A DNA stretch of 64,000 bases from Weeksellaceae bacterium TAE3-ERU29. Its GTDB lineage: Bacteria > Bacteroidota > Bacteroidia > Flavobacteriales > Weeksellaceae. Of the stretch, positions 1 through 64,000 are shown piece after piece. The notes under the pieces are model-generated. The model searched no databases and was not told where the DNA came from. It was given only the letters and a program-made list of their open reading frames with translations. The stretch is from assembly GCA_019218445.1 (NCBI GenBank), contig JAHUUM010000005.1, positions 62,001 to 126,000 on the forward strand, given 5' to 3'. The translations under genes and the position numbers were made by a program. The first letter of the stretch is position 1. Each line of letters opens with the position of its first letter.

Positions 1-896
1 AAAAAGGAAATATAGAAAAGCTCGTTACCGAAATCTATAAAGCTATGGATGCCGTATCTGATATGTACGACTATTGTATCACCTTTGTAAATGACGGAAG
101 TGACGACGGTACTTTAGAATTGCTAATGGAAATGAGCAAGTTAGATAAACGCATTAAATATTTGCATTTCTCTAAAAATTTTGGGCATCAATTAGCTGTA
201 AAAGCCGGTATTGATTACTCCAAAGAAGATATTGTCATTTCTATGGATGCCGATTTACAGCATCCGCCCGGAATGATTCCTTTGTTATTACAAAAGTGGA
301 AAGAAGGATTTCAGGTAGTGAATACGTTACGAGTATATCCTGAAAATATCTCAAAAAAGAAAAGATTAACTTCCAGAGGATTTTATAAGATACTGAATTT
401 CATATCAGAAGAAAAAATTATTGACGGGTCGGCAGATTTTCGTTTAATGGATAAATTGGTTGTGAATATTATCAAAAAAATGGACGAAAGTGAGCCTTTT
501 CTCAGAGGAATTATCCCTTGGGTAGGATTTTCTCAAACATATGTTCCATATCAAGCACATCAGCGATTCTCAGGGAAAACTAAATATACTATTAAAAAAA
601 TGTTTTCTCTCGCTATTTCCGGAATGACTTCTTTTAGTGTAAAGCCATTGTATTTTGGAGTTTATTTAGGATTTTTGTTTTCATTTCTTTCTATTTTATA
701 CGTACCTTACGTTGCGTATTCTTTCATCAACGGAAGTGAAATTTCGGGTTGGGCTTCCTTGATTATGACGATTGTCTTTTTTGGCGGATTACAACTTTCC
801 ATTTTGGGAATTATCGGAATTTATATCGGGAAAGTATTTAAACAAACTAAAAATCGTCCCAACTACATTGTTCAACATAAAAATTTACAAGAATGA
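1..896 (+). CDS. Family 2 glycosyltransferase, membrane-anchored (5' end cut off by window)
   Basis: The first internal ATG is at position 45, but the frame is open back to the window edge and encodes KGNIEKLVTEIYKA just before it. That is the usual stretch after the N-terminal 'PVYNEE' strand of this family, so the true start lies outside. From the ATG, the GT2 fold shows FVNDGSDDGT (about residues 14-23) and the metal-binding MDADLQHPP (about 67-75), followed by two hydrophobic segments (about 200-230 and 240-265). This is the DPM1/GtrB layout: a sugar nucleotide is used to glycosylate a polyprenyl phosphate at the inner membrane. The stop overlaps the next start (ATGA), so it is translationally coupled to the polysaccharide deacetylase. 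The exact sugar cannot be read. Confidence 0.9.
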   Translation, partial: KGNIEKLVTEIYKAMDAVSDMYDYCITFVNDGSDDGTLELLMEMSKLDKRIKYLHFSKNFGHQLAVKAGIDYSKEDIVISMDADLQHPPGMIPLLLQKWKEGFQVVNTLRVYPENISKKKRLTSRGFYKILNFISEEKIIDGSADFRLMDKLVVNIIKKMDESEPFLRGIIPWVGFSQTYVPYQAHQRFSGKTKYTIKKMFSLAISGMTSFSVKPLYFGVYLGFLFSFLSILYVPYVAYSFINGSEISGWASLIMTIVFFGGLQLSILGIIGIYIGKVFKQTKNRPNYIVQHKNLQE

Positions 897-1657
897 TTTT
901 CTTAAGTTTTGATATAGAAGAGTTTGATATGCCAAAGGAATATGGTTTTGATATTCCTTTTGATGACCAAATTCAAATTTCTCAAAAGGGATTGCAATAT
1001 ATTTTGGATTTATTGAAAAAATATAATTGCAAAGCGACTTTTTTCTCTACCGTAATCTTTGCCAATGCAAGTAAAGATTTGGTAAACAGACTGATAAATG
1101 AAGGGCACGAATTAGCTTCACACACCTATTATCATTCAGATTTTGAAAATTCACATTTATTAAAATCTAAAAAAGCATTGGAAGAAGAATTTGGCGTAAC
1201 CATTGAAGGACTGCGTATGCCTCGAATGGCAGAAGTATCTGATAATGAAGTAGAAAAAGCGGGTTATAGATATAATTCTTCCATAAATCCTACTTATTTA
1301 CCGGGACGATATAAGAAAAATCACATTTCGAGAAAATATTTTAAAAGTAATGGTGTTTGGCAAATCCCGACAGCGGTCAGTACGTGGTTTCGTATTCCTC
1401 TATTTTGGTTGAGTTTTCATAATTTCCCTTTGAAAATTTATAAATGGTTAGTCAAAAAAGCTATAAAATCAGAAGGTTATGCGGTTTTATATTTCCACCC
1501 GTGGGAATTTACGGATTTAGACAAAAAAGAATATAACTTTCCTTTTTACGTTCGTAGAAATACAGGTGAAAAAATGGTTTCTCGCTTTGAAAAGCTATTG
1601 CAATGGATACAGAAAAATAATATCAAAACCGAAGTTTGTAAAAATTTGGTGAAGTAA
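893..1657 (+). CDS. Polysaccharide deacetylase (NodB-like, family CE4)
   Basis: This 254-residue protein begins in the ATGA overlap with the glycosyltransferase. It carries the NodB pattern: FDIEEFD at residues 6-12 (catalytic and metal Asp), the SHTYYH metal motif (H-x3-H) near residue 76, and a late YFHPWEF near residue 201 that fits the third active-site motif. The family removes N-acetyl groups from amino sugars of surface polysaccharide, lipid-linked sugar or peptidoglycan. There is no signal peptide, so a cytoplasmic lipid-linked substrate made by the partner GT2 is a reasonable inference. It ends just before a strong hairpin terminator. Confidence 0.88.
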   Translation: MIFLSFDIEEFDMPKEYGFDIPFDDQIQISQKGLQYILDLLKKYNCKATFFSTVIFANASKDLVNRLINEGHELASHTYYHSDFENSHLLKSKKALEEEFGVTIEGLRMPRMAEVSDNEVEKAGYRYNSSINPTYLPGRYKKNHISRKYFKSNGVWQIPTAVSTWFRIPLFWLSFHNFPLKIYKWLVKKAIKSEGYAVLYFHPWEFTDLDKKEYNFPFYVRRNTGEKMVSRFEKLLQWIQKNNIKTEVCKNLVK

Positions 1658-1664
1658 AATCAAT

Positions 1665-1700
1665 AAAAAACGGCTTCCAATAATTGAGAAGCCGTTTTTT
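1665..1700. terminator. Bidirectional rho-independent terminator
   Basis: The arms AAAAAACGGCTTC and GAAGCCGTTTTTT pair perfectly around a 10-base loop, with T runs on either strand. It sits between convergent genes and can serve both. Confidence 0.9.
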
Positions 1701-1714
1701 CAAATTATTTATTT

Positions 1715-2497
1715 TTAAGCTTTTATAATAGCTTCCATTTTTTCTTTTTGTTCATTAGCTAATTCCGCATCAACCAAAATTCGCCCACTGTGCTCATCTA
1801 AAATGATTTTTTTACGCATAGCAATTTCCATTTGTCTTTGAGGTGGAATTGTAAAGAAAGATCCTGCCGAAGCTCCTCTTTCTAAAGCAACTACTGCTAA
1901 TCCGTTTTTTACAGATGCACGTATTTTTTGATATGCTTTTAATAATTTACCCTCAATTGATTGACTGTACTCTTCTGCTAAAGCATTTAATCTCTCTTCT
2001 TCTTTTTCAGTTTCTTTTACAATATTTTCTAATTCAGATTTTTTATGCTCGAGATACTCTTTATGAGAATTAATCTTCTCATTTAGTTCTTCTTGTTTCT
2101 CTTTTTGGAAATCAATTTTAGCACTAAACTCTTTACTTTTCTTTTCGCTATGTTCTATTTCTAATTCTTGATACTCTATTTCTTTAGATAAAGCCTCAAA
2201 CTCTCTGTTATTTCTAACATTGTCTTGTTGCTTTGTGTACTTTTTAATTAAAGCAGCAGCTGTTTTCATAGCTTCTTTTTCCTCTTTAATTTTTTGCTCT
2301 AAAGTTTTTATATCTTCTTCTATCTTAGCATAACGCTTTTCTTTACCTGCAATATCATCTTCTAAATCTTGCACTTCTAAAGGTAGCTCTCCTCTGGTAT
2401 TGCGTATCTCATCTAAGCGAGAATCAATTAATTGAAGGTCATATAAACTACGTAATTTCTCTTCAACGGTTGCTTCACTATTTTTATTCTTAGCCAT
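1715..2497 (-). CDS. Coiled-coil protein of the C4-type zinc-ribbon family, zinc ligands lost
   Basis: Nearly all of residues 10-195 form charged heptad-like coiled coil. The last 60 residues match the end of the zf-RING_7 (DR0291/CdsZ-like) family, normally written 'ERGxCGGC...IPPQ...CExCGRILV'. Here the four cysteines are replaced: ERGASAGS, IPPQRQMEIAMRKK, then DEHSGRILV. The fold is recognisable but cannot bind zinc through cysteine. From memory, Flavobacteriia homologs share this loss, so it may be a lineage trait. It lies one base downstream of the Nif3-like gene, a pairing typical of Bacteroidota, so the two are probably co-transcribed. The molecular role is unknown. Confidence 0.8.
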   Translation of the reverse strand: MAKNKNSEATVEEKLRSLYDLQLIDSRLDEIRNTRGELPLEVQDLEDDIAGKEKRYAKIEEDIKTLEQKIKEEKEAMKTAAALIKKYTKQQDNVRNNREFEALSKEIEYQELEIEHSEKKSKEFSAKIDFQKEKQEELNEKINSHKEYLEHKKSELENIVKETEKEEERLNALAEEYSQSIEGKLLKAYQKIRASVKNGLAVVALERGASAGSFFTIPPQRQMEIAMRKKIILDEHSGRILVDAELANEQKEKMEAIIKA

Positions 2498-2498
2498 A

Positions 2499-3596
2499 TT
2501 ATTTAAAATAATTTATCGGATTTGTATTTACATTTGATGTAAGGAATGCAAAATTACTAAAAATTTCTGAAAGATAGTCGGTTATATGAAATTTATTAAA
2601 TTGTTCTGATTCATAATGCCCTACATCACACAATAATATCTGATTTTCTGCTAAAAAGAAATCATGATATTTTAAATCGGCAGTAACTAAAACATCAGCT
2701 CTGGCACTCTTTGCAGCATTAATTGCAAATGCTCCTGAACCGCCTAAAATTGCTACTTTTTTAATTTCTTTATTTAATAATTTTGAATGACGTACAACTT
2801 CTGTCGGAATTTTACTTTTTAAATATCTTAGAAATTCTGCATCAGTCATAGGTTCTTGTAATTCACCTACTTGTCCCATTCCCGTAGTTTGGTCGTTATT
2901 ATTTAAAGGAATCACATCATAAGCAACTTCCTCATACGGATGCTCTTGTTTCATAATAGAAATAGCCGAAGATAATTGATGTTTTTTGACTAATATTTCT
3001 ACTTTTAATTCCGCCTCTTGATGTTGCTTCCCTATTTCTCCCAAAGTAGGGTTTGCATTTTCTATTGGTTTAAAAGTCCCTATTCCTTCAGAGTTGAAAC
3101 TGCATTCAGAGTAATTTCCTATTTTCCCAATTTCCGCATTAAATAAAGCATCTTTTACTTTATCTGCATCTGCTTTCGGTACAAAAAAGATAAGTTTATA
3201 TAGAATATCTTCATTTGGAATTAAAATTTGAGTATTTTTCAATCCTAATTCTTTGGCAATTCTGCCATTTACACCATTTAATTGAGCATCTAAGTTTGTA
3301 TGAATTGCATATATCGCAATATTATTTTGAATGGCTTTTATTACAATTTGTTCCACTCGGTTTTTCCCTGTAATACTTTTTAAACCATTAAAAATTAACG
3401 GATGAAAACATATAATTAAACCAGCTTTATTATCTATTGCTTCCTGTATTACCTCATCTGTAATTTCAAAAGCAACCAGAGCTTTATAAATTTCGTTTTC
3501 AGCATTTCCTAATTGTAGCCCAACATTATCAAAATCTTCTGCATATTGTGTAGGTGCCCATTTTTCTAACGCTTGTATAATTTCTTTTATCTTCAA
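2499..3596 (-). CDS. Nif3-like (YbgI/DUF34) dinuclear metal protein
   Basis: At 365 residues this is the long form of the family, in which two Nif3 halves flank an inserted PII/CutA-like domain (about residues 125-230, with HPYEEVAYDV). Metal-site candidates are FHPLIF (about residue 66; E. coli YbgI has HHP here, so the first His is missing), HTNLD (about 101), and CDVGHYESEQ near the end, which supplies the last His and Glu. The family is often mislabelled GTP cyclohydrolase I type 2; its reaction is not settled. It is the first gene of a two-gene unit with the coiled-coil protein. Confidence 0.88.
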   Translation of the reverse strand: MKIKEIIQALEKWAPTQYAEDFDNVGLQLGNAENEIYKALVAFEITDEVIQEAIDNKAGLIICFHPLIFNGLKSITGKNRVEQIVIKAIQNNIAIYAIHTNLDAQLNGVNGRIAKELGLKNTQILIPNEDILYKLIFFVPKADADKVKDALFNAEIGKIGNYSECSFNSEGIGTFKPIENANPTLGEIGKQHQEAELKVEILVKKHQLSSAISIMKQEHPYEEVAYDVIPLNNNDQTTGMGQVGELQEPMTDAEFLRYLKSKIPTEVVRHSKLLNKEIKKVAILGGSGAFAINAAKSARADVLVTADLKYHDFFLAENQILLCDVGHYESEQFNKFHITDYLSEIFSNFAFLTSNVNTNPINYFK

Positions 3597-3620
3597 AATT
3601 AATTGTTTTAGTAAAGATAT

Positions 3621-3648
3621 AAAGATTTCTAAATTAAAAGAAATCTTT
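3621..3648. terminator. Hairpin with perfect 10-bp stem, likely terminator for the 3672-4367 gene
   Basis: AAAGATTTCT and AGAAATCTTT are separated by eight bases. It lies just downstream of the minus-strand gene at 3672-4367, but the T tract after the stem is only moderate. Confidence 0.55.
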
Positions 3649-3671
3649 ATACCTCTCCTCTGCTAATCAAT

Positions 3672-4367
3672 TTATAGAATTTCTTTTAGTTTCTCTGCTA
3701 TATTTTCTTTTTTACAAATATTACTATAATTTCTTTTATATCCTAAAAAATGAATATTCTCTTCTTCATAAAAAGCATAACCAAATTCTTTAGAATTGTC
3801 CCAAGTATCTTTTACATTATAAAATATATCATCAAACTCGCTATAAACAGACTTCCCTTCAAAAATAACAATTTTAGGTTTCAGTATTTTTATTAAAGAA
3901 ACCGAGAAATCAATACACTTACAATAATAATCATTAAAGTTATATTCTGATTGATTTATACATTTTTTTATGTCTGAAATATTATCTGTTGCAATATGAT
4001 ATAAATTAGTTTTAACACTTTGTTTCTCTAATATTTTTATAATTTCATTATCCTTATACTGTAAAACTGGTGAGCGGAAAATATCAACTGTTTCTTTCGC
4101 TAAGGGATAATTATATTCATTATCAAAATAATCTAAATAAGAAATTCTCTCTGATAAAAATCTGATACTGTAATGTCTCTCCTTACTTCCTGCTCCAGGG
4201 TTTATTCCTATAAATAAAATTTCTGGATTCATTTTTAATTCTCCGTCTATTACCTCAAACCCGTAATAAAGTTCTTTTGCTTTTTCGCTTTGAAGTAATT
4301 TCTTATTTAAATCTTCTAAATAAGTTTCTACTTCTTCTTTCCATTTTTGTATAGTCTTATTTTCCAT
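3672..4367 (-). CDS. Unknown protein, possibly uracil-DNA-glycosylase superfamily fold
   Basis: This 231-residue soluble protein contains ILFIGINPGAGSKERHY (about residues 50-66), which resembles motif A (GxxPG) of the uracil-DNA glycosylase superfamily. Near residues 155-170 is a hydrophobic strand LIKILKPKIVIFEGKS, as seen before the late part of that fold. A C-terminal HFLGYKRNY occupies the place of the family's motif B. I do not recognise it as a named family, and the catalytic polar residues cannot be assigned by eye. It is very AT-rich, stands alone between the Nif3 gene and tamL, and could be an accessory gene. Confidence 0.55.
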   Translation of the reverse strand: MENKTIQKWKEEVETYLEDLNKKLLQSEKAKELYYGFEVIDGELKMNPEILFIGINPGAGSKERHYSIRFLSERISYLDYFDNEYNYPLAKETVDIFRSPVLQYKDNEIIKILEKQSVKTNLYHIATDNISDIKKCINQSEYNFNDYYCKCIDFSVSLIKILKPKIVIFEGKSVYSEFDDIFYNVKDTWDNSKEFGYAFYEEENIHFLGYKRNYSNICKKENIAEKLKEIL

Positions 4368-4380
4368 AAAAGTAATTTCA

Positions 4381-6942
4381 TTAAAAAGGATAATTTATCC
4401 CGAATTGAATTCTCGGTTTTAAGAAATTAAAATCTCTTACCCATCTGTTGCCTTCTTCATAAGCAGGGTCGTGTAATTTATATGCAAAATCCAGTCTGGC
4501 AATAACAAAAGTAAAATCGAATCTTAATCCAAAACCACCACCAACACCTAATTGTTTGTAAAATCTATTAAATTTAAATTGAGTTCTGGAATTATCATCT
4601 TTTACACTCCAAATGTTTCCGGCATCTATAAAAGTTGCTCCGTGTAATATTCCGGATAATGGAAAACGGTATTCAGCATTAAAAGTCAATTTCATATCGT
4701 CTATATAAGTTCCGGAATCATTTGGTCTTAATGGAGAAGGAGAAAGTTCATAGGCTTTCCAAGCTCTTACGTCATTAGATCCTCCACCAAAATAGGACTT
4801 GCTAAATGGTATGGTTGTAGAATTTCCGTAAGGGATTGCAATACCAAAAAGCCCTCTTAAGGCTATGGCATTTTTGTTAGGTAAGTTAAATGTTTTTCTT
4901 ACATCTAAATCAAATCTAAAATATTCTGAATAAGGAACTCCTCCTATGAGCGATACTTTTTCTCCGAGGAAGTTTTCTTGTTTTTCGAAGTTAAATACAG
5001 CATCTGCAAGTCTTAATAACGCTCCACTTACTGATGCTCCTGCATATATATTCCAAGGATTTTTTTTATTAATTTTTTTGTTTTCATTATAGTGTAGTGA
5101 GACTCCTATCGGTTGAATAAAGACATCTTGTGTTATACTTTTCTTTCTGAAAATCATATTCCTGAAATCGGTATAATCTTCAAAATTATAGTTTCCTCCC
5201 ACAGAGGGAAGATTTTTAGCAAATTCGTCATCTTGATATATCAACTGATCTAACTCTTGTTCATTTATTTCTCCATTTTTATATAAATCTGCAATGTATG
5301 GACTGTATTTAAAGAAAGAATCATAAGTTTCTTCTTTTAGTTGATTATCTAAAGTAAAGATTCTATAATATTTATCTTTATCCTCATTTTTTATATATTG
5401 AAAATTAAGTGGTTCAATAGTTATATTACTTAATCCCGGTTGGAATTTATAGTTGAGATAAGCTAAATAATTCCTACCTCCTAAACCTATACTTTTTTGC
5501 CGGCTAAGCCCTAAACCTACCGCTGATTTCAGATTATATTTTTTAGGCAAGAATTCACTTACATGAGGGATTAAAACCCAACGAGGAAAAGACAATTCTG
5601 TATTAAATCCTAACTCATAAGCATTAAAGAATTGCTCTTCTGCTCCTGCTTTATTTACTGTTCCTACAGTACCTCTTAGGTTAAATTCTAAATTTTCACC
5701 TCCTTTAAAAATATTTCTGGTTAATAATCTTAATCCCGGAGAAACTCCGAAGTTTAAAAATTGAGAATACATTGCTTCAAATGTTAACTCTAAATCATAT
5801 TTAGGCTTAGGTTGAAGAAATATTTTTAAATTAATTAATGAATCTTGTACATTTTCTTCCGGTACAATCGAAGTTAAAAAAAAGTTTTCTCTGTCAAAAA
5901 TAAGAGTTCTGGTTTCATCAATGGTTTTATCACTATAAATATCACCCTCTTTTATAGTAATTGCATTGGTGAAAACTTGAGGTTTAAATTTGATTTTCTT
6001 ATCAGATTTTATTGCATAACCTTTATAGTTTTCCGTAAATGCTATATCGTTATTAACATTATTGGGGAAGATTTCTATTTTCCCGAATTTATATTTTATA
6101 AAGTTTTTAATGCTATCATTCTTAGGCTTAGCAATTCTCATTGTAACACCTAATTGCTTAGAATCTGTACTATCTACTTTAAAAATAAGTTCATCTCCTA
6201 ACTCATCAAATCGGTAATATCCGTTATTTCTAAAAATTCGGGTAATTCGATCTCTTTCAGCTTCAAAGTTTCTCACATCAAAACGTTGCCCTATTTTTAC
6301 TTCAGAATCCTCAACAGATTCGTTATAAAGCCTTTCCATATCTGTATTTACAATTGCTTGATTGTAATTTTTGATATAAGAGGGTTCTTTAATATCAATG
6401 TTATAAGTAACGGTAGCTTTCTGTGCCGAGGAATCTATTTTAAATATAGGAGATACTTTCGCATCAAAATAACCTCTACTGAAATACATTTCCTCTAAAT
6501 TTTTAGCAGAAGAATAACTTAAAGTAGAATCTAAAATTACAGGCTCTGTACCCCATTTATAAAACTGACGATAAAGGAATTCATTTTTTCCTACGTATTT
6601 ATTGAGTCCGTTTTTTATATAAATACTGTCTAAAAGTTGTTGATTTCTTTCATCTCTGGTATAGCTGTAATATTCCTCAAAAGAAGAGTCAAATTTCTTG
6701 GGAACAAAGTTATACATCCAGTCTTGAAACGGTAAAAAACCAAATACTTTAGAGTTTGGCTTTTGTGTAACATAACCTTCTAAATCTTTTTTGAATGCCT
6801 TTTCGCCTTCAAATCTATATTTATTAGAGTTTAAATAAAACTCATCATCTTTTAGCTTTCTGGTAACACTGCAAGAAGACAATATTAAAATAAAAATACC
6901 TGAAATTAATATTATTAATATCTTTGATTGCTTAAAATTCAT
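4381..6942 (-). CDS. tamL: TamL, lipoprotein BamA/TamA-type outer-membrane assembly factor
   Basis: 853 residues with a lipoprotein signal (lipobox LSSC, Cys24) followed by VTRKLKDDEFYLNSNKY, a hallmark of Bacteroidota TamL. POTRA-like modules fill the first half, and a 16-strand Omp85 barrel fills the second half, ending in the aromatic IQFGINYPF. TamL is the Bacteroidota counterpart of TamA and works with TamB to place proteins or lipids in the outer membrane. tamB is 15 kb away at 22062-26558 rather than adjacent. The gene is divergent from a TrmH-type methyltransferase with only 26 bp between the starts, so their promoters overlap each other's genes. Confidence 0.92.
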   Translation of the reverse strand: MNFKQSKILIILISGIFILILSSCSVTRKLKDDEFYLNSNKYRFEGEKAFKKDLEGYVTQKPNSKVFGFLPFQDWMYNFVPKKFDSSFEEYYSYTRDERNQQLLDSIYIKNGLNKYVGKNEFLYRQFYKWGTEPVILDSTLSYSSAKNLEEMYFSRGYFDAKVSPIFKIDSSAQKATVTYNIDIKEPSYIKNYNQAIVNTDMERLYNESVEDSEVKIGQRFDVRNFEAERDRITRIFRNNGYYRFDELGDELIFKVDSTDSKQLGVTMRIAKPKNDSIKNFIKYKFGKIEIFPNNVNNDIAFTENYKGYAIKSDKKIKFKPQVFTNAITIKEGDIYSDKTIDETRTLIFDRENFFLTSIVPEENVQDSLINLKIFLQPKPKYDLELTFEAMYSQFLNFGVSPGLRLLTRNIFKGGENLEFNLRGTVGTVNKAGAEEQFFNAYELGFNTELSFPRWVLIPHVSEFLPKKYNLKSAVGLGLSRQKSIGLGGRNYLAYLNYKFQPGLSNITIEPLNFQYIKNEDKDKYYRIFTLDNQLKEETYDSFFKYSPYIADLYKNGEINEQELDQLIYQDDEFAKNLPSVGGNYNFEDYTDFRNMIFRKKSITQDVFIQPIGVSLHYNENKKINKKNPWNIYAGASVSGALLRLADAVFNFEKQENFLGEKVSLIGGVPYSEYFRFDLDVRKTFNLPNKNAIALRGLFGIAIPYGNSTTIPFSKSYFGGGSNDVRAWKAYELSPSPLRPNDSGTYIDDMKLTFNAEYRFPLSGILHGATFIDAGNIWSVKDDNSRTQFKFNRFYKQLGVGGGFGLRFDFTFVIARLDFAYKLHDPAYEEGNRWVRDFNFLKPRIQFGINYPF
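6919..6926 (+). promoter_or_regulatory. -7 box for the TrmH gene, inside tamL
   Basis: TATCTTTG matches the Bacteroidota -7 consensus TAnnTTTG. It lies 43 bp before the methyltransferase ATG, inside the tamL signal-peptide codons on the opposite strand. No clear -33 TTG was found. Confidence 0.5.
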
Positions 6943-6961
6943 AAATCATCTAATAAAAACA

Positions 6962-6969
6962 CAAATATA
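6962..6969 (-). promoter_or_regulatory. -7 box for tamL, touching the TrmH start codon
   Basis: On the minus strand this reads TATATTTG, a perfect TAnnTTTG box 20 bp from the tamL ATG. Its upstream end overlaps the A of the methyltransferase ATG (6969). Confidence 0.55.
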
Positions 6970-7697
6970 TGGTATCTAAAGCTACAATAAAACTTATTAA
7001 AAGTTTACAACAAAAAAAATATAGAAATAAGACTAATTTATTTGTAGTAGAAGGAGTGAAATCTGTTCAGGAGTTTATGAATGGCTCTTTTAATTTGGAA
7101 TATTTATTTTATGAAGATTCTGTTTCTTCTCTTTTTAACTCGGGCGAAATTGTAAATCCCACTCAACTTAGCCAAATGTCAGGGCTTAAAACTCCTCAAA
7201 AAGTTATAGCTGTTTTTAATCAAAAGAGAAGTGATTTAAAAATAAAATCAGATTTAATAATAGCTTTAGATAATTTGCAAGATCCGGGAAATTTAGGAAC
7301 GATTATACGTTCGGCAGATTGGTTTGGAGTTCAAAAAATCATTTGTAATACTGATACAGTTGATTGTTTTAATCCTAAGGTCATTCAGGCATGTATGGGG
7401 TCGCTTAATCGTGTAGAGGTGGAGTACTTAGATTTAAAAGCATTTTTAGAAAACTACAACGGAAACGTGTATGGTACTTTTATGAATGGTGAAAATATTT
7501 ATAATACTAATTTATCTGCTGAGGGGATAATTGTTATGGGAAATGAAGGAAATGGAATCTCCGAAGAAATAGCAAATTTATGTACTCATAAAATAACAAT
7601 TCCGCAAAGTCCTAATAATAATTCTACAGAGAGTTTAAATGTTGCTATTGCAACTTCTATTATTATAAGTGAGTTTAGCCGAACTAAATTAATGTAA
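6969..7697 (+). CDS. TrmH/SpoU-family RNA 2'-O-methyltransferase
   Basis: 242 residues. After an N-terminal substrate-binding part come the three SPOUT motifs: LDNLQDPGNLGTIIRSADWFG (about residues 96-116), VMGNEGNGIS (about 190-199) and IPQSPNNNSTESLNVA (about 212-227). The knotted SPOUT fold methylates a ribose 2'-OH in rRNA or tRNA using S-adenosylmethionine. Whether this is an RlmB-like 23S enzyme cannot be decided. A divergent arrangement with tamL is common in flavobacteria. Confidence 0.9.
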   Translation: MVSKATIKLIKSLQQKKYRNKTNLFVVEGVKSVQEFMNGSFNLEYLFYEDSVSSLFNSGEIVNPTQLSQMSGLKTPQKVIAVFNQKRSDLKIKSDLIIALDNLQDPGNLGTIIRSADWFGVQKIICNTDTVDCFNPKVIQACMGSLNRVEVEYLDLKAFLENYNGNVYGTFMNGENIYNTNLSAEGIIVMGNEGNGISEEIANLCTHKITIPQSPNNNSTESLNVAIATSIIISEFSRTKLM

Positions 7698-7713
7698 TCT
7701 TAATTTTAGTCAT

Positions 7714-7745
7714 AAAAAAACCACTCCAATATTGAAGTGGTTTTT
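7714..7745. terminator. Bidirectional rho-independent terminator
   Basis: Arms AAAAACCACTCCAAT and ATTGAAGTGGTTTTT form a nearly perfect hairpin between the convergent TrmH and rpmA genes, with A and T runs on both sides. Confidence 0.88.
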
Positions 7746-7767
7746 AACTTTTTATAGTTAGTAGTAA

Positions 7768-8028
7768 TTAATCTACGTAAGGTTCTACTGAAACATAAGA
7801 GCGATTATCTCTTTTCTTTCTGAATACAACTTTACCATCTACCAAAGCAAATAAAGTGTGGTCTTTTCCTATACCAACATTATTTCCCGGGTGGTGTTTT
7901 GTACCACGTTGACGAACGATTATATTACCAGCTACGGCATTTTGTCCACCAAAAATTTTTACTCCAAGTCGTTTCGATTCTGAATCACGACCGTTCTTGG
8001 AACTACCAACTCCTTTCTTGTGTGCCAT
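7768..8028 (-). CDS. rpmA: 50S ribosomal protein L27
   Basis: 86 residues beginning [16 protein letters not shown], with the family signature around [15 protein letters not shown] (about residues 34-48). L27 reaches the peptidyl-transferase centre through its N-terminus. The Ala-His-Lys-Lys start is directly encoded, without the cleavable leader found in Firmicutes. It follows rplU by 18 bp, the standard rplU-rpmA operon. Confidence 0.97.
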
Positions 8029-8046
8029 TTCTTTTTACTTTTTTAA

Positions 8047-8676
8047 TTATTGTTTACTACCACTTTTTAGTTCATCTTGCCAAGCTTTAAGCTCTTCAAT
8101 TTTACCATCGGCAGCCATTTGTGCTTGTTTAGGCCAAGTTTCAGTATCCATAGAAGCATAGATACCACCTTTTGGTTCTAAAATAGCTTTTAATTCTTCT
8201 GCAGACTTAGCTGCTAAATCACTCAAAGTTTTTATTCCATTTTCATTGAATAATTCTTGAGTTTTAGGTCCGATACCTTCTACAATCGTCAAATCATCTT
8301 GTTTAGAAGATTTAGACGCTTTTGGTGTAGATTTAGTTTCTTTTTTAGGAGCTTTTTTCTCTGTTCTTTCACCTCCAATAGAAATAATTTCTATTTTAGT
8401 TAAAGAAGCACGGAATCCATTTTTCTTTTTGTATCCCTTTCTTCTTTTCTTTTTGAAAACAACAACTTTATCTCCTTTTAAGTGTTCAACAATTTTTGCT
8501 TCAACTGTTAAACCTTCTATAACTGGGGCGCCAAGTGTTACGTTTCCGTTATCAGTAAGTAAAACTCTATCTAAAGTGATAGAATCTCCTGCCTCACCTT
8601 TTAATCGGTTTACGAATAAGTACTGGTCTTGCTCAACTTTGTATTGAAGCCCTGCTATCTCTACAATCGCGTACAT
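8047..8676 (-). CDS. rplU: 50S ribosomal protein L21 with C-terminal helix-hairpin-helix extension
   Basis: Residues 1-103 are ordinary L21 ([17 protein letters not shown]... [14 protein letters not shown]). A Lys/Ser/Pro-rich linker (about 104-126) then leads to an extra domain of about 80 residues with the helix-hairpin-helix signature [19 protein letters not shown] (about 129-147) and a Trp-containing tail. A typical L21 has about 103 residues, so this one is doubled. From memory, many Bacteroidota L21 proteins carry such a tail, whose purpose on the ribosome is not established. A consensus promoter precedes the gene. Confidence 0.95.
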
Positions 8677-8703
8677 TTATTATAAATTTAAAATTTCGAA
8701 CTG

Positions 8704-8733
8704 CAAATATAAGGATTTATTTTTTTATTGCAA
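8704..8733 (-). promoter_or_regulatory. Consensus Bacteroidota promoter of rplU-rpmA
   Basis: On the minus strand, TTG (8733-8731), a 19-bp spacer and TATATTTG (8711-8704) match the Bacteroidota housekeeping consensus TTG-N19-TAnnTTTG exactly. The rplU ATG is 27 bp further on. Confidence 0.75.
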
Positions 8734-8756
8734 GTTCTTAAGGATTTCTTTTTCGT

Positions 8757-9722
8757 TTATTTTCTGTTCTTTATATCATTTATTACTGCTTGTGCATGTT
8801 CTTTAGAGTTTTCTATAAAGTATCTGCTTGTATTTTTCCCACCACAAACTACACCGGCAACGTACAATCCTTCAATATTTGTCATGTGTGAATTTTCTTT
8901 ATAATTAGGAGTATTAAAAGCATCTGTTTCACAATTGATTCCTATTTTTTTTAGAAAATCATAATTAGGATGATAGCCAATCATTGCAAAAACATAATCA
9001 TTTTGAACAGTTTTTTCGCCTTCGGGTGTGTTTAAAACTAAAGTATTTTCTGTGATTTCTTTTACCGTAGTATTATAGAAACCTTTAATATCTCCTGCTT
9101 TTATTCTGTTTACAATATTTGGGCGAATCCAATATTTTACATTTTCTCCTATTTCACTTTCTCTTACAATTATACTCACGTCTGCACCTTTATAATATAG
9201 CTCTAATGCAACTTGAGTTGCACTGTTTGCCGCACCAATTACAGCTACTTTTTTATTAATATAAGGATGAGCATCATCAAAATAATGAGATACTTTTGGT
9301 AATTCTTCGCCTGGAACATTCAATAAATTGGGCTGGTCGTAAAACCCGGTAGCAACTACAACATTTTTAGCTTTATAAATATCTTTTTCAGTTTCTACAT
9401 TAAAAGTATTTTCACTTTTTTGAACATTTAATACTTTTTCCATGGTGTGGATATTCAAATCCCAATGCTGAGCTACTCGGCGGTAATACTCTAAAGCTTC
9501 ATCTCTTTTTGGTTTTTCATTAATAGAAACAAAAGGAACATCGCCAATTTCTAATCTATCGGAAGTAGAGAAGAAAGTCATGCTTTTCGGGAAATGATAT
9601 ACGGAGTTCACTAAACTTCCTTTTTCTATAACTAAGTGAGATAGCCCCTGTGCTTTTGCCTCTATCGCGGTTGCTATTCCCATAGGCCCTGCCCCTACAA
9701 TTATAACATCTATATTTTCCAT
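8757..9722 (-). CDS. ypdA: YpdA-type flavoprotein, putative bacillithiol disulfide reductase
   Basis: 321 residues with the FAD Rossmann motif VIIVGAGPMGIATA at residues 5-18 and the NADPH motif VAVIGAANSATQVALE near 159-174. The stretch VYHFPKSMTFFSTSDRLEIG (about 41-60) is typical of YpdA proteins. There is no CxxC redox motif, unlike thioredoxin reductase, which also fits YpdA. The family keeps bacillithiol reduced, and Bacteroidota are known to encode bacillithiol synthesis genes, though none is in this window. It may be co-transcribed with the carbonic anhydrase gene 15 bp upstream. Confidence 0.87.
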   Translation of the reverse strand: MENIDVIIVGAGPMGIATAIEAKAQGLSHLVIEKGSLVNSVYHFPKSMTFFSTSDRLEIGDVPFVSINEKPKRDEALEYYRRVAQHWDLNIHTMEKVLNVQKSENTFNVETEKDIYKAKNVVVATGFYDQPNLLNVPGEELPKVSHYFDDAHPYINKKVAVIGAANSATQVALELYYKGADVSIIVRESEIGENVKYWIRPNIVNRIKAGDIKGFYNTTVKEITENTLVLNTPEGEKTVQNDYVFAMIGYHPNYDFLKKIGINCETDAFNTPNYKENSHMTNIEGLYVAGVVCGGKNTSRYFIENSKEHAQAVINDIKNRK

Positions 9723-9737
9723 TACAATATTCTTTGA

Positions 9738-10574
9738 TTAGTTACTCGTTACTATTCTGCCATTAAGAGGTTGAACAGGTCGGTAATTATCATGTGGCAT
9801 AGATTGCTCCATTAAATTTACTTGTTTTTCAGATAATATAATAGGTTCTTGCATTATAAACCAGTCTACGCCCTCAGTACAAGGAGGAGTTGTTAAAGAA
9901 CCTACATAATGATAATATTTAAAATCTTTGTTTATGTGATCTGAAAAATCATAACTAAAATCGGCTACTTTTTCTTGTTTCTTTTTAAGTGGTAAAAAAC
10001 TTTCTAACTCTTTAAAAGCTTCACTTTCCGCTCCCTCTTTAGCCATAAAAGATAATACTAAAATCTTTTTTTCCGGAGTGATATGTACCATGTGTATTTC
10101 TAATGGATAACGAACACCGTCTACCAAATGCTCTGCCGGTGCATGAAAATGAAATTGAGCTAATTTATACTTATTACCGTTATACTCTAAATAATCTCCC
10201 TCATTAAAATTATATAAAATTGAATGCCCGTTATTTACAACAGAATTTATTTTAGTTTTTGGAGAATAATGGAAGTTATTAATATTTAATAATTCAACCG
10301 AATCTTTTACCGTTTCGGTTGTTGGGATATTAATAGGAGATTGTCTATTACCATCACAATCATTCTCACCTAATTCAGACCAATGCTCGGGAGAAGTTTC
10401 CCCTGCATAACTCCATTGATTATATTCTTGTATTTTTAGAGAATCTACATCTGATTGTGCCGTAACTACATTGTCAAGATTAAGGTGATTTTTATTTTCT
10501 TTTGTTGATTTATCACAAGAGATAAAGTTTATTAACACAAATAAATATATAAAGAAATAATTTATTTTTATCAT
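9738..10574 (-). CDS. Alpha-type carbonic anhydrase, lipoprotein
   Basis: 278 residues; a lipobox ending at Cys20 (INFISC) sends it to the envelope. The alpha-class signature is complete: QSPINI (about 98-103), the zinc histidines in FHFHAPAEH (about 142-150) and EIHMVH (about 159-164), and SLTTPPCTEGVDW (about 227-239). The cysteine in that last motif probably pairs with the one in GENDCDGN, the conserved disulfide. It interconverts CO2 and bicarbonate in the periplasm or at the outer membrane. Confidence 0.93.
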   Translation of the reverse strand: MIKINYFFIYLFVLINFISCDKSTKENKNHLNLDNVVTAQSDVDSLKIQEYNQWSYAGETSPEHWSELGENDCDGNRQSPINIPTTETVKDSVELLNINNFHYSPKTKINSVVNNGHSILYNFNEGDYLEYNGNKYKLAQFHFHAPAEHLVDGVRYPLEIHMVHITPEKKILVLSFMAKEGAESEAFKELESFLPLKKKQEKVADFSYDFSDHINKDFKYYHYVGSLTTPPCTEGVDWFIMQEPIILSEKQVNLMEQSMPHDNYRPVQPLNGRIVTSN

Positions 10575-10738
10575 ATTTTAGAGTTTCCTGCAAATTTACC
10601 TTTTTTAATTCAGAATAAGACAGACTAAAGGTTTCTATTTAATTGATAATTTTTATTTAAATATTGCTTAGATAGGTTAAATCTATAATCTTAAACTTTC
10701 AAGATTCAAATAATATTTTTTAGTAAAATAAAATTAGA

Positions 10739-10746
10739 TAATTTTG
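10739..10746 (+). promoter_or_regulatory. Possible -7 box for the ATP-grasp gene
   Basis: TAATTTTG fits TAnnTTTG and lies 17 bp before the ATG at 10764, implying a very short leader. No -33 element is obvious. Confidence 0.35.
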
Positions 10747-10763
10747 TTTTCTTTCAGGATTAA

Positions 10764-11756
10764 ATGCTAAAACATAAATTAAAAAAAATCTATAAATATG
10801 AGTATTGGTCTTTCTGGGCATTTTACGCTCCATTAACGCCTTTTTATTTATGGTTTAGTTTAAAAAACCGTTCATTATTATACTTTTGCAGAGTAAATCC
10901 AAACATGAAAAACGGGGGCTTTACCGAATATTCCAAAAGTGAAATTCAAAAACAAATCCCTCAAGTTTACCGACCAAAAGAGCAAGTAGTTTTTAGCAAT
11001 GAAGATTTCAAGTTAAACTTAAAATTCCCGATAGTTGCAAAACCTGACATAGGCGAACGAGGGAAAAATGTAACTTTCATCTATAATTTAGATGAATTAA
11101 ATTTCTATCTAAATAAATTTGAAAATGAAAAAATTATTTTGCAAGAAGTCTTAACTGAGCCAAAAGAATACGGACTGTTTTTTATAAAATATCCAAACCA
11201 AGAAAAAGGAAAAATATTAAATATTACCGGGAAAGAGTTTCTTACTTATAAAGGCGACGGAAAACAGAGTTTAAAAGATTTTATACTAAATAACGAACGT
11301 GCCTTTTTTAGAAAATCTTATTTATTGGAAAAGTATCATTGTAGATTAGATGAAGTCTTGCCTAAAGGTGAAAACCTGATTTTAGAGAAAATCGGAAATC
11401 ATAACAGAGGAACTTACTTTTATGATGCAACAGATTTAAATACAACAGATTTAGAAAATGCTGTACATCTTATTTTAAAAGACATTAAAGGATTCCATTA
11501 CGGAAGATTAGATGTGAAAACCAAAAGTGAAGAAGATTTAAAAAATGGAAATATAAAAATAATTGAAGTTAATGGAGCCAACTCAGAAGCTACTCATATT
11601 TATGATAATAAATATTCTATTTTTCAAGCTTATAGAGAAGTTTTAAAAACATTAAATCACCAAAGCAATATTGCTTTAGCTCAAAAAAGAAATGGCGTAA
11701 AAGCACCTTCTATAATTTCATTTTTAAAAGATTTAAAAACTCATTTTTCTAAGTGA
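10764..11756 (+). CDS. ATP-grasp domain protein, D-Ala-D-Ala-ligase-like
   Basis: 330 residues. An aromatic, weakly hydrophobic N-terminus (EYWSFWAFYAPLTPFYLW, residues 11-28) precedes an ATP-grasp body: PIVAKPDIGERGKNV (about 89-103, ATP-binding Lys), IILQEVLTEPKEYGLFF (about 123-139), GRLDVKT (about 246) and the metal-binding IIEVNGANSEATHIYD (about 266-281). Such proteins ligate a carboxylate to an amine. RefSeq often labels Bacteroidota homologs D-alanine-D-alanine ligase, but the N-terminus differs from Ddl and the substrate is unknown. It stands alone with its own upstream region. Confidence 0.8.
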   Translation: MLKHKLKKIYKYEYWSFWAFYAPLTPFYLWFSLKNRSLLYFCRVNPNMKNGGFTEYSKSEIQKQIPQVYRPKEQVVFSNEDFKLNLKFPIVAKPDIGERGKNVTFIYNLDELNFYLNKFENEKIILQEVLTEPKEYGLFFIKYPNQEKGKILNITGKEFLTYKGDGKQSLKDFILNNERAFFRKSYLLEKYHCRLDEVLPKGENLILEKIGNHNRGTYFYDATDLNTTDLENAVHLILKDIKGFHYGRLDVKTKSEEDLKNGNIKIIEVNGANSEATHIYDNKYSIFQAYREVLKTLNHQSNIALAQKRNGVKAPSIISFLKDLKTHFSK

Positions 11757-11831
11757 TTTTAGATATTTTCATGACTTCAATATTTATTTGTATTTTATAT
11801 TTACTCGTCTATAATAAATCTCACTCATTTA

Positions 11832-12599
11832 ATGAATATCAAAGAATACTTAAACCGAATTAAATATAAAGAGAGGCTATCTCTAAATTTTGAAACTCTT
11901 CAGAGGTTACAAAAACAGCATTTGCTGTGTGTTCCATTCGAGAATTTGGATATTCATTATAGTGTTCCTATTTATTTAGACATGGATAGGATATATCACA
12001 AAATAATAAAAAATAAGAGAGGCGGATTTTGTTATGAATTAAATGGTTTGTTTTGTATGCTTTTACAAGAAATAGGTTTTGATGCTAAAATGATATCTGT
12101 CAGGGTATATAATGAGAAAACAGGTGATTTTGGAGAAGAATTTGACCACATGGCAATTATAGTCACATTAGAAGAAACTGAATATTTAGTAGATGTTGGT
12201 TTCGGGAAGTTTTCTATTTCTCCTCTAACATTAGAATTAGAGGTGATGCAATCAGATAACTGTAATAATTATATCATAGAGAAATATGATAATCAATACT
12301 TTTTGGTTTCAGAAATTATCAAAAATGAGAAAGAATACAAGTATCTTTTTTCTGAAATAGAGAGAGAATTGCTTGAATTTACAGAAATGTGTAAATACCA
12401 TCAAACGGATTCGGAATCTCACTTTACTCAAAATAAACTGAGTACTAAACTCACAACTCACGGACGAATTACAATTACAGATACTACTTTAAAAGTAACT
12501 CAAGGAAAAGATATTATTGTAGAAAAGATTTTTGAAAGTCAGCATTTTGAAAAGTATGTAAAAGAATGGTTTAATGTTATTTTTTCCATAAGTAATTAG
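11832..12599 (+). CDS. Arylamine N-acetyltransferase
   Basis: 255 residues with the NAT catalytic triad in place: Cys67 in RGGFCYELN, His106 in FDHMA and Asp121 in YLVDVGFG. The early VPFENLDIH motif (about 34-42) is also typical. The enzyme moves acetyl from acetyl-CoA to arylamines and hydrazines; its natural substrate in bacteria is often unknown. It lies 75 bp after the ATP-grasp gene on the same strand and ends at a strong terminator. Confidence 0.93.
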   Translation: MNIKEYLNRIKYKERLSLNFETLQRLQKQHLLCVPFENLDIHYSVPIYLDMDRIYHKIIKNKRGGFCYELNGLFCMLLQEIGFDAKMISVRVYNEKTGDFGEEFDHMAIIVTLEETEYLVDVGFGKFSISPLTLELEVMQSDNCNNYIIEKYDNQYFLVSEIIKNEKEYKYLFSEIERELLEFTEMCKYHQTDSESHFTQNKLSTKLTTHGRITITDTTLKVTQGKDIIVEKIFESQHFEKYVKEWFNVIFSISN

Positions 12600-12620
12600 T
12601 ATTCTGATAAACAAATAAAA

Positions 12621-12653
12621 CGAGCGGTAGAAATTTCTACCACTCGCCTTTTT
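12621..12653. terminator. Bidirectional rho-independent terminator
   Basis: CGAGCGGTAGAAA pairs with TTTCTACCACTCG with a single mismatch, followed by a T-rich run. It separates the convergent NAT and LVIVD genes. Confidence 0.88.
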
Positions 12654-12666
12654 ATAATTAATTTTC

Positions 12667-13425
12667 TTAAGAAGGAAATTTAAGGTCGCTTAAATGTTGA
12701 ATATCTGTTATATTATCATCATTTAATTTATATTGATATAATCCGTCTTTTCCGATAAGCATAATAATACCTTGATGAATAATAACATCAAAAGCATCTT
12801 TTTTAATTGTTCCAATTAACTCCGATTTTTTAGGGTCTTTCACATCAAATATTTTAATTTCGTCATCACAAACAAAAAGATAATTCTTATATAAACTTAA
12901 TCCTTTCGGTTGTACCAAGCCACGAGAAGAAATTAAAACAGGATTTTGGATATCTTCTATATTGTATATTTCTAATTGATTTAAGTTATTACCACAAAGT
13001 CGATTAGTATGGAGTGTAACATAGGCGTGTGTATCATTTGCTACCACAGGATCACAAGCAGTAAAATGACGAGCCATTCCCACTTTTTTAGGCTCTTCCG
13101 GCGAAGAAGCATCATAGATGTACATTCCGGTTTGAGAACCAACAAATAAATATTGTTTATAAGCAAATAAAGTTTCTACGTCAAAAGGTACAGACACTCG
13201 ATTTACTTGCACCGGGTCTTTGGGGTTTCTTAAACTAAATACTCGCAATCCTTCATGGTCTACAGTATATAAATATGCTGTTCCACTGTAATCATTAATG
13301 GTAAAACTTGCTAAAGAGCCACTTTTCCCTTGCGTTCCGGCATCTGAACTTCCATTTTGAGAAGATGAATCATCGCTACAACTTAAAATAAATAACAAAC
13401 TAAAAAATAATATTAAATTTCTCAT
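12667..13425 (-). CDS. LVIVD-repeat lipoprotein
   Basis: 252 residues with lipobox LSC (Cys16) and a Ser/Gly-rich linker. LVIVD-type repeats follow, each with the pattern 'YLFV...GLRVFSLRNPKDPVQV' (about 66-81, 106-123, 152-167, 195-210), predicting a beta-propeller on the cell surface. No enzymatic residues are apparent. It overlaps the upstream gene by ATGA, and both encode lipoproteins of the same type, so they were probably one duplicated pair. Function unknown. Confidence 0.78.
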   Translation of the reverse strand: MRNLILFFSLLFILSCSDDSSSQNGSSDAGTQGKSGSLASFTINDYSGTAYLYTVDHEGLRVFSLRNPKDPVQVNRVSVPFDVETLFAYKQYLFVGSQTGMYIYDASSPEEPKKVGMARHFTACDPVVANDTHAYVTLHTNRLCGNNLNQLEIYNIEDIQNPVLISSRGLVQPKGLSLYKNYLFVCDDEIKIFDVKDPKKSELIGTIKKDAFDVIIHQGIIMLIGKDGLYQYKLNDDNITDIQHLSDLKFPS

Positions 13426-13970
13426 GATTTTCTCTTTTTAAAGCCAATAATAATTTGATTTTCATTTATGTCGTAGACCCCTCTTCCGTCGGGAGTTAAT
13501 TTTTGAGGGAAAATATTTTTAATTCTTTTTTCCTCTTTGATATTATTTTTATCCCATGAAAGAGAAACTAAATCAGTAGCATGGTTAAGTAAAATCACCT
13601 CATCTTTTATAACCATATCTGTACTTCCCGGAGCATAAATAAATCCAACTCTTTTAGGATTTTTCGGGTCAGAATTATCAACAATATGGAATCCTTCATT
13701 CAATTGGTTAATGAAAATATACGGCGGATAAGAATATATTTTTCCGATTTTAGTAATAGCTTTTCCGTCAGTTCCTTCATTTTTTTGGAAATCAACAGGC
13801 GTTGCAGAATATCTTATACTTCCGTCAAAATCCGCCCGGCTCATATAAATAGGTGCATATTCTGACTGAGGTAAAGGTGCCGGTGAATCTCCGCCAAAAT
13901 CAAATAAATAAAAACAGGATTGCATAATCATCATTACAATGAAACAAAATCCTAAATAATACTTTTTCAT
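13422..13970 (-). CDS. Short LVIVD-type lipoprotein
   Basis: 182 residues with a lipobox at Cys19 (MQSC). One clear LVIVD unit is visible (GFHIVDNSDPKNPKRVGFI, about 91-109) and weaker ones flank it. It is too short for a full propeller, so it may combine with the product of the overlapping downstream gene. The ATGA overlap means coupled translation. The C-terminus ends abruptly in GFKKRKS. Confidence 0.72.
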   Translation of the reverse strand: MKKYYLGFCFIVMMIMQSCFYLFDFGGDSPAPLPQSEYAPIYMSRADFDGSIRYSATPVDFQKNEGTDGKAITKIGKIYSYPPYIFINQLNEGFHIVDNSDPKNPKRVGFIYAPGSTDMVIKDEVILLNHATDLVSLSWDKNNIKEEKRIKNIFPQKLTPDGRGVYDINENQIIIGFKKRKS

Positions 13971-14099
13971 AGGCTTAATTTTTTAAGATTAAAAGTTTTT
14001 CTTTTGTTATTTAGATGCGATAAAAATAAAAAGGTTGCGTACAAAAATAAAAATTATAGTAATATTTGGCTATTATATTAATTATATGGTATCTACCTT

Positions 14100-14591
14100 T
14101 CATTTATTTCTAAAAATACTATCCACAGCCTCCTCTCTGAATTCAAATATTTTCCGAACACGGTTTCCTATTATTTTTCCTGCTACTAAACGGCCTAACC
14201 GGCCTAAAGGTAATTTGTAAGAAACAATATCATTCATAACAACTTGATGTTCACTCAACACCTTGAAATGATGCTCATGATGCCACATTACATACGGACC
14301 AAATCGTTGTTCATCTACAAACATTTTACCTTCTTTTACATGTGTAATTTCCGTTACCCAACTACTTTTTATTATAGGTAAAATCTCTATTTGGTAACTG
14401 ATGATTTGCCCCTCATACATTCTTGATGGCTCACCGGAAGTAATTTCAAATGCCATATCTTTCGGGGTTAAACTATTCAGATTCTGTGGTTTTGAAAAAT
14501 AATCCCACACCTCGTCTAAAGATGCCTGAATAATTTGTTTACTTTTTAATTGGTAAATCCCGGAGTGATATTCTAATGTAATTTTATTCAT
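14100..14591 (-). CDS. SRPBCC-fold protein at the end of the carotenoid operon
   Basis: 163 residues with the START/polyketide-cyclase-like (SRPBCC) pattern: an opening strand QIIQASLDEVWDYFSKPQNLNSLTP (around 20-44), a middle FGPYVMWHHEHHFK (about 97-110) and a long C-terminal helix ending FREEAVDSIFRN. The fold makes a hydrophobic pocket, often annotated as a cell-division inhibitor without good reason. It lies two bases after crtY and is the last gene of the operon, so binding or modifying a carotenoid or another lipid is an inference from position only. Confidence 0.75.
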   Translation of the reverse strand: MNKITLEYHSGIYQLKSKQIIQASLDEVWDYFSKPQNLNSLTPKDMAFEITSGEPSRMYEGQIISYQIEILPIIKSSWVTEITHVKEGKMFVDEQRFGPYVMWHHEHHFKVLSEHQVVMNDIVSYKLPLGRLGRLVAGKIIGNRVRKIFEFREEAVDSIFRNK

Positions 14592-14593
14592 AT

Positions 14594-15754
14594 TTATTTT
14601 CTTTTTCCTTTCATTATATATTTCATAAAAGCATTCAAAAAATCTCGTGAAAATAAACTCGACATAATACGGATATCTTTTTCAAGATTTATTTCTTCAT
14701 CTAAATACAAAAACATATCTTGAATTTTATTTTTAAAATAAAACTGCTCAAAAATCCAAACCCCTAACTCATTATTTTCACACAAAACACGAAGAAAAAT
14801 ATCATCGTAAAACTGATATTTTTTTGAGAATAATCCCTCTGATAAAGTTTTTCCCTCCTTTATGTTTTTAAGAACCTGTAATATTCTTTTTTCTGTATTT
14901 TTAAAAGCATACCCTGAAGAAGGTTTTACCCAGCCACCCGCCGTCCCTATTTTCAAACACCTATTAGTATTGTACCGATTAAACGGAAAAGTAGTCATAG
15001 GAATTACTCCTTTTTCCATACGAATAATTTGGTATTTTTCACTTTTAATATATTTCCTAATATAATTTTCTAAATACTCATCATACACTTTTTCATCTAC
15101 AAAAAAAGGACTAAAAAAAGTAAACTCCACCAATGCTTTTTGTGGATTAAAAGGCAATACATACATAAAACTTGTACTTTTGGGGTAAGAAAGCCGATAA
15201 TCCATCATACGAAATACATCCGGATTAAAGCAGGGCTCATTGGTTTCAATTTCGATTCCTTTAAAATGTTGCCAGACTTTAATGTATTGAGTATCTGTTT
15301 TAAAATCTTGTGATGAGCTACTATCAAATAGGAAATCAGAGATATATACCGATTTATCGGTAGTCACAATCACTTCTTTTTGATTTTCTTTCCATTTAAT
15401 AAAAGTTTCTTTAATTAGAGTTAAGTTATGCCGAGCGTTCAATATAGGTACAATATAAGAATAGAAATCTTCACTCCGGATCATTTTATAATAATATGGA
15501 GACAAATCAAAACAGAGGCGTCTCTTTTTGCTTAAAAATTCTCCTTTTCTCCAAGATTTATACGCTATATTATCCCAATGAGTAGTGTCTTTTTCCCAAA
15601 AACACCATGTTTTATCATTTTTCTGCTCCCACTCAGAGTCAATAACAGCGATTTTTTTATCTTGAAAAAAAATATCCTCAGACAATTTCAACGCTAATTG
15701 GAGTCCACTCATTCCTGCTCCTATTATAATATAATCAAAATGATTTTCTTTCAT
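14594..15754 (-). CDS. crtY: Lycopene beta-cyclase
   Basis: 386 residues. The N-terminal nucleotide-binding motif YIIIGAGMSGLQLALK (residues 7-22) and the cyclase-family segments KTWCFWE (about 48-54), SFMYVLPF (about 195-202), ALVEFTFF (about 207-214) and GTAGGWVKPSSGYAF (about 271-285) identify the CrtY/Lcy family. It closes both ends of lycopene to give beta-carotene at the membrane, using reduced flavin without net redox change. It overlaps crtZ by ATGA. Confidence 0.92.
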   Translation of the reverse strand: MKENHFDYIIIGAGMSGLQLALKLSEDIFFQDKKIAVIDSEWEQKNDKTWCFWEKDTTHWDNIAYKSWRKGEFLSKKRRLCFDLSPYYYKMIRSEDFYSYIVPILNARHNLTLIKETFIKWKENQKEVIVTTDKSVYISDFLFDSSSSQDFKTDTQYIKVWQHFKGIEIETNEPCFNPDVFRMMDYRLSYPKSTSFMYVLPFNPQKALVEFTFFSPFFVDEKVYDEYLENYIRKYIKSEKYQIIRMEKGVIPMTTFPFNRYNTNRCLKIGTAGGWVKPSSGYAFKNTEKRILQVLKNIKEGKTLSEGLFSKKYQFYDDIFLRVLCENNELGVWIFEQFYFKNKIQDMFLYLDEEINLEKDIRIMSSLFSRDFLNAFMKYIMKGKRK

Positions 15755-16221
15755 TTTTTAACTTTCCTCCAAGCTTCTTTAAAGTATTTTGGTGGCACAT
15801 ATAACATTCCGAAGCATTCTCCATCTTCTTTTCCCATATGCTTATGATGCATTCTATGAGCTTTTCTTAACGCCATTAAATAAGGGTTTTTAGTCCGCTT
15901 AAACCATTTAAATCGTTGATGAATCAATACGTCGTGAACTAAGAAATATGCCATGCCGTAAAGTAAAATTCCTAAGCCTATAAAAAACAAATAATTAATC
16001 CCGTTTATTACTCCAAAATAAAAAAGAACAATACTTGGGATAGCAAAAACCACAAAAAATAAATCATTTTTCTCAAACGGATGTGGATACCCCGGCTGAT
16101 GATGGTCTTCATGCAAAAACCATCCAACCCCATGCATTATATATTTATGTGTAAGCCAAGTAACGCCTTCCATTAGAACGAAAACACTGATTGTAATAAC
16201 TATATATAGTAATATTTGCAT
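15751..16221 (-). CDS. crtZ: Beta-carotene hydroxylase
   Basis: 156 residues, multi-pass membrane protein of the fatty-acid-hydroxylase superfamily. The diiron histidine boxes are all present: HKYIMH (about 25-30), HEDHH (about 37-41), HDVLIH (about 95-100) and HRMHHKH (about 116-122). It adds hydroxyl groups at positions 3 and 3' of beta-carotene, giving zeaxanthin. It sits three bases after crtB and overlaps crtY. Confidence 0.93.
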   Translation of the reverse strand: MQILLYIVITISVFVLMEGVTWLTHKYIMHGVGWFLHEDHHQPGYPHPFEKNDLFFVVFAIPSIVLFYFGVINGINYLFFIGLGILLYGMAYFLVHDVLIHQRFKWFKRTKNPYLMALRKAHRMHHKHMGKEDGECFGMLYVPPKYFKEAWRKVKK

Positions 16222-16224
16222 AAC

Positions 16225-17076
16225 TTAATGAATTGAAATTTGAAATTTTTTATAAATATAAACCTTAGAAAATAAAATGAATTTTTTAAAATTATTAATT
16301 CGTATTCTTTTCTTAAATAAAACTTTACTACTGTAAGCACCTATTTTTTCGAACAAATTGTAATAGTACCGATAAGCTAAATATACTGCAAACTGAGAAG
16401 ATAAAGGTAATTTTTTAATTCCAACTAAAGCTTTCTTAAAATCTTGAGCAATATCATCTTCAATTGCTTTTTTATCTTTTTCCGTAAAATTAGAAAAGTC
16501 AATATTAGGAAAATAAACTCTGTCTAAATCCTGAAAATCAGCATTGAAATCACGTAAAAAATTCACTTTTTGCAGTGCCGAACCTAAACTTTTTGCCGCT
16601 TGTTTCAGTTCATTAAACTTTGTCATATCTTCTTTTAAAAAGACGTGTAAGCACATCAGCCCCACTACTTCTGCCGATCCATAAATATAGTTTTCATACT
16701 TTTCTTGATTTATGTTTTTCATTATTTCTAAATCCATATACATAGAATCTAAAAATGATTGTACTAAATGATCAGGAATGCTATATTTTTTCTTAGTAAA
16801 ACAAAATGAATGAATTACCGGATTAATCGAAATTCCCCATTTCAATGCTTTGTGATACTCATCCGTTAAATCATCTAACATTTGTTTTTTGGGATAATCA
16901 TGAAAAGTATCTACAATTTCATCTGCCAAGCGTACAAAACCATATATATTATAAATACCTTCTCTAATTTCAGGTTCTAAAAACATAATAGAACGCGAAA
17001 AAGAACTGCTATATTTTTTTGTGATATGCCGATTCAAATCGAAAGAAACTTCGTTATATAATTGTAAATTCGTCAT
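16225..17076 (-). CDS. crtB: Phytoene synthase
   Basis: 283 residues with both Asp-rich motifs of squalene/phytoene synthases: DEIVDTF (about 52-58) and the later region LRDFNADFQDLDRVYFP (about 174-190). SSSFSRSIMFL near residues 23-33 is the usual family start. It condenses two geranylgeranyl diphosphates into phytoene. It overlaps crtI by ATGA and is the second gene of the operon. No geranylgeranyl diphosphate synthase (crtE) is encoded nearby. Confidence 0.94.
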   Translation of the reverse strand: MTNLQLYNEVSFDLNRHITKKYSSSFSRSIMFLEPEIREGIYNIYGFVRLADEIVDTFHDYPKKQMLDDLTDEYHKALKWGISINPVIHSFCFTKKKYSIPDHLVQSFLDSMYMDLEIMKNINQEKYENYIYGSAEVVGLMCLHVFLKEDMTKFNELKQAAKSLGSALQKVNFLRDFNADFQDLDRVYFPNIDFSNFTEKDKKAIEDDIAQDFKKALVGIKKLPLSSQFAVYLAYRYYYNLFEKIGAYSSKVLFKKRIRINNFKKFILFSKVYIYKKFQISIH

Positions 17077-18536
17077 AATCCTTGTTTTAAAATATAATCT
17101 GCAACCACTTTTCCGGAAATTAAAGCAGGTGGAACTCCGGGCCCCGGCACGGTAAGTTGTCCTGTATAAAAAAGATTTTTAACTTTCTTATTGTTAATTT
17201 GAGGCCGTAACACACTGGTTTGAAACAAAGTATTTGCTAACCCATATGCATTCCCTCTACACGAATGATAACGGTTTTTAAAATCTTGAATCCCAAAAGA
17301 TTTCTTATAAACAATATGTTTTCTTAAATCCTCTCCCGTACATTTTTCAATTCGTTTTAAAAGCAATTGAAAATAATGTTCATGAATTTCTTTATTATCC
17401 TCTAAATCTACTGCCACAGGTACTAAAAAAAACAATGTATTCTTACCTTCGGGAGCTAATGATCGGTCTGTTTTAGAAGGGTAATTCACATAAAAAAGTG
17501 GATTTTCAGGAAACGCAAAATCATTGTAAATCTCTTTTGCATGGCGAGAAAAATCAGTATCAAAAAATAAGTTATGATGTTCTAAATTTAAATCCTCTTT
17601 ATCTACTCCCACATAATACAAAAGTGAGGACGGAGCAAAAACTTTTTTCTTCCAATAATCAGACGTATAATTTTTATTTTTTTTATCTAAAAGCGTTTCG
17701 GTATGTGCATAATCTGCACCACTTACTACTAAATTTGCTTCATAAAAATCTGTATCGGTTTCTACTCCCTTTATCACTCCATTCTCCACTTGGATTCGTT
17801 TTATTTCTTTATTTGTGAAATATTGTACGCCGAGCTCTCTTCCTAAATTAACCATTGCTTGCACTACACTATTCATCCCGTTTTCAGGATACCACGTACC
17901 TAATCCAAAATCGGCATAATTCATAAAATTATAAAAGGCAGGAGTATCTTCCGGTTTTGCTCCCAGAAAAAGTACGGGAAACTCTAATATACTTTGTAAA
18001 TCTTTATTTTTAGTGATTTTTTTAGTTTGATTAGAAATGCTTTTAAAAAATAAGTCTAATCGTTTAATCACCTTCCAATTCAATAATTCAGTTAATGAAC
18101 GTCCCGGCTGATATACTAAATCTTGCATTGCAATTTGATAGTTCTTTTCAGCACTTTTCAGGAAATTCTTTAATCTTTCTCCGCTCCCTATATCTATTTT
18201 TTCGAAAGTATTAATAATATTTTCCTTGGAATCAGAAATATCTATTTTATCATTTTTTCCAAAAAAAACACGGTATGCCGGACTCAATTTTTCTAATCGA
18301 TAATAATCGGAAACCTTTTTCCCAAAATCATTAAAAAACTTTTCAAACACATCGGGCATCCAATACCAAGAAGGTCCCATATCAAAACGAAACCCATTTT
18401 CTTCCAAAATAGAAGCTCTACCCCCTAATTGCTCATTCTTTTCAAAGACAATAACTTCCTTACCTTGTTTTTGCAAATAACAAGCTGTTGCCAATGATGA
18501 AAATCCGGAACCTATAACTATTGTTTTTTTAGACAT
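17073..18536 (-). CDS. crtI: Phytoene desaturase
   Basis: About 487 residues from ATG 18536 (MSKKTIVIGSGFSSLATA). An in-frame TTG 18 bp upstream is possible, but the ATG leads straight into the FAD-binding motif. The C-terminal carotenoid-desaturase signature GQLTVPGPGVPPALISGKVV is complete. It introduces four double bonds into phytoene to give lycopene. It is first in the operon crtI-crtB-crtZ-crtY-SRPBCC and is divergent from a MarR-type regulator; a -7 box lies 40 bp before the start. Confidence 0.94.
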   Translation of the reverse strand: MSKKTIVIGSGFSSLATACYLQKQGKEVIVFEKNEQLGGRASILEENGFRFDMGPSWYWMPDVFEKFFNDFGKKVSDYYRLEKLSPAYRVFFGKNDKIDISDSKENIINTFEKIDIGSGERLKNFLKSAEKNYQIAMQDLVYQPGRSLTELLNWKVIKRLDLFFKSISNQTKKITKNKDLQSILEFPVLFLGAKPEDTPAFYNFMNYADFGLGTWYPENGMNSVVQAMVNLGRELGVQYFTNKEIKRIQVENGVIKGVETDTDFYEANLVVSGADYAHTETLLDKKNKNYTSDYWKKKVFAPSSLLYYVGVDKEDLNLEHHNLFFDTDFSRHAKEIYNDFAFPENPLFYVNYPSKTDRSLAPEGKNTLFFLVPVAVDLEDNKEIHEHYFQLLLKRIEKCTGEDLRKHIVYKKSFGIQDFKNRYHSCRGNAYGLANTLFQTSVLRPQINNKKVKNLFYTGQLTVPGPGVPPALISGKVVADYILKQGL

Positions 18537-18575
18537 GGTTAATCTATTATCCAAGTAAATTTAATTATAAAAGGA

Positions 18576-18583
18576 CAAATATA
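18576..18583 (-). promoter_or_regulatory. -7 box of the carotenoid operon
   Basis: The minus strand reads TATATTTG, a perfect TAnnTTTG box, giving a leader of about 30 bases before the crtI ATG. Confidence 0.6.
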
Positions 18584-18592
18584 TTCTTTTAT

Positions 18593-18602
18593 TATTTAAA
18601 TA
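18593..18602. promoter_or_regulatory. Candidate operator between divergent crtI and marR promoters
   Basis: TATTTAAATA is a perfect 10-bp palindrome centred between the two divergent -7 boxes (18576-18583 and 18617-18624). MarR proteins bind such short AT-rich palindromes in front of their own gene and a divergent target. The assignment rests on position; the region is very AT-rich, so chance is possible. Confidence 0.4.
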
Positions 18603-18616
18603 GAAAATATTTTTAC

Positions 18617-18624
18617 TATTTTTG
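18617..18624 (+). promoter_or_regulatory. -7 box of the marR-type regulator gene
   Basis: TATTTTTG matches TAnnTTTG and contains the in-frame TTG (18622) that would otherwise look like a start codon. This favours the ATG at 18640 as the true start. Confidence 0.55.
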
Positions 18625-18639
18625 TATAAAATTAATAAG

Positions 18640-19287
18640 ATGAATTATAGCTTACTCAAAATAGTTATTTCAGAATTAGAAAAATTTCAAAATTCCGAGA
18701 AAGGAGAAAATGCTACATTAGATAATTTTAGAAATTATTTGAATGAACAAGCCTATCTAAAAGAAAGCCCTAAAAATATAAGTGAACAGGTAGGTAGTGA
18801 AGAACCTTCTTTGAATAACGAAATTTGTAAACAATTGCTAATGATGGGGCGTTATGCTAAATTTGCTTTAAAAAAGGGGCTTACCAATCAATCGGAGCTT
18901 ATTAATGAAGATTTCACTTATTTATATCGTTTAAGTGACTACCCTCAACTTACTAAAATGCAATTGATTGAAAAAAATGCTCATGATAAACAATACGGAT
19001 TGGTTATTATAAATCGACTACTAAAACATAAACTTATTGATGAAAAAATAAACCCTGATGACCGGAGAGAGAAATTCATTTATATTACCGAAAAAGGAAA
19101 ACAAATAGTTGAGAATTCTTTTGAAGACGTGAGCCGTACAGCACGTTTAATCTCAGGTAATTTGTCAAAAAAAGAAAAACAACAATTATTAAATTTATTA
19201 AAAAAACTTTCTACTTTCCATCACTTTATCTATGATAATTATAAAGATGCAGAAATGGAACAAATAGAACAACTGTTAAAACAGTGA
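18640..19287 (+). CDS. MarR-family transcriptional regulator, likely regulator of the carotenoid operon
   Basis: 215 residues from ATG 18640; the alternative TTG at 18622 falls in the -7 box. The winged-helix domain covers about residues 65-185: the segment LTKMQLIEKNAHDKQYGLVIINRLLKHKLI is the helix-turn-helix, and DDRREKFIYITEKGKQIV is the MarR wing. An N-terminal extension of about 60 residues is longer than usual. A MarR gene divergent from crtI is a frequent flavobacterial arrangement. Ligand unknown. Confidence 0.85.
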   Translation: MNYSLLKIVISELEKFQNSEKGENATLDNFRNYLNEQAYLKESPKNISEQVGSEEPSLNNEICKQLLMMGRYAKFALKKGLTNQSELINEDFTYLYRLSDYPQLTKMQLIEKNAHDKQYGLVIINRLLKHKLIDEKINPDDRREKFIYITEKGKQIVENSFEDVSRTARLISGNLSKKEKQQLLNLLKKLSTFHHFIYDNYKDAEMEQIEQLLKQ

Positions 19288-19373
19288 AAGTTATAAATAT
19301 TAAGGTAATCGGAACGTAATTTTACACCCTCGCTTTTTTATGAAATTAAATTTCTGTATTAAAATAGTAGATT

Positions 19374-20296
19374 ATGAATGGTTTATTTTCTAATAATATA
19401 TCTAAAATAGCTTTCGGACTTATAATAATTTTTCTGCTAAATGGTTGTGCAAGTCAAAAGTAGGGAGAAGATTGGGACAAAGAAAATCTAAAAGGGGAGG
19501 TTAAATCTTTTACCCAAATATCTTATAAAGCCAAAGAAAAAAATGGAATCATAGAAAAAGGGGAGAAAGAGAGAAGAGAATGGGATAATGATTTTCAAAA
19601 AGTATTTGATAAATATGGGAATTTACTTGAGGAGAGAATATTTCTGGGGCTAAGGAAGAGGTAATTACAAAGATAAATTATAGTTATGATAAATCAGGAA
19701 ATCTAATTGAAAAGAAAATATATAATTTACATGGAAGTGATGAGAAAAACACTTATAAATATGACAATAAAGGATATAGAATTAAAATGTATTCCGTTAG
19801 TATTCCTAAAGTGGAAATCGCATTACATGATGAAAAAGGAAATAAACGTAAGTTAAATCTTCCGAACAAAGGAATATATTGTACTTATAAATATGATGAG
19901 AGGGGGAATTTGATAGAAGAAAGAATTACAAGAGCAAAAGATGGAAGTTCAGCTGGTTATAAGATTAATAGTTATGATGAGAGCAATAATAAAATAGAAG
20001 AGAAAAAGTATAGTTCAGCTGGAGTTTTGGATACAAGAAATATTTATAAATATAACGAAAAAGGGGAATTGATTCAGCAGTCTATTTATACTTCAGATAA
20101 GTTGTATAGTAATATTTATTATAAATATAATAACAGAGGGGAGCGTATTGAAGAAAAATATGAATACTCTTCCATAATAATCAACTCAACATACAAATAT
20201 AAGTATGATGAAAAAGGTAACTGGATAAATAGAATAGAATTTATAGACGATAAACCAAAATATATTGAGGAACGTAAATACGAGTATTACGACTAA
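19374..20296 (+). pseudogene. Broken lipoprotein gene with KYDxxGN (YD-like) repeats
   Basis: A start at 19374 gives a lipoprotein signal ending LLNGCASQK (Cys25), followed at once by TAG at 19461. The same frame continues EDWDKENLKGEVKSF... until TAA at 19662. From about 19645 the coding continues in another frame (SGAKEEVITKINYSYDKSGN...) through an in-frame ATG at 19787 to TAA at 20294. Restoring one stop and one frameshift gives about 306 residues. Repeats YSYDKSGNLIE, YKYDERGNLIE, YKYNEKGELIQ and YKYDEKGNWIN recur every 25-40 residues, as in short secreted YD-repeat proteins. Only the 170-residue 3' piece (19787-20296) is still open. The stop and frameshift could be assembly errors. The 3' end overlaps rsmE by four bases. 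Confidence 0.8.
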
Positions 20297-21006
20297 AAGT
20301 TTTTATTCATCCAATTCGCAATAAAAGTAGCATTAAGTGCGGCTGTTTCTGTTCTCATACGTTGATTCCCAAATGAAATAGGAATGAAATCATTTTCTAT
20401 AGCAAGTTCTACCTCTTCTTTAGAAAAATCACCTTCCGGACCAATTAGGAATAAATAATTATTCTTTGGATTAATGGTGTTTTCTATTTTATTAGTTGGT
20501 AAATCATCGTAGCAATGAGCAATGAATTTCTGTCCGTCAAAGTCTTTGTATTGAGCAATAAAATCATTGAATTTAACCAAATCATGAATTTTTGTAACCT
20601 CCGCTTTTAGAGATTGTTTTATGGCGGCAATGCTTACGCGTTCCAAACGTTCGGTTTTAATATTTCGTCTTTCAGAATGAAAACTTTCTAAAAAACTAAT
20701 CTCATCTATCCCGATTTCTACGGCTTTTTCTATAAACCATTCAATTCGGTCAATTTGTTTGGTTGGAGCAACCGCAACGTGTAAATAATAATCTCTTTTT
20801 TGCTTATAATCAAGTTTCTGAATAATATTTAAAGTTGAATTTTTTTGGTGAGTAAATGAAACTTCCGCCTCAAAAATTTCGCTTTTACCTTCCGTAAATA
20901 AAACCTTATCACCTATTTTTAACCGAAGCACTTTTGTTAAATGATGGCTTTCGTTTTCGTTTAATAAAGCGGTATTTCCATTTTTTATGCCTATAAATAA
21001 ATTCAT
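20293..21006 (-). CDS. rsmE: 16S rRNA (uracil-1498-N3)-methyltransferase
   Basis: 237 residues: a PUA-like N-terminal part (GDKVLFTEGKSEIFEAEV, about 33-50) and a SPOUT C-terminal domain with KAEVTKIHDL (about 134-143), FLIGPEGDFSKEE (about 187-199) and FGNQRMRTETAALNA (about 213-227). It methylates N3 of U1498 in 16S rRNA. Three bases separate it from the upstream tsaD, so the two form one unit. Confidence 0.95.
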   Translation of the reverse strand: MNLFIGIKNGNTALLNENESHHLTKVLRLKIGDKVLFTEGKSEIFEAEVSFTHQKNSTLNIIQKLDYKQKRDYYLHVAVAPTKQIDRIEWFIEKAVEIGIDEISFLESFHSERRNIKTERLERVSIAAIKQSLKAEVTKIHDLVKFNDFIAQYKDFDGQKFIAHCYDDLPTNKIENTINPKNNYLFLIGPEGDFSKEEVELAIENDFIPISFGNQRMRTETAALNATFIANWMNKNF

Positions 21007-21009
21007 AAA

Positions 21010-22023
21010 TTATAGTTTATATCGAGCGATAGTTTTTTCGGTAATATCAGAAAACTCTTTATTTTTAAACTTAATACTTCCTACCATGGCAATCATTGCA
21101 GCATTGTCTGTTGTATATTCAAACTTGGGAATATGAGCTTTGTAGCCTTTAGATTCTAAATTTTTAAGTTTCTTTCTTAACTCACTGTTGGCTGAAACGC
21201 CACCTGCAAGAGCGAGGTCTTTTATGTCTAAATCTTTTGCTGCAAGTTCCAGTTTTTCAATACACATTTCGGTAATGGTATGCTGAACGGAGGCACATAA
21301 ATCATTTAAATTTTCGATTACGAAATCAGGATTTTTTTGTTTTTCTTTATTTAAGAAATTCATTACGCCTGTTTTTAGTCCGCTAAAACTAAAATCATAA
21401 GCCTCCATTTTAGGTTTGGTAAATTTAAACTTATGTGGATTTCCTTCCTGGGCGAGTTTATCAATCATTGGTCCGGCAGGATATTTTAACCCCAAAACCT
21501 TCCCGATTTTATCAAAAGCTTCGCCTGCGGCATCGTCTCGTGTTTCACCCATAACCTCCAAAGTGTTAAAGTTTGAAATTTTAACAATCTGCGTATGTCC
21601 GCCACTCACGGTTAAACATAAAAATGGAAACTCCGGTTTATGCTTTCCGGCATCTTCTATAAAGTGAGCAAATATATGGGCTTGCATATGATTTACTTCG
21701 ATTAAAGGAATGTCTAAAGCCACCGATAATGACTTTGCAAAATTACTTCCGACCAAAAGTGAGCCTAATAATCCCGGACCACGCGTATAAGCTATTGCAG
21801 ATAAATCTTTTTGTGTTACTTTTGCAGTGTCCAAAGCAGTAGCAACAACCGGCACTATATTTTGCTGATGCGCACGAGAAGCCAACTCGGGAACTACACC
21901 ACCATATTTTTGGTGTACTTTTTGACTGGCTATAATGTTGGATAATATAGTGTTACCTTTTATTACAGCCGCAGAAGTGTCATCACAAGATGATTCTATT
22001 GCTAAGATTAAGGGTTCGCTCAT
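21010..22023 (-). CDS. tsaD: tRNA threonylcarbamoyladenosine synthase subunit TsaD
   Basis: 337 residues from ATG 22023 (MSEPLILAIESSCDDTS); a TTG nine bases upstream is a less likely start. The metal-binding HMQAH (about 112-116) and GGVSANSELR (about 275-284) identify the Kae1/Qri7/TsaD family. With TsaB, TsaC and TsaE it makes t6A37 in ANN-decoding tRNAs. It is divergent from tamB with 38 bp between starts, an order I recall as common in Flavobacteriia. Confidence 0.96.
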   Translation of the reverse strand: MSEPLILAIESSCDDTSAAVIKGNTILSNIIASQKVHQKYGGVVPELASRAHQQNIVPVVATALDTAKVTQKDLSAIAYTRGPGLLGSLLVGSNFAKSLSVALDIPLIEVNHMQAHIFAHFIEDAGKHKPEFPFLCLTVSGGHTQIVKISNFNTLEVMGETRDDAAGEAFDKIGKVLGLKYPAGPMIDKLAQEGNPHKFKFTKPKMEAYDFSFSGLKTGVMNFLNKEKQKNPDFVIENLNDLCASVQHTITEMCIEKLELAAKDLDIKDLALAGGVSANSELRKKLKNLESKGYKAHIPKFEYTTDNAAMIAMVGSIKFKNKEFSDITEKTIARYKL

Positions 22024-22061
22024 AGGATACAAAGTTAAAGTTTAAAATTGAATTTAAAACC

Positions 22062-25000
22062 TTGAAGAAAATATTTCGTTACTTTTTTATATTTCTATTA
22101 GCTGTTATTGTATTAATAATATCAGCTTTAATATTGATTCAAATACCTGCAATACAAACTAAAATTATTGCTAAAGTTTTAGAGCGAGTAAATCAGGATT
22201 TTGGAACATCAATCAGTGTGGGAAGGGCGGATATTAATTATAAAGGTGATATTGTTTTGTATGATGTTGCTGCAAAAGATTTTAAAAACAAAGACTTTAT
22301 AAGCATTAAAAAATTAACTGCAAATCTGAACTTTTTAGACATTTACAGGAATTCAAGCGATATAAGAGTAAGACAACTAACATTGGACAAAGCCAATGTA
22401 AATGTAATTACTTACAAAGGTGATAGCATTTCTAACTTTATTAGGTTTGTAGATAATTTTTCTAATGACAAAGATACAACCGAGTCTAATTTTAAACTGA
22501 GAGGAAATCTTACTATAAACGAAAGTAAACTTGCCATTATCAATCGAAATTTACCTAAAAAAGAGCAAGTTTGGTTGGACTCCAGAAATTTAAATGGCGA
22601 AGTCAAAAACTTAGATATACAAGGAAGCGTTTATACAGCAGATATTAAATATTTAAATTTTTTAGCTCGAAAAAATGATGAAGATTTTGAATTAAAAAAC
22701 TTCTCTTCTAAATTTAAAAAGGATGATAAAGGGATATATTTTAATGATTTGAGTTTTAAAACTCAATCTTCTGATTTAAATGGATTAATTCATTTAAATC
22801 ATGATACTTCTGATGGTTTTTCGGATTTCAGTAATAAAGTTCAATGGAATATACAGTTGGCAGAAGGCGATAAGTTAGGCTTTAAAGACTTGCGATATTT
22901 TATACCTGATTGGGATAGAAATGAGATTTTAGATATAAGAGGAAATGTTACGGGCACTTTAAATAATCTAAAAATAAAAGATTTACATGTTGCAAACGGA
23001 GGAACTTTTATTAAAACAAATAATGTAAGTTTTCAAGATTTATTGAATGGCTCATACGGAGTTTATTCAAATGAAATAAAAGCAAAGACCTCTTATGAAG
23101 AATTAGTCAGGATTTTACCTACATTCCTAAATAAACATATAACTGATTATATAAAGCGTTTTGGTATAATTACTTATGGTGGGAAATTAAATATAAACAA
23201 AAATACTTTAGATATAGACGGAAGTTTAAATTCAGCTTTAGGAGATGCTTTCTTAAAATTGACAATGAATGATTTTTCGGGAGATACTCCTACGTATAAC
23301 GGCTATTTAAACACAGCCGGTTTTGATATTGGAAAATTATCAGAAGTTAGTATGCTTAATCAAGTAGCGGGAGTTGTTAATTTCAGTGGAAAGTCATTTA
23401 ATTTAGAAAAAATGGAATTAAATGCTGATGGGAAAATAAATTATCTGGATATTGCAGGACAACGGTACGATAATTTAACAGTGGACGGAGTACTTAAAAA
23501 TCAAGTGTATAAAGGTTTTTTAGCAATAAACGACCCATCTAAAGCAAAACTAAATTACGAAGGTTCTTTTGATTTCAGCTCTAAAAAAATAAAAGCAGAT
23601 TTTATTTCTAATATAGATTATGTGAATCTTAATTACTTTGGGGTAACTACTCGAAAAAACTCTTGGGTGAAAACTAAAGTAACAGGAGAAGCAACTTTCT
23701 CTGATATAGAAGATTTACAAGGTAATTTTACATTAGAAGAATTTACTTTTAATTCAGATACTTTACAGGTTAATTTACCCAAATCCAATATAGTTTTTAC
23801 TCAAAAAGAAAATCAAGATAAGATAATCGGCATGCAAGTTCCTAATTACTTATCTGCTCAAATGGATGGCAATTTCAAGATAGCGGAATTAGGCAATATT
23901 TTCTTAAACGGAGTGGGAGATTTCTTAGTAGATTACAAAAGAAAACCAATTACTAAAGGACAATATTTGAATTATTCTGTTTCAATAGAAGATGATTTTG
24001 TAAATTATCTTTTACCTGATTTAAAATTAAAACCTCAAACTTATGCAACAGGCAGAGTAATCCCCGATGAGAATATTTTTGATATAAATATTAGCTCTCC
24101 GGGAGTCAAATACCGAGACTATTCTGCTCAAGAACTAAGTTTAATAGCCGAGGCAGGAGACGAAAAAAGTATTCATTTAAAAGGGAAGCAAGCCAATATT
24201 AAAGATTTTTTAATTAGTGATATAACTTTAGACGGAAAAACTACAAACGATACTTTAAATGCAAAAATGCACTTTTTTGCAGGAGAGAATAAAACCTCTG
24301 AATTTGATTTAAAATTCTATCAAACTTTAACTGAAAATAAATTAATGAAAATCGGATTTTCTCCATCAGAAATTAATATGGAGGGAACAAAATGGCAAAT
24401 CAATCCGACTAATTCTATAGACACAGATTATGCAATTGTAGATTTAAATAAAAATATTTATAGAATATCTGATTTTGTTTTACAATCGGACGAGCAATAT
24501 TTAAAAGTAAATGGTGAATATATAAATGAAAACAATTTTAATTTACAAGCTGATATTCAGAATGTTTTATTACAAAAAGTAATTCCGCCTTCTTATAAAC
24601 CGGAATTAGGCTTAAAAGGTATTGCTAATGGAAAATTAAATATTAAAAAGGAAAATAATGTTTTAGAACCAATAGCAGATTTAAAAATAGATTCCATACA
24701 ATTAGATGGTAGATTAATTGGTAATTTCTCTACAGAAGCAACTTATGATATAGATAATGAGATATTTAACCTTACAGGGAGTTTAGATAAAAATAATTTA
24801 AATGTCTTATTTATAAGTGGGGCAATAAATAATAAAGGCCCAAAACCGGAATTAGACTTAGTAGCTGATTTAGATGAGTTTGATGTAGATATCTTAGGTA
24901 TTTTTTTAGATAAAGTAATGACTGATTGGAAAGGTAAATTATCCGGAAAATTGAATGTGAAAGGAGATATTTCAGACCCAAGTATAAGAGGAGTAGCTAC

Positions 25001-26558
25001 CGTTAAAAACATGGGATTCCGAGTGGTTTATCTCGGAACCTATTATCAATTTCAAGGAGAAAATGAGTTGTTCTTAAATAAACAACCGGGATTTGACGGG
25101 CAAATTGAACTGGATAACATTTCGTTCACAGAAACCACTTCCGGAACTAAAGGGGTTGTGGATGGATCCCTCATTTTTTCAGATTTATCCAGTTGGTTTT
25201 TAAACTTAGATTTTACTACAGATAAATTACTTGTCATGAATACCACTATAAAAGATAATGAACTGTTTTATGGTAAAGTTTATGGCGAAGGAGAATTCTT
25301 TATGTTTGGTCCTGCAAGCGATTTAGTAGTATCTGGTAGAGATTTAAATGTTTTACCTGGCTCAGTTCTTAACTTGAACACTTCTGGAACTAAAAGTACA
25401 GGAGAAAATAGATTTATTCAATTTTATTCTGTGGATGAAAATGGAGATATAACTTATGATGAAAAATTAGACCAAGTAATTTCAGGGTTTTCACTGGATT
25501 TAAATCTTAATGTAGATTCAGGTTCCATGGTCAATATAGTATTAGATGAAAAAGCAGATGATAAAATAAGAGCTCAAGGATATGCAAATAATTTTAAAAT
25601 ATCTATGAATAGAGCCGGTGCTTTAAATATTGATGGAGAGTATATTATAACAAATGGAGTTTATAACTACAGAGAAGGTGTGATTGTAGATAAAGAATTT
25701 AATATTGAAAAAGGAGGCTATGTTAGATTTAACGGAGACCCGTTCAATGCCCAAATGAATCTAAAAGCAATATATTCAAGAATAGTAAATAATTTAGGAG
25801 ATTATGTGGGGACAACATATGTTCAGCCAACAAAAGTAGATTTGATAGTATCTATAAAAGGTGATTTAAAAGATACAAATATAGATTTAGGAATAGAAGT
25901 ACCAAATGCTAACAGTCAAATAAAAACTATTTTAGACAGTAAAATTAAAAATAATATAGACGAAAGAATAAGACAAGTAGGTTCTGTATTAGTATTGGGT
26001 AGATTTGATTCTAATGAAACATTAACAACAAATACCGCAAGGGACGCTGCTACTGCTACTGCCTTTGAGCTACTCGGAAAACAAGTGGGTAATGTGTTTT
26101 CCAGTGTAATTCCGGGATTAGAAATCAATCCTACTTATTTACAGTCCACTACCGGAAAAAGCTCAGAAGACAGAATACAAACTCAGTTTAATTGGGCCTT
26201 GAACCCTCGTTTAAAAATAAATGGAGCAATAGGAACTCCTTTAGGTTCAGAATTAAACAGAGAAGTTACCACTTCTGTAGAGTTAGACTATGATATTTCT
26301 AAAAATGCAGATGGAGGACTTCGTTTAAGAGGCTTCTCTCGCCCATCTACTTTTGGATTAGAGAATTATAACGTAAATACTACTTATGCTCAAACTTATG
26401 GTTTAGGAATTGTTTATCAGAGATCTTTTAATAGTCTCAGAAATTTATTCCGAAAAAAAGAAGAAGAAATAGAAGAACAAACAAAAGTTAAAAATAAGCC
26501 AAAAGCCAAAAAAGACACAATAAATAAAAAGGTTTCTTTCATAAAATTTAATCACTAA
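22062..26558 (+). CDS. tamB: TamB, inner-membrane-anchored translocation and assembly module protein
   Basis: 1498 residues. An N-terminal signal anchor (about 5-27, FFIFLLAVIVLIISALILI) is followed by a very long beta-rich, AsmA-like then DUF490/TamB region that spans the periplasm as a hydrophobic groove. Late segments GVYNYREGVIVDKEFNIEKGG (around 1199-1219) and RLKINGAIGTPLGSE are typical of the TamB C-terminus. The frame has no ATG near the start: TTG at 22062 gives MKKIFRYFF, a normal beginning, and the next Met is far downstream, so TTG is essentially forced. Partner tamL is at 4381-6942. The C-terminus has a Lys/Glu-rich tail. Confidence 0.92.
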   Translation: MKKIFRYFFIFLLAVIVLIISALILIQIPAIQTKIIAKVLERVNQDFGTSISVGRADINYKGDIVLYDVAAKDFKNKDFISIKKLTANLNFLDIYRNSSDIRVRQLTLDKANVNVITYKGDSISNFIRFVDNFSNDKDTTESNFKLRGNLTINESKLAIINRNLPKKEQVWLDSRNLNGEVKNLDIQGSVYTADIKYLNFLARKNDEDFELKNFSSKFKKDDKGIYFNDLSFKTQSSDLNGLIHLNHDTSDGFSDFSNKVQWNIQLAEGDKLGFKDLRYFIPDWDRNEILDIRGNVTGTLNNLKIKDLHVANGGTFIKTNNVSFQDLLNGSYGVYSNEIKAKTSYEELVRILPTFLNKHITDYIKRFGIITYGGKLNINKNTLDIDGSLNSALGDAFLKLTMNDFSGDTPTYNGYLNTAGFDIGKLSEVSMLNQVAGVVNFSGKSFNLEKMELNADGKINYLDIAGQRYDNLTVDGVLKNQVYKGFLAINDPSKAKLNYEGSFDFSSKKIKADFISNIDYVNLNYFGVTTRKNSWVKTKVTGEATFSDIEDLQGNFTLEEFTFNSDTLQVNLPKSNIVFTQKENQDKIIGMQVPNYLSAQMDGNFKIAELGNIFLNGVGDFLVDYKRKPITKGQYLNYSVSIEDDFVNYLLPDLKLKPQTYATGRVIPDENIFDINISSPGVKYRDYSAQELSLIAEAGDEKSIHLKGKQANIKDFLISDITLDGKTTNDTLNAKMHFFAGENKTSEFDLKFYQTLTENKLMKIGFSPSEINMEGTKWQINPTNSIDTDYAIVDLNKNIYRISDFVLQSDEQYLKVNGEYINENNFNLQADIQNVLLQKVIPPSYKPELGLKGIANGKLNIKKENNVLEPIADLKIDSIQLDGRLIGNFSTEATYDIDNEIFNLTGSLDKNNLNVLFISGAINNKGPKPELDLVADLDEFDVDILGIFLDKVMTDWKGKLSGKLNVKGDISDPSIRGVATVKNMGFRVVYLGTYYQFQGENELFLNKQPGFDGQIELDNISFTETTSGTKGVVDGSLIFSDLSSWFLNLDFTTDKLLVMNTTIKDNELFYGKVYGEGEFFMFGPASDLVVSGRDLNVLPGSVLNLNTSGTKSTGENRFIQFYSVDENGDITYDEKLDQVISGFSLDLNLNVDSGSMVNIVLDEKADDKIRAQGYANNFKISMNRAGALNIDGEYIITNGVYNYREGVIVDKEFNIEKGGYVRFNGDPFNAQMNLKAIYSRIVNNLGDYVGTTYVQPTKVDLIVSIKGDLKDTNIDLGIEVPNANSQIKTILDSKIKNNIDERIRQVGSVLVLGRFDSNETLTTNTARDAATATAFELLGKQVGNVFSSVIPGLEINPTYLQSTTGKSSEDRIQTQFNWALNPRLKINGAIGTPLGSELNREVTTSVELDYDISKNADGGLRLRGFSRPSTFGLENYNVNTTYAQTYGLGIVYQRSFNSLRNLFRKKEEEIEEQTKVKNKPKAKKDTINKKVSFIKFNH

Positions 26559-26681
26559 TTTATGATATTAAATTGCTAATTAAACAATGAAATATATAAT
26601 CTAATAGAAAAAATTTTATTTTATTGTATAATTTACAAAAAATGTTATTAGATTTGTATATATTAAAAAAATCAAAAAATT

Positions 26682-27158
26682 ATGAGACCAAATTATAAAA
26701 TTGACGACATTGACAAGAAAATTCTTCATTTCTTAATTGAAAACACACGAATGCCTTTTACGGAAATAGCAAAAAAAATGGATGTTTCTGCCGGGACTAT
26801 TCATGTGAGAGTAAAAAAAATGGAAGATGCAGGAATTATACAAGGAAGTACATTGATTGTTGATTACTCTAGAATGGGATACGATTTTATAGCTTATGTG
26901 GGTATAATGCTTACAAAGTCAAATAAAATCCAAGGGGTTTTAGAACAATTGAGAAACATACCTAATGTTACTGTAGCAAGTGTAGTATCGGGAAAGTATA
27001 ATATTTTTTGTAAAGTTAGAGCAAAAGATACTAAAGATGCTAAAGATGTTATTTACAAAATAGATGATATAGAAAATGTATTAAGAACCGAATCTATGAT
27101 TTCTTTAGACGAAGAAATTAACGATAAAGCAAGACTTCTTAATTCTATTTTTATGTAA
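26682..27158 (+). CDS. Lrp/AsnC-family transcriptional regulator
   Basis: 158 residues. The N-terminal helix-turn-helix (KIDDIDKKILHFLIENTRMPFTEIAKK... about 6-50) is followed by the RAM ligand-binding domain (about 70-150). Such regulators sense amino acids as octamers. It is monocistronic with its own terminator; the 120-bp upstream gap after tamB is very AT-rich and probably holds an autoregulated promoter. Target genes are not evident from the neighbours. Confidence 0.93.
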   Translation: MRPNYKIDDIDKKILHFLIENTRMPFTEIAKKMDVSAGTIHVRVKKMEDAGIIQGSTLIVDYSRMGYDFIAYVGIMLTKSNKIQGVLEQLRNIPNVTVASVVSGKYNIFCKVRAKDTKDAKDVIYKIDDIENVLRTESMISLDEEINDKARLLNSIFM

Positions 27159-27183
27159 AAAATTAGAACGAAAAATAAAAAAG

Positions 27184-27216
27184 GCATTATTACAAAAAAA
27201 GTGATAATGCTTTTTT
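27184..27216 (+). terminator. Rho-independent terminator of the Lrp gene
   Basis: GCATTATTAC and GTGATAATGC pair with one G-U, loop AAAAAAA, followed by six T. Confidence 0.85.
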
Positions 27217-27286
27217 GTATGTAAAATCAATAACGACAAAAAAGTTTACTTTTTAAAAACAGAGAATAAACTTTAATATGGAATGT

Positions 27287-27314
27287 CAAAGTATAAAAAA
27301 CTTTTATACCTTTG
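27287..27314 (+). promoter_or_regulatory. -7 box TACCTTTG within an inverted repeat, before the 27335 gene
   Basis: TACCTTTG (27307-27314) fits TAnnTTTG, 20 bp before the ATG. It forms one arm of an inverted repeat: CAAAGTATAAAA (27287-27298) against TTTTATACCTTTG, with one bulged base. A dyad that covers the promoter spacer suggests repressor binding. Confidence 0.45.
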
Positions 27315-27334
27315 ACTATAACCACATTTAAACT

Positions 27335-27736
27335 ATGAAAAAAAAAGAAAATTATTTTAAAAACGAAACCAAAACTAAAGGATTTGGATTTAAATTTATA
27401 TTATCTATTGTGGCTTTTATGATAATTTCCTTTGCCACTTTTGCGGTTAAAAGAATTGTAGAAAACCCTGTACAATTAGATCCAACCTTAGGAATAGATC
27501 CGTTATGGTATTCTTATTCGATAGTTATATTAAGCATTATTACCCTTATCGGTTTATGGTTAACTTATATGTATAGGAAATGGGGAGTTTATATTGTGAT
27601 AGGAGCTTTGCTTTCAATGATTGTAATTAATCCCGAATATTCACTTTTAAGAACACTTTTACCTATGTTCACACTTTTCACGTTTATAGGGTATGGGCTT
27701 TTTGAAATTATTCCAAAATGGAAATTCTTTAAATAA
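27335..27736 (+). CDS. Small four-helix integral membrane protein, unknown function
   Basis: 133 residues with a basic N-terminus (MKKKENYFKNETKTKG) and four hydrophobic segments at about 21-40, 60-77, 83-104 and 108-127. No charged or metal-binding motif is visible. It stands alone between the Lrp terminator and its own terminator, with a recognisable promoter. I do not recognise the family. Confidence 0.7.
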   Translation: MKKKENYFKNETKTKGFGFKFILSIVAFMIISFATFAVKRIVENPVQLDPTLGIDPLWYSYSIVILSIITLIGLWLTYMYRKWGVYIVIGALLSMIVINPEYSLLRTLLPMFTLFTFIGYGLFEIIPKWKFFK

Positions 27737-27744
27737 AAATAAGA

Positions 27745-27779
27745 AGCCGTCTCAAAACTTATTGAAACGGCTTTTTTTT
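27745..27779. terminator. Rho-independent terminator, sequence shared with the one at 32012
   Basis: AGCCGTCTCAA pairs with TTGAAACGGCT (one G-U), then eight or more T. The loop and 3' arm CAAAACTTATTGAAACGG are identical to the hairpin at 32012-32045. Confidence 0.88.
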
Positions 27780-27864
27780 ATTAATTTCTGCTCGTACTTT
27801 CCCCTTTTTAACTATTAAACTTTTGTGGAGATTGAGAGTTCTTGTTTTAGCCTTTTATTTATTT

Positions 27865-28464
27865 TTAAAACTTTGGTAATTCTACTTCAGTAGCACCTAA
27901 TTTATATCGTTGAAAATCGGCATCGTAAAAATGATAACCGATTTCATTTAACCATTTTTTTATTTCCTCTTCTAAAACACCTTCACCTTTTCCGTGAATA
28001 ATTACAACTCTATCATAACCGTGTTCTCTGGCTCTTTCTACACGTTTTTTTAGAGAAGCCATTTGTCGGCTAAGAATTAGATTTCTGGCTAAAAGTCTAT
28101 CATAATTTTCGAGCTGACCGTAATGCAAATCAATTTCTAAAGGAGGTTTTCTAAATTTCTTTGTTTTTTTAGTAACTACTGGTTTCGCCTTTTTCTCTTC
28201 AGTAGATTGTTTTCTAGGATCAAAAACTTTCTCTATTCGAGTTTTCTTTTTTACGGTTTTCTTAGGCTTTGGAGCTATTGGTTTTGCATCAAAATCTATT
28301 TCTTCTTCCATGCCTACGTCCGGTAACAATTCTTTTGGCTCATAAGTCATGTCAAAGCCAAAATCAGTTTCTATTGTGATTTTATCTTCTTCTACCTTTG
28401 TAACTACTCCACTCAAATTGTCGTCAATCACTTTTACTTTGTCGCCTTTTTTATATCGTATCAT
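27865..28464 (-). CDS. Smr-domain protein (DUF2027/KOW-like N-terminus)
   Basis: 199 residues from ATG 28464 (MIRYKKGDKVKVIDDN); the in-frame TTG 33 bp upstream is less likely. The N-terminus looks like a small KOW/SH3-type barrel (about 3-45), then a Lys/Pro-rich linker, then the Smr domain: EIDLHYGQL (about 118-126, the DLHG position), RVVIIHGKGEGVLEEEIKKWL (about 155-175, HGKG motif). Smr domains act as nucleases on RNA or DNA branched structures. It is annotated elsewhere as a MutS2-related protein, but no MutS core is present. Confidence 0.85.
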   Translation of the reverse strand: MIRYKKGDKVKVIDDNLSGVVTKVEEDKITIETDFGFDMTYEPKELLPDVGMEEEIDFDAKPIAPKPKKTVKKKTRIEKVFDPRKQSTEEKKAKPVVTKKTKKFRKPPLEIDLHYGQLENYDRLLARNLILSRQMASLKKRVERAREHGYDRVVIIHGKGEGVLEEEIKKWLNEIGYHFYDADFQRYKLGATEVELPKF

Positions 28465-28527
28465 TGTTTGCTTATTTATAAAGTATTTATACTTCAAAAA
28501 TTAGTCCTAAATAAATACTTTTAGTTA

Positions 28528-29712
28528 TTAATTTCTTTTTAAACTTCTGAGAAAAAATACACTTACAGGAATAAGAAATAGAGTAGAAACAATTGCTAAA
28601 ACCAAAAAATATCCTGAAAATAAAGGAACTCCTGCGAAAAGAATAAGTCCTTTATAAAATATGAGCCCTTCTGTTAAGAAAAACAGAAGAATATAAAAGC
28701 ATAAAGTCCAGTTGGGAATTTTTATTTCTTTATAGATTAAAAGAAAATATAATATACTTAATGATATGATTCCTAAAAAAATAAAATGTAAATAACCAAT
28801 TACAATATCAATATTAAAAAAAGTAATTTGCCCTATGTAAGGAATAGCAGAAAGCAATTGCATTCCTAACTTTAAGAAAAATAGAACAGAAATTAATTTT
28901 AATATGCCTTTATAATGATTAGAAATACTGTTTTCATGATTTAAAAATTCTTTTAATAAAATAACAGTAGCGATTATCTGTAAAAACACGCCGATTCCTC
29001 CGATTAAGTAAAATAACGGAATATTTACTAATCCTGTCCAAGAAAGTGGAAGCGATAGAAAGATTCCTAAACCAAATAACCAAAGGCTGTATTTTTGAGT
29101 TTTATTACTAAATGTTATCCTTTTTTGTTCAATATATCGAATAAATAACCCAACGATTCCGGATAGCATCCAACCATTATATTGAAAATGTAAATAAAAA
29201 TAAATAGCTCCTCGGTATAATGGAGAGTCTTTCCCGAATTTAACCATTATATAACCTAAAGCCCAAGGTCCTATACTTGATATTATCATGCAAATTATCG
29301 CTAATCTTATCCATTTATAAGAATATTTAGTCTTTAATTCTTTTGGAGTTTTTAAAATAAAAAAAACTGAAAAAACATAGGAAACAACTAAGAATAATGA
29401 TGAAAATATAATAGAATACATCCCATATCCTTGAAAAGGAAAACTAAAAAGCATTCCTAAAATAGTGATTTGAGTAATCCAAAATATCCATTTAAAAGTT
29501 TTACTCGTAGTTTTAGGTAGAAAGTCCTTGGCTAATAAAGCCGTAAGTCCTATATATACCCACCCCAGCAATGCTATATGTGAATGTGTATGTAATATAT
29601 AGCGGTACTCCGATAATATATTCAAAACAAAAGACCATCGCATAGAAGAACCTAATAAAATTATGATTAGAAAATAAGCGAAAGCCCAACGTAAATAAAG
29701 TTTTATATTCAT
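28528..29712 (-). CDS. Polytopic membrane protein with heme-copper-oxidase-like histidine motifs
   Basis: 394 residues, about 11-12 transmembrane segments. Histidines sit inside helices: HTHSHIALLGWVYIGL (about 41-56), YLHFQYNGWML (about 172-182) and GYLHFIFLGII (about 305-315). This spacing resembles heme-binding helices of cytochrome oxidase subunit I or NnrS-like proteins. Catalytic copper ligands are not complete, so oxidase activity is doubtful. It is single, divergent from the PlsC-like gene, with no cytochrome partner nearby. Function unknown; a heme-binding or sensory role is an inference. Confidence 0.6.
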   Translation of the reverse strand: MNIKLYLRWAFAYFLIIILLGSSMRWSFVLNILSEYRYILHTHSHIALLGWVYIGLTALLAKDFLPKTTSKTFKWIFWITQITILGMLFSFPFQGYGMYSIIFSSLFLVVSYVFSVFFILKTPKELKTKYSYKWIRLAIICMIISSIGPWALGYIMVKFGKDSPLYRGAIYFYLHFQYNGWMLSGIVGLFIRYIEQKRITFSNKTQKYSLWLFGLGIFLSLPLSWTGLVNIPLFYLIGGIGVFLQIIATVILLKEFLNHENSISNHYKGILKLISVLFFLKLGMQLLSAIPYIGQITFFNIDIVIGYLHFIFLGIISLSILYFLLIYKEIKIPNWTLCFYILLFFLTEGLIFYKGLILFAGVPLFSGYFLVLAIVSTLFLIPVSVFFLRSLKRN

Positions 29713-29887
29713 TAAAAAAAGTATTTATCAAACTTTGGTACAAAATTAGTTAATCTACTTTATATAAAATTAAAATAAATAACTTTAATTGCTAAACAAG
29801 TTATTGCTTTTATCATCATTAATTCAGATTTATAAGGATTTATAATTTCTATAATAAAAAGAATTAACTCTGTTAACTAAATTATTA

Positions 29888-29895
29888 TATCTTTG
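29888..29895 (+). promoter_or_regulatory. -7 box of the acyltransferase gene
   Basis: TATCTTTG matches TAnnTTTG and lies 33 bp before the ATG at 29929. The 216-bp divergent gap holds nothing else I can name. Confidence 0.5.
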
Positions 29896-29928
29896 CCAAG
29901 CAATTGAAATCTCAATTTATTTAAAACT

Positions 29929-30711
29929 ATGGGTAGAAAAAAGAATATTTTTTTAGATGCATTCGGAACACCTCATATATTAAAAAGGTTTATTATTTTT
30001 GTTTTAGGCTCTATTTCTTATAGCAGATACAACGGTTTTAATAAACTAAAAATTAAAGGAACAGAAAATATTTCCTCCTTGCCGGATAGAAATGTACTCT
30101 TTGTATCTAATCATCAAACTTATTTTGCCGATGTTTCTGCCATGTATCATGTTTTTTCCAGTGTGAAAAATGGATTTCAAAATTCAATTCATAACCCTAT
30201 TTATTTATTAAATCCAAAAATAGATATGTATTATGTTGCTGCAAAAGAAACAATGCAAAAAGGGTTACTTACCAGATTATTTGCTTTAGCCGGAGCTGTC
30301 ACTGTAAAGAGAACATGGCGAGAGGCAGGGAAAACCATTAATAGAAAAGTAGATTTAAAAGAAATAGATAATATAGAAAAAGCATTAGATCAGGGATGGG
30401 TAATCACTTTTCCACAAGGAACAACCACTGCTTTTGCTCCTGGGAGAAAAGGAACAGCTCACATAATTAAAAATCAAAAACCAATTGTAATCCCTGTGGT
30501 TATAGACGGCTTTAGACGTGCTTATGATAAAAAAGGACTCCTTATTAAAAAAAGAGGAGTAGAACAAAGTATGACTTTTAAACCACCTATGAATATTGAT
30601 TATGAAAATGATTCTACCAAAAAAATCATAGATGATATTATGGATGCGATAGAGCAATCAGAAAAATTTATAAAAGTAAAACCCTTAGAAAGTAAAGTAA
30701 AAAACAAATAA
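29929..30711 (+). CDS. 1-acyl-sn-glycerol-3-phosphate acyltransferase-like protein
   Basis: 260 residues with the PlsC catalytic motif SNHQTYFAD (about 60-68; HX4D) and the substrate motif FPQGTTTAFAPGRKG (about 160-174), where the usual Glu of FPEGT is Gln. The VIPVVIDGF strand (about 188-196) also fits. It transfers acyl chains to lysophosphatidate or a related lipid at the inner membrane. The Gln variant is seen in some Bacteroidota members. It is followed closely by a small coiled-coil gene and an epimerase gene on the same strand. Confidence 0.85.
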   Translation: MGRKKNIFLDAFGTPHILKRFIIFVLGSISYSRYNGFNKLKIKGTENISSLPDRNVLFVSNHQTYFADVSAMYHVFSSVKNGFQNSIHNPIYLLNPKIDMYYVAAKETMQKGLLTRLFALAGAVTVKRTWREAGKTINRKVDLKEIDNIEKALDQGWVITFPQGTTTAFAPGRKGTAHIIKNQKPIVIPVVIDGFRRAYDKKGLLIKKRGVEQSMTFKPPMNIDYENDSTKKIIDDIMDAIEQSEKFIKVKPLESKVKNK

Positions 30712-30767
30712 TTAGCTTTTATTTTTATTGAAATCTATTTTGGAAAAGTTTTTGATGATTTTGATAA

Positions 30768-31046
30768 ATGGATGAGAATAATCTAATTGAATACGAACAA
30801 CTTTATCAAAAACTGGAAAATCGTTTAGAAGAACTTAAAAAGATAAATTCTTTAATAGACGAAATCCAAAAAGATAAAGCTTCTTTAGAGAAATTGTATT
30901 ATAAGAGTGATTGGTTATATATGCATGAAAATCAACCGGATAAGCATTATAAATTCTTAGAAGAAGACCGTATTCATAACCTTTTGCAAGATTTATATTC
31001 TCAAGAAATTATTTTATTAAAAAAAATTGTAGCTAATATAAATTAA
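30768..31046 (+). CDS. Small coiled-coil protein, DUF4298-like
   Basis: 92 residues, mostly helical and charged, with KLYYKSDWLYMHENQ near residues 42-56, which resembles the conserved centre of DUF4298. Leu spacing in the first 40 residues suggests a coiled coil. It precedes the TIGR01777 gene by one base, so they are co-transcribed. Function unknown. Confidence 0.65.
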   Translation: MDENNLIEYEQLYQKLENRLEELKKINSLIDEIQKDKASLEKLYYKSDWLYMHENQPDKHYKFLEEDRIHNLLQDLYSQEIILLKKIVANIN

Positions 31047-31047
31047 A

Positions 31048-31938
31048 ATGAAAATTATAATCTCGGGAGGTACAGGCTATTTGGGTAAACTTTTGATAGA
31101 TTATTATAAAGATAATAATGAAGTTTACGTGCTAACACGTAATATCAAAAAAGATTTTCCTGCTCAAGTGAAACAAGTAGAATGGGATGGGAAAACAGTA
31201 AATGACTGGAAAAATTGCTTAGAAAATGCTGATGCACTTATTAATCTTGCAGGAAAAAGTATAAACACACGTTTTACAGAAGAAAATAAAAAAGCTATTC
31301 TACAATCCAGAATAGATTCTACAGAGGCATTAGGTAAAGCAATAGAATCTTGTGAAAATCCTCCAAAAATGTGGTTGAACGCTTCATCTGTTGCTATTTA
31401 TGATGAAAGTTACAAGAATGAAAAAAATGAATACTCTGAGTTAGACGGAACAGATTTTTTATCTGAAGTGAGCAGGAAATGGGAAATGGCATTTCATAGA
31501 TACGCAGAAGGTTTAACTAAAAAAGCAGTATTTAGAATATCATTGGTTTTAGGGGAAAGCAAAGGTAGTCCTTTACATAGTTTAAAAACTTTAGTTAAAT
31601 TAGGTGGAGGTGGAAAAGCAGGATCAGGCCGACAAATGGTAAGTTGGATTAGTGAAAAAGATTTTGTGAGAGCTATAAATTTCATTATTAAAAATGAATT
31701 AGAAGGAGACTTTAATTTAGCTAATGGATTTGCTATTACAAATGCAATTTTAATGAAGTTACTTCGTAAGAAATATAAACGTTCATTTGGCTTATCTGCT
31801 CCTAAAATTTTGGTGCAAATAGGAACGAGTATTATTGGCATTCCATCAGATTTAGTATTACGAAGTCAGAATGTTGTTCCTGAGCGATTATGGAGTAAAG
31901 GATTCAATTTTAGACATGAAAATATTTTAGACATATAA
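31048..31938 (+). CDS. TIGR01777-family NAD(P)-dependent epimerase/oxidoreductase
   Basis: 296 residues. A Rossmann start MKIIISGGTGYLGKLL (GxxGxxG), then INLAGKSINTRFTEENK (about 69-85), which is the family's LAG... signature, and the late DUF1731-like end NVVPERLWSKGFNFRHENI. It belongs to the extended SDR class; substrate unknown. It is the last gene of a short plus-strand unit starting at the acyltransferase. Confidence 0.88.
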   Translation: MKIIISGGTGYLGKLLIDYYKDNNEVYVLTRNIKKDFPAQVKQVEWDGKTVNDWKNCLENADALINLAGKSINTRFTEENKKAILQSRIDSTEALGKAIESCENPPKMWLNASSVAIYDESYKNEKNEYSELDGTDFLSEVSRKWEMAFHRYAEGLTKKAVFRISLVLGESKGSPLHSLKTLVKLGGGGKAGSGRQMVSWISEKDFVRAINFIIKNELEGDFNLANGFAITNAILMKLLRKKYKRSFGLSAPKILVQIGTSIIGIPSDLVLRSQNVVPERLWSKGFNFRHENILDI

Positions 31939-32011
31939 ATGTATCTCAATATTGAGGTTTTAATATTTGAATGCTATTCCTGTAGGAAAATATGAACAAA
32001 AATCAATAAAA

Positions 32012-32050
32012 GAAAACCGTTTCAAAACTTATTGAAACGGTTTTCTCTTT
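32012..32050. terminator. Bidirectional rho-independent terminator
   Basis: GAAAACCGTTTCAA and TTGAAACGGTTTTC pair perfectly over 14 bp between convergent genes. It shares 18 bases of loop and arm with the terminator at 27745. Confidence 0.92.
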
Positions 32051-32071
32051 TATTTTCAAATTTTTATATAA

Positions 32072-33376
32072 TTACCACCAGATTTCTAACTGAAGACCAG
32101 CTGTAAAACCACTTGTTTTATCTGCATAAATATCATTATTATTAAACACACCTACTTGCCCCATTAAATCTTCGCTCCAAGTAGCATAAGTAATAAATGG
32201 TCTTATACTAGGTCTTGCAAACATTCCTTTTTTCCAAGCAATCTCAGGTGAAAAAGTTAATTTAAAGATATTTCCTGAAACTCCATCTTTTATATCTACA
32301 TTATCATATGCGGCATCAAATGTTAATCTAAATTTATCGGTTAAATATCTAGAATATCTTCCATTAACATTTAAATGTTTTAAAGTTCTATCATTTCCCA
32401 TAGCGGTTTGTACACCATAATTTTTATATTGATATGCAATTACACCTAAAAAACCATTTTTAGAGAAATCATCATATCTAAAATCAGAAGTTATTTGAAC
32501 GTCATAAGCTTTATCTAAATCATATAAATGAGTACCTGCATCATTAAATTCTAAGAAATTTCTACCTGAATACGGATTTTCTATCATATTAGTTCCTTTT
32601 CGATAAATTGAAGATATCCCATTATAGAAAAACCCTTTTTGGTATGTTGTCCAAAAACCTAAAGATGTTCCATATAATTTTTTATAATATTCATAATCTT
32701 TTAATTCCGGACGAACACCAAATTGAGTTAAGAAATTAAGGGTTAAATCATTATTAACTTTAAGGCCTTTCCATCTTAAATCTAATTTATAACTATTTAA
32801 TAATTCTTCTTTGGCCGTCGGGTCTTTTAACTCCTGAGAAAACTTTAATATACTAGCATCTAATATAGTATTTTCAGTCATTGGAATTTCTTCTACACCA
32901 AATCCAACATCTGAGTTTTGAGCAGGATTTAACCAAAAATTATCTAAAATATCAACATTTAATCTTTGGAAATATCTTCTACCAACCCAAATATCCATAC
33001 CCTTATAAATATTGTTCCATTTAAAATAAAGTTGAGCTGTTTCCGGACGAATTGCAGTAGTATTAGCTAAAGAAGCATATTCTAAATAAGTTGCCATCAT
33101 ATAAACCATTTCATAAGATTCATCAGAGTTTTCTTTTTGATATTTATAATCAAATTGCAACTCAGAATAATGGTTTGCTTCATTACCAAATCTCGCTTTG
33201 TAAGAGGTTTCCGGTGCCTGGAACTGAACCATTTCTCCTCCTGATAGAGAAGTTCCTAAACCTGTACGTAAATACCCATGTGATTCTAAACTGTGTGGGT
33301 TGTAATCGGATTTTTTTTCCTGGGCATTTATTAATGCAGAGCACCCTAAAATAGCTAAAAAAACTTTTAATTTCAT
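32072..33376 (-). CDS. LamB/maltoporin-like carbohydrate porin
   Basis: 434 residues: signal peptide ending INAQ (about 19), then an all-beta outer-membrane protein. MDIWVGRRYFQRLNVDIL (about 126-143) is the maltoporin-family signature, and the extreme end GLQLEIWW resembles the terminal strand of LamB. It probably forms a trimeric channel for oligosaccharides. It lies directly downstream of the ruins of a polysaccharide lyase gene, so it might once have belonged to a glycan-use set. No sugar kinase or hydrolase is adjacent. Confidence 0.78.
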   Translation of the reverse strand: MKLKVFLAILGCSALINAQEKKSDYNPHSLESHGYLRTGLGTSLSGGEMVQFQAPETSYKARFGNEANHYSELQFDYKYQKENSDESYEMVYMMATYLEYASLANTTAIRPETAQLYFKWNNIYKGMDIWVGRRYFQRLNVDILDNFWLNPAQNSDVGFGVEEIPMTENTILDASILKFSQELKDPTAKEELLNSYKLDLRWKGLKVNNDLTLNFLTQFGVRPELKDYEYYKKLYGTSLGFWTTYQKGFFYNGISSIYRKGTNMIENPYSGRNFLEFNDAGTHLYDLDKAYDVQITSDFRYDDFSKNGFLGVIAYQYKNYGVQTAMGNDRTLKHLNVNGRYSRYLTDKFRLTFDAAYDNVDIKDGVSGNIFKLTFSPEIAWKKGMFARPSIRPFITYATWSEDLMGQVGVFNNNDIYADKTSGFTAGLQLEIWW

Positions 33377-33620
33377 ATTTTTTACTTTATACTTAAATTG
33401 TTTATAGCTCCTAATATAGGAAATTTTTATTAAATAATGCTTATTTTAACAAAAAAATAAAAAAAGTTTCAAAAAAACTCTTGTAAATAAGAGAAAGGAG
33501 TACTTCAACACCTAAAAACCTCTCTAAAATTTTATATTTAAATATTCCTGTGGAAGTATAGTAAGAAAATTACTAAAAACTGTTTCAAAAGTTTTAAGAC
33601 ATTCTTTTAATAAAGCTTTC

Positions 33621-33775
33621 TTAATTCCAAAAATACCAATGCTCTCCATTGGTTTCCTTTACATCATTAAACTCCAAAATAGAGCTTGAATTCTTAAAGT
33701 TGATTTGTCTATCCCTACTTGTGCCTGTATTAGCCCATACAAAAATAGTACAGACAGTATGATTATTTTTTTCAT
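33621..33775 (-). pseudogene. Remnant 5' end of a secreted-protein gene related to the 34471-36201 gene
   Basis: From ATG 33775 the minus strand reads MKKIIILSVLFLYGLIQA then QVGIDKS, closely parallel to MKRKILLLSVLGVTYGLQA-QVGINKS at the start of the intact gene at 36201. After a one-base slip the next frame reads NFKNSSSILEFNDVKETNG, a normal continuation for proteins of this sort, and stops at 33621. The rest of the gene is missing. The other frame alone stays open through this stretch (starting IEYEKNNHTVC), so the reading is not unique. Confidence 0.5.
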
Positions 33776-33784
33776 ATTCTATTC

Positions 33785-34400
33785 TAAAAGTTCTTGTTGA
33801 TACCCTGTCTAATTATGCTGAATATAGTCTCCCCTCCAAAAAATACGTATTTTTATAGGGTTTATTCCATCTGATATCTTATCAGAATTAGTTAATCGCT
33901 TTTTCAGACTATTTATTTCTCATTCACATGAAAAGCCTGCAACATACAAGATGCGAGATAGTAAGTTACCTCCTGTCTTTTAGACCTAATTTTTGAAAGT
34001 GCACGTCTTTCTAAATTAAAATCCACATACCCTTAACAGTTTTTTATCCTCAGTAATACTCTGTAAATATTATGAGTTTCTAATTTATTAACTCCCATTC
34101 CATCCTTTCTATAGGTTGTGAAAGTTTCATCAATTCTATTATTTTCTTCTTTAATGCTCTATTGATTTAGAAGATAAAAAATTAAGATAAGTATTTCTCC
34201 TAAATATTTAGGAGTTCCAATTTCATTGTACCATCAATTGGTACCTTTAAGATACTTTTTCACCCAAAATTAAGCCCTTTTTCTATTGATTTGAAAAGCT
34301 CTTCATCTTTATAATAACCATCCTCATTAGTATAAGCAACAGCCATACATCTTAATCTTTTTAAATGTTCCTTGTTCTACTTCTTAAACTATATAAATAC
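33785..34400 (-). pseudogene. Decayed family 8 polysaccharide lyase (chondroitin AC/hyaluronate lyase type)
   Basis: Three frames of the minus strand carry ordered fragments of PL8: HLKRLRCMAVAYTNEDG then YYKDEELFKSIEKGLNF (34375-34265); a one-base slip, then WVKKYLKGTN, TGA, WYNEIGTPKYLGEIL (34265-34185), where the TGA replaces a Trp of the conserved NWWxNEIG; then GVNKLETHNIYR (about 34100-34060), and finally IRIFWRGDYIQHN and STRTFRIE (about 33850-33790) in different frames. At least four disabling changes and internal deletions are present, so it is dead. PL8 enzymes cleave glycosaminoglycans by beta-elimination. It shows that an ancestor could attack host or animal polysaccharide. Confidence 0.72.
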
Positions 34401-34414
34401 TCTTAATATGTAAA

Positions 34415-34445
34415 AAACCCATCTTAAAGAAAATTAAGATAGGTT
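34415..34445 (-). terminator. Terminator of the 34471-36201 gene
   Basis: AAACCCATCTTAA pairs with TTAAGATAGGTTT with one mismatch, loop AGAAAA; on the minus strand it is followed by a T run (34417-34411). Confidence 0.8.
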
Positions 34446-34470
34446 TCTTCATATAAAATTAAAATAATTC

Positions 34471-36201
34471 TTATTTATTTAATAATTGCTTTACCAAAGA
34501 TTTTAACTCTTCAATCTCTTTTGATTGCTTTTCTATTTTTTTCTCTTGTTCTATCGTATGTAAATACAATTCTTCAATTTTCTCTACATTGGTTAATTGC
34601 GTTTTTATTACATCTACACCTTCTTCTTTTACTGTCTTAGCAGAAAGATAACCCGGTAAATGTCCATTTGCTTTTACAAAATCTTCTACCTGACTTAATG
34701 ATTTAAATGAATAATCAGACTTTAAAGTAGATTCTCCTTGATAGTAATTCTCAAATACATAATCGGGGAATACAGTTGCTCCGTTTAATACCCCTTTAAA
34801 TCCGTTACCTACTAAAACACCTTCATCTGTAATAGCTACATCATTCGTACGTGTTGCTCCCGCTGAATTAGTGGCTAATACCACAGAGTTATTACTTGGG
34901 TCTTTTTGCCATAAAAAGCCCATTCCTGTTGCATCCCCTATTACTAACTTACCATCTGCATCTACTGCTAATGAACGTTTTGCTGGTGCTCCCTCTTTTT
35001 TAAATTGACCAAAACGAATATCTCCTAAACCTGTGTAAATAGCATAGTTGGATTTTCTTCCATTATTTACATCTTCTAGGTAGATACCAAATTCATTATC
35101 TATACTAATTGTATTTGTATAAGTCCTTTTCCAATTAGGAATATAATAAAATCCTCTAAAATTAGTTATTTTAGAAGCATTATTCTCATATGCTACAGTT
35201 GTTACCCTTACTCCATTGACATCTGTTACTGTGGATAAAGCATCTTTAGAAAAAGAAATAACATTGTGTAAACCAATAAGAGAATAAGTCTTACTACTAC
35301 CTCTAGAAATAACCACTGCTTTATAAGCCATTGCGCTTTTCGGAAAAGAATTATCTTGCAAGACAGTTGTACTACGCAAACCTTCTACCTCATCAGAAGT
35401 TGCATTATTTCTTAAATAAGCACTTGTTCTACCTCCTGATATATTTTTCACATTTCCATTACTATTATGTTCTACACCAAAACTACCCCCTACTAAAACT
35501 GAGTAATCTATAGCATCATTTCTTTTTGTATAAGTATTAGCAGAAAAATTTGCATAATATCCATCAGTATTCGAAGTTTGATTAGCTATTAATACAGAAC
35601 TATTATATACTCCTCCTGCTGTAGATTTTAAGTTCTTAATAAAACCCATAGAAAAGTTCCCTTGTGCATCATCATAAATATCGAATGTTTTATATTGATT
35701 TGTGGTATAATCCCATACTTCAAAATTTTGAGCGTCATAATTTTTAAAAAAACCTCTTTCATCATAAAGTATTTTATTTTTGAAGTCTCCTTGTCCACTA
35801 CGCACTAATTCTATTCTTTGATTAGTTGGGTTATATATCCATTCTCCTACATCTTTTCCGGCTTGTTTTATCCACTTTGCTCCATTCCAAAAATAATATC
35901 CGTTTGAAGTTATATTTTCCACCTTTGCTTTGTTTGCATCATCAGGAACTGCAAATGATGTAGATAAGTCATTTACATAAATCAAAGTTGATTCCTGTAT
36001 CTCATTATTATTTCCCATTTTGTAAGCTTTCTCCTTACTTACTCGTGGGATTAATAACCCATCTAAATTTTCATTGTTTACATTATCATCTTTTACGGTA
36101 ATGTCTAATGTGGCTTTGGGATCGGATTTATTAATCCCTACTTGTGCTTGTAGTCCATAGGTTACTCCTAATACGGACAATAGTAAAATTTTTCTTTTCA
36201 T
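34471..36201 (-). CDS. Large secreted fibre-like surface protein with C-terminal trimerisation/coiled-coil region
   Basis: 576 residues: signal peptide (cleavage likely after GLQAQ), then QVGINKSDPKATLDI, a start shared by many Bacteroidota surface proteins. The middle (about 110-450) is beta-rich with many Asn, Thr and Gly and few charged residues. The end, VFPDYVFENYY... FVKANGHLPGYLSA... VDVIKTQLTNVEKIEEL plus a final coiled coil (about 530-576), is the tail-fibre/S74-like module used for trimer assembly. No T9SS signal is seen. Upstream lies a 782-bp gap with repeats and a microsatellite; downstream are remnants of a related gene. Function probably adhesion; inferred. Confidence 0.7.
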   Translation of the reverse strand: MKRKILLLSVLGVTYGLQAQVGINKSDPKATLDITVKDDNVNNENLDGLLIPRVSKEKAYKMGNNNEIQESTLIYVNDLSTSFAVPDDANKAKVENITSNGYYFWNGAKWIKQAGKDVGEWIYNPTNQRIELVRSGQGDFKNKILYDERGFFKNYDAQNFEVWDYTTNQYKTFDIYDDAQGNFSMGFIKNLKSTAGGVYNSSVLIANQTSNTDGYYANFSANTYTKRNDAIDYSVLVGGSFGVEHNSNGNVKNISGGRTSAYLRNNATSDEVEGLRSTTVLQDNSFPKSAMAYKAVVISRGSSKTYSLIGLHNVISFSKDALSTVTDVNGVRVTTVAYENNASKITNFRGFYYIPNWKRTYTNTISIDNEFGIYLEDVNNGRKSNYAIYTGLGDIRFGQFKKEGAPAKRSLAVDADGKLVIGDATGMGFLWQKDPSNNSVVLATNSAGATRTNDVAITDEGVLVGNGFKGVLNGATVFPDYVFENYYQGESTLKSDYSFKSLSQVEDFVKANGHLPGYLSAKTVKEEGVDVIKTQLTNVEKIEELYLHTIEQEKKIEKQSKEIEELKSLVKQLLNK

Positions 36202-36261
36202 AATACTTAAATTTTAAATTAATATTTTTGTTTTTATTATTATTCTGTTTATTTATATGCG

Positions 36262-36366
36262 ACTCTGAAATAAATTCAGAGTGACATTCTGTACTACAAT
36301 CCTACTGTCATGATGAATTCGTTTCAGCATCGTACGTGTAAAGGGATTGCTTCGTGAACTCGCAAT
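36262..36366. repeat. Cluster of three REP-like palindromes in a 0.8-kb gene-free stretch
   Basis: The gap 36202-36983 has no convincing gene. It opens with three hairpins: ACTCTGAA / TTCAGAGT (36262-36282, perfect), GATGAA / TTCAGCATC (36312-36331, imperfect) and ATTGC / GCAAT (36346-36366) embedded in GGGATTGCTTCG...CGCAATGAC. The last phrase, and the 'TCATTCTGAATTTATTTCAG' type of the first, recall the dispersed intergenic palindromes of flavobacterial genomes. Such units are usually present in many copies per genome; only one cluster is in this window. Confidence 0.6.
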
Positions 36367-36475
36367 GACATGCATGATATATTTTGATGAAAAGTTTCTT
36401 TGTTTTCGATACGGCAAATCACAGACTTCCCACTCATACTGATAGAAACTTTTAATTTTTAATTCATATAAAAAG

Positions 36476-36653
36476 CCTGCTCCCCCAACACACACAAGAG
36501 GAAACAGGCATACAACCGAGTATGAGAAAATTTTTACTATTAAAAAACTGCTCGGTTGATAATAGGTTTTGATTGATTTGTAAAATGACTATTTCTACAA
36601 AAATGGATATAAAAAAAGCCGTGACTTTTTCTTTTAAAAGAATTTCACGACTT
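36476..36653 (-). other. Run of three minus-strand hairpins, two terminator-like
   Basis: Going down the minus strand: AAGTCGTGA / TCACGGCTT (36653-36616) followed by seven T; CAACCGAG / CTCGGTTG (36558-36513, long loop); and GCCTG / CAGGC extended by wobble pairs (36509-36476) followed by five T. No gene ends here, so the hairpins may terminate small transcripts or be relics of lost genes. Confidence 0.5.
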
Positions 36654-36732
36654 AATTTTTTGGCTAAAAAGTGATTTAGCGCTCTTGTATATTTTGAAAA
36701 TATTCTATAAACTAACGCACACGCCTGATTAA

Positions 36733-36769
<37 letters not shown>

Positions 36770-36789
36770 ACACAATTTCTAAAACTGTG

Positions 36790-36797
36790 CAAATCTA
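36790..36797 (-). promoter_or_regulatory. Possible -7 box upstream of the microsatellite
   Basis: The minus strand reads TAGATTTG, a TAnnTTTG match. A transcript would begin near 36783 and run straight into the CA repeat. No -33 element is visible. Confidence 0.3.
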
Positions 36798-36948
36798 AAG
36801 TGTTAAAGTTTATATTTATTTGCATGTTGCTCATTTGTCTCTGATAACGTGACAAATATAGGAATTATTTTTAGTTGTGAAAAAGTTTTGGATTTCTATT
36901 TCTTATCTTTAATTTCTATTTCTAAGGAAATAAATACTTTAAACCTTT

Positions 36949-36986
36949 AAAGACTGACTTAAATCAGTCTTTTTTTTGTAGCTTTG
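36949..36986 (+). promoter_or_regulatory. ABC-transporter promoter with a 24-bp dyad upstream of the -7 box
   Basis: TAGCTTTG (36979-36986) is a TAnnTTTG box 24 bp before the ATG at 37011. Just upstream, AAAGACTGA and TCAGTCTTT (36949-36972, spacer CTTAAA) form an almost perfect palindrome across the -33/spacer region, followed by eight T. It looks like a terminator but precedes the expected transcription start and no plus-strand gene ends there, so an operator is the better guess. Confidence 0.55.
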
Positions 36987-37010
36987 CTTTCAAATTTTAT
37001 AAAAGATAGA

Positions 37011-37919
37011 ATGAGTTTTTTATTAGTCGCAGAGAACGTAACTAAAAAATACGGACCAAAGACAGCTTTAGATAATTTTAGTTTGCAAATCCCCAAAGGT
37101 TCTATTTATGGTTTATTAGGACCAAATGGAGCGGGAAAAACTACTTTCATTAGAATTATTAATCAAATTACAATGCCGGACAGCGGTAGTGTTTTATTAG
37201 ACGGTGAACCGCTTTCACCTCATCATATTTCACAAATCGGATATATGCCGGAGGAACGTGGTTTATATAAAAATATGAAGGTGGGAGAACAAGCAATTTA
37301 CTTGGCTCAGCTAAAAGGAATGTCTAAAAAAGAAGCACGAGAAAAACTTAAATATTGGTTTGATAAATTAAATATCGGCGACTGGTGGAATAAGAAATTA
37401 AGTGAACTTTCTAAAGGTATGGGACAGAAAATTCAGTTTATTGTGACTGTTTTGCATGAGCCTAAATTATTAATCTTTGATGAGCCTTTTAGTGGATTTG
37501 ACCCTGTGAATGCCAATATCATTCGAGATGAAATCTTGGAGTTAAAAGACAAAGGAACAACTATTATTTTTTCTACTCACCGCATGGAAAGCGTAGAAGA
37601 AATGTGTGATTATGTGACTTTAATTAATCAATCTAAAAAGGTGCTGGACGGACCAATCAATCAAATAAGAGAATCTTTTAAAGACGGAAAATATAAAATA
37701 GGTTTAAGAGTTGATTCTCCAATGGAATGGAGTAATTTTAAAAATCAACATCAATTAGAAAATCTAATAGAAAATAACGGTGCAGCTTCGTTTATTACTC
37801 AACCGAATGTAGAAGACAATACATTGATTTCTTCTCTCGGAAATATAGGAACTATCACGGAATATGTGGAAATAATCCCAACTATGAACGATGTATTTAT
37901 TAACGCCGTAAAATCTTAA
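37011..37919 (+). CDS. ABC transporter ATP-binding protein (NatA-like exporter)
   Basis: 302 residues from ATG 37011 (MSFLLVAENVTKKYGP); the in-frame TTG at 36984 lies inside the -7 box and is rejected. All ABC motifs are present: Walker A GPNGAGKTT (about 38-46), signature LSKGMGQ (about 137-143), Walker B LLIFDEPFSGFDP (about 157-169) and switch His in STHRME. A C-terminal domain of about 90 residues (DUF4162-like) follows. It pairs with the permease three bases downstream to form an exporter. Confidence 0.93.
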   Translation: MSFLLVAENVTKKYGPKTALDNFSLQIPKGSIYGLLGPNGAGKTTFIRIINQITMPDSGSVLLDGEPLSPHHISQIGYMPEERGLYKNMKVGEQAIYLAQLKGMSKKEAREKLKYWFDKLNIGDWWNKKLSELSKGMGQKIQFIVTVLHEPKLLIFDEPFSGFDPVNANIIRDEILELKDKGTTIIFSTHRMESVEEMCDYVTLINQSKKVLDGPINQIRESFKDGKYKIGLRVDSPMEWSNFKNQHQLENLIENNGAASFITQPNVEDNTLISSLGNIGTITEYVEIIPTMNDVFINAVKS

Positions 37920-37921
37920 TT

Positions 37922-39232
37922 ATGAAACAAATTTGGTTAGTTACTAAACGTGAATACTTTGTAGAGGTTAAGAAAAAATCTTTTATTTTACTCACTTTTG
38001 CCATGCCTTTTTTAATGGTGGGACTTATGGCTGTCATTATATTTTTGAATCTTGCCAACTCAGAAACTAACAATATTGCTGTTGTAGATGAGAGCGGATT
38101 GTTTTATAATTCTTTTGAGTCTAACGAGAATAATCATTATTACTTTTACCCGAAAGAAGAATTAGGCTCTTTAAAAGATACCATTTCTAATAGTAAATAT
38201 TTATCGGGAATATTAGTAATTCCTCCAACTGATACAACATTTAACAGTCTGAAAAAGGGAATTCAATTTATTTCTAATAAAAATGTGGGGATTTCTTTGA
38301 TTCCGTCTTTACAAAACAAAATCGAAAATAGATTAGAAGCACTGAATTTAGAGAAAAAAGGAATAAGTTCAGAAGATTTAGAAAAAGCTAAAGTAAACGT
38401 AAATATAGATGTAGAACAGGAGTTTAACGGGGAAATAAAACAGACCAATCAAACTAAAGAAGGGGTAAAATCAGTACTTTCCGGAATATTGATGTATGCT
38501 ACTTTTATGTTTATCATGATTTACGGCGTACGTGTAATGCGAAGCGTTATAGAAGAAAAAAACAACCGCGTGGTGGAAATTATAATCTCCAGCGTAAAGC
38601 CTTTTAATTTAATGATGGGGAAGATTTTAGGAACTACTTTGGTAGCAATTACACAATTTACTATTTGGATTGCAACTATTCTTATTCTTCTTTTATTCTT
38701 TCCTCATTTAATGGAAATGTATATAAATAATCCCGGTGGAGAAGCAATGGGAAGTGCAGAAGCCATGTCCTTTCAATCGAATATACAAGAAATAATAGCG
38801 GCAATTTTTGAGATGAATATTCCTTTAATCATAGGCGTTTTCTTTATTTATTTCTTTTTTGGCTACTTATTTTACAGTGCTTTATTTGCGGCAATTGGTT
38901 CTTCGGTAGAGAGCGATGCAGAAACTCAACAATTTATGTGGTTAGGTATATTACCTTTATCCTTAGGTTTATACGGTTCTATTTCCATTTTCGAAAACCC
39001 CGATGGTCCGGTAGGATTTTGGTTTAGTTTGATTCCGTTTACCTCGCCTGTTACCATGATGGCGAGAATTACATTTGGTGTTCCGACTTGGGAATTATTA
39101 TTGTCTATTTTCTTATTGCTTGGTTCTGTATTTTTAATGGTTTGGTTTGCTTCTAAAATATACCGTGTCGGAATTTTAATGTACGGAAAAAAGACCTCTA
39201 TCAAAGAGTGGTTAAAATGGATAAGATATTAA
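37922..39232 (+). CDS. ABC-2 type transporter permease (NatB-like)
   Basis: 436 residues: TM1 (about 21-46), a periplasmic domain of about 140 residues, then five or more helices in the second half with the ABC-2 signature EEKNNRVVEIIISSVKPFNLMMGK (around 207-230). The fold matches NatB, a sodium or drug exporter subunit; the substrate is not readable. It forms an operon with the ATPase upstream and an SDR gene four bases downstream. Confidence 0.92.
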   Translation: MKQIWLVTKREYFVEVKKKSFILLTFAMPFLMVGLMAVIIFLNLANSETNNIAVVDESGLFYNSFESNENNHYYFYPKEELGSLKDTISNSKYLSGILVIPPTDTTFNSLKKGIQFISNKNVGISLIPSLQNKIENRLEALNLEKKGISSEDLEKAKVNVNIDVEQEFNGEIKQTNQTKEGVKSVLSGILMYATFMFIMIYGVRVMRSVIEEKNNRVVEIIISSVKPFNLMMGKILGTTLVAITQFTIWIATILILLLFFPHLMEMYINNPGGEAMGSAEAMSFQSNIQEIIAAIFEMNIPLIIGVFFIYFFFGYLFYSALFAAIGSSVESDAETQQFMWLGILPLSLGLYGSISIFENPDGPVGFWFSLIPFTSPVTMMARITFGVPTWELLLSIFLLLGSVFLMVWFASKIYRVGILMYGKKTSIKEWLKWIRY

Positions 39233-39236
39233 AATT

Positions 39237-40031
39237 ATGAACTCTACAACATATAATAAAGTTGCATTAATCACCGGAGCAAGTAGCGGAATCGGGAAAG
39301 AATTAGCGAGAATTCATGCTGAGAAAGGCGGAGATTTAGTGGTTATTGCCCGAAGTGAAAATAAATTGATTGAGCTAAAAAATGAACTGGAAAATAAGTT
39401 CAATGTTAAGGTCTATATCATTGTAAAAGATTTAACTAAAGAAAACGCTCCAAGAGAAATTTACGAACAAATTCAATCAGAGAATATAAAAATAGATTAT
39501 CTAATTAATAATGCAGGATTTGGAGGAATCGGAAAATTCAATGAGCGAAATATAAATGAGGATATCACAATGATTAATTTAAATATTGTGGCTTTAACTT
39601 CTTTAACTCATTATTTTTTACAGGATTTTGTGAAAAGAAATTCAGGAAAAATATTAAATGTTTCTTCTACTGCAAGTCTAATGCCCGGACCTTTACAAGC
39701 GGTCTATTTCGCGACAAAAGCCTATGTAACTTCTTTTAGTAATGCGATTTCTGAAGAATTAAGAGATACAAATATTACGGTTACTAACCTTATGCCCGGA
39801 GCTACAGAAACAGAATTCGGAAAAATATCAGGAATGGATAAAACCGATATGTTTAAAACTACTACTGACCCTAAAATTGTTGCAAAAGCAGGATATAACG
39901 GAATGCTAAAAGGAAAATTAAATGTAATATCAGGCTTATCTACTTTACAAAAAATAATGATTAAACTAATTCCTTTTACACCTAAGAAAATTGTTTTATC
40001 CCAAATAAGAAAAGGACAAGAAGTGAAGTGA
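39237..40031 (+). CDS. Short-chain dehydrogenase/reductase
   Basis: 264 residues with classical SDR motifs: TGASSGIGKELA (about 14-25), NNAGFGG (about 91-97), Ser in LNVSSTAS (about 139-146) and YFATKAYV (about 156-163, YxxxK). It uses NAD(P)H to reduce a carbonyl; the substrate is unknown. Its close spacing after the ABC permease suggests one transcript. Confidence 0.9.
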   Translation: MNSTTYNKVALITGASSGIGKELARIHAEKGGDLVVIARSENKLIELKNELENKFNVKVYIIVKDLTKENAPREIYEQIQSENIKIDYLINNAGFGGIGKFNERNINEDITMINLNIVALTSLTHYFLQDFVKRNSGKILNVSSTASLMPGPLQAVYFATKAYVTSFSNAISEELRDTNITVTNLMPGATETEFGKISGMDKTDMFKTTTDPKIVAKAGYNGMLKGKLNVISGLSTLQKIMIKLIPFTPKKIVLSQIRKGQEVK

Positions 40032-40095
40032 TTTTTTAATTAAAGTATAAGGTTACAACCAAAAAACTATATAAATTAGTTAGAGTTAGTTTTTC

Positions 40096-40878
40096 TTACA
40101 AATAAGGAAAACTAACTTGTTTAAATGGATTTATAAAAGTTATCCATTGAGTAGTTTTCAAAGTTTTTCCATCTGTATTCATGGGTGTAAATCTAACTTT
40201 ATATTTATTATCTCGGTTTTTATAAGAAAAACCAAATCCCCCGGCACACATTCCATGTCCCACTCCTAATTTTGCTTCAGAGCTTATTAAATAATAAGTA
40301 GATTTCTTATTTGTGGCTAAATCTACTAATTCAGTTTTATACCAAACCTCTGAAGAGTTATTCTTATTTTCTATCTCAAAGTTTGCATAAACACTAGGAC
40401 CACAACCATAATGAATAACTTCTGTATCTTTAAATTTAATACTTAACCTTGAATTTAATGGCTTTGTAAACTCCTCGTCGGTCGTTTCCCAAAAGACATC
40501 TTCGTTATTTTTTGTATCTATATTATATCTTTTCAGTTGAGTTATCTCTATTTCTGTTAGATTTTCCCACTTTAAAAAATATTTCGTATTCGGCTTTAAT
40601 CTTTCTATTGGTTTAAAAATAGCTTGACTTAAACCATAACCTTTATAAATATTTAAACACTTTAAGTCTATCTTTTCTCCTGTTTCTGTTTCTAAATAAA
40701 CTTTTCTTTTATTAAAAGTTTTTATTACTTCCTGCCCCCATCCATATCCCTCAATAATAAACATTGAGTTTAAACTAACTTTAGTATTTTCAGGGTAAAA
40801 TGACATATCCGTAACACCGCATTCAGCATAGGTTAATTTAATTGTCAGTACAAAAATTATTAATAATATCTTTTTCAT
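40096..40878 (-). CDS. Secreted protein of unknown function
   Basis: 260 residues with a signal peptide ending KLTYA (about 18). The body is beta-rich and resembles an Ig-like or sandwich fold. Cysteines in ECGVTD, DLKCLN, YGCGPS and GMCAGG could form disulfides, which fits periplasmic location. There are Gly/Tyr-rich turns (GYGWGQE) but no known motif. It is single and ends facing the SDR gene. Confidence 0.6.
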   Translation of the reverse strand: MKKILLIIFVLTIKLTYAECGVTDMSFYPENTKVSLNSMFIIEGYGWGQEVIKTFNKRKVYLETETGEKIDLKCLNIYKGYGLSQAIFKPIERLKPNTKYFLKWENLTEIEITQLKRYNIDTKNNEDVFWETTDEEFTKPLNSRLSIKFKDTEVIHYGCGPSVYANFEIENKNNSSEVWYKTELVDLATNKKSTYYLISSEAKLGVGHGMCAGGFGFSYKNRDNKYKVRFTPMNTDGKTLKTTQWITFINPFKQVSFPYL

Positions 40879-40976
40879 TTGATTTAGTTTTAAATATTTC
40901 TAAAGACCATATTAATTTATAAGACTTTAAACCCCTAATGTACAAACTTTTAATTAAATATGCACTTATAAAAGAA

Positions 40977-41000
40977 AAACCTCCCAATAATGGAAGGTTT
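40977..41000 (-). terminator. Terminator of the C1 peptidase gene
   Basis: AAACCTCC and GGAAGGTTT pair with one bulge; a T run follows on the minus strand. Confidence 0.7.
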
Positions 41001-41025
41001 TATATTATTTTATTAGATTAATAAA

Positions 41026-42189
41026 TTATTTCTTATGATTTAATATTGATTTAGGAACTCCGGCTTTATTTACTAAAATTGCAGTAGTTTTATAACGCAC
41101 ATAATTTTTAGTTACATAAATATATCCTTTTTGGTCGTTACTTGCTCCCCAAGAGTTTTTAACGATATAATAATCAGTCCCGTCTTGGTCTTTTGCTAAG
41201 CCCACGATATGCATTGCGTGATCATCAGTAGTTTCATAAAGATCGAAGGCTTCTTGTCTTATTTCCGGTGTAATAGTTTTTTCCGGTTTAGGACCGTTAA
41301 ACATTTCTTTTCTTTGCTTATCAGTCATATCAGCATAATCTACTTCCGGAACATAAGCTACTCCATTTACCCAGCTAAAGTATTTTTCGGTAACATCTGC
41401 TGCCCATCCTACTGTGTATCCTTTATCTAAGGCATAGTCTATAGTTTTCACCATGTCTTCCATTGGCACATTATACGCATAATCGAAACTCCAGTTGTCC
41501 GGAACTGCCATAAATACATCGGTGTATTTTGGTTGATCTTCATAAGATACCATTTCGATATAATCTTTAGCATCCAACCCTACTACTTCTTTTGCAAATG
41601 TCTTTGGTGTATATTTTTTCCCATTATAAATGAAAGTTTCCGGCACTTTTCCTAAATAAGAATCTAAAGCTGCTGTAAAAGCTTTTTGCCAATTTGGAGT
41701 TAGTCTTTTACTTTTTACTATTCCTTTTAAGAAGCCCTCTAAACCTGCTTGCATTTCTGAGAAATCATTTGTATCTGATCCGTAATTTAATCCGTCATAA
41801 ACTTCTTGTGGTAAAGCCCCATATTTTTCATACGCATTTATTACATCATGTAATTCTCCTCCGTCTCCCCAGCTTACATTTCCATGCATACGTACATAGT
41901 TTTTAGCTTTTTCTATATAAGTATTTCTCGCAGTATATATCTCAGCTAAATCTACCGGTTTTTTACCTTTTTTGATCATTTCTGCCTCTAAGAAAGAGTT
42001 TCCTGAATAACTCCAGCAAGTTCCACTTCTTCCTTGATTCTTAACTTCTGTAGATTCTATAATTTTTACCGGAGTAAAAATAAATCCATTGTCAAGGCTT
42101 TTATTATTCTTTAATGCATTAATTAAATCGTCTTGTGCATGTAAACTTACAGTAGCTCCAAGCACTAAAGCCATAATTACTTTTTTCAT
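41026..42189 (-). CDS. Secreted C1-family cysteine peptidase (PepC/bleomycin-hydrolase type)
   Basis: 387 residues with a signal peptide ending SLHAQ (residue 19). The papain-clan triad is clear: Cys58 in NQGRSGTCWSYS, His in DDHAMHIVGLA (about 334), Asn in IVKNSWGAS (about 354). The long insertion between Cys and His and the overall length match aminopeptidase C. Unlike classical PepC it is exported, so it probably trims peptides in the periplasm or outside the cell. Secreted PepC-like enzymes are common in Bacteroidota. Own terminator downstream. Confidence 0.92.
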   Translation of the reverse strand: MKKVIMALVLGATVSLHAQDDLINALKNNKSLDNGFIFTPVKIIESTEVKNQGRSGTCWSYSGNSFLEAEMIKKGKKPVDLAEIYTARNTYIEKAKNYVRMHGNVSWGDGGELHDVINAYEKYGALPQEVYDGLNYGSDTNDFSEMQAGLEGFLKGIVKSKRLTPNWQKAFTAALDSYLGKVPETFIYNGKKYTPKTFAKEVVGLDAKDYIEMVSYEDQPKYTDVFMAVPDNWSFDYAYNVPMEDMVKTIDYALDKGYTVGWAADVTEKYFSWVNGVAYVPEVDYADMTDKQRKEMFNGPKPEKTITPEIRQEAFDLYETTDDHAMHIVGLAKDQDGTDYYIVKNSWGASNDQKGYIYVTKNYVRYKTTAILVNKAGVPKSILNHKK

Positions 42190-42271
42190 ACTTTCATTTT
42201 AATTGTGGTAAAGTTATTAATTATATACTATTTATACTAAATTTTTTCTGTTTTATTTATAGAATCACGTA

Positions 42272-43681
42272 TTATCGCTTAGATTTTAGATTATCACCGT
42301 CATTTTTATGTAAATAAGAAAATACAATTGTAGATAAAACTGTAATTAAACCTACACTTATAAATGTTAATCTAAACGCCCAATGCATTGAATTTTGTGC
42401 AAACCACTCTCTTCCTTGGAAAAACCTTAAAATCGCTAAACCTATTGCTATTCCAAAACCAAAAGATAATTGCTGATTTACAGACAATAAGCTATTTCCA
42501 CTACTGGTTTGGTAATTTCTTAAATTTGCAATTGCAATAGAGTTCATAGCAGTAAATTGTACAGAGTTGAAGATACCTATCATGATTACAAGCGGTATAA
42601 AAACATAAATACTACTTTGCTGAGACGGAATGGCTAAAAGCATCATTAAAACACCCAAAACCAATGTATTATACAATAATACTCTACGATATCCAAATCT
42701 GTTTAAAATAGGCACTACAGCGGGTTTTGTCAACATAGATGAAAGTGCCATTGGAGCAATTATCCAACCGGAAACAACTGCGGATTGCTTATAATCTACT
42801 TGCATTAATAATGGTATAAGTAATGGCAATGAGCTTATTCCTAATCTACACGCCAAATTGCCGATTAATCCTACTCTAAATGTTCGTACTTTTAATAAAC
42901 TTGTGGGGAATAAAGGATTTACTTTTCTCTTAGCATGGTAATGATACAATGGAAGAAATAAAAAACCTACAATTAAAAAGGTTAAACCGTATATAAAATA
43001 AGGCTTATCTGTAATTATTTCTAATCCTATGGATAATAAAACTGAGGCTAACCCAAAGATTAAAAAACCTTTAAAATCTAATTTCTGTTTTCCTACATAA
43101 AAATCAGGCATGTATTTAATTCCTAATAGAACTCCTGCGATAGCTATTGGTATATTAATTAAAAAAATCCAATGCCAACTTAAATAATCAACTAAATATC
43201 CTCCGACCAAAGGCCCGGCAATAGGTCCTATTAATGCAGGAATCACAGCATAATTCATGGCTACAACCAGTTCATTTTTATTATAGGTTTTTATTAATGC
43301 CAATCTTGCCACAGGAGTCATTAATGCACCTCCCAATCCTTGAATAATTCTCGCAAAAACTAAAAAGTTTAATGAGTAACTTAATGCACAAAGTATTGAC
43401 CCTAAAGAGAATATAACCAACGAAAGTATAAATATCTTTTTCGTCCCGAATTTATCTGCCAAAAAACCACTAATGGGTATAAACAAAGCTAACGTAATTA
43501 CATAACTTATAATAGCTGATTGCATATTTAACGGCGATACCCCTAAATCTCTTGCCATAGAAGGAAGTGCAGTGTTTAGGATAGTAGAATCTAACATCTG
43601 CATGAATATGGCAGTTGCCAATATATAGGGTAAAAATTTCTTTATTATATCAAGCTCTCTTTCTGAGTATCTACTTTGCAT
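42272..43681 (-). CDS. MFS multidrug exporter, DHA2/EmrB type
   Basis: 469 residues with about 13-14 hydrophobic helices. Family signatures are MLDSTILNTALPSMARDLG (about 24-42, the TM1 motif), GFLADKFGTKKIF (about 71-83, motif A) and RIIQGLGGALMTPVAR (about 111-126, motif B). LIGPIAGPLVGGYLVD (about 150-165) is the antiporter motif C. It expels drugs in exchange for protons. It is single, with no membrane-fusion or TolC partner next to it. Confidence 0.9.
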   Translation of the reverse strand: MQSRYSERELDIIKKFLPYILATAIFMQMLDSTILNTALPSMARDLGVSPLNMQSAIISYVITLALFIPISGFLADKFGTKKIFILSLVIFSLGSILCALSYSLNFLVFARIIQGLGGALMTPVARLALIKTYNKNELVVAMNYAVIPALIGPIAGPLVGGYLVDYLSWHWIFLINIPIAIAGVLLGIKYMPDFYVGKQKLDFKGFLIFGLASVLLSIGLEIITDKPYFIYGLTFLIVGFLFLPLYHYHAKRKVNPLFPTSLLKVRTFRVGLIGNLACRLGISSLPLLIPLLMQVDYKQSAVVSGWIIAPMALSSMLTKPAVVPILNRFGYRRVLLYNTLVLGVLMMLLAIPSQQSSIYVFIPLVIMIGIFNSVQFTAMNSIAIANLRNYQTSSGNSLLSVNQQLSFGFGIAIGLAILRFFQGREWFAQNSMHWAFRLTFISVGLITVLSTIVFSYLHKNDGDNLKSKR

Positions 43682-43783
43682 TTGCTTTAATATTGAATGT
43701 GAGTTTGCACAAAAATCAAACCTATTTTTATTAAAATAATAAAAATTGGAATTTATAATATTTTCTTTTTTTTACATAAAAAA

Positions 43784-43807
43784 AAAGCCCGCTGTATAGC
43801 GAGCTTT
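43784..43807 (-). terminator. Terminator of the SusCD-metallohydrolase operon
   Basis: AAAGCCCGCT and AGCGAGCTTT pair with one mismatch around GTAT; nine A on the plus strand give a T run after the stem for the minus strand. Confidence 0.85.
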
Positions 43808-43827
43808 AAATAATTATTTATTATTTA

Positions 43828-45045
43828 CTATAACTTTTCTAAGTTAATCCAAACATCCGGATCACTTATACTTGTTAACTTCATTTTTGTTGGATTCTCT
43901 TTATCATCCAATTCCACTTTAAACTCTCCTATTAATAAATTAAGTGTAGAGTTTAACCCTATAAAATCCCAATATTGTGTAGGACTATCTTTTAATATTA
44001 TTATATTATCCGGATTAGTAGTGGCTTTAAAAGTAAGATTATAACCTATAGGGAAAGGATTTCCACCTAATTTTATATATATACTATACTGCCCATTACC
44101 TAATGTAAATATAGGATATAGATCAAACCTACCAGGGAATTTTTGCTTATGCTTTTCTGCATCTGCATTCCAAGTATCTCTTACTTTTTCTGAAGCATTA
44201 TCAGGACTAATAACTACTGATCCCCATAAAGTGGGTCCAACAAAGTTAATTGGAGGATATAATAATTTTATCTCCATATCTCCTTTTTCAGAAATCATAT
44301 TTTTCTGTTCTTTATTTAAAACAAACTCTTGGAGTTTCTTGCCTTTTATTTCTAAAGGCTCATACAAACGTATCCCTTTATCTGTATAAATATATGCTAT
44401 ACTTTTTTTATCATTATCTTCTTTACCGTAAATAAAAGTAATCTTACTACTTGACTTATCTACATCAATCGAAGTATTATCAAAAGTACCAACAAAAGAA
44501 GCATATTCTAACATTTCCTTAATTTCTTCAACTTTCTGAGTATATTCTTCAGGAGTTTGTTTCATTTTAATTAACCTCATATAATTTCCGGTTCTACGCC
44601 CTTTAAGATTAATTGTATCTCCTTCTTGACCTAAGATTAAAAACTCAAAGTCTCCCTGAGCTCCTCCCGGAGAACTAGCGGAAGGATTTGCATATAAATG
44701 AAGTAACTTATTGTAAGTATTAAAGCTAATAACATTCCCACCTCTATTTATTACTGAGTAATAAGAAGTTTCAGTATCTGTAGATCCTTCCATTTTTGCT
44801 ATTACTTTACCATCCTTGAATTTCAAGTAATAATTTATTCCTCCATAACTCTGATCAGGATGAGGAAAGTATTGAAATAACCAGTTTTGATCTTGGTCTT
44901 CTAAAGTTTTTTGATATGCCTCTCTACTTTTTTCTAATCTTGTAGATGCCGGCTCATCAAATAAATCGTCTTCTATATTTGAACAACTAAATGTTATAGT
45001 TGCCAATATAGATAGTATTATAAATTTATGTATTCTTGTTTTCAT
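43828..45045 (-). CDS. DUF4302 lipoprotein
   Basis: 405 residues with lipobox FSC (Cys21). The region LEKSREAYQKTLEDQ... NWLFQYFPHPDQSYGG (about 37-70) and GDFEFLILGQEGDTINLKGRRTGN (around 131-154) match what I remember of DUF4302, a family found almost only beside SusC/SusD-like genes. It probably sits on the outer membrane and helps capture the substrate. It is the last gene of the operon, seven bases after the metallohydrolase gene. Confidence 0.8.
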   Translation of the reverse strand: MKTRIHKFIILSILATITFSCSNIEDDLFDEPASTRLEKSREAYQKTLEDQDQNWLFQYFPHPDQSYGGINYYLKFKDGKVIAKMEGSTDTETSYYSVINRGGNVISFNTYNKLLHLYANPSASSPGGAQGDFEFLILGQEGDTINLKGRRTGNYMRLIKMKQTPEEYTQKVEEIKEMLEYASFVGTFDNTSIDVDKSSSKITFIYGKEDNDKKSIAYIYTDKGIRLYEPLEIKGKKLQEFVLNKEQKNMISEKGDMEIKLLYPPINFVGPTLWGSVVISPDNASEKVRDTWNADAEKHKQKFPGRFDLYPIFTLGNGQYSIYIKLGGNPFPIGYNLTFKATTNPDNIIILKDSPTQYWDFIGLNSTLNLLIGEFKVELDDKENPTKMKLTSISDPDVWINLEKL

Positions 45046-45052
45046 TATTTTA

Positions 45053-45949
45053 TTATTTTAATGAATTTATATCTAATTGATCTATTTTAGATGCTCTTTT
45101 TTGAATTTCATCTCTCAAATCATTCAAATTTATTTCCCAAGTCTTTTGCATATAGTCAATAACTATTGCAATTTTTTGTTCTAATATTCTTTTCCCCGGT
45201 TTATCTCCATTTTCTCCTGCAGCTGCATTTAATGTTTTCTGCCATCTTTCAGGAGAGTAAGTAAGATAGTGAGCTATTAATTCTACAAAATCTTCATTAG
45301 CATCTTTTGTTGAATAGTCTGAAATAAAACCTGCTTCTAAAGATGAACGTTCTTTCCACTCAGTATTCCAAGAATCTCCTACATAATCTTTTGCTGAGAT
45401 TCTTTTAAAATCAGGAGAATATTCTACTGTTTGATGCAGAATATGTGAAAATTCATGATATATAGTTCTAAAATGTCTATCATATAATTCTTCTACTTTT
45501 TTTACGTCTAAAGCATTCACATTATATAATGAAAATTGTACACCATTTTCTGCTAATCCTAATTTTACAGTTCCATTTGGGTTATAAGCTCCTGATCCTA
45601 TTAACAGAATATATTTAGGACCATACTTCTCTAAGAAACCTTCTGGAGTATGTTTTTTATAAGGGTCTAAAAATAAATACTTTATGATGTTTGCCATCTG
45701 TACAGATTTTTCATAAGACGTAGGCACTACATAATCAATTTGATCAGTTTTTGTATCATCATACTTATAAAGAAGTCTAATATTATAAGGATTTGTAAAA
45801 TTTTCTTTAATCCATTTATCTAATTCCGTTTGTTGATCCGGAGTTCCTTGTATAACACTTTCATCTTTTAATTCCTCTTCTCTATTACAAGAAGAAAAAA
45901 CTATCAAAAATGATGAAAGTAAAAATGTTATTTTAAATATTGTTTTCAT
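45053..45949 (-). CDS. Substrate import-associated zinc metallohydrolase lipoprotein
   Basis: 298 residues with lipobox SSC (Cys21). The zinc motif YHEFSHILHQ (HExxH) is near residue 161, and a Glu-containing segment NEDFVELIAHYL (about 219-230) could supply the third ligand. This matches the TIGR04549-type family that is named for its link with SusC/SusD transporters. It likely clips a peptide at the surface before uptake. It lies between the susD-like gene (18 bp) and DUF4302. Confidence 0.87.
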   Translation of the reverse strand: MKTIFKITFLLSSFLIVFSSCNREEELKDESVIQGTPDQQTELDKWIKENFTNPYNIRLLYKYDDTKTDQIDYVVPTSYEKSVQMANIIKYLFLDPYKKHTPEGFLEKYGPKYILLIGSGAYNPNGTVKLGLAENGVQFSLYNVNALDVKKVEELYDRHFRTIYHEFSHILHQTVEYSPDFKRISAKDYVGDSWNTEWKERSSLEAGFISDYSTKDANEDFVELIAHYLTYSPERWQKTLNAAAGENGDKPGKRILEQKIAIVIDYMQKTWEINLNDLRDEIQKRASKIDQLDINSLK

Positions 45950-45967
45950 GTTTTTTATTTTTTGTTA

Positions 45968-47533
45968 TTATCTTGGGTTAGGTTCAAACCCTGCCTTTAT
46001 CACATTTTGAGGTATTTGAATAGCTCTTCTCGGATCATCTACTTTTAAGAAATCCTTATGTTCTACAATTACAGATCCATTTGTTCCTAATAAACGTCTA
46101 GAAATTTCTATTCCGTAACGTTTAATGTCAAACCAACGTAATCCTTCGTGTAATGTTAACACTCTTCTACACTGCAACACTGCATGTATTAAGTTCTCTT
46201 GTGTACCTTTCTCTACTGTAAATTTAGGATGTAACATTTTTTTCTGTGTTGGTTGATCATAAGTATAATATGGCATATTATTATAGAAGTTATTGATACT
46301 TTCTACTGTTACATTTTCTGAAACTTTACAGAAGTTTTTTGCCCAAAGATTTAAATCTGATGCCGCTTCATTATACTTTTTCTGCATTACTCTTGCTTCA
46401 GCTCTTACTAATAATGTTTCGTCTGTTGTAAACATAACTTCTCCTGTATGTGCGAAACCTATTCCTGCTACCGGATCTGTATATTCAAAAAACTCCGGTA
46501 TATTAAAGAAAGTAGTATTATTATATGGAGCTACCGCAGTAAATATACCTAAATGATAATTAGTTCCACCTGCTCCATAAAATGTATTTACTTTTATAGT
46601 CTCAGTCTCTGCCGGTAAAGCATGATGATGAAATCTAATATTTCTTCTACCATTCCAATAAAATCTTCTTGATCTTAGGGAATTCATGTCATTTACCATC
46701 AAATTAGCTATTCTTTTACTACTTACATATTCTCTTGGAACCTCATCATATTGCTCATAATTTCCTGAGCCTAAATCTGCCCAATCTTTAAGAACTGCAG
46801 AAGGGTTATCTCCTAATACAACTGTTGCATATTGCTCTGCTTTATCCCATTTTCCATAGTATAAGTAAAACCTTGCGGCAAACGCATTAGCTGCCTTTTT
46901 ATTAAAATGAAATTTAGGTTGTTGATATAGTTTATCATTTATTAAAGGAAGCCCTGCTAATAAATCTCTTTCTATCTTTTCATAAACGGCTGCCACACTT
47001 TCTCTTTTATAAGTAGGTTCTAATGTTTTCTCAGAATCTTCCATATAAGTAATACCTAAATCTGTTTTACTTGTAGCATCATTATAATGTTTTGCAAAAA
47101 CATTTACTAATACAAAATGTGCATAAGCTCTAGCTACTAATGCCTCTCCTTTCTCCGCTGATAAATCTTCTTTACCTTCAAGTTCAGTTATAGCACTTAA
47201 TGCAGCATTTGCATTAGCAATCGCTTCATACATTCCTCCCCACAAATACTCAGGAGTATCTTGATCTGTACCATTAACATCTTGCCAATAGAACATATTG
47301 TAATCATCATTATCCCAATCTACATTATCTCCTAAATCATCAATATTATCAGAAGACAGCTCCGTTAATAGTGCAAATGAGCTTCTGCTATAAGCAGATA
47401 CTAAAATTTTTCCTATTTTTTCTTTAGAATCTAATTGAGTTCTTCTATCAGGATTCTGATCTAAGAAATCATTACAAGAAGTAACTAATACTGCTAATAG
47501 AAAAAATGTTATTTTTATATATTTATTTTTCAT
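45968..47533 (-). CDS. SusD/RagB-family nutrient-binding lipoprotein
   Basis: 521 residues with lipobox TSC (Cys20) followed by NDFLDQNPDRRTQLDS, the typical SusD beginning. TPR-like helices fill the first half (EALVARAYAHFVLVNVFAKHY, about 130-150) and the C-terminal part contains GLRWFDIKRYG (about 468-478), the conserved SusD end. It forms the lid over the SusC channel. It follows the susC-like gene by 17 bp. Confidence 0.94.
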   Translation of the reverse strand: MKNKYIKITFFLLAVLVTSCNDFLDQNPDRRTQLDSKEKIGKILVSAYSRSSFALLTELSSDNIDDLGDNVDWDNDDYNMFYWQDVNGTDQDTPEYLWGGMYEAIANANAALSAITELEGKEDLSAEKGEALVARAYAHFVLVNVFAKHYNDATSKTDLGITYMEDSEKTLEPTYKRESVAAVYEKIERDLLAGLPLINDKLYQQPKFHFNKKAANAFAARFYLYYGKWDKAEQYATVVLGDNPSAVLKDWADLGSGNYEQYDEVPREYVSSKRIANLMVNDMNSLRSRRFYWNGRRNIRFHHHALPAETETIKVNTFYGAGGTNYHLGIFTAVAPYNNTTFFNIPEFFEYTDPVAGIGFAHTGEVMFTTDETLLVRAEARVMQKKYNEAASDLNLWAKNFCKVSENVTVESINNFYNNMPYYTYDQPTQKKMLHPKFTVEKGTQENLIHAVLQCRRVLTLHEGLRWFDIKRYGIEISRRLLGTNGSVIVEHKDFLKVDDPRRAIQIPQNVIKAGFEPNPR

Positions 47534-47550
47534 ATTTTTTATTTATTTTA

Positions 47551-50500
47551 TTATAGTCCTACTCTTAAAGTAAAAGTAAATTGTTTAGCCATAGGTACGG
47601 CTACACCTCCTGAATTAAAGAACTCAGGGTCCTGACCGTTCAATTTTTTATCTGCATATAATAAGAATAAGTTTGTTGCTTGTACTCTTAATGATAAATG
47701 TTTCAACTTAAATCTTTCTAATATAGGCTTTTGAAAATCATACCCTAAGGAAACTTCTTTTAATCTAATAAAATCTCCTTTTGCTACTCTTTCTGTTGAA
47801 TAGTCATAAGCGTTATATCCTCTTCCTAATCTTGGGGTGTTATTATTCTGACGAAGAATAGATATTATAGGAATATTTGTAACTTTCTCATCTCCTGCTT
47901 TTACCCATCTATTCTTAAATTCTCTTGGCATAGCATCTAACTCAGAATAACTACTTCTAAAGAACGGATCCAATCTCACTACATTTCCGAATGAATAAGT
48001 TAAGAATACATTCAGTTTAAATCCTTTGTATCCAAAAATGTTACCTATACTTCCTATATCTGTAGGGTCTATAGATCCTGAATATTTTAACAAGTCTAAC
48101 TTCTCAATTTCTTGGAAATTATGATCTGCTATTGTTACCACTCCTTCTGTATTTAAAAACTGAGGTAATCCTTCATCATTTAATCCTATAAACGGAATAG
48201 AAAAAAGTCCTCTTACCGGATAACCCACTTTTGTAAATCCTGAACCGGATACTAATTGAATCAACCTTTTATTATTTTGTAACTTAGTTACCTCGTTTTT
48301 GATATGAGAGTAAATAAAACTTGTTGTCCAAGAGAAATCTTGTGTTTTTATATTTAATGTAGATAATGATAAATCCACTCCACTTGATTTCATTTCAGCT
48401 ACGTTTCCTAATTTTCTTACTACACCACCAATTCCTTGTGTATCAACAGGCCCAATCAAATCGAAGTTATTTCTTCTATACCAATCTACATTTAAGTTTA
48501 TACGATCATTTAAAAATCCTAATTCTGCTCCTAAGTTTAACTCTGTTTTCTTCTCATAAGTCAACTCCGAGTTTTCTAAACCTGCAATATATAAAGCACC
48601 TTCTTGTACATCTGCATCGTGTCTCCAAGGGGTTGCACTTCTAATTACAATCGCAGAGTTTGATGCAGGACCTCTATCTGCTGTTAAACTGTAAGATACT
48701 TTTAATCGTAAGTTAGATAATGTAGGTCTTAAAGGTTCAAAAAATTCTTCATCTTTAACACTCCATAATCCTGCTACATTCCATGTTGGCAACCAACGAG
48801 CTACTCTTGATTTTCCTAACTGGTTAGACCCTTCATAACGAAGTGTTCCGTTTAATGTATATCTATTATCATAAGAGTATGTAGCATTTGCAAAGAAAGC
48901 TAAATTTCTATTGAATGTGTTTTCTATACCATAGTATTGCCCTCCTTCTTCTTTTAATTTTTTAAATATTTTATAATCAAAGAATGGTACTTCACCTCTT
49001 GAGTATTGCAATCCATAACCTCTATTCCATGTATAGTGTCTATCTACTGCTGTAGCTTCCGAACCAAAAAAAGTATTAATTGTATGGATATTGTTTATTT
49101 TAGTATTATACTGTAATGTTCCACGGAAATTATAAGATAAAAATTCATTTAATCCCATTCTATAAATACCTCCTTCCGGAAGAACTATCTCTTTTGGTTG
49201 AAATCTTTTATCAGGGTCATTATATAAATAAGGGTTTCTATCTCTTATAATAGTAGGTTCATCTATTCTATAAGCCATTGCTTGGTTAGAAAACTCTGTG
49301 ATATGATGTTCTGTTTTCGCACTATTGTAGTTAACGGCTCCTAAGAATCCTGCTGTTAATCCTTTAAATATATCCCATGTTAATTCCCCTTGGAATTTAA
49401 GGTTTGCTACATTAACATCCATATAGTTATTATCTAACTCGTGTAAAATATTAAACGGAGCATAGTTTCTTGTATAAAATTCATCTGCATCTAAAACACG
49501 TGATGTATTTAATGCATAAGAATATGGGTTTATATCAAAATCTCTTTTAACTGCACCATTTACAACATCTACATCTCTAGATAACGTTCCGGGAGCTTTT
49601 TGTTTTCTATAAGCTCCTGTACTAATAATATTTAATTTTAAATCATCAAGAATTTTATAAGAAGCATTAAAGTTTGCTGTATATCTATTAACACTACTTG
49701 CTTTAGTCCATCCCGGATCATTCATTAAACTTAATGATGCATAATAAGTTGATTTATTACTACCGGAAGATATACTTACTGAGTGATTTTGCATTAAATT
49801 ATTATTGAATAATCTCTTAAACCAATCTGTATTTCTTCTTTCCGCAGCACGTAAATAAGCTATTTTTGCTTCTTCTGTATTATCAAAAGCAAATGTCTTT
49901 GTATCTAAGTCATATTGATTTAATCCTTGAAACATTTTACCATAAACTCCTACACTTGAACCTCCTGCTAAAGTAGCATAGTTTAACCAACCAGCTCTAT
50001 CTAACTCTTGATAAACATCCATTTGTTCTTGAGAGTTCATTATATTAAAGTTCGCATAATTAGGAATTAACCTATTAGTGTACTCTGCTGTATAGTTAAA
50101 TGAACTAACTCCTGCTCTACCTTTTTTAGTTGTAATTACAATTACACCTGCCATAGCTCTTGCACCATAAATAGAAGTTGCAGAACCATCTTTTAAAATA
50201 TCAAAACTTTCTATATCATCTGAGTTTAATCCGGCAACAGCTGAACTAATTAATGTATTAGGGTCCCCAGATGCTAAATCATCTGCACTTACGTCTACCG
50301 GATCTTCTAAAACAACCCCATCTACTACCCAAAGTGGTTTTGAACTACCTAATATTGAAGTAGCTCCACGTATTCTAATTTTAGGAGCAGAACCAAATGT
50401 TCCGGAAACATTCTGTACAGAAACTCCGGCAGAACGCCCTTCTAAACTTCTACTGACATCAGGTACTCCACCTAATTTGATATCATCAGCATTTAATTTA

Positions 50501-50865
50501 TCTGCGGCTCCTGTAAATAATCGTTTATCTGTTTTAGTAATCCCTGTAGTCACAATTTCTTCTAATTGAACTCCAGACTTTAAAACTATGTTAATTACAG
50601 ATGTCTTTGAGCTAACTTGTTTTTTTTCATTATTAAACCCAATATACTCCACCACTAACTTATCTCCCGGATTTGCTTTAATTTCATACAAACCATTCTC
50701 GTCTGTATAAACTCCTTTATCAGACCCTTCTATATAAACATAAGCGTCTAATAACGGAAAGCCTTTCTCATCCGTAACTTTCCCTGTAATCTCTTTCTGT
50801 TGTGCTTGCAGTAAACTTACTGAACACAAGAAGAAAGAAAAAATCCATAAAATTTTACTCCTCAT
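47551..50865 (-). CDS. SusC/RagA-family TonB-linked outer-membrane transporter
   Basis: 1104 residues: signal peptide (about 1-21), a CarboxypepD_reg-like beta-sandwich (about 23-98, KEITGKVTDEKGFPLLDA), a TonB-box region and plug with KIRIRGATSILGSSKPLWVVDGV (about 162-184) and SFDILKDGSATSIYGARAMAGVIVITTKKG (around 220-250), then a 22-strand barrel ending FTFTLRVGL. It imports a large ligand using TonB energy together with the SusD-like lid. It is the first gene of a four-gene operon; the accessory metallohydrolase and the lack of glycosidases point to peptides or a chelate rather than a glycan. Confidence 0.95.
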   Translation of the reverse strand: MRSKILWIFSFFLCSVSLLQAQQKEITGKVTDEKGFPLLDAYVYIEGSDKGVYTDENGLYEIKANPGDKLVVEYIGFNNEKKQVSSKTSVINIVLKSGVQLEEIVTTGITKTDKRLFTGAADKLNADDIKLGGVPDVSRSLEGRSAGVSVQNVSGTFGSAPKIRIRGATSILGSSKPLWVVDGVVLEDPVDVSADDLASGDPNTLISSAVAGLNSDDIESFDILKDGSATSIYGARAMAGVIVITTKKGRAGVSSFNYTAEYTNRLIPNYANFNIMNSQEQMDVYQELDRAGWLNYATLAGGSSVGVYGKMFQGLNQYDLDTKTFAFDNTEEAKIAYLRAAERRNTDWFKRLFNNNLMQNHSVSISSGSNKSTYYASLSLMNDPGWTKASSVNRYTANFNASYKILDDLKLNIISTGAYRKQKAPGTLSRDVDVVNGAVKRDFDINPYSYALNTSRVLDADEFYTRNYAPFNILHELDNNYMDVNVANLKFQGELTWDIFKGLTAGFLGAVNYNSAKTEHHITEFSNQAMAYRIDEPTIIRDRNPYLYNDPDKRFQPKEIVLPEGGIYRMGLNEFLSYNFRGTLQYNTKINNIHTINTFFGSEATAVDRHYTWNRGYGLQYSRGEVPFFDYKIFKKLKEEGGQYYGIENTFNRNLAFFANATYSYDNRYTLNGTLRYEGSNQLGKSRVARWLPTWNVAGLWSVKDEEFFEPLRPTLSNLRLKVSYSLTADRGPASNSAIVIRSATPWRHDADVQEGALYIAGLENSELTYEKKTELNLGAELGFLNDRINLNVDWYRRNNFDLIGPVDTQGIGGVVRKLGNVAEMKSSGVDLSLSTLNIKTQDFSWTTSFIYSHIKNEVTKLQNNKRLIQLVSGSGFTKVGYPVRGLFSIPFIGLNDEGLPQFLNTEGVVTIADHNFQEIEKLDLLKYSGSIDPTDIGSIGNIFGYKGFKLNVFLTYSFGNVVRLDPFFRSSYSELDAMPREFKNRWVKAGDEKVTNIPIISILRQNNNTPRLGRGYNAYDYSTERVAKGDFIRLKEVSLGYDFQKPILERFKLKHLSLRVQATNLFLLYADKKLNGQDPEFFNSGGVAVPMAKQFTFTLRVGL

Positions 50866-50890
50866 ATAATTTTTATTTAAAATTAGTTTA

Positions 50891-50898
50891 CAAAACTA
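50891..50898 (-). promoter_or_regulatory. -7 box of the SusCD operon
   Basis: The minus strand reads TAGTTTTG, a TAnnTTTG match 25 bp before the susC-like ATG. No -33 TTG is seen at the usual spacing. Confidence 0.45.
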
Positions 50899-51008
50899 AC
50901 AAAGTACTTCCATAAAAAAAAATATTAATGTTAATAATTTAATGAAAAATAACATTTTTATTAAATTTATTTCAATTATAAATTATAATAACCTTAACTA
51001 TCCCCCTA

Positions 51009-51027
51009 TATCAATATGATATTGATA
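51009..51027. promoter_or_regulatory. 19-bp perfect palindrome upstream of the SusCD operon
   Basis: TATCAATATGATATTGATA is a perfect inverted repeat (9 bp arms, 1-bp centre), about 110 bp upstream of the susC -7 box and 80 bp from the end of the preceding gene. Its length and symmetry fit a regulator site. Confidence 0.45.
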
Positions 51028-51107
51028 ATAACAAAACAATAAATGACTAAAATAATTAACATTAGAAAAATACATCCACTAAAAATAGTTTGATTTAACA
51101 GACTAAT

Positions 51108-51935
51108 TTAATTATTAAATATACTATTTTTAAAGTTATTCTCTTTAAGTATAAGATCTCTTTGCTTTAGTCTTTGTTTATAGGGTTCTACCTCTTCCTC
51201 CAACAAAGCAGAAAGAGATAAATAGTTTTTTGTCTGATAATATGTTTTAAATTTTTGAGTATCTTGTCCTTGCACAAAAATTAAAAATTGCTCTATTTCT
51301 GTTTCCGGAAGGTTTAAATAAGTTACAAAAAAGTCTTTCCCGAGAAAATCTCTTACATTATTAATAGTAGCCATATATTTTTCATACTCTCTTAAATTCT
51401 CCATATTTCTATAATAACCACTTAATATTTTATAAACAGCTTCTACATTTAAGGTTAGTAATGAAGGTAAAAGGCTGGCTCTCTTTTCTTCAGGTTTTAT
51501 ATCTAAAACTTTTATGTCTATCCCTAAACTGGCATATAATTTTTCTTTTGTATCATCTTTTGGAACAGTTCTTACATCTTTTTTAATAAATCCTGTAAGC
51601 TTAGGCTTCACTACAAGTTCTTCTAATTTAATTTTCTCCATATTCATATGAATTACCAAATCAGGATTATTAAGTGCCCAAGAATTTACGACGAAATTTC
51701 TTTCTTGTAAGAAACTTCCGCTAAATATTATAGTATCATTTTCCTGTGCCTGAATATTAAAATGTCCTACTATATCCGTAGTTGTATATATATTTTGAGT
51801 TTTATTTAAAACATGAATATTCTCCGGATTAACATCCTCAAAATCTATAACTACAGTTCCTTTTATACTTTGCTGAGCAGAAGTAATTCCAAATAATAAA
51901 ATTGGAAAGAGCTTTAAAAAGTATTTATTTAGCAT
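51108..51935 (-). CDS. Secreted CarboxypepD_reg-like domain protein
   Basis: 275 residues with a signal peptide ending TSAQ (about 20), then a small beta-sandwich (QSIKGTVVIDFEDVNPENIHVLNKTQ, about 22-47) like the regulatory domain on SusC N-termini. The rest (about 110-275) is helical, with no transmembrane segment or barrel. Proteins of this kind occur widely in Bacteroidota and are uncharacterised. It lies upstream of the SusCD operon on the same strand, 242 bp away, with its own likely promoter. Confidence 0.75.
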   Translation of the reverse strand: MLNKYFLKLFPILLFGITSAQQSIKGTVVIDFEDVNPENIHVLNKTQNIYTTTDIVGHFNIQAQENDTIIFSGSFLQERNFVVNSWALNNPDLVIHMNMEKIKLEELVVKPKLTGFIKKDVRTVPKDDTKEKLYASLGIDIKVLDIKPEEKRASLLPSLLTLNVEAVYKILSGYYRNMENLREYEKYMATINNVRDFLGKDFFVTYLNLPETEIEQFLIFVQGQDTQKFKTYYQTKNYLSLSALLEEEVEPYKQRLKQRDLILKENNFKNSIFNN

Positions 51936-52044
51936 ATACTATAATATTGTTGTAAATAAACGAAAAAAATACTAACCTTAAATAGTTTTAACATTTTTTA
52001 TCCTTTTAAAGTAGTTATCTCAGTATTATTAAAAAATAAAAAAA

Positions 52045-52060
52045 GAGCTAAAATAGCTCC
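52045..52060 (-). terminator. Terminator of the TlpA-like gene
   Basis: GAGCTA / TAGCTC hairpin with a long A run on the plus strand (T run on the minus strand after the stem). Confidence 0.7.
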
Positions 52061-52086
52061 TTTTCTCTCAATGTTTATTTATAATT

Positions 52087-53403
52087 TTAATTACTTAAAT
52101 CTACAAACTCAGAAACTCTACTTCCTGTTTTTATCACTTTATTATTTTTATCCACTAATATAAAAGTAGGCGTCCCATTTATTCCGAACTCTTTTATTAC
52201 CGGACTATCCCATTTCAATAAATCACTGTAATTATACCATCCTGCATCTTTTACCCATTCTTCGTAATCATTTTTATTTAAATCTACAGCAAATGCAACA
52301 ATCTCTCCACCTGACTTTTTAAAACCTTTATAAAACTCTTTTACAAAAGGCATTTCTCTTTTGCAGTGTCCACACCATGAACCCCAGAATAATATCAACT
52401 TTTTATCGGCTTTAATATCATATAGACTCTTTTTACCTTTTACCGCTTTATCGAAAACAATATTAGGAACTTTTTTTCCTACTTGTATATTCTTATCTCC
52501 TTGTAATAATTGCTTCAACTCCGGAGTGATTTCACAAGTTAAAGATTCAGCTCTACTTTTATATTCTTTAGCTACATCCTTAAAGTTACTTCCTTGCAAC
52601 ATATTTATAACAGTAAGTAGTATAGACTGAGCTCTAGCGGTCTCCTCTCCTACTTTATCCAAAAGCTGATCTACGGAACTTTTTAAATTTTCTTTTGCTC
52701 CTTCTAATGTCTGAGCTCCTTTTACAGAGTTAGACAAATATTGTGTAACAAACGGTTGTAAAAATCCAAAAGACTCCATTTCTATACCATCATTTGCCAA
52801 ATGATTTAAAATCTCTTTTTTTACTTCCTCAGGTTTTGTACTATTTGCATAAGTATCCAAAAGTTGCTGAGTATTTAAATAATAATTTAAATTACTGTTT
52901 TTTATCTCAACAGGCTTAAGATTATTTATTCTTTGTTTTTCCTTTACTATTGCCTCATAAAAAGGTTGTCCTGAATTATAAAAGCTCTCTAAAGCAGATA
53001 ACATATTATCTCTTATATCTAAATAAGCCTTGTACTCATTATATTTTGCTAATGCCTGGTTTACTTCTCCCTTTTTAAAATCTATCTTTTTAATAGGATC
53101 ATTTACATTTAAAGTGAAATCTATATCAGAGTTATCACTTATTAACTGATAAGCGTTATTTCCCAATTCTATATGCATTAAACCATTATAAGCAAAAGGG
53201 ACTTTATACATGAACTTTCCATTTTTATCTGTTTCTACTTTAGTTAAAAACTTTATTATGCCGTTATCATAAACTCTTAAGATAACCGGTTTTTGCTCAT
53301 AGTTTTTTAATTCACCTGCAACATTAAACTGTGCTTGTCCCATAAAAGAGACTAACAAAACAGCTGCTAAAAATATTCTTCTCATTCTTTTTAATTTTTG
53401 CAT
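52087..53403 (-). CDS. TlpA-family thiol-disulfide oxidoreductase with DUF4369-like N-terminus
   Basis: 438 residues. Signal peptide ends MGQAQ (about 24); an N-terminal beta domain (about 25-110) resembles DUF4369, followed by a helical middle. The thioredoxin domain (about 300-430) has the redox site WGSWCGHCKREMPF (CxxC) and cis-Pro in GTPTFILVD. It reduces or oxidises envelope disulfides and may be tethered to a partner. The second Met (MRRIFLAAV) is an equally plausible start. It is often found near SusC/SusD sets in Bacteroidota. Confidence 0.88.
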   Translation of the reverse strand: MQKLKRMRRIFLAAVLLVSFMGQAQFNVAGELKNYEQKPVILRVYDNGIIKFLTKVETDKNGKFMYKVPFAYNGLMHIELGNNAYQLISDNSDIDFTLNVNDPIKKIDFKKGEVNQALAKYNEYKAYLDIRDNMLSALESFYNSGQPFYEAIVKEKQRINNLKPVEIKNSNLNYYLNTQQLLDTYANSTKPEEVKKEILNHLANDGIEMESFGFLQPFVTQYLSNSVKGAQTLEGAKENLKSSVDQLLDKVGEETARAQSILLTVINMLQGSNFKDVAKEYKSRAESLTCEITPELKQLLQGDKNIQVGKKVPNIVFDKAVKGKKSLYDIKADKKLILFWGSWCGHCKREMPFVKEFYKGFKKSGGEIVAFAVDLNKNDYEEWVKDAGWYNYSDLLKWDSPVIKEFGINGTPTFILVDKNNKVIKTGSRVSEFVDLSN

Positions 53404-53417
53404 GAAAGATATTACAA

Positions 53418-53448
53418 AAAAAGCACCATCTAACAGATGATGCTTTTT
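53418..53448 (-). terminator. Terminator after the PID-CTERM-like gene
   Basis: AAAAAGCACCATCT and AGATGATGCTTTTT pair with one wobble and a 3-base loop, with T/A runs on both sides. Confidence 0.88.
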
Positions 53449-53468
53449 AATTTTATGTTAAAAGCTGA

Positions 53469-53675
53469 TTATGCTTTTTTTAAACTTAACTTTTTATATG
53501 CTATTACACCTACAGTTAATAACACTGCTGCTATAATTAATATAATCTCGTTAGTATCTATTGGTGTTCTATTAGGGTGACCTCCAGGTCCAGGCGCTCC
53601 AGGACCTGATTGAGCTAAACCTAAAAACACATTACTTAACAATAATATCGATAATAATCTTAGTTTATTTTTCAT
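53469..53675 (-). CDS. Small PID-CTERM-like protein with sorting tail
   Basis: 68 residues in three parts: signal peptide (about 1-21, ends LAQ), a Gly/Pro-rich stretch GPGAPGPGGHPNR, then the motif TPID directly before a hydrophobic helix (about 42-60) and a basic end KKLSLKKA. This tripartite tail (motif, helix, basic cluster) is the logic of PEP-CTERM-like sorting signals, and the PID motif matches the PID-CTERM type I recall from Flavobacteriia. With so little mature protein its role is unknown. It follows the T9SS cargo gene by 12 bp and shares its transcript. Confidence 0.7.
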   Translation of the reverse strand: MKNKLRLLSILLLSNVFLGLAQSGPGAPGPGGHPNRTPIDTNEIILIIAAVLLTVGVIAYKKLSLKKA

Positions 53676-53687
53676 AATTTATAATTT

Positions 53688-55691
53688 TTATTTTATAATC
53701 TTTTTAGTTACAACTTTTCCGTTATCTCCAACGATTTTAATTATATATACAGATGCATTTCCTACAACCGGTACTATATAATCATTAAAAGTGTTTACTC
53801 CTTTATCTACATTAATTAACTGACCGGAAATACTATAAACAAATACATCAGCTCTTTGCATTTCTTTATCAAATCTAACTTTATAAGTATTTTGATCTTT
53901 AAATACTACAGTTGTATCTGCATACTCTTCTGTTATATCTTTAGTAACTTCTTGTGTAGGAAGTGCTGCCCAATATAATATAAATCTATCTTTATCTGTT
54001 CCGTTTATATTAAAAGTATATGAGAAATTCTCATCTATCTTTATAACTTTTCCTTCTTTTTTATCTTCAAAATAAAAACTGTTTTTATTATTTAATAAGT
54101 TTTTATTCAATCTTGCTTTAAATGTATATTCTCCCTTTCCATTTTGGAATACTAAATGTATAGGTTTTGCAATATACTTATCTTCATTTACACCGTTAAT
54201 ATAAGTTTTATTTTTAGCAAAAGCTTCATTTACTGTACCATTCTCATTTTCTTGTAATGTATAAATACCTGTCAATTCATCATTCAATGTATGATCGTAA
54301 ATTTCCTTTCCTTTTGCCTCAACCGGTAATGCTTCATAAACATTAGATGCAACTACATAAGTTTTCACACCTGTAAAATTATTATTGGCATCATACAAAT
54401 CTAAACCTACTTGTTTTATTTCTGCTCTTTGTGTATTAGATTTAGCGAAGACTGAATTAATAAATGCCCCTTGAGCTGTTGCAGGCTTATTAAAAGTTTT
54501 CATAGCATCATCAAATGTAAAAGTAACATTTTCAGGCATAGAATTATTCATTTTAACTGCAAAAGTTTGGAATGGGGCAACAAAACCTAAATTCTCGTCT
54601 CCAGCTCCTTGTCCAGTCATAGCTCTAAATTCCCCCCCATAAGAACCTGAAACATTACTTCCTACTTCATTCGTATCAACATTATAATCTTGATGTCCAT
54701 ATTGTACTAAAGCATCTAAATTATCCCAAAACTGTGAGTTTGCAGTAGAACTTGCAATATTAATATTCGAAGTATATGGATTGCCTAAATTATATACTCT
54801 CAATCCAAAATCAGTAGTTTCAACACCATTACTATTAACATCGGTATAATAATTAGCCCAACCTGCAGGTAAAGCTGTAGCAAAGTCTATAATATATGAA
54901 CCATAAGCTTCTCCATACTCATTTACTCCTATATTTTTATTATCTAATACAGATGCTGAAGTATCACCAACTCTTTTATATTTGTTTTCAAGTGTATTAT
55001 ATCTTTTTAAAGTAACAGAAACTTCATTTTTCACAGGAGTTCCTTTAATTGTCTTTGGATTACTTAAATCTAACTTACCTGCTTTAGATAAATCACTGTT
55101 ATTTATAGCATAATATTTACCATTTGCTTCTTCTGTTCCAAATTGATAATTACTTGCCAAATGAGTATATTGATATTTATCATTGTCCCAAATAAATAAT
55201 GCATTATTAGGAACTCTATTACCATCCCATCCATAAGCACCAGAAGTATACCCTCCAAAAGCTTGATTCGCATTAAGCGATAAATCCTCAACTATATTCT
55301 GTGCTGTTACATTTGTATAAGGGATAGAAATTGGATAAAAGTTGAATCCACTTTTAAACTTTAAGGTAGATGCTATCTGCCCAACATTTACATTAGTTAC
55401 TCCATTATTAATAATTAACTGTCCATAATTACCTGTACTTGGCAATTCATTAACAAAATTATCTCCAGTAGAGTTTTCATTAGTTAGTTTTTCTGTAATT
55501 TTAATATTACCTTCATTGGATACTTTCTTAGATGTATCCGTATAATTAGCGACTTTCATTTCGCCTCCTACATAAAGTGTAGTTCCTGTTTTCACTTTTA
55601 CGCCTGTATTACTTGCAACACTCATTGTGGCTTGGGCTTGTAGCGAAAGTACTGCAAAAACACTTGATAATAAAAATAGATGTTTTTTCAT
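53688..55691 (-). CDS. Large secreted protein with C-terminal T9SS (Por) sorting domain
   Basis: 667 residues. Signal peptide ends SLQAQA (about 20); the bulk is beta-rich, Asn/Thr-rich and Cys-free, as for an adhesin or surface layer. The last 90 residues form a T9SS sorting domain (DVFVYSISGQLINVDKG... SVYIIKIVGDNGKVVTKKIIK). The type IX system exports it through the outer membrane and cleaves the domain. No catalytic domain is recognisable. A -7 box lies 36 bp upstream, and the small PID-CTERM-like gene follows. Confidence 0.82.
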   Translation of the reverse strand: MKKHLFLLSSVFAVLSLQAQATMSVASNTGVKVKTGTTLYVGGEMKVANYTDTSKKVSNEGNIKITEKLTNENSTGDNFVNELPSTGNYGQLIINNGVTNVNVGQIASTLKFKSGFNFYPISIPYTNVTAQNIVEDLSLNANQAFGGYTSGAYGWDGNRVPNNALFIWDNDKYQYTHLASNYQFGTEEANGKYYAINNSDLSKAGKLDLSNPKTIKGTPVKNEVSVTLKRYNTLENKYKRVGDTSASVLDNKNIGVNEYGEAYGSYIIDFATALPAGWANYYTDVNSNGVETTDFGLRVYNLGNPYTSNINIASSTANSQFWDNLDALVQYGHQDYNVDTNEVGSNVSGSYGGEFRAMTGQGAGDENLGFVAPFQTFAVKMNNSMPENVTFTFDDAMKTFNKPATAQGAFINSVFAKSNTQRAEIKQVGLDLYDANNNFTGVKTYVVASNVYEALPVEAKGKEIYDHTLNDELTGIYTLQENENGTVNEAFAKNKTYINGVNEDKYIAKPIHLVFQNGKGEYTFKARLNKNLLNNKNSFYFEDKKEGKVIKIDENFSYTFNINGTDKDRFILYWAALPTQEVTKDITEEYADTTVVFKDQNTYKVRFDKEMQRADVFVYSISGQLINVDKGVNTFNDYIVPVVGNASVYIIKIVGDNGKVVTKKIIK

Positions 55692-55726
55692 AGTTATTTA
55701 AATTTCTTATAGTTATTCTTTGGGGT

Positions 55727-55734
55727 CAAAGATA
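55727..55734 (-). promoter_or_regulatory. -7 box of the T9SS cargo / PID-CTERM operon
   Basis: The minus strand reads TATCTTTG (TAnnTTTG), 35 bp before the ATG at 55691. Confidence 0.55.
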
Positions 55735-55849
55735 GTAAACATTTAACAATCTGTGAAATATTTTCTACTTTTTCCTGAAATATTTTATTATTTAACATTT
55801 AGATATATTAAACAGTTACTATCAACGACCTTCTCCAAAGTAAATTTTA

Positions 55850-57085
55850 TTATAATTCCAAGGCTCTTTTTATACTTGCTTCATCATTTCCTCCCATTAG
55901 GATTTCTGCCGGATTTTCTACCGCTTCTTTCACTGCCACTAAAAATCCTACTGATTCTCTTCCATCAATTACTCTATGGTCATAAGATAAAGCAACATAC
56001 ATCATAGGAGCAATAGCAATTCCTCCGTTTTTCACAATTGGACGCTCCACTATATTATGCATTCCCAGAATTGCTGATTGTGGCGGATTAATTATTGGTG
56101 TAGACATCATAGAACCAAAAACACCTCCATTTGTAATTGTAAATGTTCCTCCGGTCATTTCATCTATAGAAATTTTTCCATCTCTTACTTTTATGGCTAA
56201 ATCTTTTATATTCTGCTCAATTCCTCTGAATGTAAGCATTTCTGCACTTCTTACAACAGGTACCATTAAACCTTTTGGTCCGGAAACCGCTACAGAAATA
56301 TCCATAAAATCATAAGATATTTTATAATCTCCGTCTATCATAGAGTTTACATCAGGATACATTTGTAATGCTCTTACCACTGCTTTTGTAAAGAATGACA
56401 TAAAACCTAAACCAACACCGTGTTTTGCTTTAAACTCGTCTTTATATTTTTTTCTTAATTCAAAAATAGCAGACATGTCTACCTCATTAAAGGTAGTTAG
56501 CATAGCCGTTTCGTTTTTAGCACTTACTAATCTCTGTGCCAACTTTCTACGTAACGAAGAAAGTTTCTTACGTTCTGTTCCTCTATTGGCATAAGAAGGA
56601 GCAGAGCCCATTGCCGGAGTATAACTTTCAGCGTCTGCTTTAGTTATTCTACCATCTTTTCCTGTTCCTTTAACTTCTTTAGCGTCTATATTTTTTTCTG
56701 CTAACACTTTTTTAGCTGCAGGAGAAGCTGTTCCTGTGGCATAAGTTTCTTTCTCTTTTGAAGTTTCTTTTACTTCTTCCTTTTTAGGTTCCTCTTTTTT
56801 AGGCGCTTCTTGTGCTTTCTCCTTACTCTCTCCTTGTGGTTTATCAGCACTCATATCTATCAGGCAAACTACTTGCCCTACCTCTACTACATCACCTTCT
56901 TCTGCTTTTAATGTAATTATTCCACTTTCTTCTGCAGGAAGTTCTAATGTTGCTTTATCTGAATCTACCTCTGCTATTGGCTGATCTTTCTCTACATAAT
57001 CACCATCTTTTACTAACCAAGAGGCGATTTCTACTTCTGTTATAGATTCTCCGGGAGAGGGAACCTTCATTTCTAATATACTCAT
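55850..57085 (-). CDS. sucB: Dihydrolipoyl succinyltransferase, E2 of 2-oxoglutarate dehydrogenase
   Basis: 411 residues in the classic order: one lipoyl domain with the modified Lys in EVDSDKATLELP (about 39-50), an Ala/Glu/Lys-rich linker, the E3-binding domain (ATGTASPAAKKVLAEKN, about 115-131, to RITKADAE), then the catalytic domain with SYDHRVIDGRES (about 372-383). It transfers succinyl to CoA in the TCA cycle. It lies 11 bp after sucA, forming the sucA-sucB (odhAB) operon. Confidence 0.96.
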   Translation of the reverse strand: MSILEMKVPSPGESITEVEIASWLVKDGDYVEKDQPIAEVDSDKATLELPAEESGIITLKAEEGDVVEVGQVVCLIDMSADKPQGESKEKAQEAPKKEEPKKEEVKETSKEKETYATGTASPAAKKVLAEKNIDAKEVKGTGKDGRITKADAESYTPAMGSAPSYANRGTERKKLSSLRRKLAQRLVSAKNETAMLTTFNEVDMSAIFELRKKYKDEFKAKHGVGLGFMSFFTKAVVRALQMYPDVNSMIDGDYKISYDFMDISVAVSGPKGLMVPVVRSAEMLTFRGIEQNIKDLAIKVRDGKISIDEMTGGTFTITNGGVFGSMMSTPIINPPQSAILGMHNIVERPIVKNGGIAIAPMMYVALSYDHRVIDGRESVGFLVAVKEAVENPAEILMGGNDEASIKRALEL

Positions 57086-57096
57086 TTTTATTTTTT

Positions 57097-59850
57097 TTAT
57101 GCGTTAAGGTTAAATACTTTTTGAATAACTCTTTCTTGATTAATACTCCATCTTTTAAATGATCCTGATGCCGGAGCAGCACTCTCTGAAGGTGATATTA
57201 CCTCCCAAGGCAATTCTCTAAATTGTCTTAAAATATAAGACCAAGCTCCCATATTTTCGGGTTCCTCTTGTGCCCAAATTAAAGAGTTTTGATTTTTATA
57301 TGATTTAATAATTTTGTTTAATTCTTCTTTATCTACAGGATATAACTGCTCTAAACGAACAATTGCTACATCCTCAATATTATTCTCTCTTCTGTACTCG
57401 TTTAAGTCATAATACAATTTACCGGTACAGAACACAAGCCTTTTTACTTTCTCTTTTTTTACCACCTCATCATCAAGGATTGGCTTGAACTCTCCTTCTG
57501 CTAAATCCTCTATAGTAGACTTTACCTCAGGGTGTCTTAATAAACTTTTAGGAGTAAAAACAATCAATGGCTTTCTAAAATCAGTAAGCATTTGCCGTCT
57601 TAATAAATGATAGAAATTTGCAGGCGTTGTACAATTTGCCACAAACATATTTCCATTGGCACATAATTGCAAGTAACGCTCTACTCTTGCCGAAGAATGC
57701 TCTGCACCTTGTCCCTCATATCCGTGAGGTAACAACATTACAATCCCGTTTTGCATTTTCCATTTATCTTCTGCCGCAGAAATGTATTGATCGATTACTA
57801 TTTGAGCTCCATTAGAGAAATCGCCAAACTGAGCTTCCCAAATAGTTAATGTTTTAGGTGCCGCCATTGCATAGCCATAATCAAAGCCTAAGACTGCATA
57901 TTCCGATAAAAGAGAATTGTAAATCTGCATTTCTCCTTTTGCATCTTTTATATTATTTAATAAAATGAATTCCTCCTCAGCTTCTTCTGTTTTTACAACG
58001 GCGTGTCTATGGGAAAAGGTTCCTCGCTCTACATCTTCACCCGAAACTCTTACGTTAAAGCCTTCACTTAATAAAGTTCCGTAAGCTAAAAGTTCTGCCA
58101 TACCCCAATCAATTGAGTTTTCCTCAAAAAGCATTTGGTTCCTTTGCTCGTAAAGTCTTACTACTTTTCTTATAAACTTCTTACCCTCCGGTAAAGTTGT
58201 AATCGTGGAGGCTATTTCTTTTAATTTTTCAGTAGAAAATGCCGTATCCACAGATTGTAGCATATTCTCTAACCGTCTTAAATTGAACTCTTCCCAAACC
58301 TCAGGCATGAAAGGATCTAATTTATTTTTTTCTATTTTTTTAGACTCCTCAAAATTATTTTCCAGAATATTTTTAAATTCTGTTTCCATTTCTATTAAGA
58401 AATCATCTCCAACGACTTCTTCTTTAGCCAAAGTATTTTTATAAATCTCTCTAACATTTAAGTGTTTTGCTATCGCTTTATAAAGCTTCGGTTGTGTAAA
58501 TCTCGGCTCATCCCCTTCATTATGCCCATACTTTCTATATCCGAGCATATCTATAAATACATCTGCATTAAATGCCATTCTATAATCTATCGCGAATCGC
58601 ATTGCATGAATTACAGCCTCCACATCATCTGCGTTTACATGTAATACAGGACTTAGAGTGACTTTTGCAACATCTGTACAATAAGTACTTGATCTGCCAT
58701 CTAAATAATTAGTTGTAAACCCAATTTGATTATTAGTAACAATATGAATTGTTCCTCCGGTTTTGTAACCATCTAACTTTTCCATTTGTACTACTTCATA
58801 AATAATTCCTTGCCCCGCTATGGCAGCATCTCCGTGTAGTAAAATAGGAATTACTTTATTGTAGTCTTTATCATAATTTAAATCCGCTTTCGCTCGTGTA
58901 ATTCCCTCAACAACAGCATCTACTGTTTCTAAGTGAGATGGATTGGGAGCTAAGTTTATTTTAACTTCTTTCCCTTTAGAGGTTTTTGTATAAGTTGTTG
59001 AACCTAAATGATATTTAACATCACCATCAAAGAAATCATCATCAAACTCTTTTTTATCAAATTCACTAAAAATTTGAGAATAACTTTTTCTGAAAATATT
59101 AGCTAATACATTTAATCTTCCTCTGTGAGCCATTCCTACCACATACTCCTCTGCTCCCTGCTCTACTCCTCGTGTAATTATTTCATCTAATCCGGGAATT
59201 ATTGACTCAACTCCTTCTCCCGAGAATCTTTTCTGACCAACAAATTTCTTATGTAAAAAATCTTCAAAAGCAGTAGCTTCATTTAATTTATGTAAAATTT
59301 GTCTCTTCTCTTCTGTAGACAATTTAGGTTGATTCAAATTTTTATTTAACCAATTTTGGATCCATTCTACAACTTCGGGTTTTCTAATATACATATATTC
59401 TATCCCGATAGATTGACAGTACATTTCTTGTAAATGTTGTATAATTTCTTCTAAAGTATGGTTCCCACCCATATCTAAGATATCGCCGGCATCAAATTTT
59501 TCTTTTAAGTCCTCTTTTGTTAAACCAAAATTCTCTATATCCAGCGTTGGTTTATAGGTTCTCCTACTTCTTACAGGATTAGTTTTTGTAAATAAATGCC
59601 CTCTTGAACGGTAGCCGTTAATCAGGTTTATTACTTTAAACTCTTTTCTAATTTTTTCCGGTATAGATTCATCTATCGTCACTCGTTCAGAAAACTCCTC
59701 TTCTGAATAAGATTGTTGTCCAAAGTCAAACCCTTGGAAAAAGCTCTTCCACGAAGGGTCTATACTATCCGGGTACTTTTTATACTTTTCGTATAAATCA
59801 TCTATATATTCCGCATGAACGGCATTTAGAAATGAAAAGCGATCCATCAT
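57097..59850 (-). CDS. sucA: 2-oxoglutarate dehydrogenase E1 component
   Basis: 917 residues with the thiamine-diphosphate region HGDAAIAGQGIIYE (about 340-353) and GHNEGDEPRFTQP (about 451-463). The N-terminus has the E1o motif RFSFLNAVHAEYIDDLYEKY. It decarboxylates 2-oxoglutarate and passes the succinyl group to E2 (sucB), next in the operon. ATG at 59850 and 59847 are both possible starts; a -7 box lies 27 bp upstream. Confidence 0.96.
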   Translation of the reverse strand: MMDRFSFLNAVHAEYIDDLYEKYKKYPDSIDPSWKSFFQGFDFGQQSYSEEEFSERVTIDESIPEKIRKEFKVINLINGYRSRGHLFTKTNPVRSRRTYKPTLDIENFGLTKEDLKEKFDAGDILDMGGNHTLEEIIQHLQEMYCQSIGIEYMYIRKPEVVEWIQNWLNKNLNQPKLSTEEKRQILHKLNEATAFEDFLHKKFVGQKRFSGEGVESIIPGLDEIITRGVEQGAEEYVVGMAHRGRLNVLANIFRKSYSQIFSEFDKKEFDDDFFDGDVKYHLGSTTYTKTSKGKEVKINLAPNPSHLETVDAVVEGITRAKADLNYDKDYNKVIPILLHGDAAIAGQGIIYEVVQMEKLDGYKTGGTIHIVTNNQIGFTTNYLDGRSSTYCTDVAKVTLSPVLHVNADDVEAVIHAMRFAIDYRMAFNADVFIDMLGYRKYGHNEGDEPRFTQPKLYKAIAKHLNVREIYKNTLAKEEVVGDDFLIEMETEFKNILENNFEESKKIEKNKLDPFMPEVWEEFNLRRLENMLQSVDTAFSTEKLKEIASTITTLPEGKKFIRKVVRLYEQRNQMLFEENSIDWGMAELLAYGTLLSEGFNVRVSGEDVERGTFSHRHAVVKTEEAEEEFILLNNIKDAKGEMQIYNSLLSEYAVLGFDYGYAMAAPKTLTIWEAQFGDFSNGAQIVIDQYISAAEDKWKMQNGIVMLLPHGYEGQGAEHSSARVERYLQLCANGNMFVANCTTPANFYHLLRRQMLTDFRKPLIVFTPKSLLRHPEVKSTIEDLAEGEFKPILDDEVVKKEKVKRLVFCTGKLYYDLNEYRRENNIEDVAIVRLEQLYPVDKEELNKIIKSYKNQNSLIWAQEEPENMGAWSYILRQFRELPWEVISPSESAAPASGSFKRWSINQERVIQKVFNLNA

Positions 59851-59877
59851 TTTTATATGGTTTAATTATATATTTAA

Positions 59878-59885
59878 CAAATATA
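59878..59885 (-). promoter_or_regulatory. -7 box of the sucAB operon
   Basis: The minus strand reads TATATTTG, a perfect TAnnTTTG box. Confidence 0.5.
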
Positions 59886-59973
59886 ATTATTTACTAATAA
59901 TAATCATACTTTTTAAAATTTATATCAATTATAAATAACGATATTATTAACTTTTAAATTTTATTAAATAAAA

Positions 59974-59998
59974 AACCGCTTCGTTTCTCGAAGCGGTT
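59974..59998 (-). terminator. Terminator of the 60023-60682 porin-like gene
   Basis: AACCGCTTCG and CGAAGCGGTT pair perfectly around TTTCT; on the minus strand a T-rich run follows. Confidence 0.9.
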
Positions 59999-60022
59999 TG
60001 CAATATTATTATTTCTAACTAA

Positions 60023-60682
60023 TTAGAATTGGTATCCAACTCCTACAGAGAATACTCCGTTTTTGAAGTCATTATTTTCTGATATTTTAAGATTTTTAAC
60101 TTCGTTATTATCTTTATCAAATACATTAGTAAATCCTAAAGCATAACGAGCATCAATAGTGAATCCCATCGGTAATTTATATCCGGCACCTACTACTGCT
60201 GAAAAATCAACTTTACCCATGTTTTCATTGAATTTATCATTCTTAGCAGTTCCGCCAACTCCTAATAAGTTAGCTGATGTTGTTGTTGTTGCCCCTGTTA
60301 AGAAACCTACTTGAGGTCCTGCTTGGATACTAAACCCATCTGCAATATAAAATTTAGCTAATACAGGAACATTAATGTATTGAGCTTTCAACTCTCTACT
60401 TCCTCCTGCTATACCTGCGAAATTACCTTCCCATTTAGCTCCTTGTACTGAGTAATTCACCTCCGGTTGAATAGAGAATCTTTCGTTTACCGGTATTTCT
60501 ACAAAAAGACCTACGTTAAATCCACTCATTCCTTTAGTATTCAAATCTTTTGCAGCATCTCCTCTTAAAGTAGAATAATTATATCCTGCTTTAGCTCCAA
60601 TTTGTAAACTTTCCATAGACTGTGCATTCAAACCTACAATTCCTGCAAATGCAACTGCTGCTGATAAAACTAACTTTTTCAT
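60023..60682 (-). CDS. Outer-membrane beta-barrel protein (porin family)
   Basis: 219 residues with a signal peptide ending GLNAQ (about 21), GAKAGYNYSTLRGD (about 32-45) and the C-terminal VFSVGVGYQF. Alternating hydrophobic strands indicate an 8-stranded barrel of the OmpW/PorT-like class. Close paralogue of the gene at 60854 (same start and end motifs, SIQPEVNYSxQGA). Function unspecified. Confidence 0.88.
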   Translation of the reverse strand: MKKLVLSAAVAFAGIVGLNAQSMESLQIGAKAGYNYSTLRGDAAKDLNTKGMSGFNVGLFVEIPVNERFSIQPEVNYSVQGAKWEGNFAGIAGGSRELKAQYINVPVLAKFYIADGFSIQAGPQVGFLTGATTTTSANLLGVGGTAKNDKFNENMGKVDFSAVVGAGYKLPMGFTIDARYALGFTNVFDKDNNEVKNLKISENNDFKNGVFSVGVGYQF

Positions 60683-60801
60683 TTTTTAATCAATTTTTAT
60701 TTGTTATGAATGATATTAAGCAAACGTTATGCCAAAAGAATAAACACTCATAACTATTTGATTGTTAACAAACATAACTAAATCAGCATTTTTCTAATAA
60801 A

Positions 60802-60831
60802 AAAACACCTTAGCAAGACTAAGGCGTTTTT
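60802..60831 (-). terminator. Terminator of the 60854-61486 porin-like gene
   Basis: AAAACACCTTAG and CTAAGGCGTTTT pair with one mismatch; A run on plus gives T run on minus. Confidence 0.85.
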
Positions 60832-60853
60832 ATATATCTTCTATCTTAATAAT

Positions 60854-61486
60854 TTAAAACTGATATCCTACTCCTAATGAAAATACTCCATTTTTTAAAT
60901 CTGTTTCTTTCGCAGATTTCAAGACTGCTCCTAAACCGTTATCTTCTGTATTTATAATATTATTTAAGCCTAAAGCATATCTCGCATCTAAAGTAATTCC
61001 TATGATAGGAACTTTATAACCTAACCCAAAAACAGCTCCATAATTTAATCCTTTTGTGGTATCTCCGGTTTTCACATCATTCCATAATTTATCAGCTCCT
61101 GATTTATTAAAGTCATACTCTGACCCTGTATTAAAAGACACTTGAGGGCCTACTTGGAAATTAAAACCTTCTACCAAATAATATTTAAATAATACAGGAA
61201 TATTTATGTTCTGAGTTTTAAGCTCATCTCCTTCTTGAAAAACATTACTCGCTCCTTGTGTAGAATAAAGAATTTCCGGTTGAATACTCATTTTTGAAGA
61301 TAAAGGTAACTCTGTAAATATCCCAATATGATACCCGTTTTTTGCCTTTAAATCAAGTTTAGAAGAAGTTTCTCCTCTTAAATTTGAGTAATTATACCCT
61401 CCTCTCACTCCGAATTGAAGGCTTTGTGCATTTGTAAAAGCTATTCCTGCAAAAGCAATAATTACTGATAATACTAAATTCCTCAT
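60854..61486 (-). CDS. Outer-membrane beta-barrel protein, paralogue of the next gene
   Basis: 210 residues with signal peptide ending FTNAQ, then SLQFGVRGGYNYSNLRGE and terminal VFSLGVGYQF. It is a tandem duplicate of 60023-60682, though now quite divergent (a Leu/Lys-rich insert around 45-55). It lies 11 bp after clpX on the same strand, so the two may be co-transcribed. Confidence 0.87.
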   Translation of the reverse strand: MRNLVLSVIIAFAGIAFTNAQSLQFGVRGGYNYSNLRGETSSKLDLKAKNGYHIGIFTELPLSSKMSIQPEILYSTQGASNVFQEGDELKTQNINIPVLFKYYLVEGFNFQVGPQVSFNTGSEYDFNKSGADKLWNDVKTGDTTKGLNYGAVFGLGYKVPIIGITLDARYALGLNNIINTEDNGLGAVLKSAKETDLKNGVFSLGVGYQF

Positions 61487-61497
61487 ATTTTTTATTT

Positions 61498-62727
61498 TTA
61501 ATTAATATTTTTAATTTCTTGTATAGATTCTTGATCTAAAATTTCTACTGCTTTTTCTTTTGTTAAATGATATTGGTGTGGTAATTCGTCTATTTTATAC
61601 ATTAAATCTGTAAATACTTTTTCTGTTAAAGAACGTAAACCTCTCGCTCCTAAACCTAATTCCATGGTTTTTTCCACAAAATAATCTATTGCATCTTCTT
61701 CCACCGTCAATTCAACATCATCCATTGCAAATAGTTTTACGAATTGTTTTATTAAGGCGTTTTTTGGTTCAGTTAAAATTAACTTTAAAGCTTCTTTAGA
61801 TAATGGGTCTAAATGTGTTACCAAAGGTAAACGCCCGAGTAATTCAGGTATCAACCCGAAACTTCTTAAATCTTGTGCGTTTACATATTTAAGTAACCCC
61901 TTTTCGTCTAATTTCTCTACATTTTCATTTTTAAATCCAATTGCATTAGTATTTAGACGTTTAGCAATATCTTTCTCTATTCCGGCAAAAGCTCCTCCCG
62001 CAATAAACAATATATTTTTAGTATTCACTTGAATATATTTCTGATCCGGATGCTTTCTTCCTCCTTCCGGTGGAACATTCACAATTGAACCTTCTAAAAC
62101 TTTTAAAAGTCCTTGCTGAACTCCTTCTCCCGAAACATCTCTCGTAATTGACGGATTATCTCCCTTTCTCGCGATTTTATCTATTTCATCTATAAAAACA
62201 ATTCCTCTTTCAGCTTTCTCTACATTATAATCTGCCGCTTGTAAAAGACGAGTTAATAAACTCTCTACATCTTCTCCCACATAACCTGCCTCAGTAAGAA
62301 CTGTAGCATCCACTATCGTAAAAGGCACTTGTAATTTACGTGCAATAGTTTTAGCTAAAAGTGTTTTACCTGTCCCTGTCTCTCCTACTAATAATATATT
62401 AGACTTTTCTATCTCTACCTCATCATCAGAAATTTCTTGCCCTAATCTTTTATAATGATTATATACAGCTACCGACAATATTTTCTTGGCATCTTCTTGC
62501 CCAATTACATATTCATCTAAAGCTGCTTTTATCTCTTTAGGTGATTTTAAATCAAATTTTAAATCTTCTCCTTTTTTATTAGCAAACGCACCTTCACTTT
62601 TAATGATATCATAAGCTTGAGTAACGCACATATTACATATATCTCCGTGCATTCCTGTTATCATTAACTGAACTTCATCCTCTGTTCTTCCGCAAAAAGA
62701 GCAAGTTTTATTATTTTTCTTAGACAT
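61498..62727 (-). CDS. clpX: ATP-dependent protease ATP-binding subunit ClpX
   Basis: 409 residues. N-terminal zinc finger with Cys9, Cys12, Cys31 and Cys34; Walker A GETGTGKTLLAKT (about 116-128); Walker B VFIDEIDKIARKGD (about 176-189); pore and sensor regions follow (RDVSGEGVQQGLLKVLEG; GLIPELLGRLP). It unfolds tagged proteins and feeds them to ClpP, which is not in the window. A -7 box lies 22 bp upstream. Confidence 0.97.
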   Translation of the reverse strand: MSKKNNKTCSFCGRTEDEVQLMITGMHGDICNMCVTQAYDIIKSEGAFANKKGEDLKFDLKSPKEIKAALDEYVIGQEDAKKILSVAVYNHYKRLGQEISDDEVEIEKSNILLVGETGTGKTLLAKTIARKLQVPFTIVDATVLTEAGYVGEDVESLLTRLLQAADYNVEKAERGIVFIDEIDKIARKGDNPSITRDVSGEGVQQGLLKVLEGSIVNVPPEGGRKHPDQKYIQVNTKNILFIAGGAFAGIEKDIAKRLNTNAIGFKNENVEKLDEKGLLKYVNAQDLRSFGLIPELLGRLPLVTHLDPLSKEALKLILTEPKNALIKQFVKLFAMDDVELTVEEDAIDYFVEKTMELGLGARGLRSLTEKVFTDLMYKIDELPHQYHLTKEKAVEILDQESIQEIKNIN

Positions 62728-62748
62728 TCTTTAATTTCTTTATTCTCG

Positions 62749-62756
62749 CAAAGGTA
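62749..62756 (-). promoter_or_regulatory. -7 box of clpX
   Basis: The minus strand reads TACCTTTG, a TAnnTTTG match. Confidence 0.5.
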
Positions 62757-62957
62757 AAAAAATATAAGTATAAAGCTAAAATATAGTTTTTATATATTTA
62801 TGATGCTATCATAATGTAAAAAATCACTATATAAAGTTACGAAAAGATTTTAAACTAATTATTGTTTCTTAGTGAAATTAAATAGAAGTAAAAAAGAGGG
62901 GAAGCTGAGTCACTAAGTTCCAAGATAGAAGGAAGCAACTCAATAGCCCTCAATTTT

Positions 62958-64000
62958 TTATAAAAAATCCGATATTAAAATATCTATATCAGAAGGTTTA
63001 ATCCCTTTATCAACTGCAAAAATAGTATCTGCTTGGGAAATATCCAAAGTTTGTGAGCCTCTCGCTCGGATATGCAACATCAACAAATCATAAAGATTTG
63101 GTTTCTTTATACTTACCATTGATTTATTAATAATTGAAAGTGAAGATAAATTATTATACACATTATTATGAGCCGAGAGATTGTGTGCCAATGATAAATC
63201 TGTCCAAATGACTTTCCGCTCGTATAAATCTATAATTAAAGGAATGGCAACTTTGCTGTTAGCTGTTAAATCAAATTTATTTTCAACGGTCAAAGGCTCA
63301 TAAATTTCTCCGCTATTGGGTGATTTTCGACTCATAAATCCGGCAAAACAAATCGGCAAATCACAATAAGATTGTTCCGTGAATGAATTTACACACATTA
63401 CGACATATCGCATTCCCCTTTTCAAAAATTTTGAAATTTCAATATCAATAAACTCCGATGCCCCTTTGGGAGCAGAAGTAATATCTCCACTATGATAACC
63501 GCCTAATTCTTTCAGATTATAATAGGCGATTTGTATTGGATCTGTACTATTTTCGTCCAAGGCAAGTGCCGATAAGTCCAAATCTGTTCGAGAAATTCCG
63601 TCTTTCCAATAAATAAAAAATCGAATAGTATCGCCTTCGGGTAATTGTATTCGGCTACCTCTTGCCACCGTATTCAAAGCCTTTGAGGCTGAGCGTTGCC
63701 CAAACGGAATGGTGTAATTTTTAAGATTTTCATCAATAAAAACATTCCCTAAAGGTGGATAATTCTCAAACTTTTTGATAAGTGCCTCATCACAAACTGC
63801 TATTATTTTTTGACAAATAACTTCCTCGATAATCGGTAGATTATGGTCAATAGCCTTTACTTTTCCAACTTCTCCTTTCGGGAAAAATACTCTCAATTCT
63901 TGTGGATTATTTCTTTCCTGAAAATGATTTTTCACTTGAAGAAGTACCGGATTGGACACTTCCAAAGCTACTTCTTGAAATGCAGAAACTACCTTTTCGG
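62958..64000 (-). CDS. TerD-like protein, 5' end outside the window
   Basis: The frame has no stop up to the right edge (residues EKVVSAFQEVA precede the apparent start, a TTG at 63965), so the gene runs past 64000. The visible 347 residues include a TerD-type core: GDTIRFFIYWKDGISRTDLD, LSALALDENST, ELGGYHSGDITSAPKGASEF (about 135-180 from the TTG), where calcium-binding acidic residues usually lie, then MRYVVMCVNSFTEQSY. TerD proteins belong to stress and tellurite-resistance sets. The N-terminal part is unrecognised. Whether other ter genes follow cannot be seen. Confidence 0.62.
   Translation of the reverse strand, partial: EKVVSAFQEVALEVSNPVLLQVKNHFQERNNPQELRVFFPKGEVGKVKAIDHNLPIIEEVICQKIIAVCDEALIKKFENYPPLGNVFIDENLKNYTIPFGQRSASKALNTVARGSRIQLPEGDTIRFFIYWKDGISRTDLDLSALALDENSTDPIQIAYYNLKELGGYHSGDITSAPKGASEFIDIEISKFLKRGMRYVVMCVNSFTEQSYCDLPICFAGFMSRKSPNSGEIYEPLTVENKFDLTANSKVAIPLIIDLYERKVIWTDLSLAHNLSAHNNVYNNLSSLSIINKSMVSIKKPNLYDLLMLHIRARGSQTLDISQADTIFAVDKGIKPSDIDILISDFL

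Follow-up and report, generated by a model that had tools for sequence, protein, structure and literature searches.

A T9SS cargo gene and a small PID-type gene at one locus

The window, a 64,000-nucleotide stretch of DNA from Weeksellaceae bacterium TAE3-ERU29, carries on its minus strand a gene for a large T9SS cargo protein directly followed by a gene for a tiny protein with a P-I-D motif (Table 1). The stop codon of the first and the ATG of the second are separated by 12 bp (AAATTATAAATT), and the coordinates, lengths and layout given in an earlier sequence-only reading (667 aa, 12 bp, 68 aa) agree with the ORFs. A pattern scan for promoters and terminators returned nothing above chance and reported no terminator after the small ORF; the hairpin listed in Table 1 was probably missed because its stem pairs into the T-run. 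Spacing and hairpin together point to co-transcription of the two genes. Searches of phage collections with the T9SS protein and of plasmid collections with the small protein gave no match.

Table 1 Features of the T9SS-PID locus (positions in the window)
Feature	Position	Strand	Evidence or remark
Large T9SS cargo ORF, 667 aa	53688..55691	(-)	
Parts of the large protein: signal peptide, beta-rich body outside known families, T9SS type A/C sorting domain at the C-terminus			
T9SS C-terminal sorting domain, ~residues 595-667	53691..53909	(-)	TIGR04183 and Foldseek
Small PID-type protein ORF, 68 aa	53469..53675	(-)	candidate substrate of exosortase XrtF
Small-protein signal peptide (residues 1-21), cleavage predicted before Q22	53613..53675	(-)	sequence reading
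Gly/Pro-rich spacer, residues 22-37	53565..53612	(-)	sequence reading
P-I-D motif, residues 38-40	53556..53564	(-)	P38 and D40 nearly invariant
Membrane helix (44-60) and basic tail KKLSLKKA (61-68)	53472..53546	(-)	sequence reading
Terminator-like hairpin and T-run 3' of the small ORF	53418..53448	(-)	fold -15.9 kcal/mol, z -4.2
TlpA/DUF4369 thioredoxin-like protein	52087..53403	(-)	usual downstream neighbour, not obligate

The TlpA-like gene adjoins the pair in most relatives and lies ~35 kb away in three of them (G001-G003). It is ruled out as an obligate third member, because it moves away within the genus in G001-G003 and persists in genomes from which the pair has been lost. Elsewhere in the window, the protein encoded at 51108-51935 matches BamP in part (NF053692, E=1.4e-19, 70 bits; cut-off 230), contains a weak CarboxypepD_reg-like domain and is perhaps a divergent relative of a Bacteroidota BAM-complex subunit. 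A putative SusC/SusD-type-like pair, consisting of a 1104 aa TonB-dependent receptor-like and a 521 aa lipoprotein-like protein, is found at 45968-50865. At 60023-61486, neighbouring genes encode two related outer-membrane beta-barrel-like proteins of 219 and 210 aa, which probably arose by tandem duplication.

The T9SS signal assigned to the large protein in the sequence-only reading is borne out by several lines of evidence. The sorting-domain model TIGR04183 scored 27.2 bits in the genome scan, above its cut-off of 23, and 21.9 bits by hmmscan, slightly below it; the Pfam model Por_Secre_tail (PF18962) is matched by 57 of 60 orthologues. In the AlphaFold model (mean pLDDT 76.7) the C-terminus resembles the C-terminal domains of RemZ and RemA bound to SprA-PorV (Foldseek, 8gl8_D and 8gl6_D, TM-score 0.77-0.79), and T9SS machinery is encoded in the genome (SprA, TIGR04189, 2053 bits). 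The sorting signal is real, as judged from these sequence and model comparisons, and T9SS-dependent secretion of the protein is predicted. Orthologues align along their full length; in the body, no Pfam domain common to the orthologues was found, and a Foldseek search with the model gave no whole-body structural match.

The small protein reads MKNKLRLLSILLLSNVFLGLA/QSGPGAPGPGGHPNRT/PID/TNE/IILIIAAVLLTVGVIAY/KKLSLKKA, that is, in order, a signal peptide, a Gly/Pro spacer, P38-I39-D40, a membrane helix and a basic tail, an organization already proposed in the sequence-only reading and upheld here. A21, the last residue of the predicted signal peptide, is conserved in more than 90% of the orthologues. 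The spacers of orthologues range from 19 to 58 aa, consist of Gly and Pro to about one half and vary in length and composition, whereas the stretch after the motif spans 26-31 aa and P, D and the helix are conserved. The motif had been read as TPID; its P and D proved nearly invariant and the preceding T is not conserved, so that the consensus is P-[IV]-D, with some deviants among the orthologues (VSAN in L165 and L258, VDID in L262). The gene is present in one copy in this genome. Across 22 close pairs, pN/pS is 0.18 and substitutions at codon positions 1, 2 and 3 number 156, 94 and 471, a clear third-position excess. The small ORF is under purifying, protein-level selection and evolves as a protein, which strongly disfavours an untranslated ORF.

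The two genes are paired across Weeksellaceae

Adjacency of a T9SS gene and a PID-type gene, suggested earlier for a survey of other genomes, proved to be conserved. The small ORF lies directly 3' of the T9SS orthologue in all 80 named Weeksellaceae-type loci (Chryseobacterium, Epilithonimonas, Kaistella, Moheibacter, Riemerella, Bergeyella, Empedobacter and others), separated from it by a median of 5 bp (range -1 to 53 bp), and immediately downstream in 25 of the 25 relatives with a large-protein orthologue at E<=1e-10. For the small gene, 59 relatives were searched with the single sequence and with a profile; profile matches with E above ~1e-4, mostly signal peptides of unrelated proteins, were ignored. 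Because the T9SS tail model matches only 9 stretches genome-wide, chance adjacency at 80/80 loci and in 25/25 relatives is excluded. Furthermore, of the 55 proteins whose genes directly precede a PID-type gene, 53 match the tail model; these 55 include unrelated large proteins from second loci and from other families.

A very improbable reading is that the small gene encodes an unrelated small membrane protein of the operon, held next to its neighbour by descent alone. The family retains its gene order around clpX, which would by itself be enough to keep neighbours together, but the pair stays intact while TlpA moves off in G001-G003, PID proteins also follow different T9SS proteins at additional loci and in additional families, and the small gene matches XrtF in its phyletic distribution (see below).

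Several relatives possess two or three T9SS-PID pairs but one XrtF. A second kind of pair in Weeksellaceae combines a larger T9SS protein with a small protein whose spacer is acidic and Gln/Asn-rich, and was located upstream of surface-polysaccharide biosynthesis genes in all eight cases checked (L168, L172, L173, L174, L175, L176, L180, L191). The T9SS partner is not universal, since PID genes of Flavobacterium-type genomes (family f3; L072, L080, L084, L093) lack a T9SS neighbour. At two of these loci (L072 and L084) the PID gene has the same position, flanked by a VOC-family gene on one side and riboflavin-synthase-like genes on the other.

The small gene co-occurs with the exosortase XrtF

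In the small protein, motif, helix and basic tail follow one another as in sortase-like C-terminal signals, and exosortases were therefore sought. The genome encodes XrtF (TIGR04128, 193.8 bits; cut-off 90) with its usual partner right beside it (TIGR04127, 136.7 bits, over cut-off), at a site not linked to that of the pair (C1 versus C45). Residues C90, R131 and H150 of XrtF are invariant in 29 of 29 homologues; the enzyme is intact. No exosortase X was found in this genome, its only exosortase being XrtF, which scores 93.1 bits on the XrtX model, below the cut-off of 170.

TIGR04128 detected XrtF in 43 of the 59 relatives, while the Pfam exosortase model PF09721 is too insensitive for this enzyme (14/59). 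The small gene is present in 42 of the 43 XrtF-positive and in none of the 16 XrtF-negative relatives (Fisher p = 1.5e-13; as relatives share ancestry, Fisher p-values overstate independence), and an exosortase-like processing enzyme, anticipated earlier as something to be found by co-occurrence, thus has a named candidate. The sole XrtF-positive relative without a PID match (G008) is a draft genome that is 79% complete. Three genomes (G007, G025, G026) have neither XrtF nor the pair, yet carry clpX and TlpA side by side, where in their kin the pair sits between these two genes. The ClpX tree, which is poorly resolved, does not unite the three, and this suggests separate joint losses of XrtF and the pair. 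In one of them (G007), three near-identical GIY-YIG-like ORFs were observed in tandem downstream of TlpA (L152:5825-6753).

In F. johnsoniae, deletion of xrtF (Fjoh_1448) or of Fjoh_1449 abolishes zorbs and strongly reduces biofilm, and deletions of porU, porV and porZ resemble those of xrtF and Fjoh_1449 (PMC10936215). The targets of XrtF were stated as not known in a 2025 paper (PMC12188702).

PID genes and exosortase X in the wider Bacteroidia

In a scan of 296 Bacteroidia genomes, 126 of the 129 PID-positive genomes had an XrtF-like match (p=6e-38), a co-occurrence which at class level concerns the XrtF/XrtX-like group rather than XrtF alone, because TIGR04128 also picks up XrtX and other exosortases. 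Moreover, 53 genomes have a PID gene and an XrtF/XrtX-type exosortase gene on one strand, the former at most 400 bp upstream of the latter and never downstream. The two exosortases scanned among these 53 genomes are exosortase X (NF046081), and the small proteins beside those exosortases match the PID_CTERM model NF046080 (32-41 bits; cut-off 26). In one genome (G227) a T9SS protein, a PID protein, XrtX and the XrtX-associated protein are contiguous, all four matched by NCBIfam models, and in two others (G065 and G195) T9SS, PID and exosortase genes are consecutive. The association of T9SS and PID proteins is thus not confined to XrtF.

Two further features were seen at XrtX-type loci. Six of them (L112, L113, L122, L123, L125, L126) encode a protein with a tyrosine-rich, YGYGYGYG-like tail that resembles polysaccharide tyrosine kinases (putative family). 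XrtX-type PID proteins have a conserved two-cysteine motif, C-W-x-P-x-C (mostly CWPPPC), right before P-I-D, which was seen in L113, L115, L116, L122, L126 and L127 and is absent from the small protein of the window.

These observations bear on whether the small protein is cut at all. If it stayed uncut, it might serve as a one-helix inner-membrane adaptor or chaperone for its T9SS partner, in the periplasm or at the T9SS motor, with XrtF merely part of the same surface programme. Strict pairing with a T9SS partner fits such a role, and motif, helix and tail would suit a membrane adaptor too. We nevertheless consider it unlikely: the three elements follow the order of an exosortase signal, its relatives sit immediately before an exosortase gene in 53 genomes and are recognised by a curated protein-sorting model, the small gene is lost jointly with XrtF, and an unstructured, variable spacer is unlike a chaperone.

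The small protein as a candidate substrate of XrtF

We propose, with a probability of roughly 0.65, that the small protein is a dedicated XrtF substrate that works with the T9SS cargo encoded before it. As the pair co-occurs with an enzyme of unknown targets, the small peptide is the best target candidate yet. Judging from sequence and spacing, both proteins would be translated from a single mRNA and routed into the Sec pathway by their signal peptides, and the architecture of the small protein suggests that it would halt in the inner membrane through its C-terminal helix and basic tail. XrtF, as a Cys-Arg-His membrane transpeptidase, would then cut at or just after P-I-D, so that the helix stays behind and the short Gly/Pro peptide is passed to an acceptor. 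This step is modelled on exosortases and archaeosortases, and is supported by the co-occurrence, the direct gene neighbourhood of the XrtX type and the joint loss. The large partner would cross the outer membrane by the T9SS, in keeping with its C-terminal domain and the SprA of the genome. Finally, and this is the least certain of all the steps, the two products may function jointly on the cell surface, probably as part of a structure related to polysaccharide or biofilm, with the sorted peptide as anchor or acceptor for the T9SS partner. A single XrtF copy per genome would serve one to three T9SS-PID pairs.

A more specific version is put forward tentatively: two export routes would build one structure, in that XrtF would join the peptide covalently to an envelope lipid or polysaccharide, where it would be the docking or anchoring partner of the T9SS protein, and XrtX might do likewise across Bacteroidia. 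Cleavage by XrtF could also occur with no anchoring involved, the peptide serving, in released or displayed form, as a signal or matrix component, with the T9SS partner as its receptor or simply co-regulated. A short Gly/Pro peptide of variable sequence, the Flavobacterium-type PID genes without a T9SS neighbour and the position of second-type pairs beside polysaccharide genes would all be compatible with this; it is quite improbable, however, given that adjacency in 80/80 loci is far stricter than co-regulation needs.

A dedicated XrtF substrate acting with its T9SS neighbour would matter in two respects. Biofilm formation and surface colonisation by Flavobacterium johnsoniae depend on XrtF, for which a prime target candidate can now be named: a single small gene in each genome, accompanied by a T9SS partner and lost in a clean pattern. 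Furthermore, the exosortase and T9SS pathways, two sorting systems treated separately so far, would be linked.

Comparison with known systems

Among the closest known systems is PID-CTERM (NF046080), which shares with the window protein the architecture of a tiny secreted protein with P-[IVL]-D, a helix and a basic tail. NF046080 gave no match to the small protein of the window, for which no family was returned at E<=10, and only one of 44 Weeksellaceae forms matches it, weakly (E=0.14); most Weeksellaceae forms have xY after the motif, PID-CTERM has GG. XrtX-type PID genes lie directly upstream of their exosortase, some preceded by T9SS proteins, whereas XrtF of the window genome is unlinked. 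The accessions NF046080, NF046081 and NF046082 (XrtX-associated protein) are consecutive, which makes it very probable that PID-CTERM was connected with XrtX by the NCBI curators; neither 'PID-CTERM' nor XrtX as an exosortase name was found in the literature searched.

XrtF/Fjoh_1448 (TIGR04128) and Fjoh_1449 (TIGR04127), both of which are present and intact in the window genome, have been described without known targets for XrtF (PMC10936215, PMC12188702), and the present locus adds a proposed target class and a T9SS partner. The T9SS type A/C cargos RemA, RemZ and ChiA share a signal peptide and the C-terminal domain fold with the large protein, in a genome that likewise has SprA; unlike them, the large protein has a body with neither a Pfam domain nor a relative of solved structure and is always paired with a small protein.

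PEP-CTERM/EpsH (XrtA) follows the same tripartite signal logic as the PID system and is similarly associated with exopolysaccharide genes. PEP-CTERM proteins are usually sizeable and occur in many copies, whereas the PID signal is borne by a peptide with almost no cargo, which is present in one to three copies and has a T9SS protein as its partner. GlyGly-CTERM/rhombosortase and MYXO-CTERM/myxosortase also involve C-terminal tripartite signals cut by membrane enzymes, as proposed here for PID, but their enzymes, motifs and secretion systems differ. In those parts of the literature naming both exosortase and T9SS that were available, no description of a pairing of this kind was found. The suggestion of an undescribed two-part surface system holds only in part, as PID_CTERM itself already has a model in NCBIfam (NF046080); what is new is the extension of PID to XrtF, an orphan in the literature consulted, and the T9SS partner.
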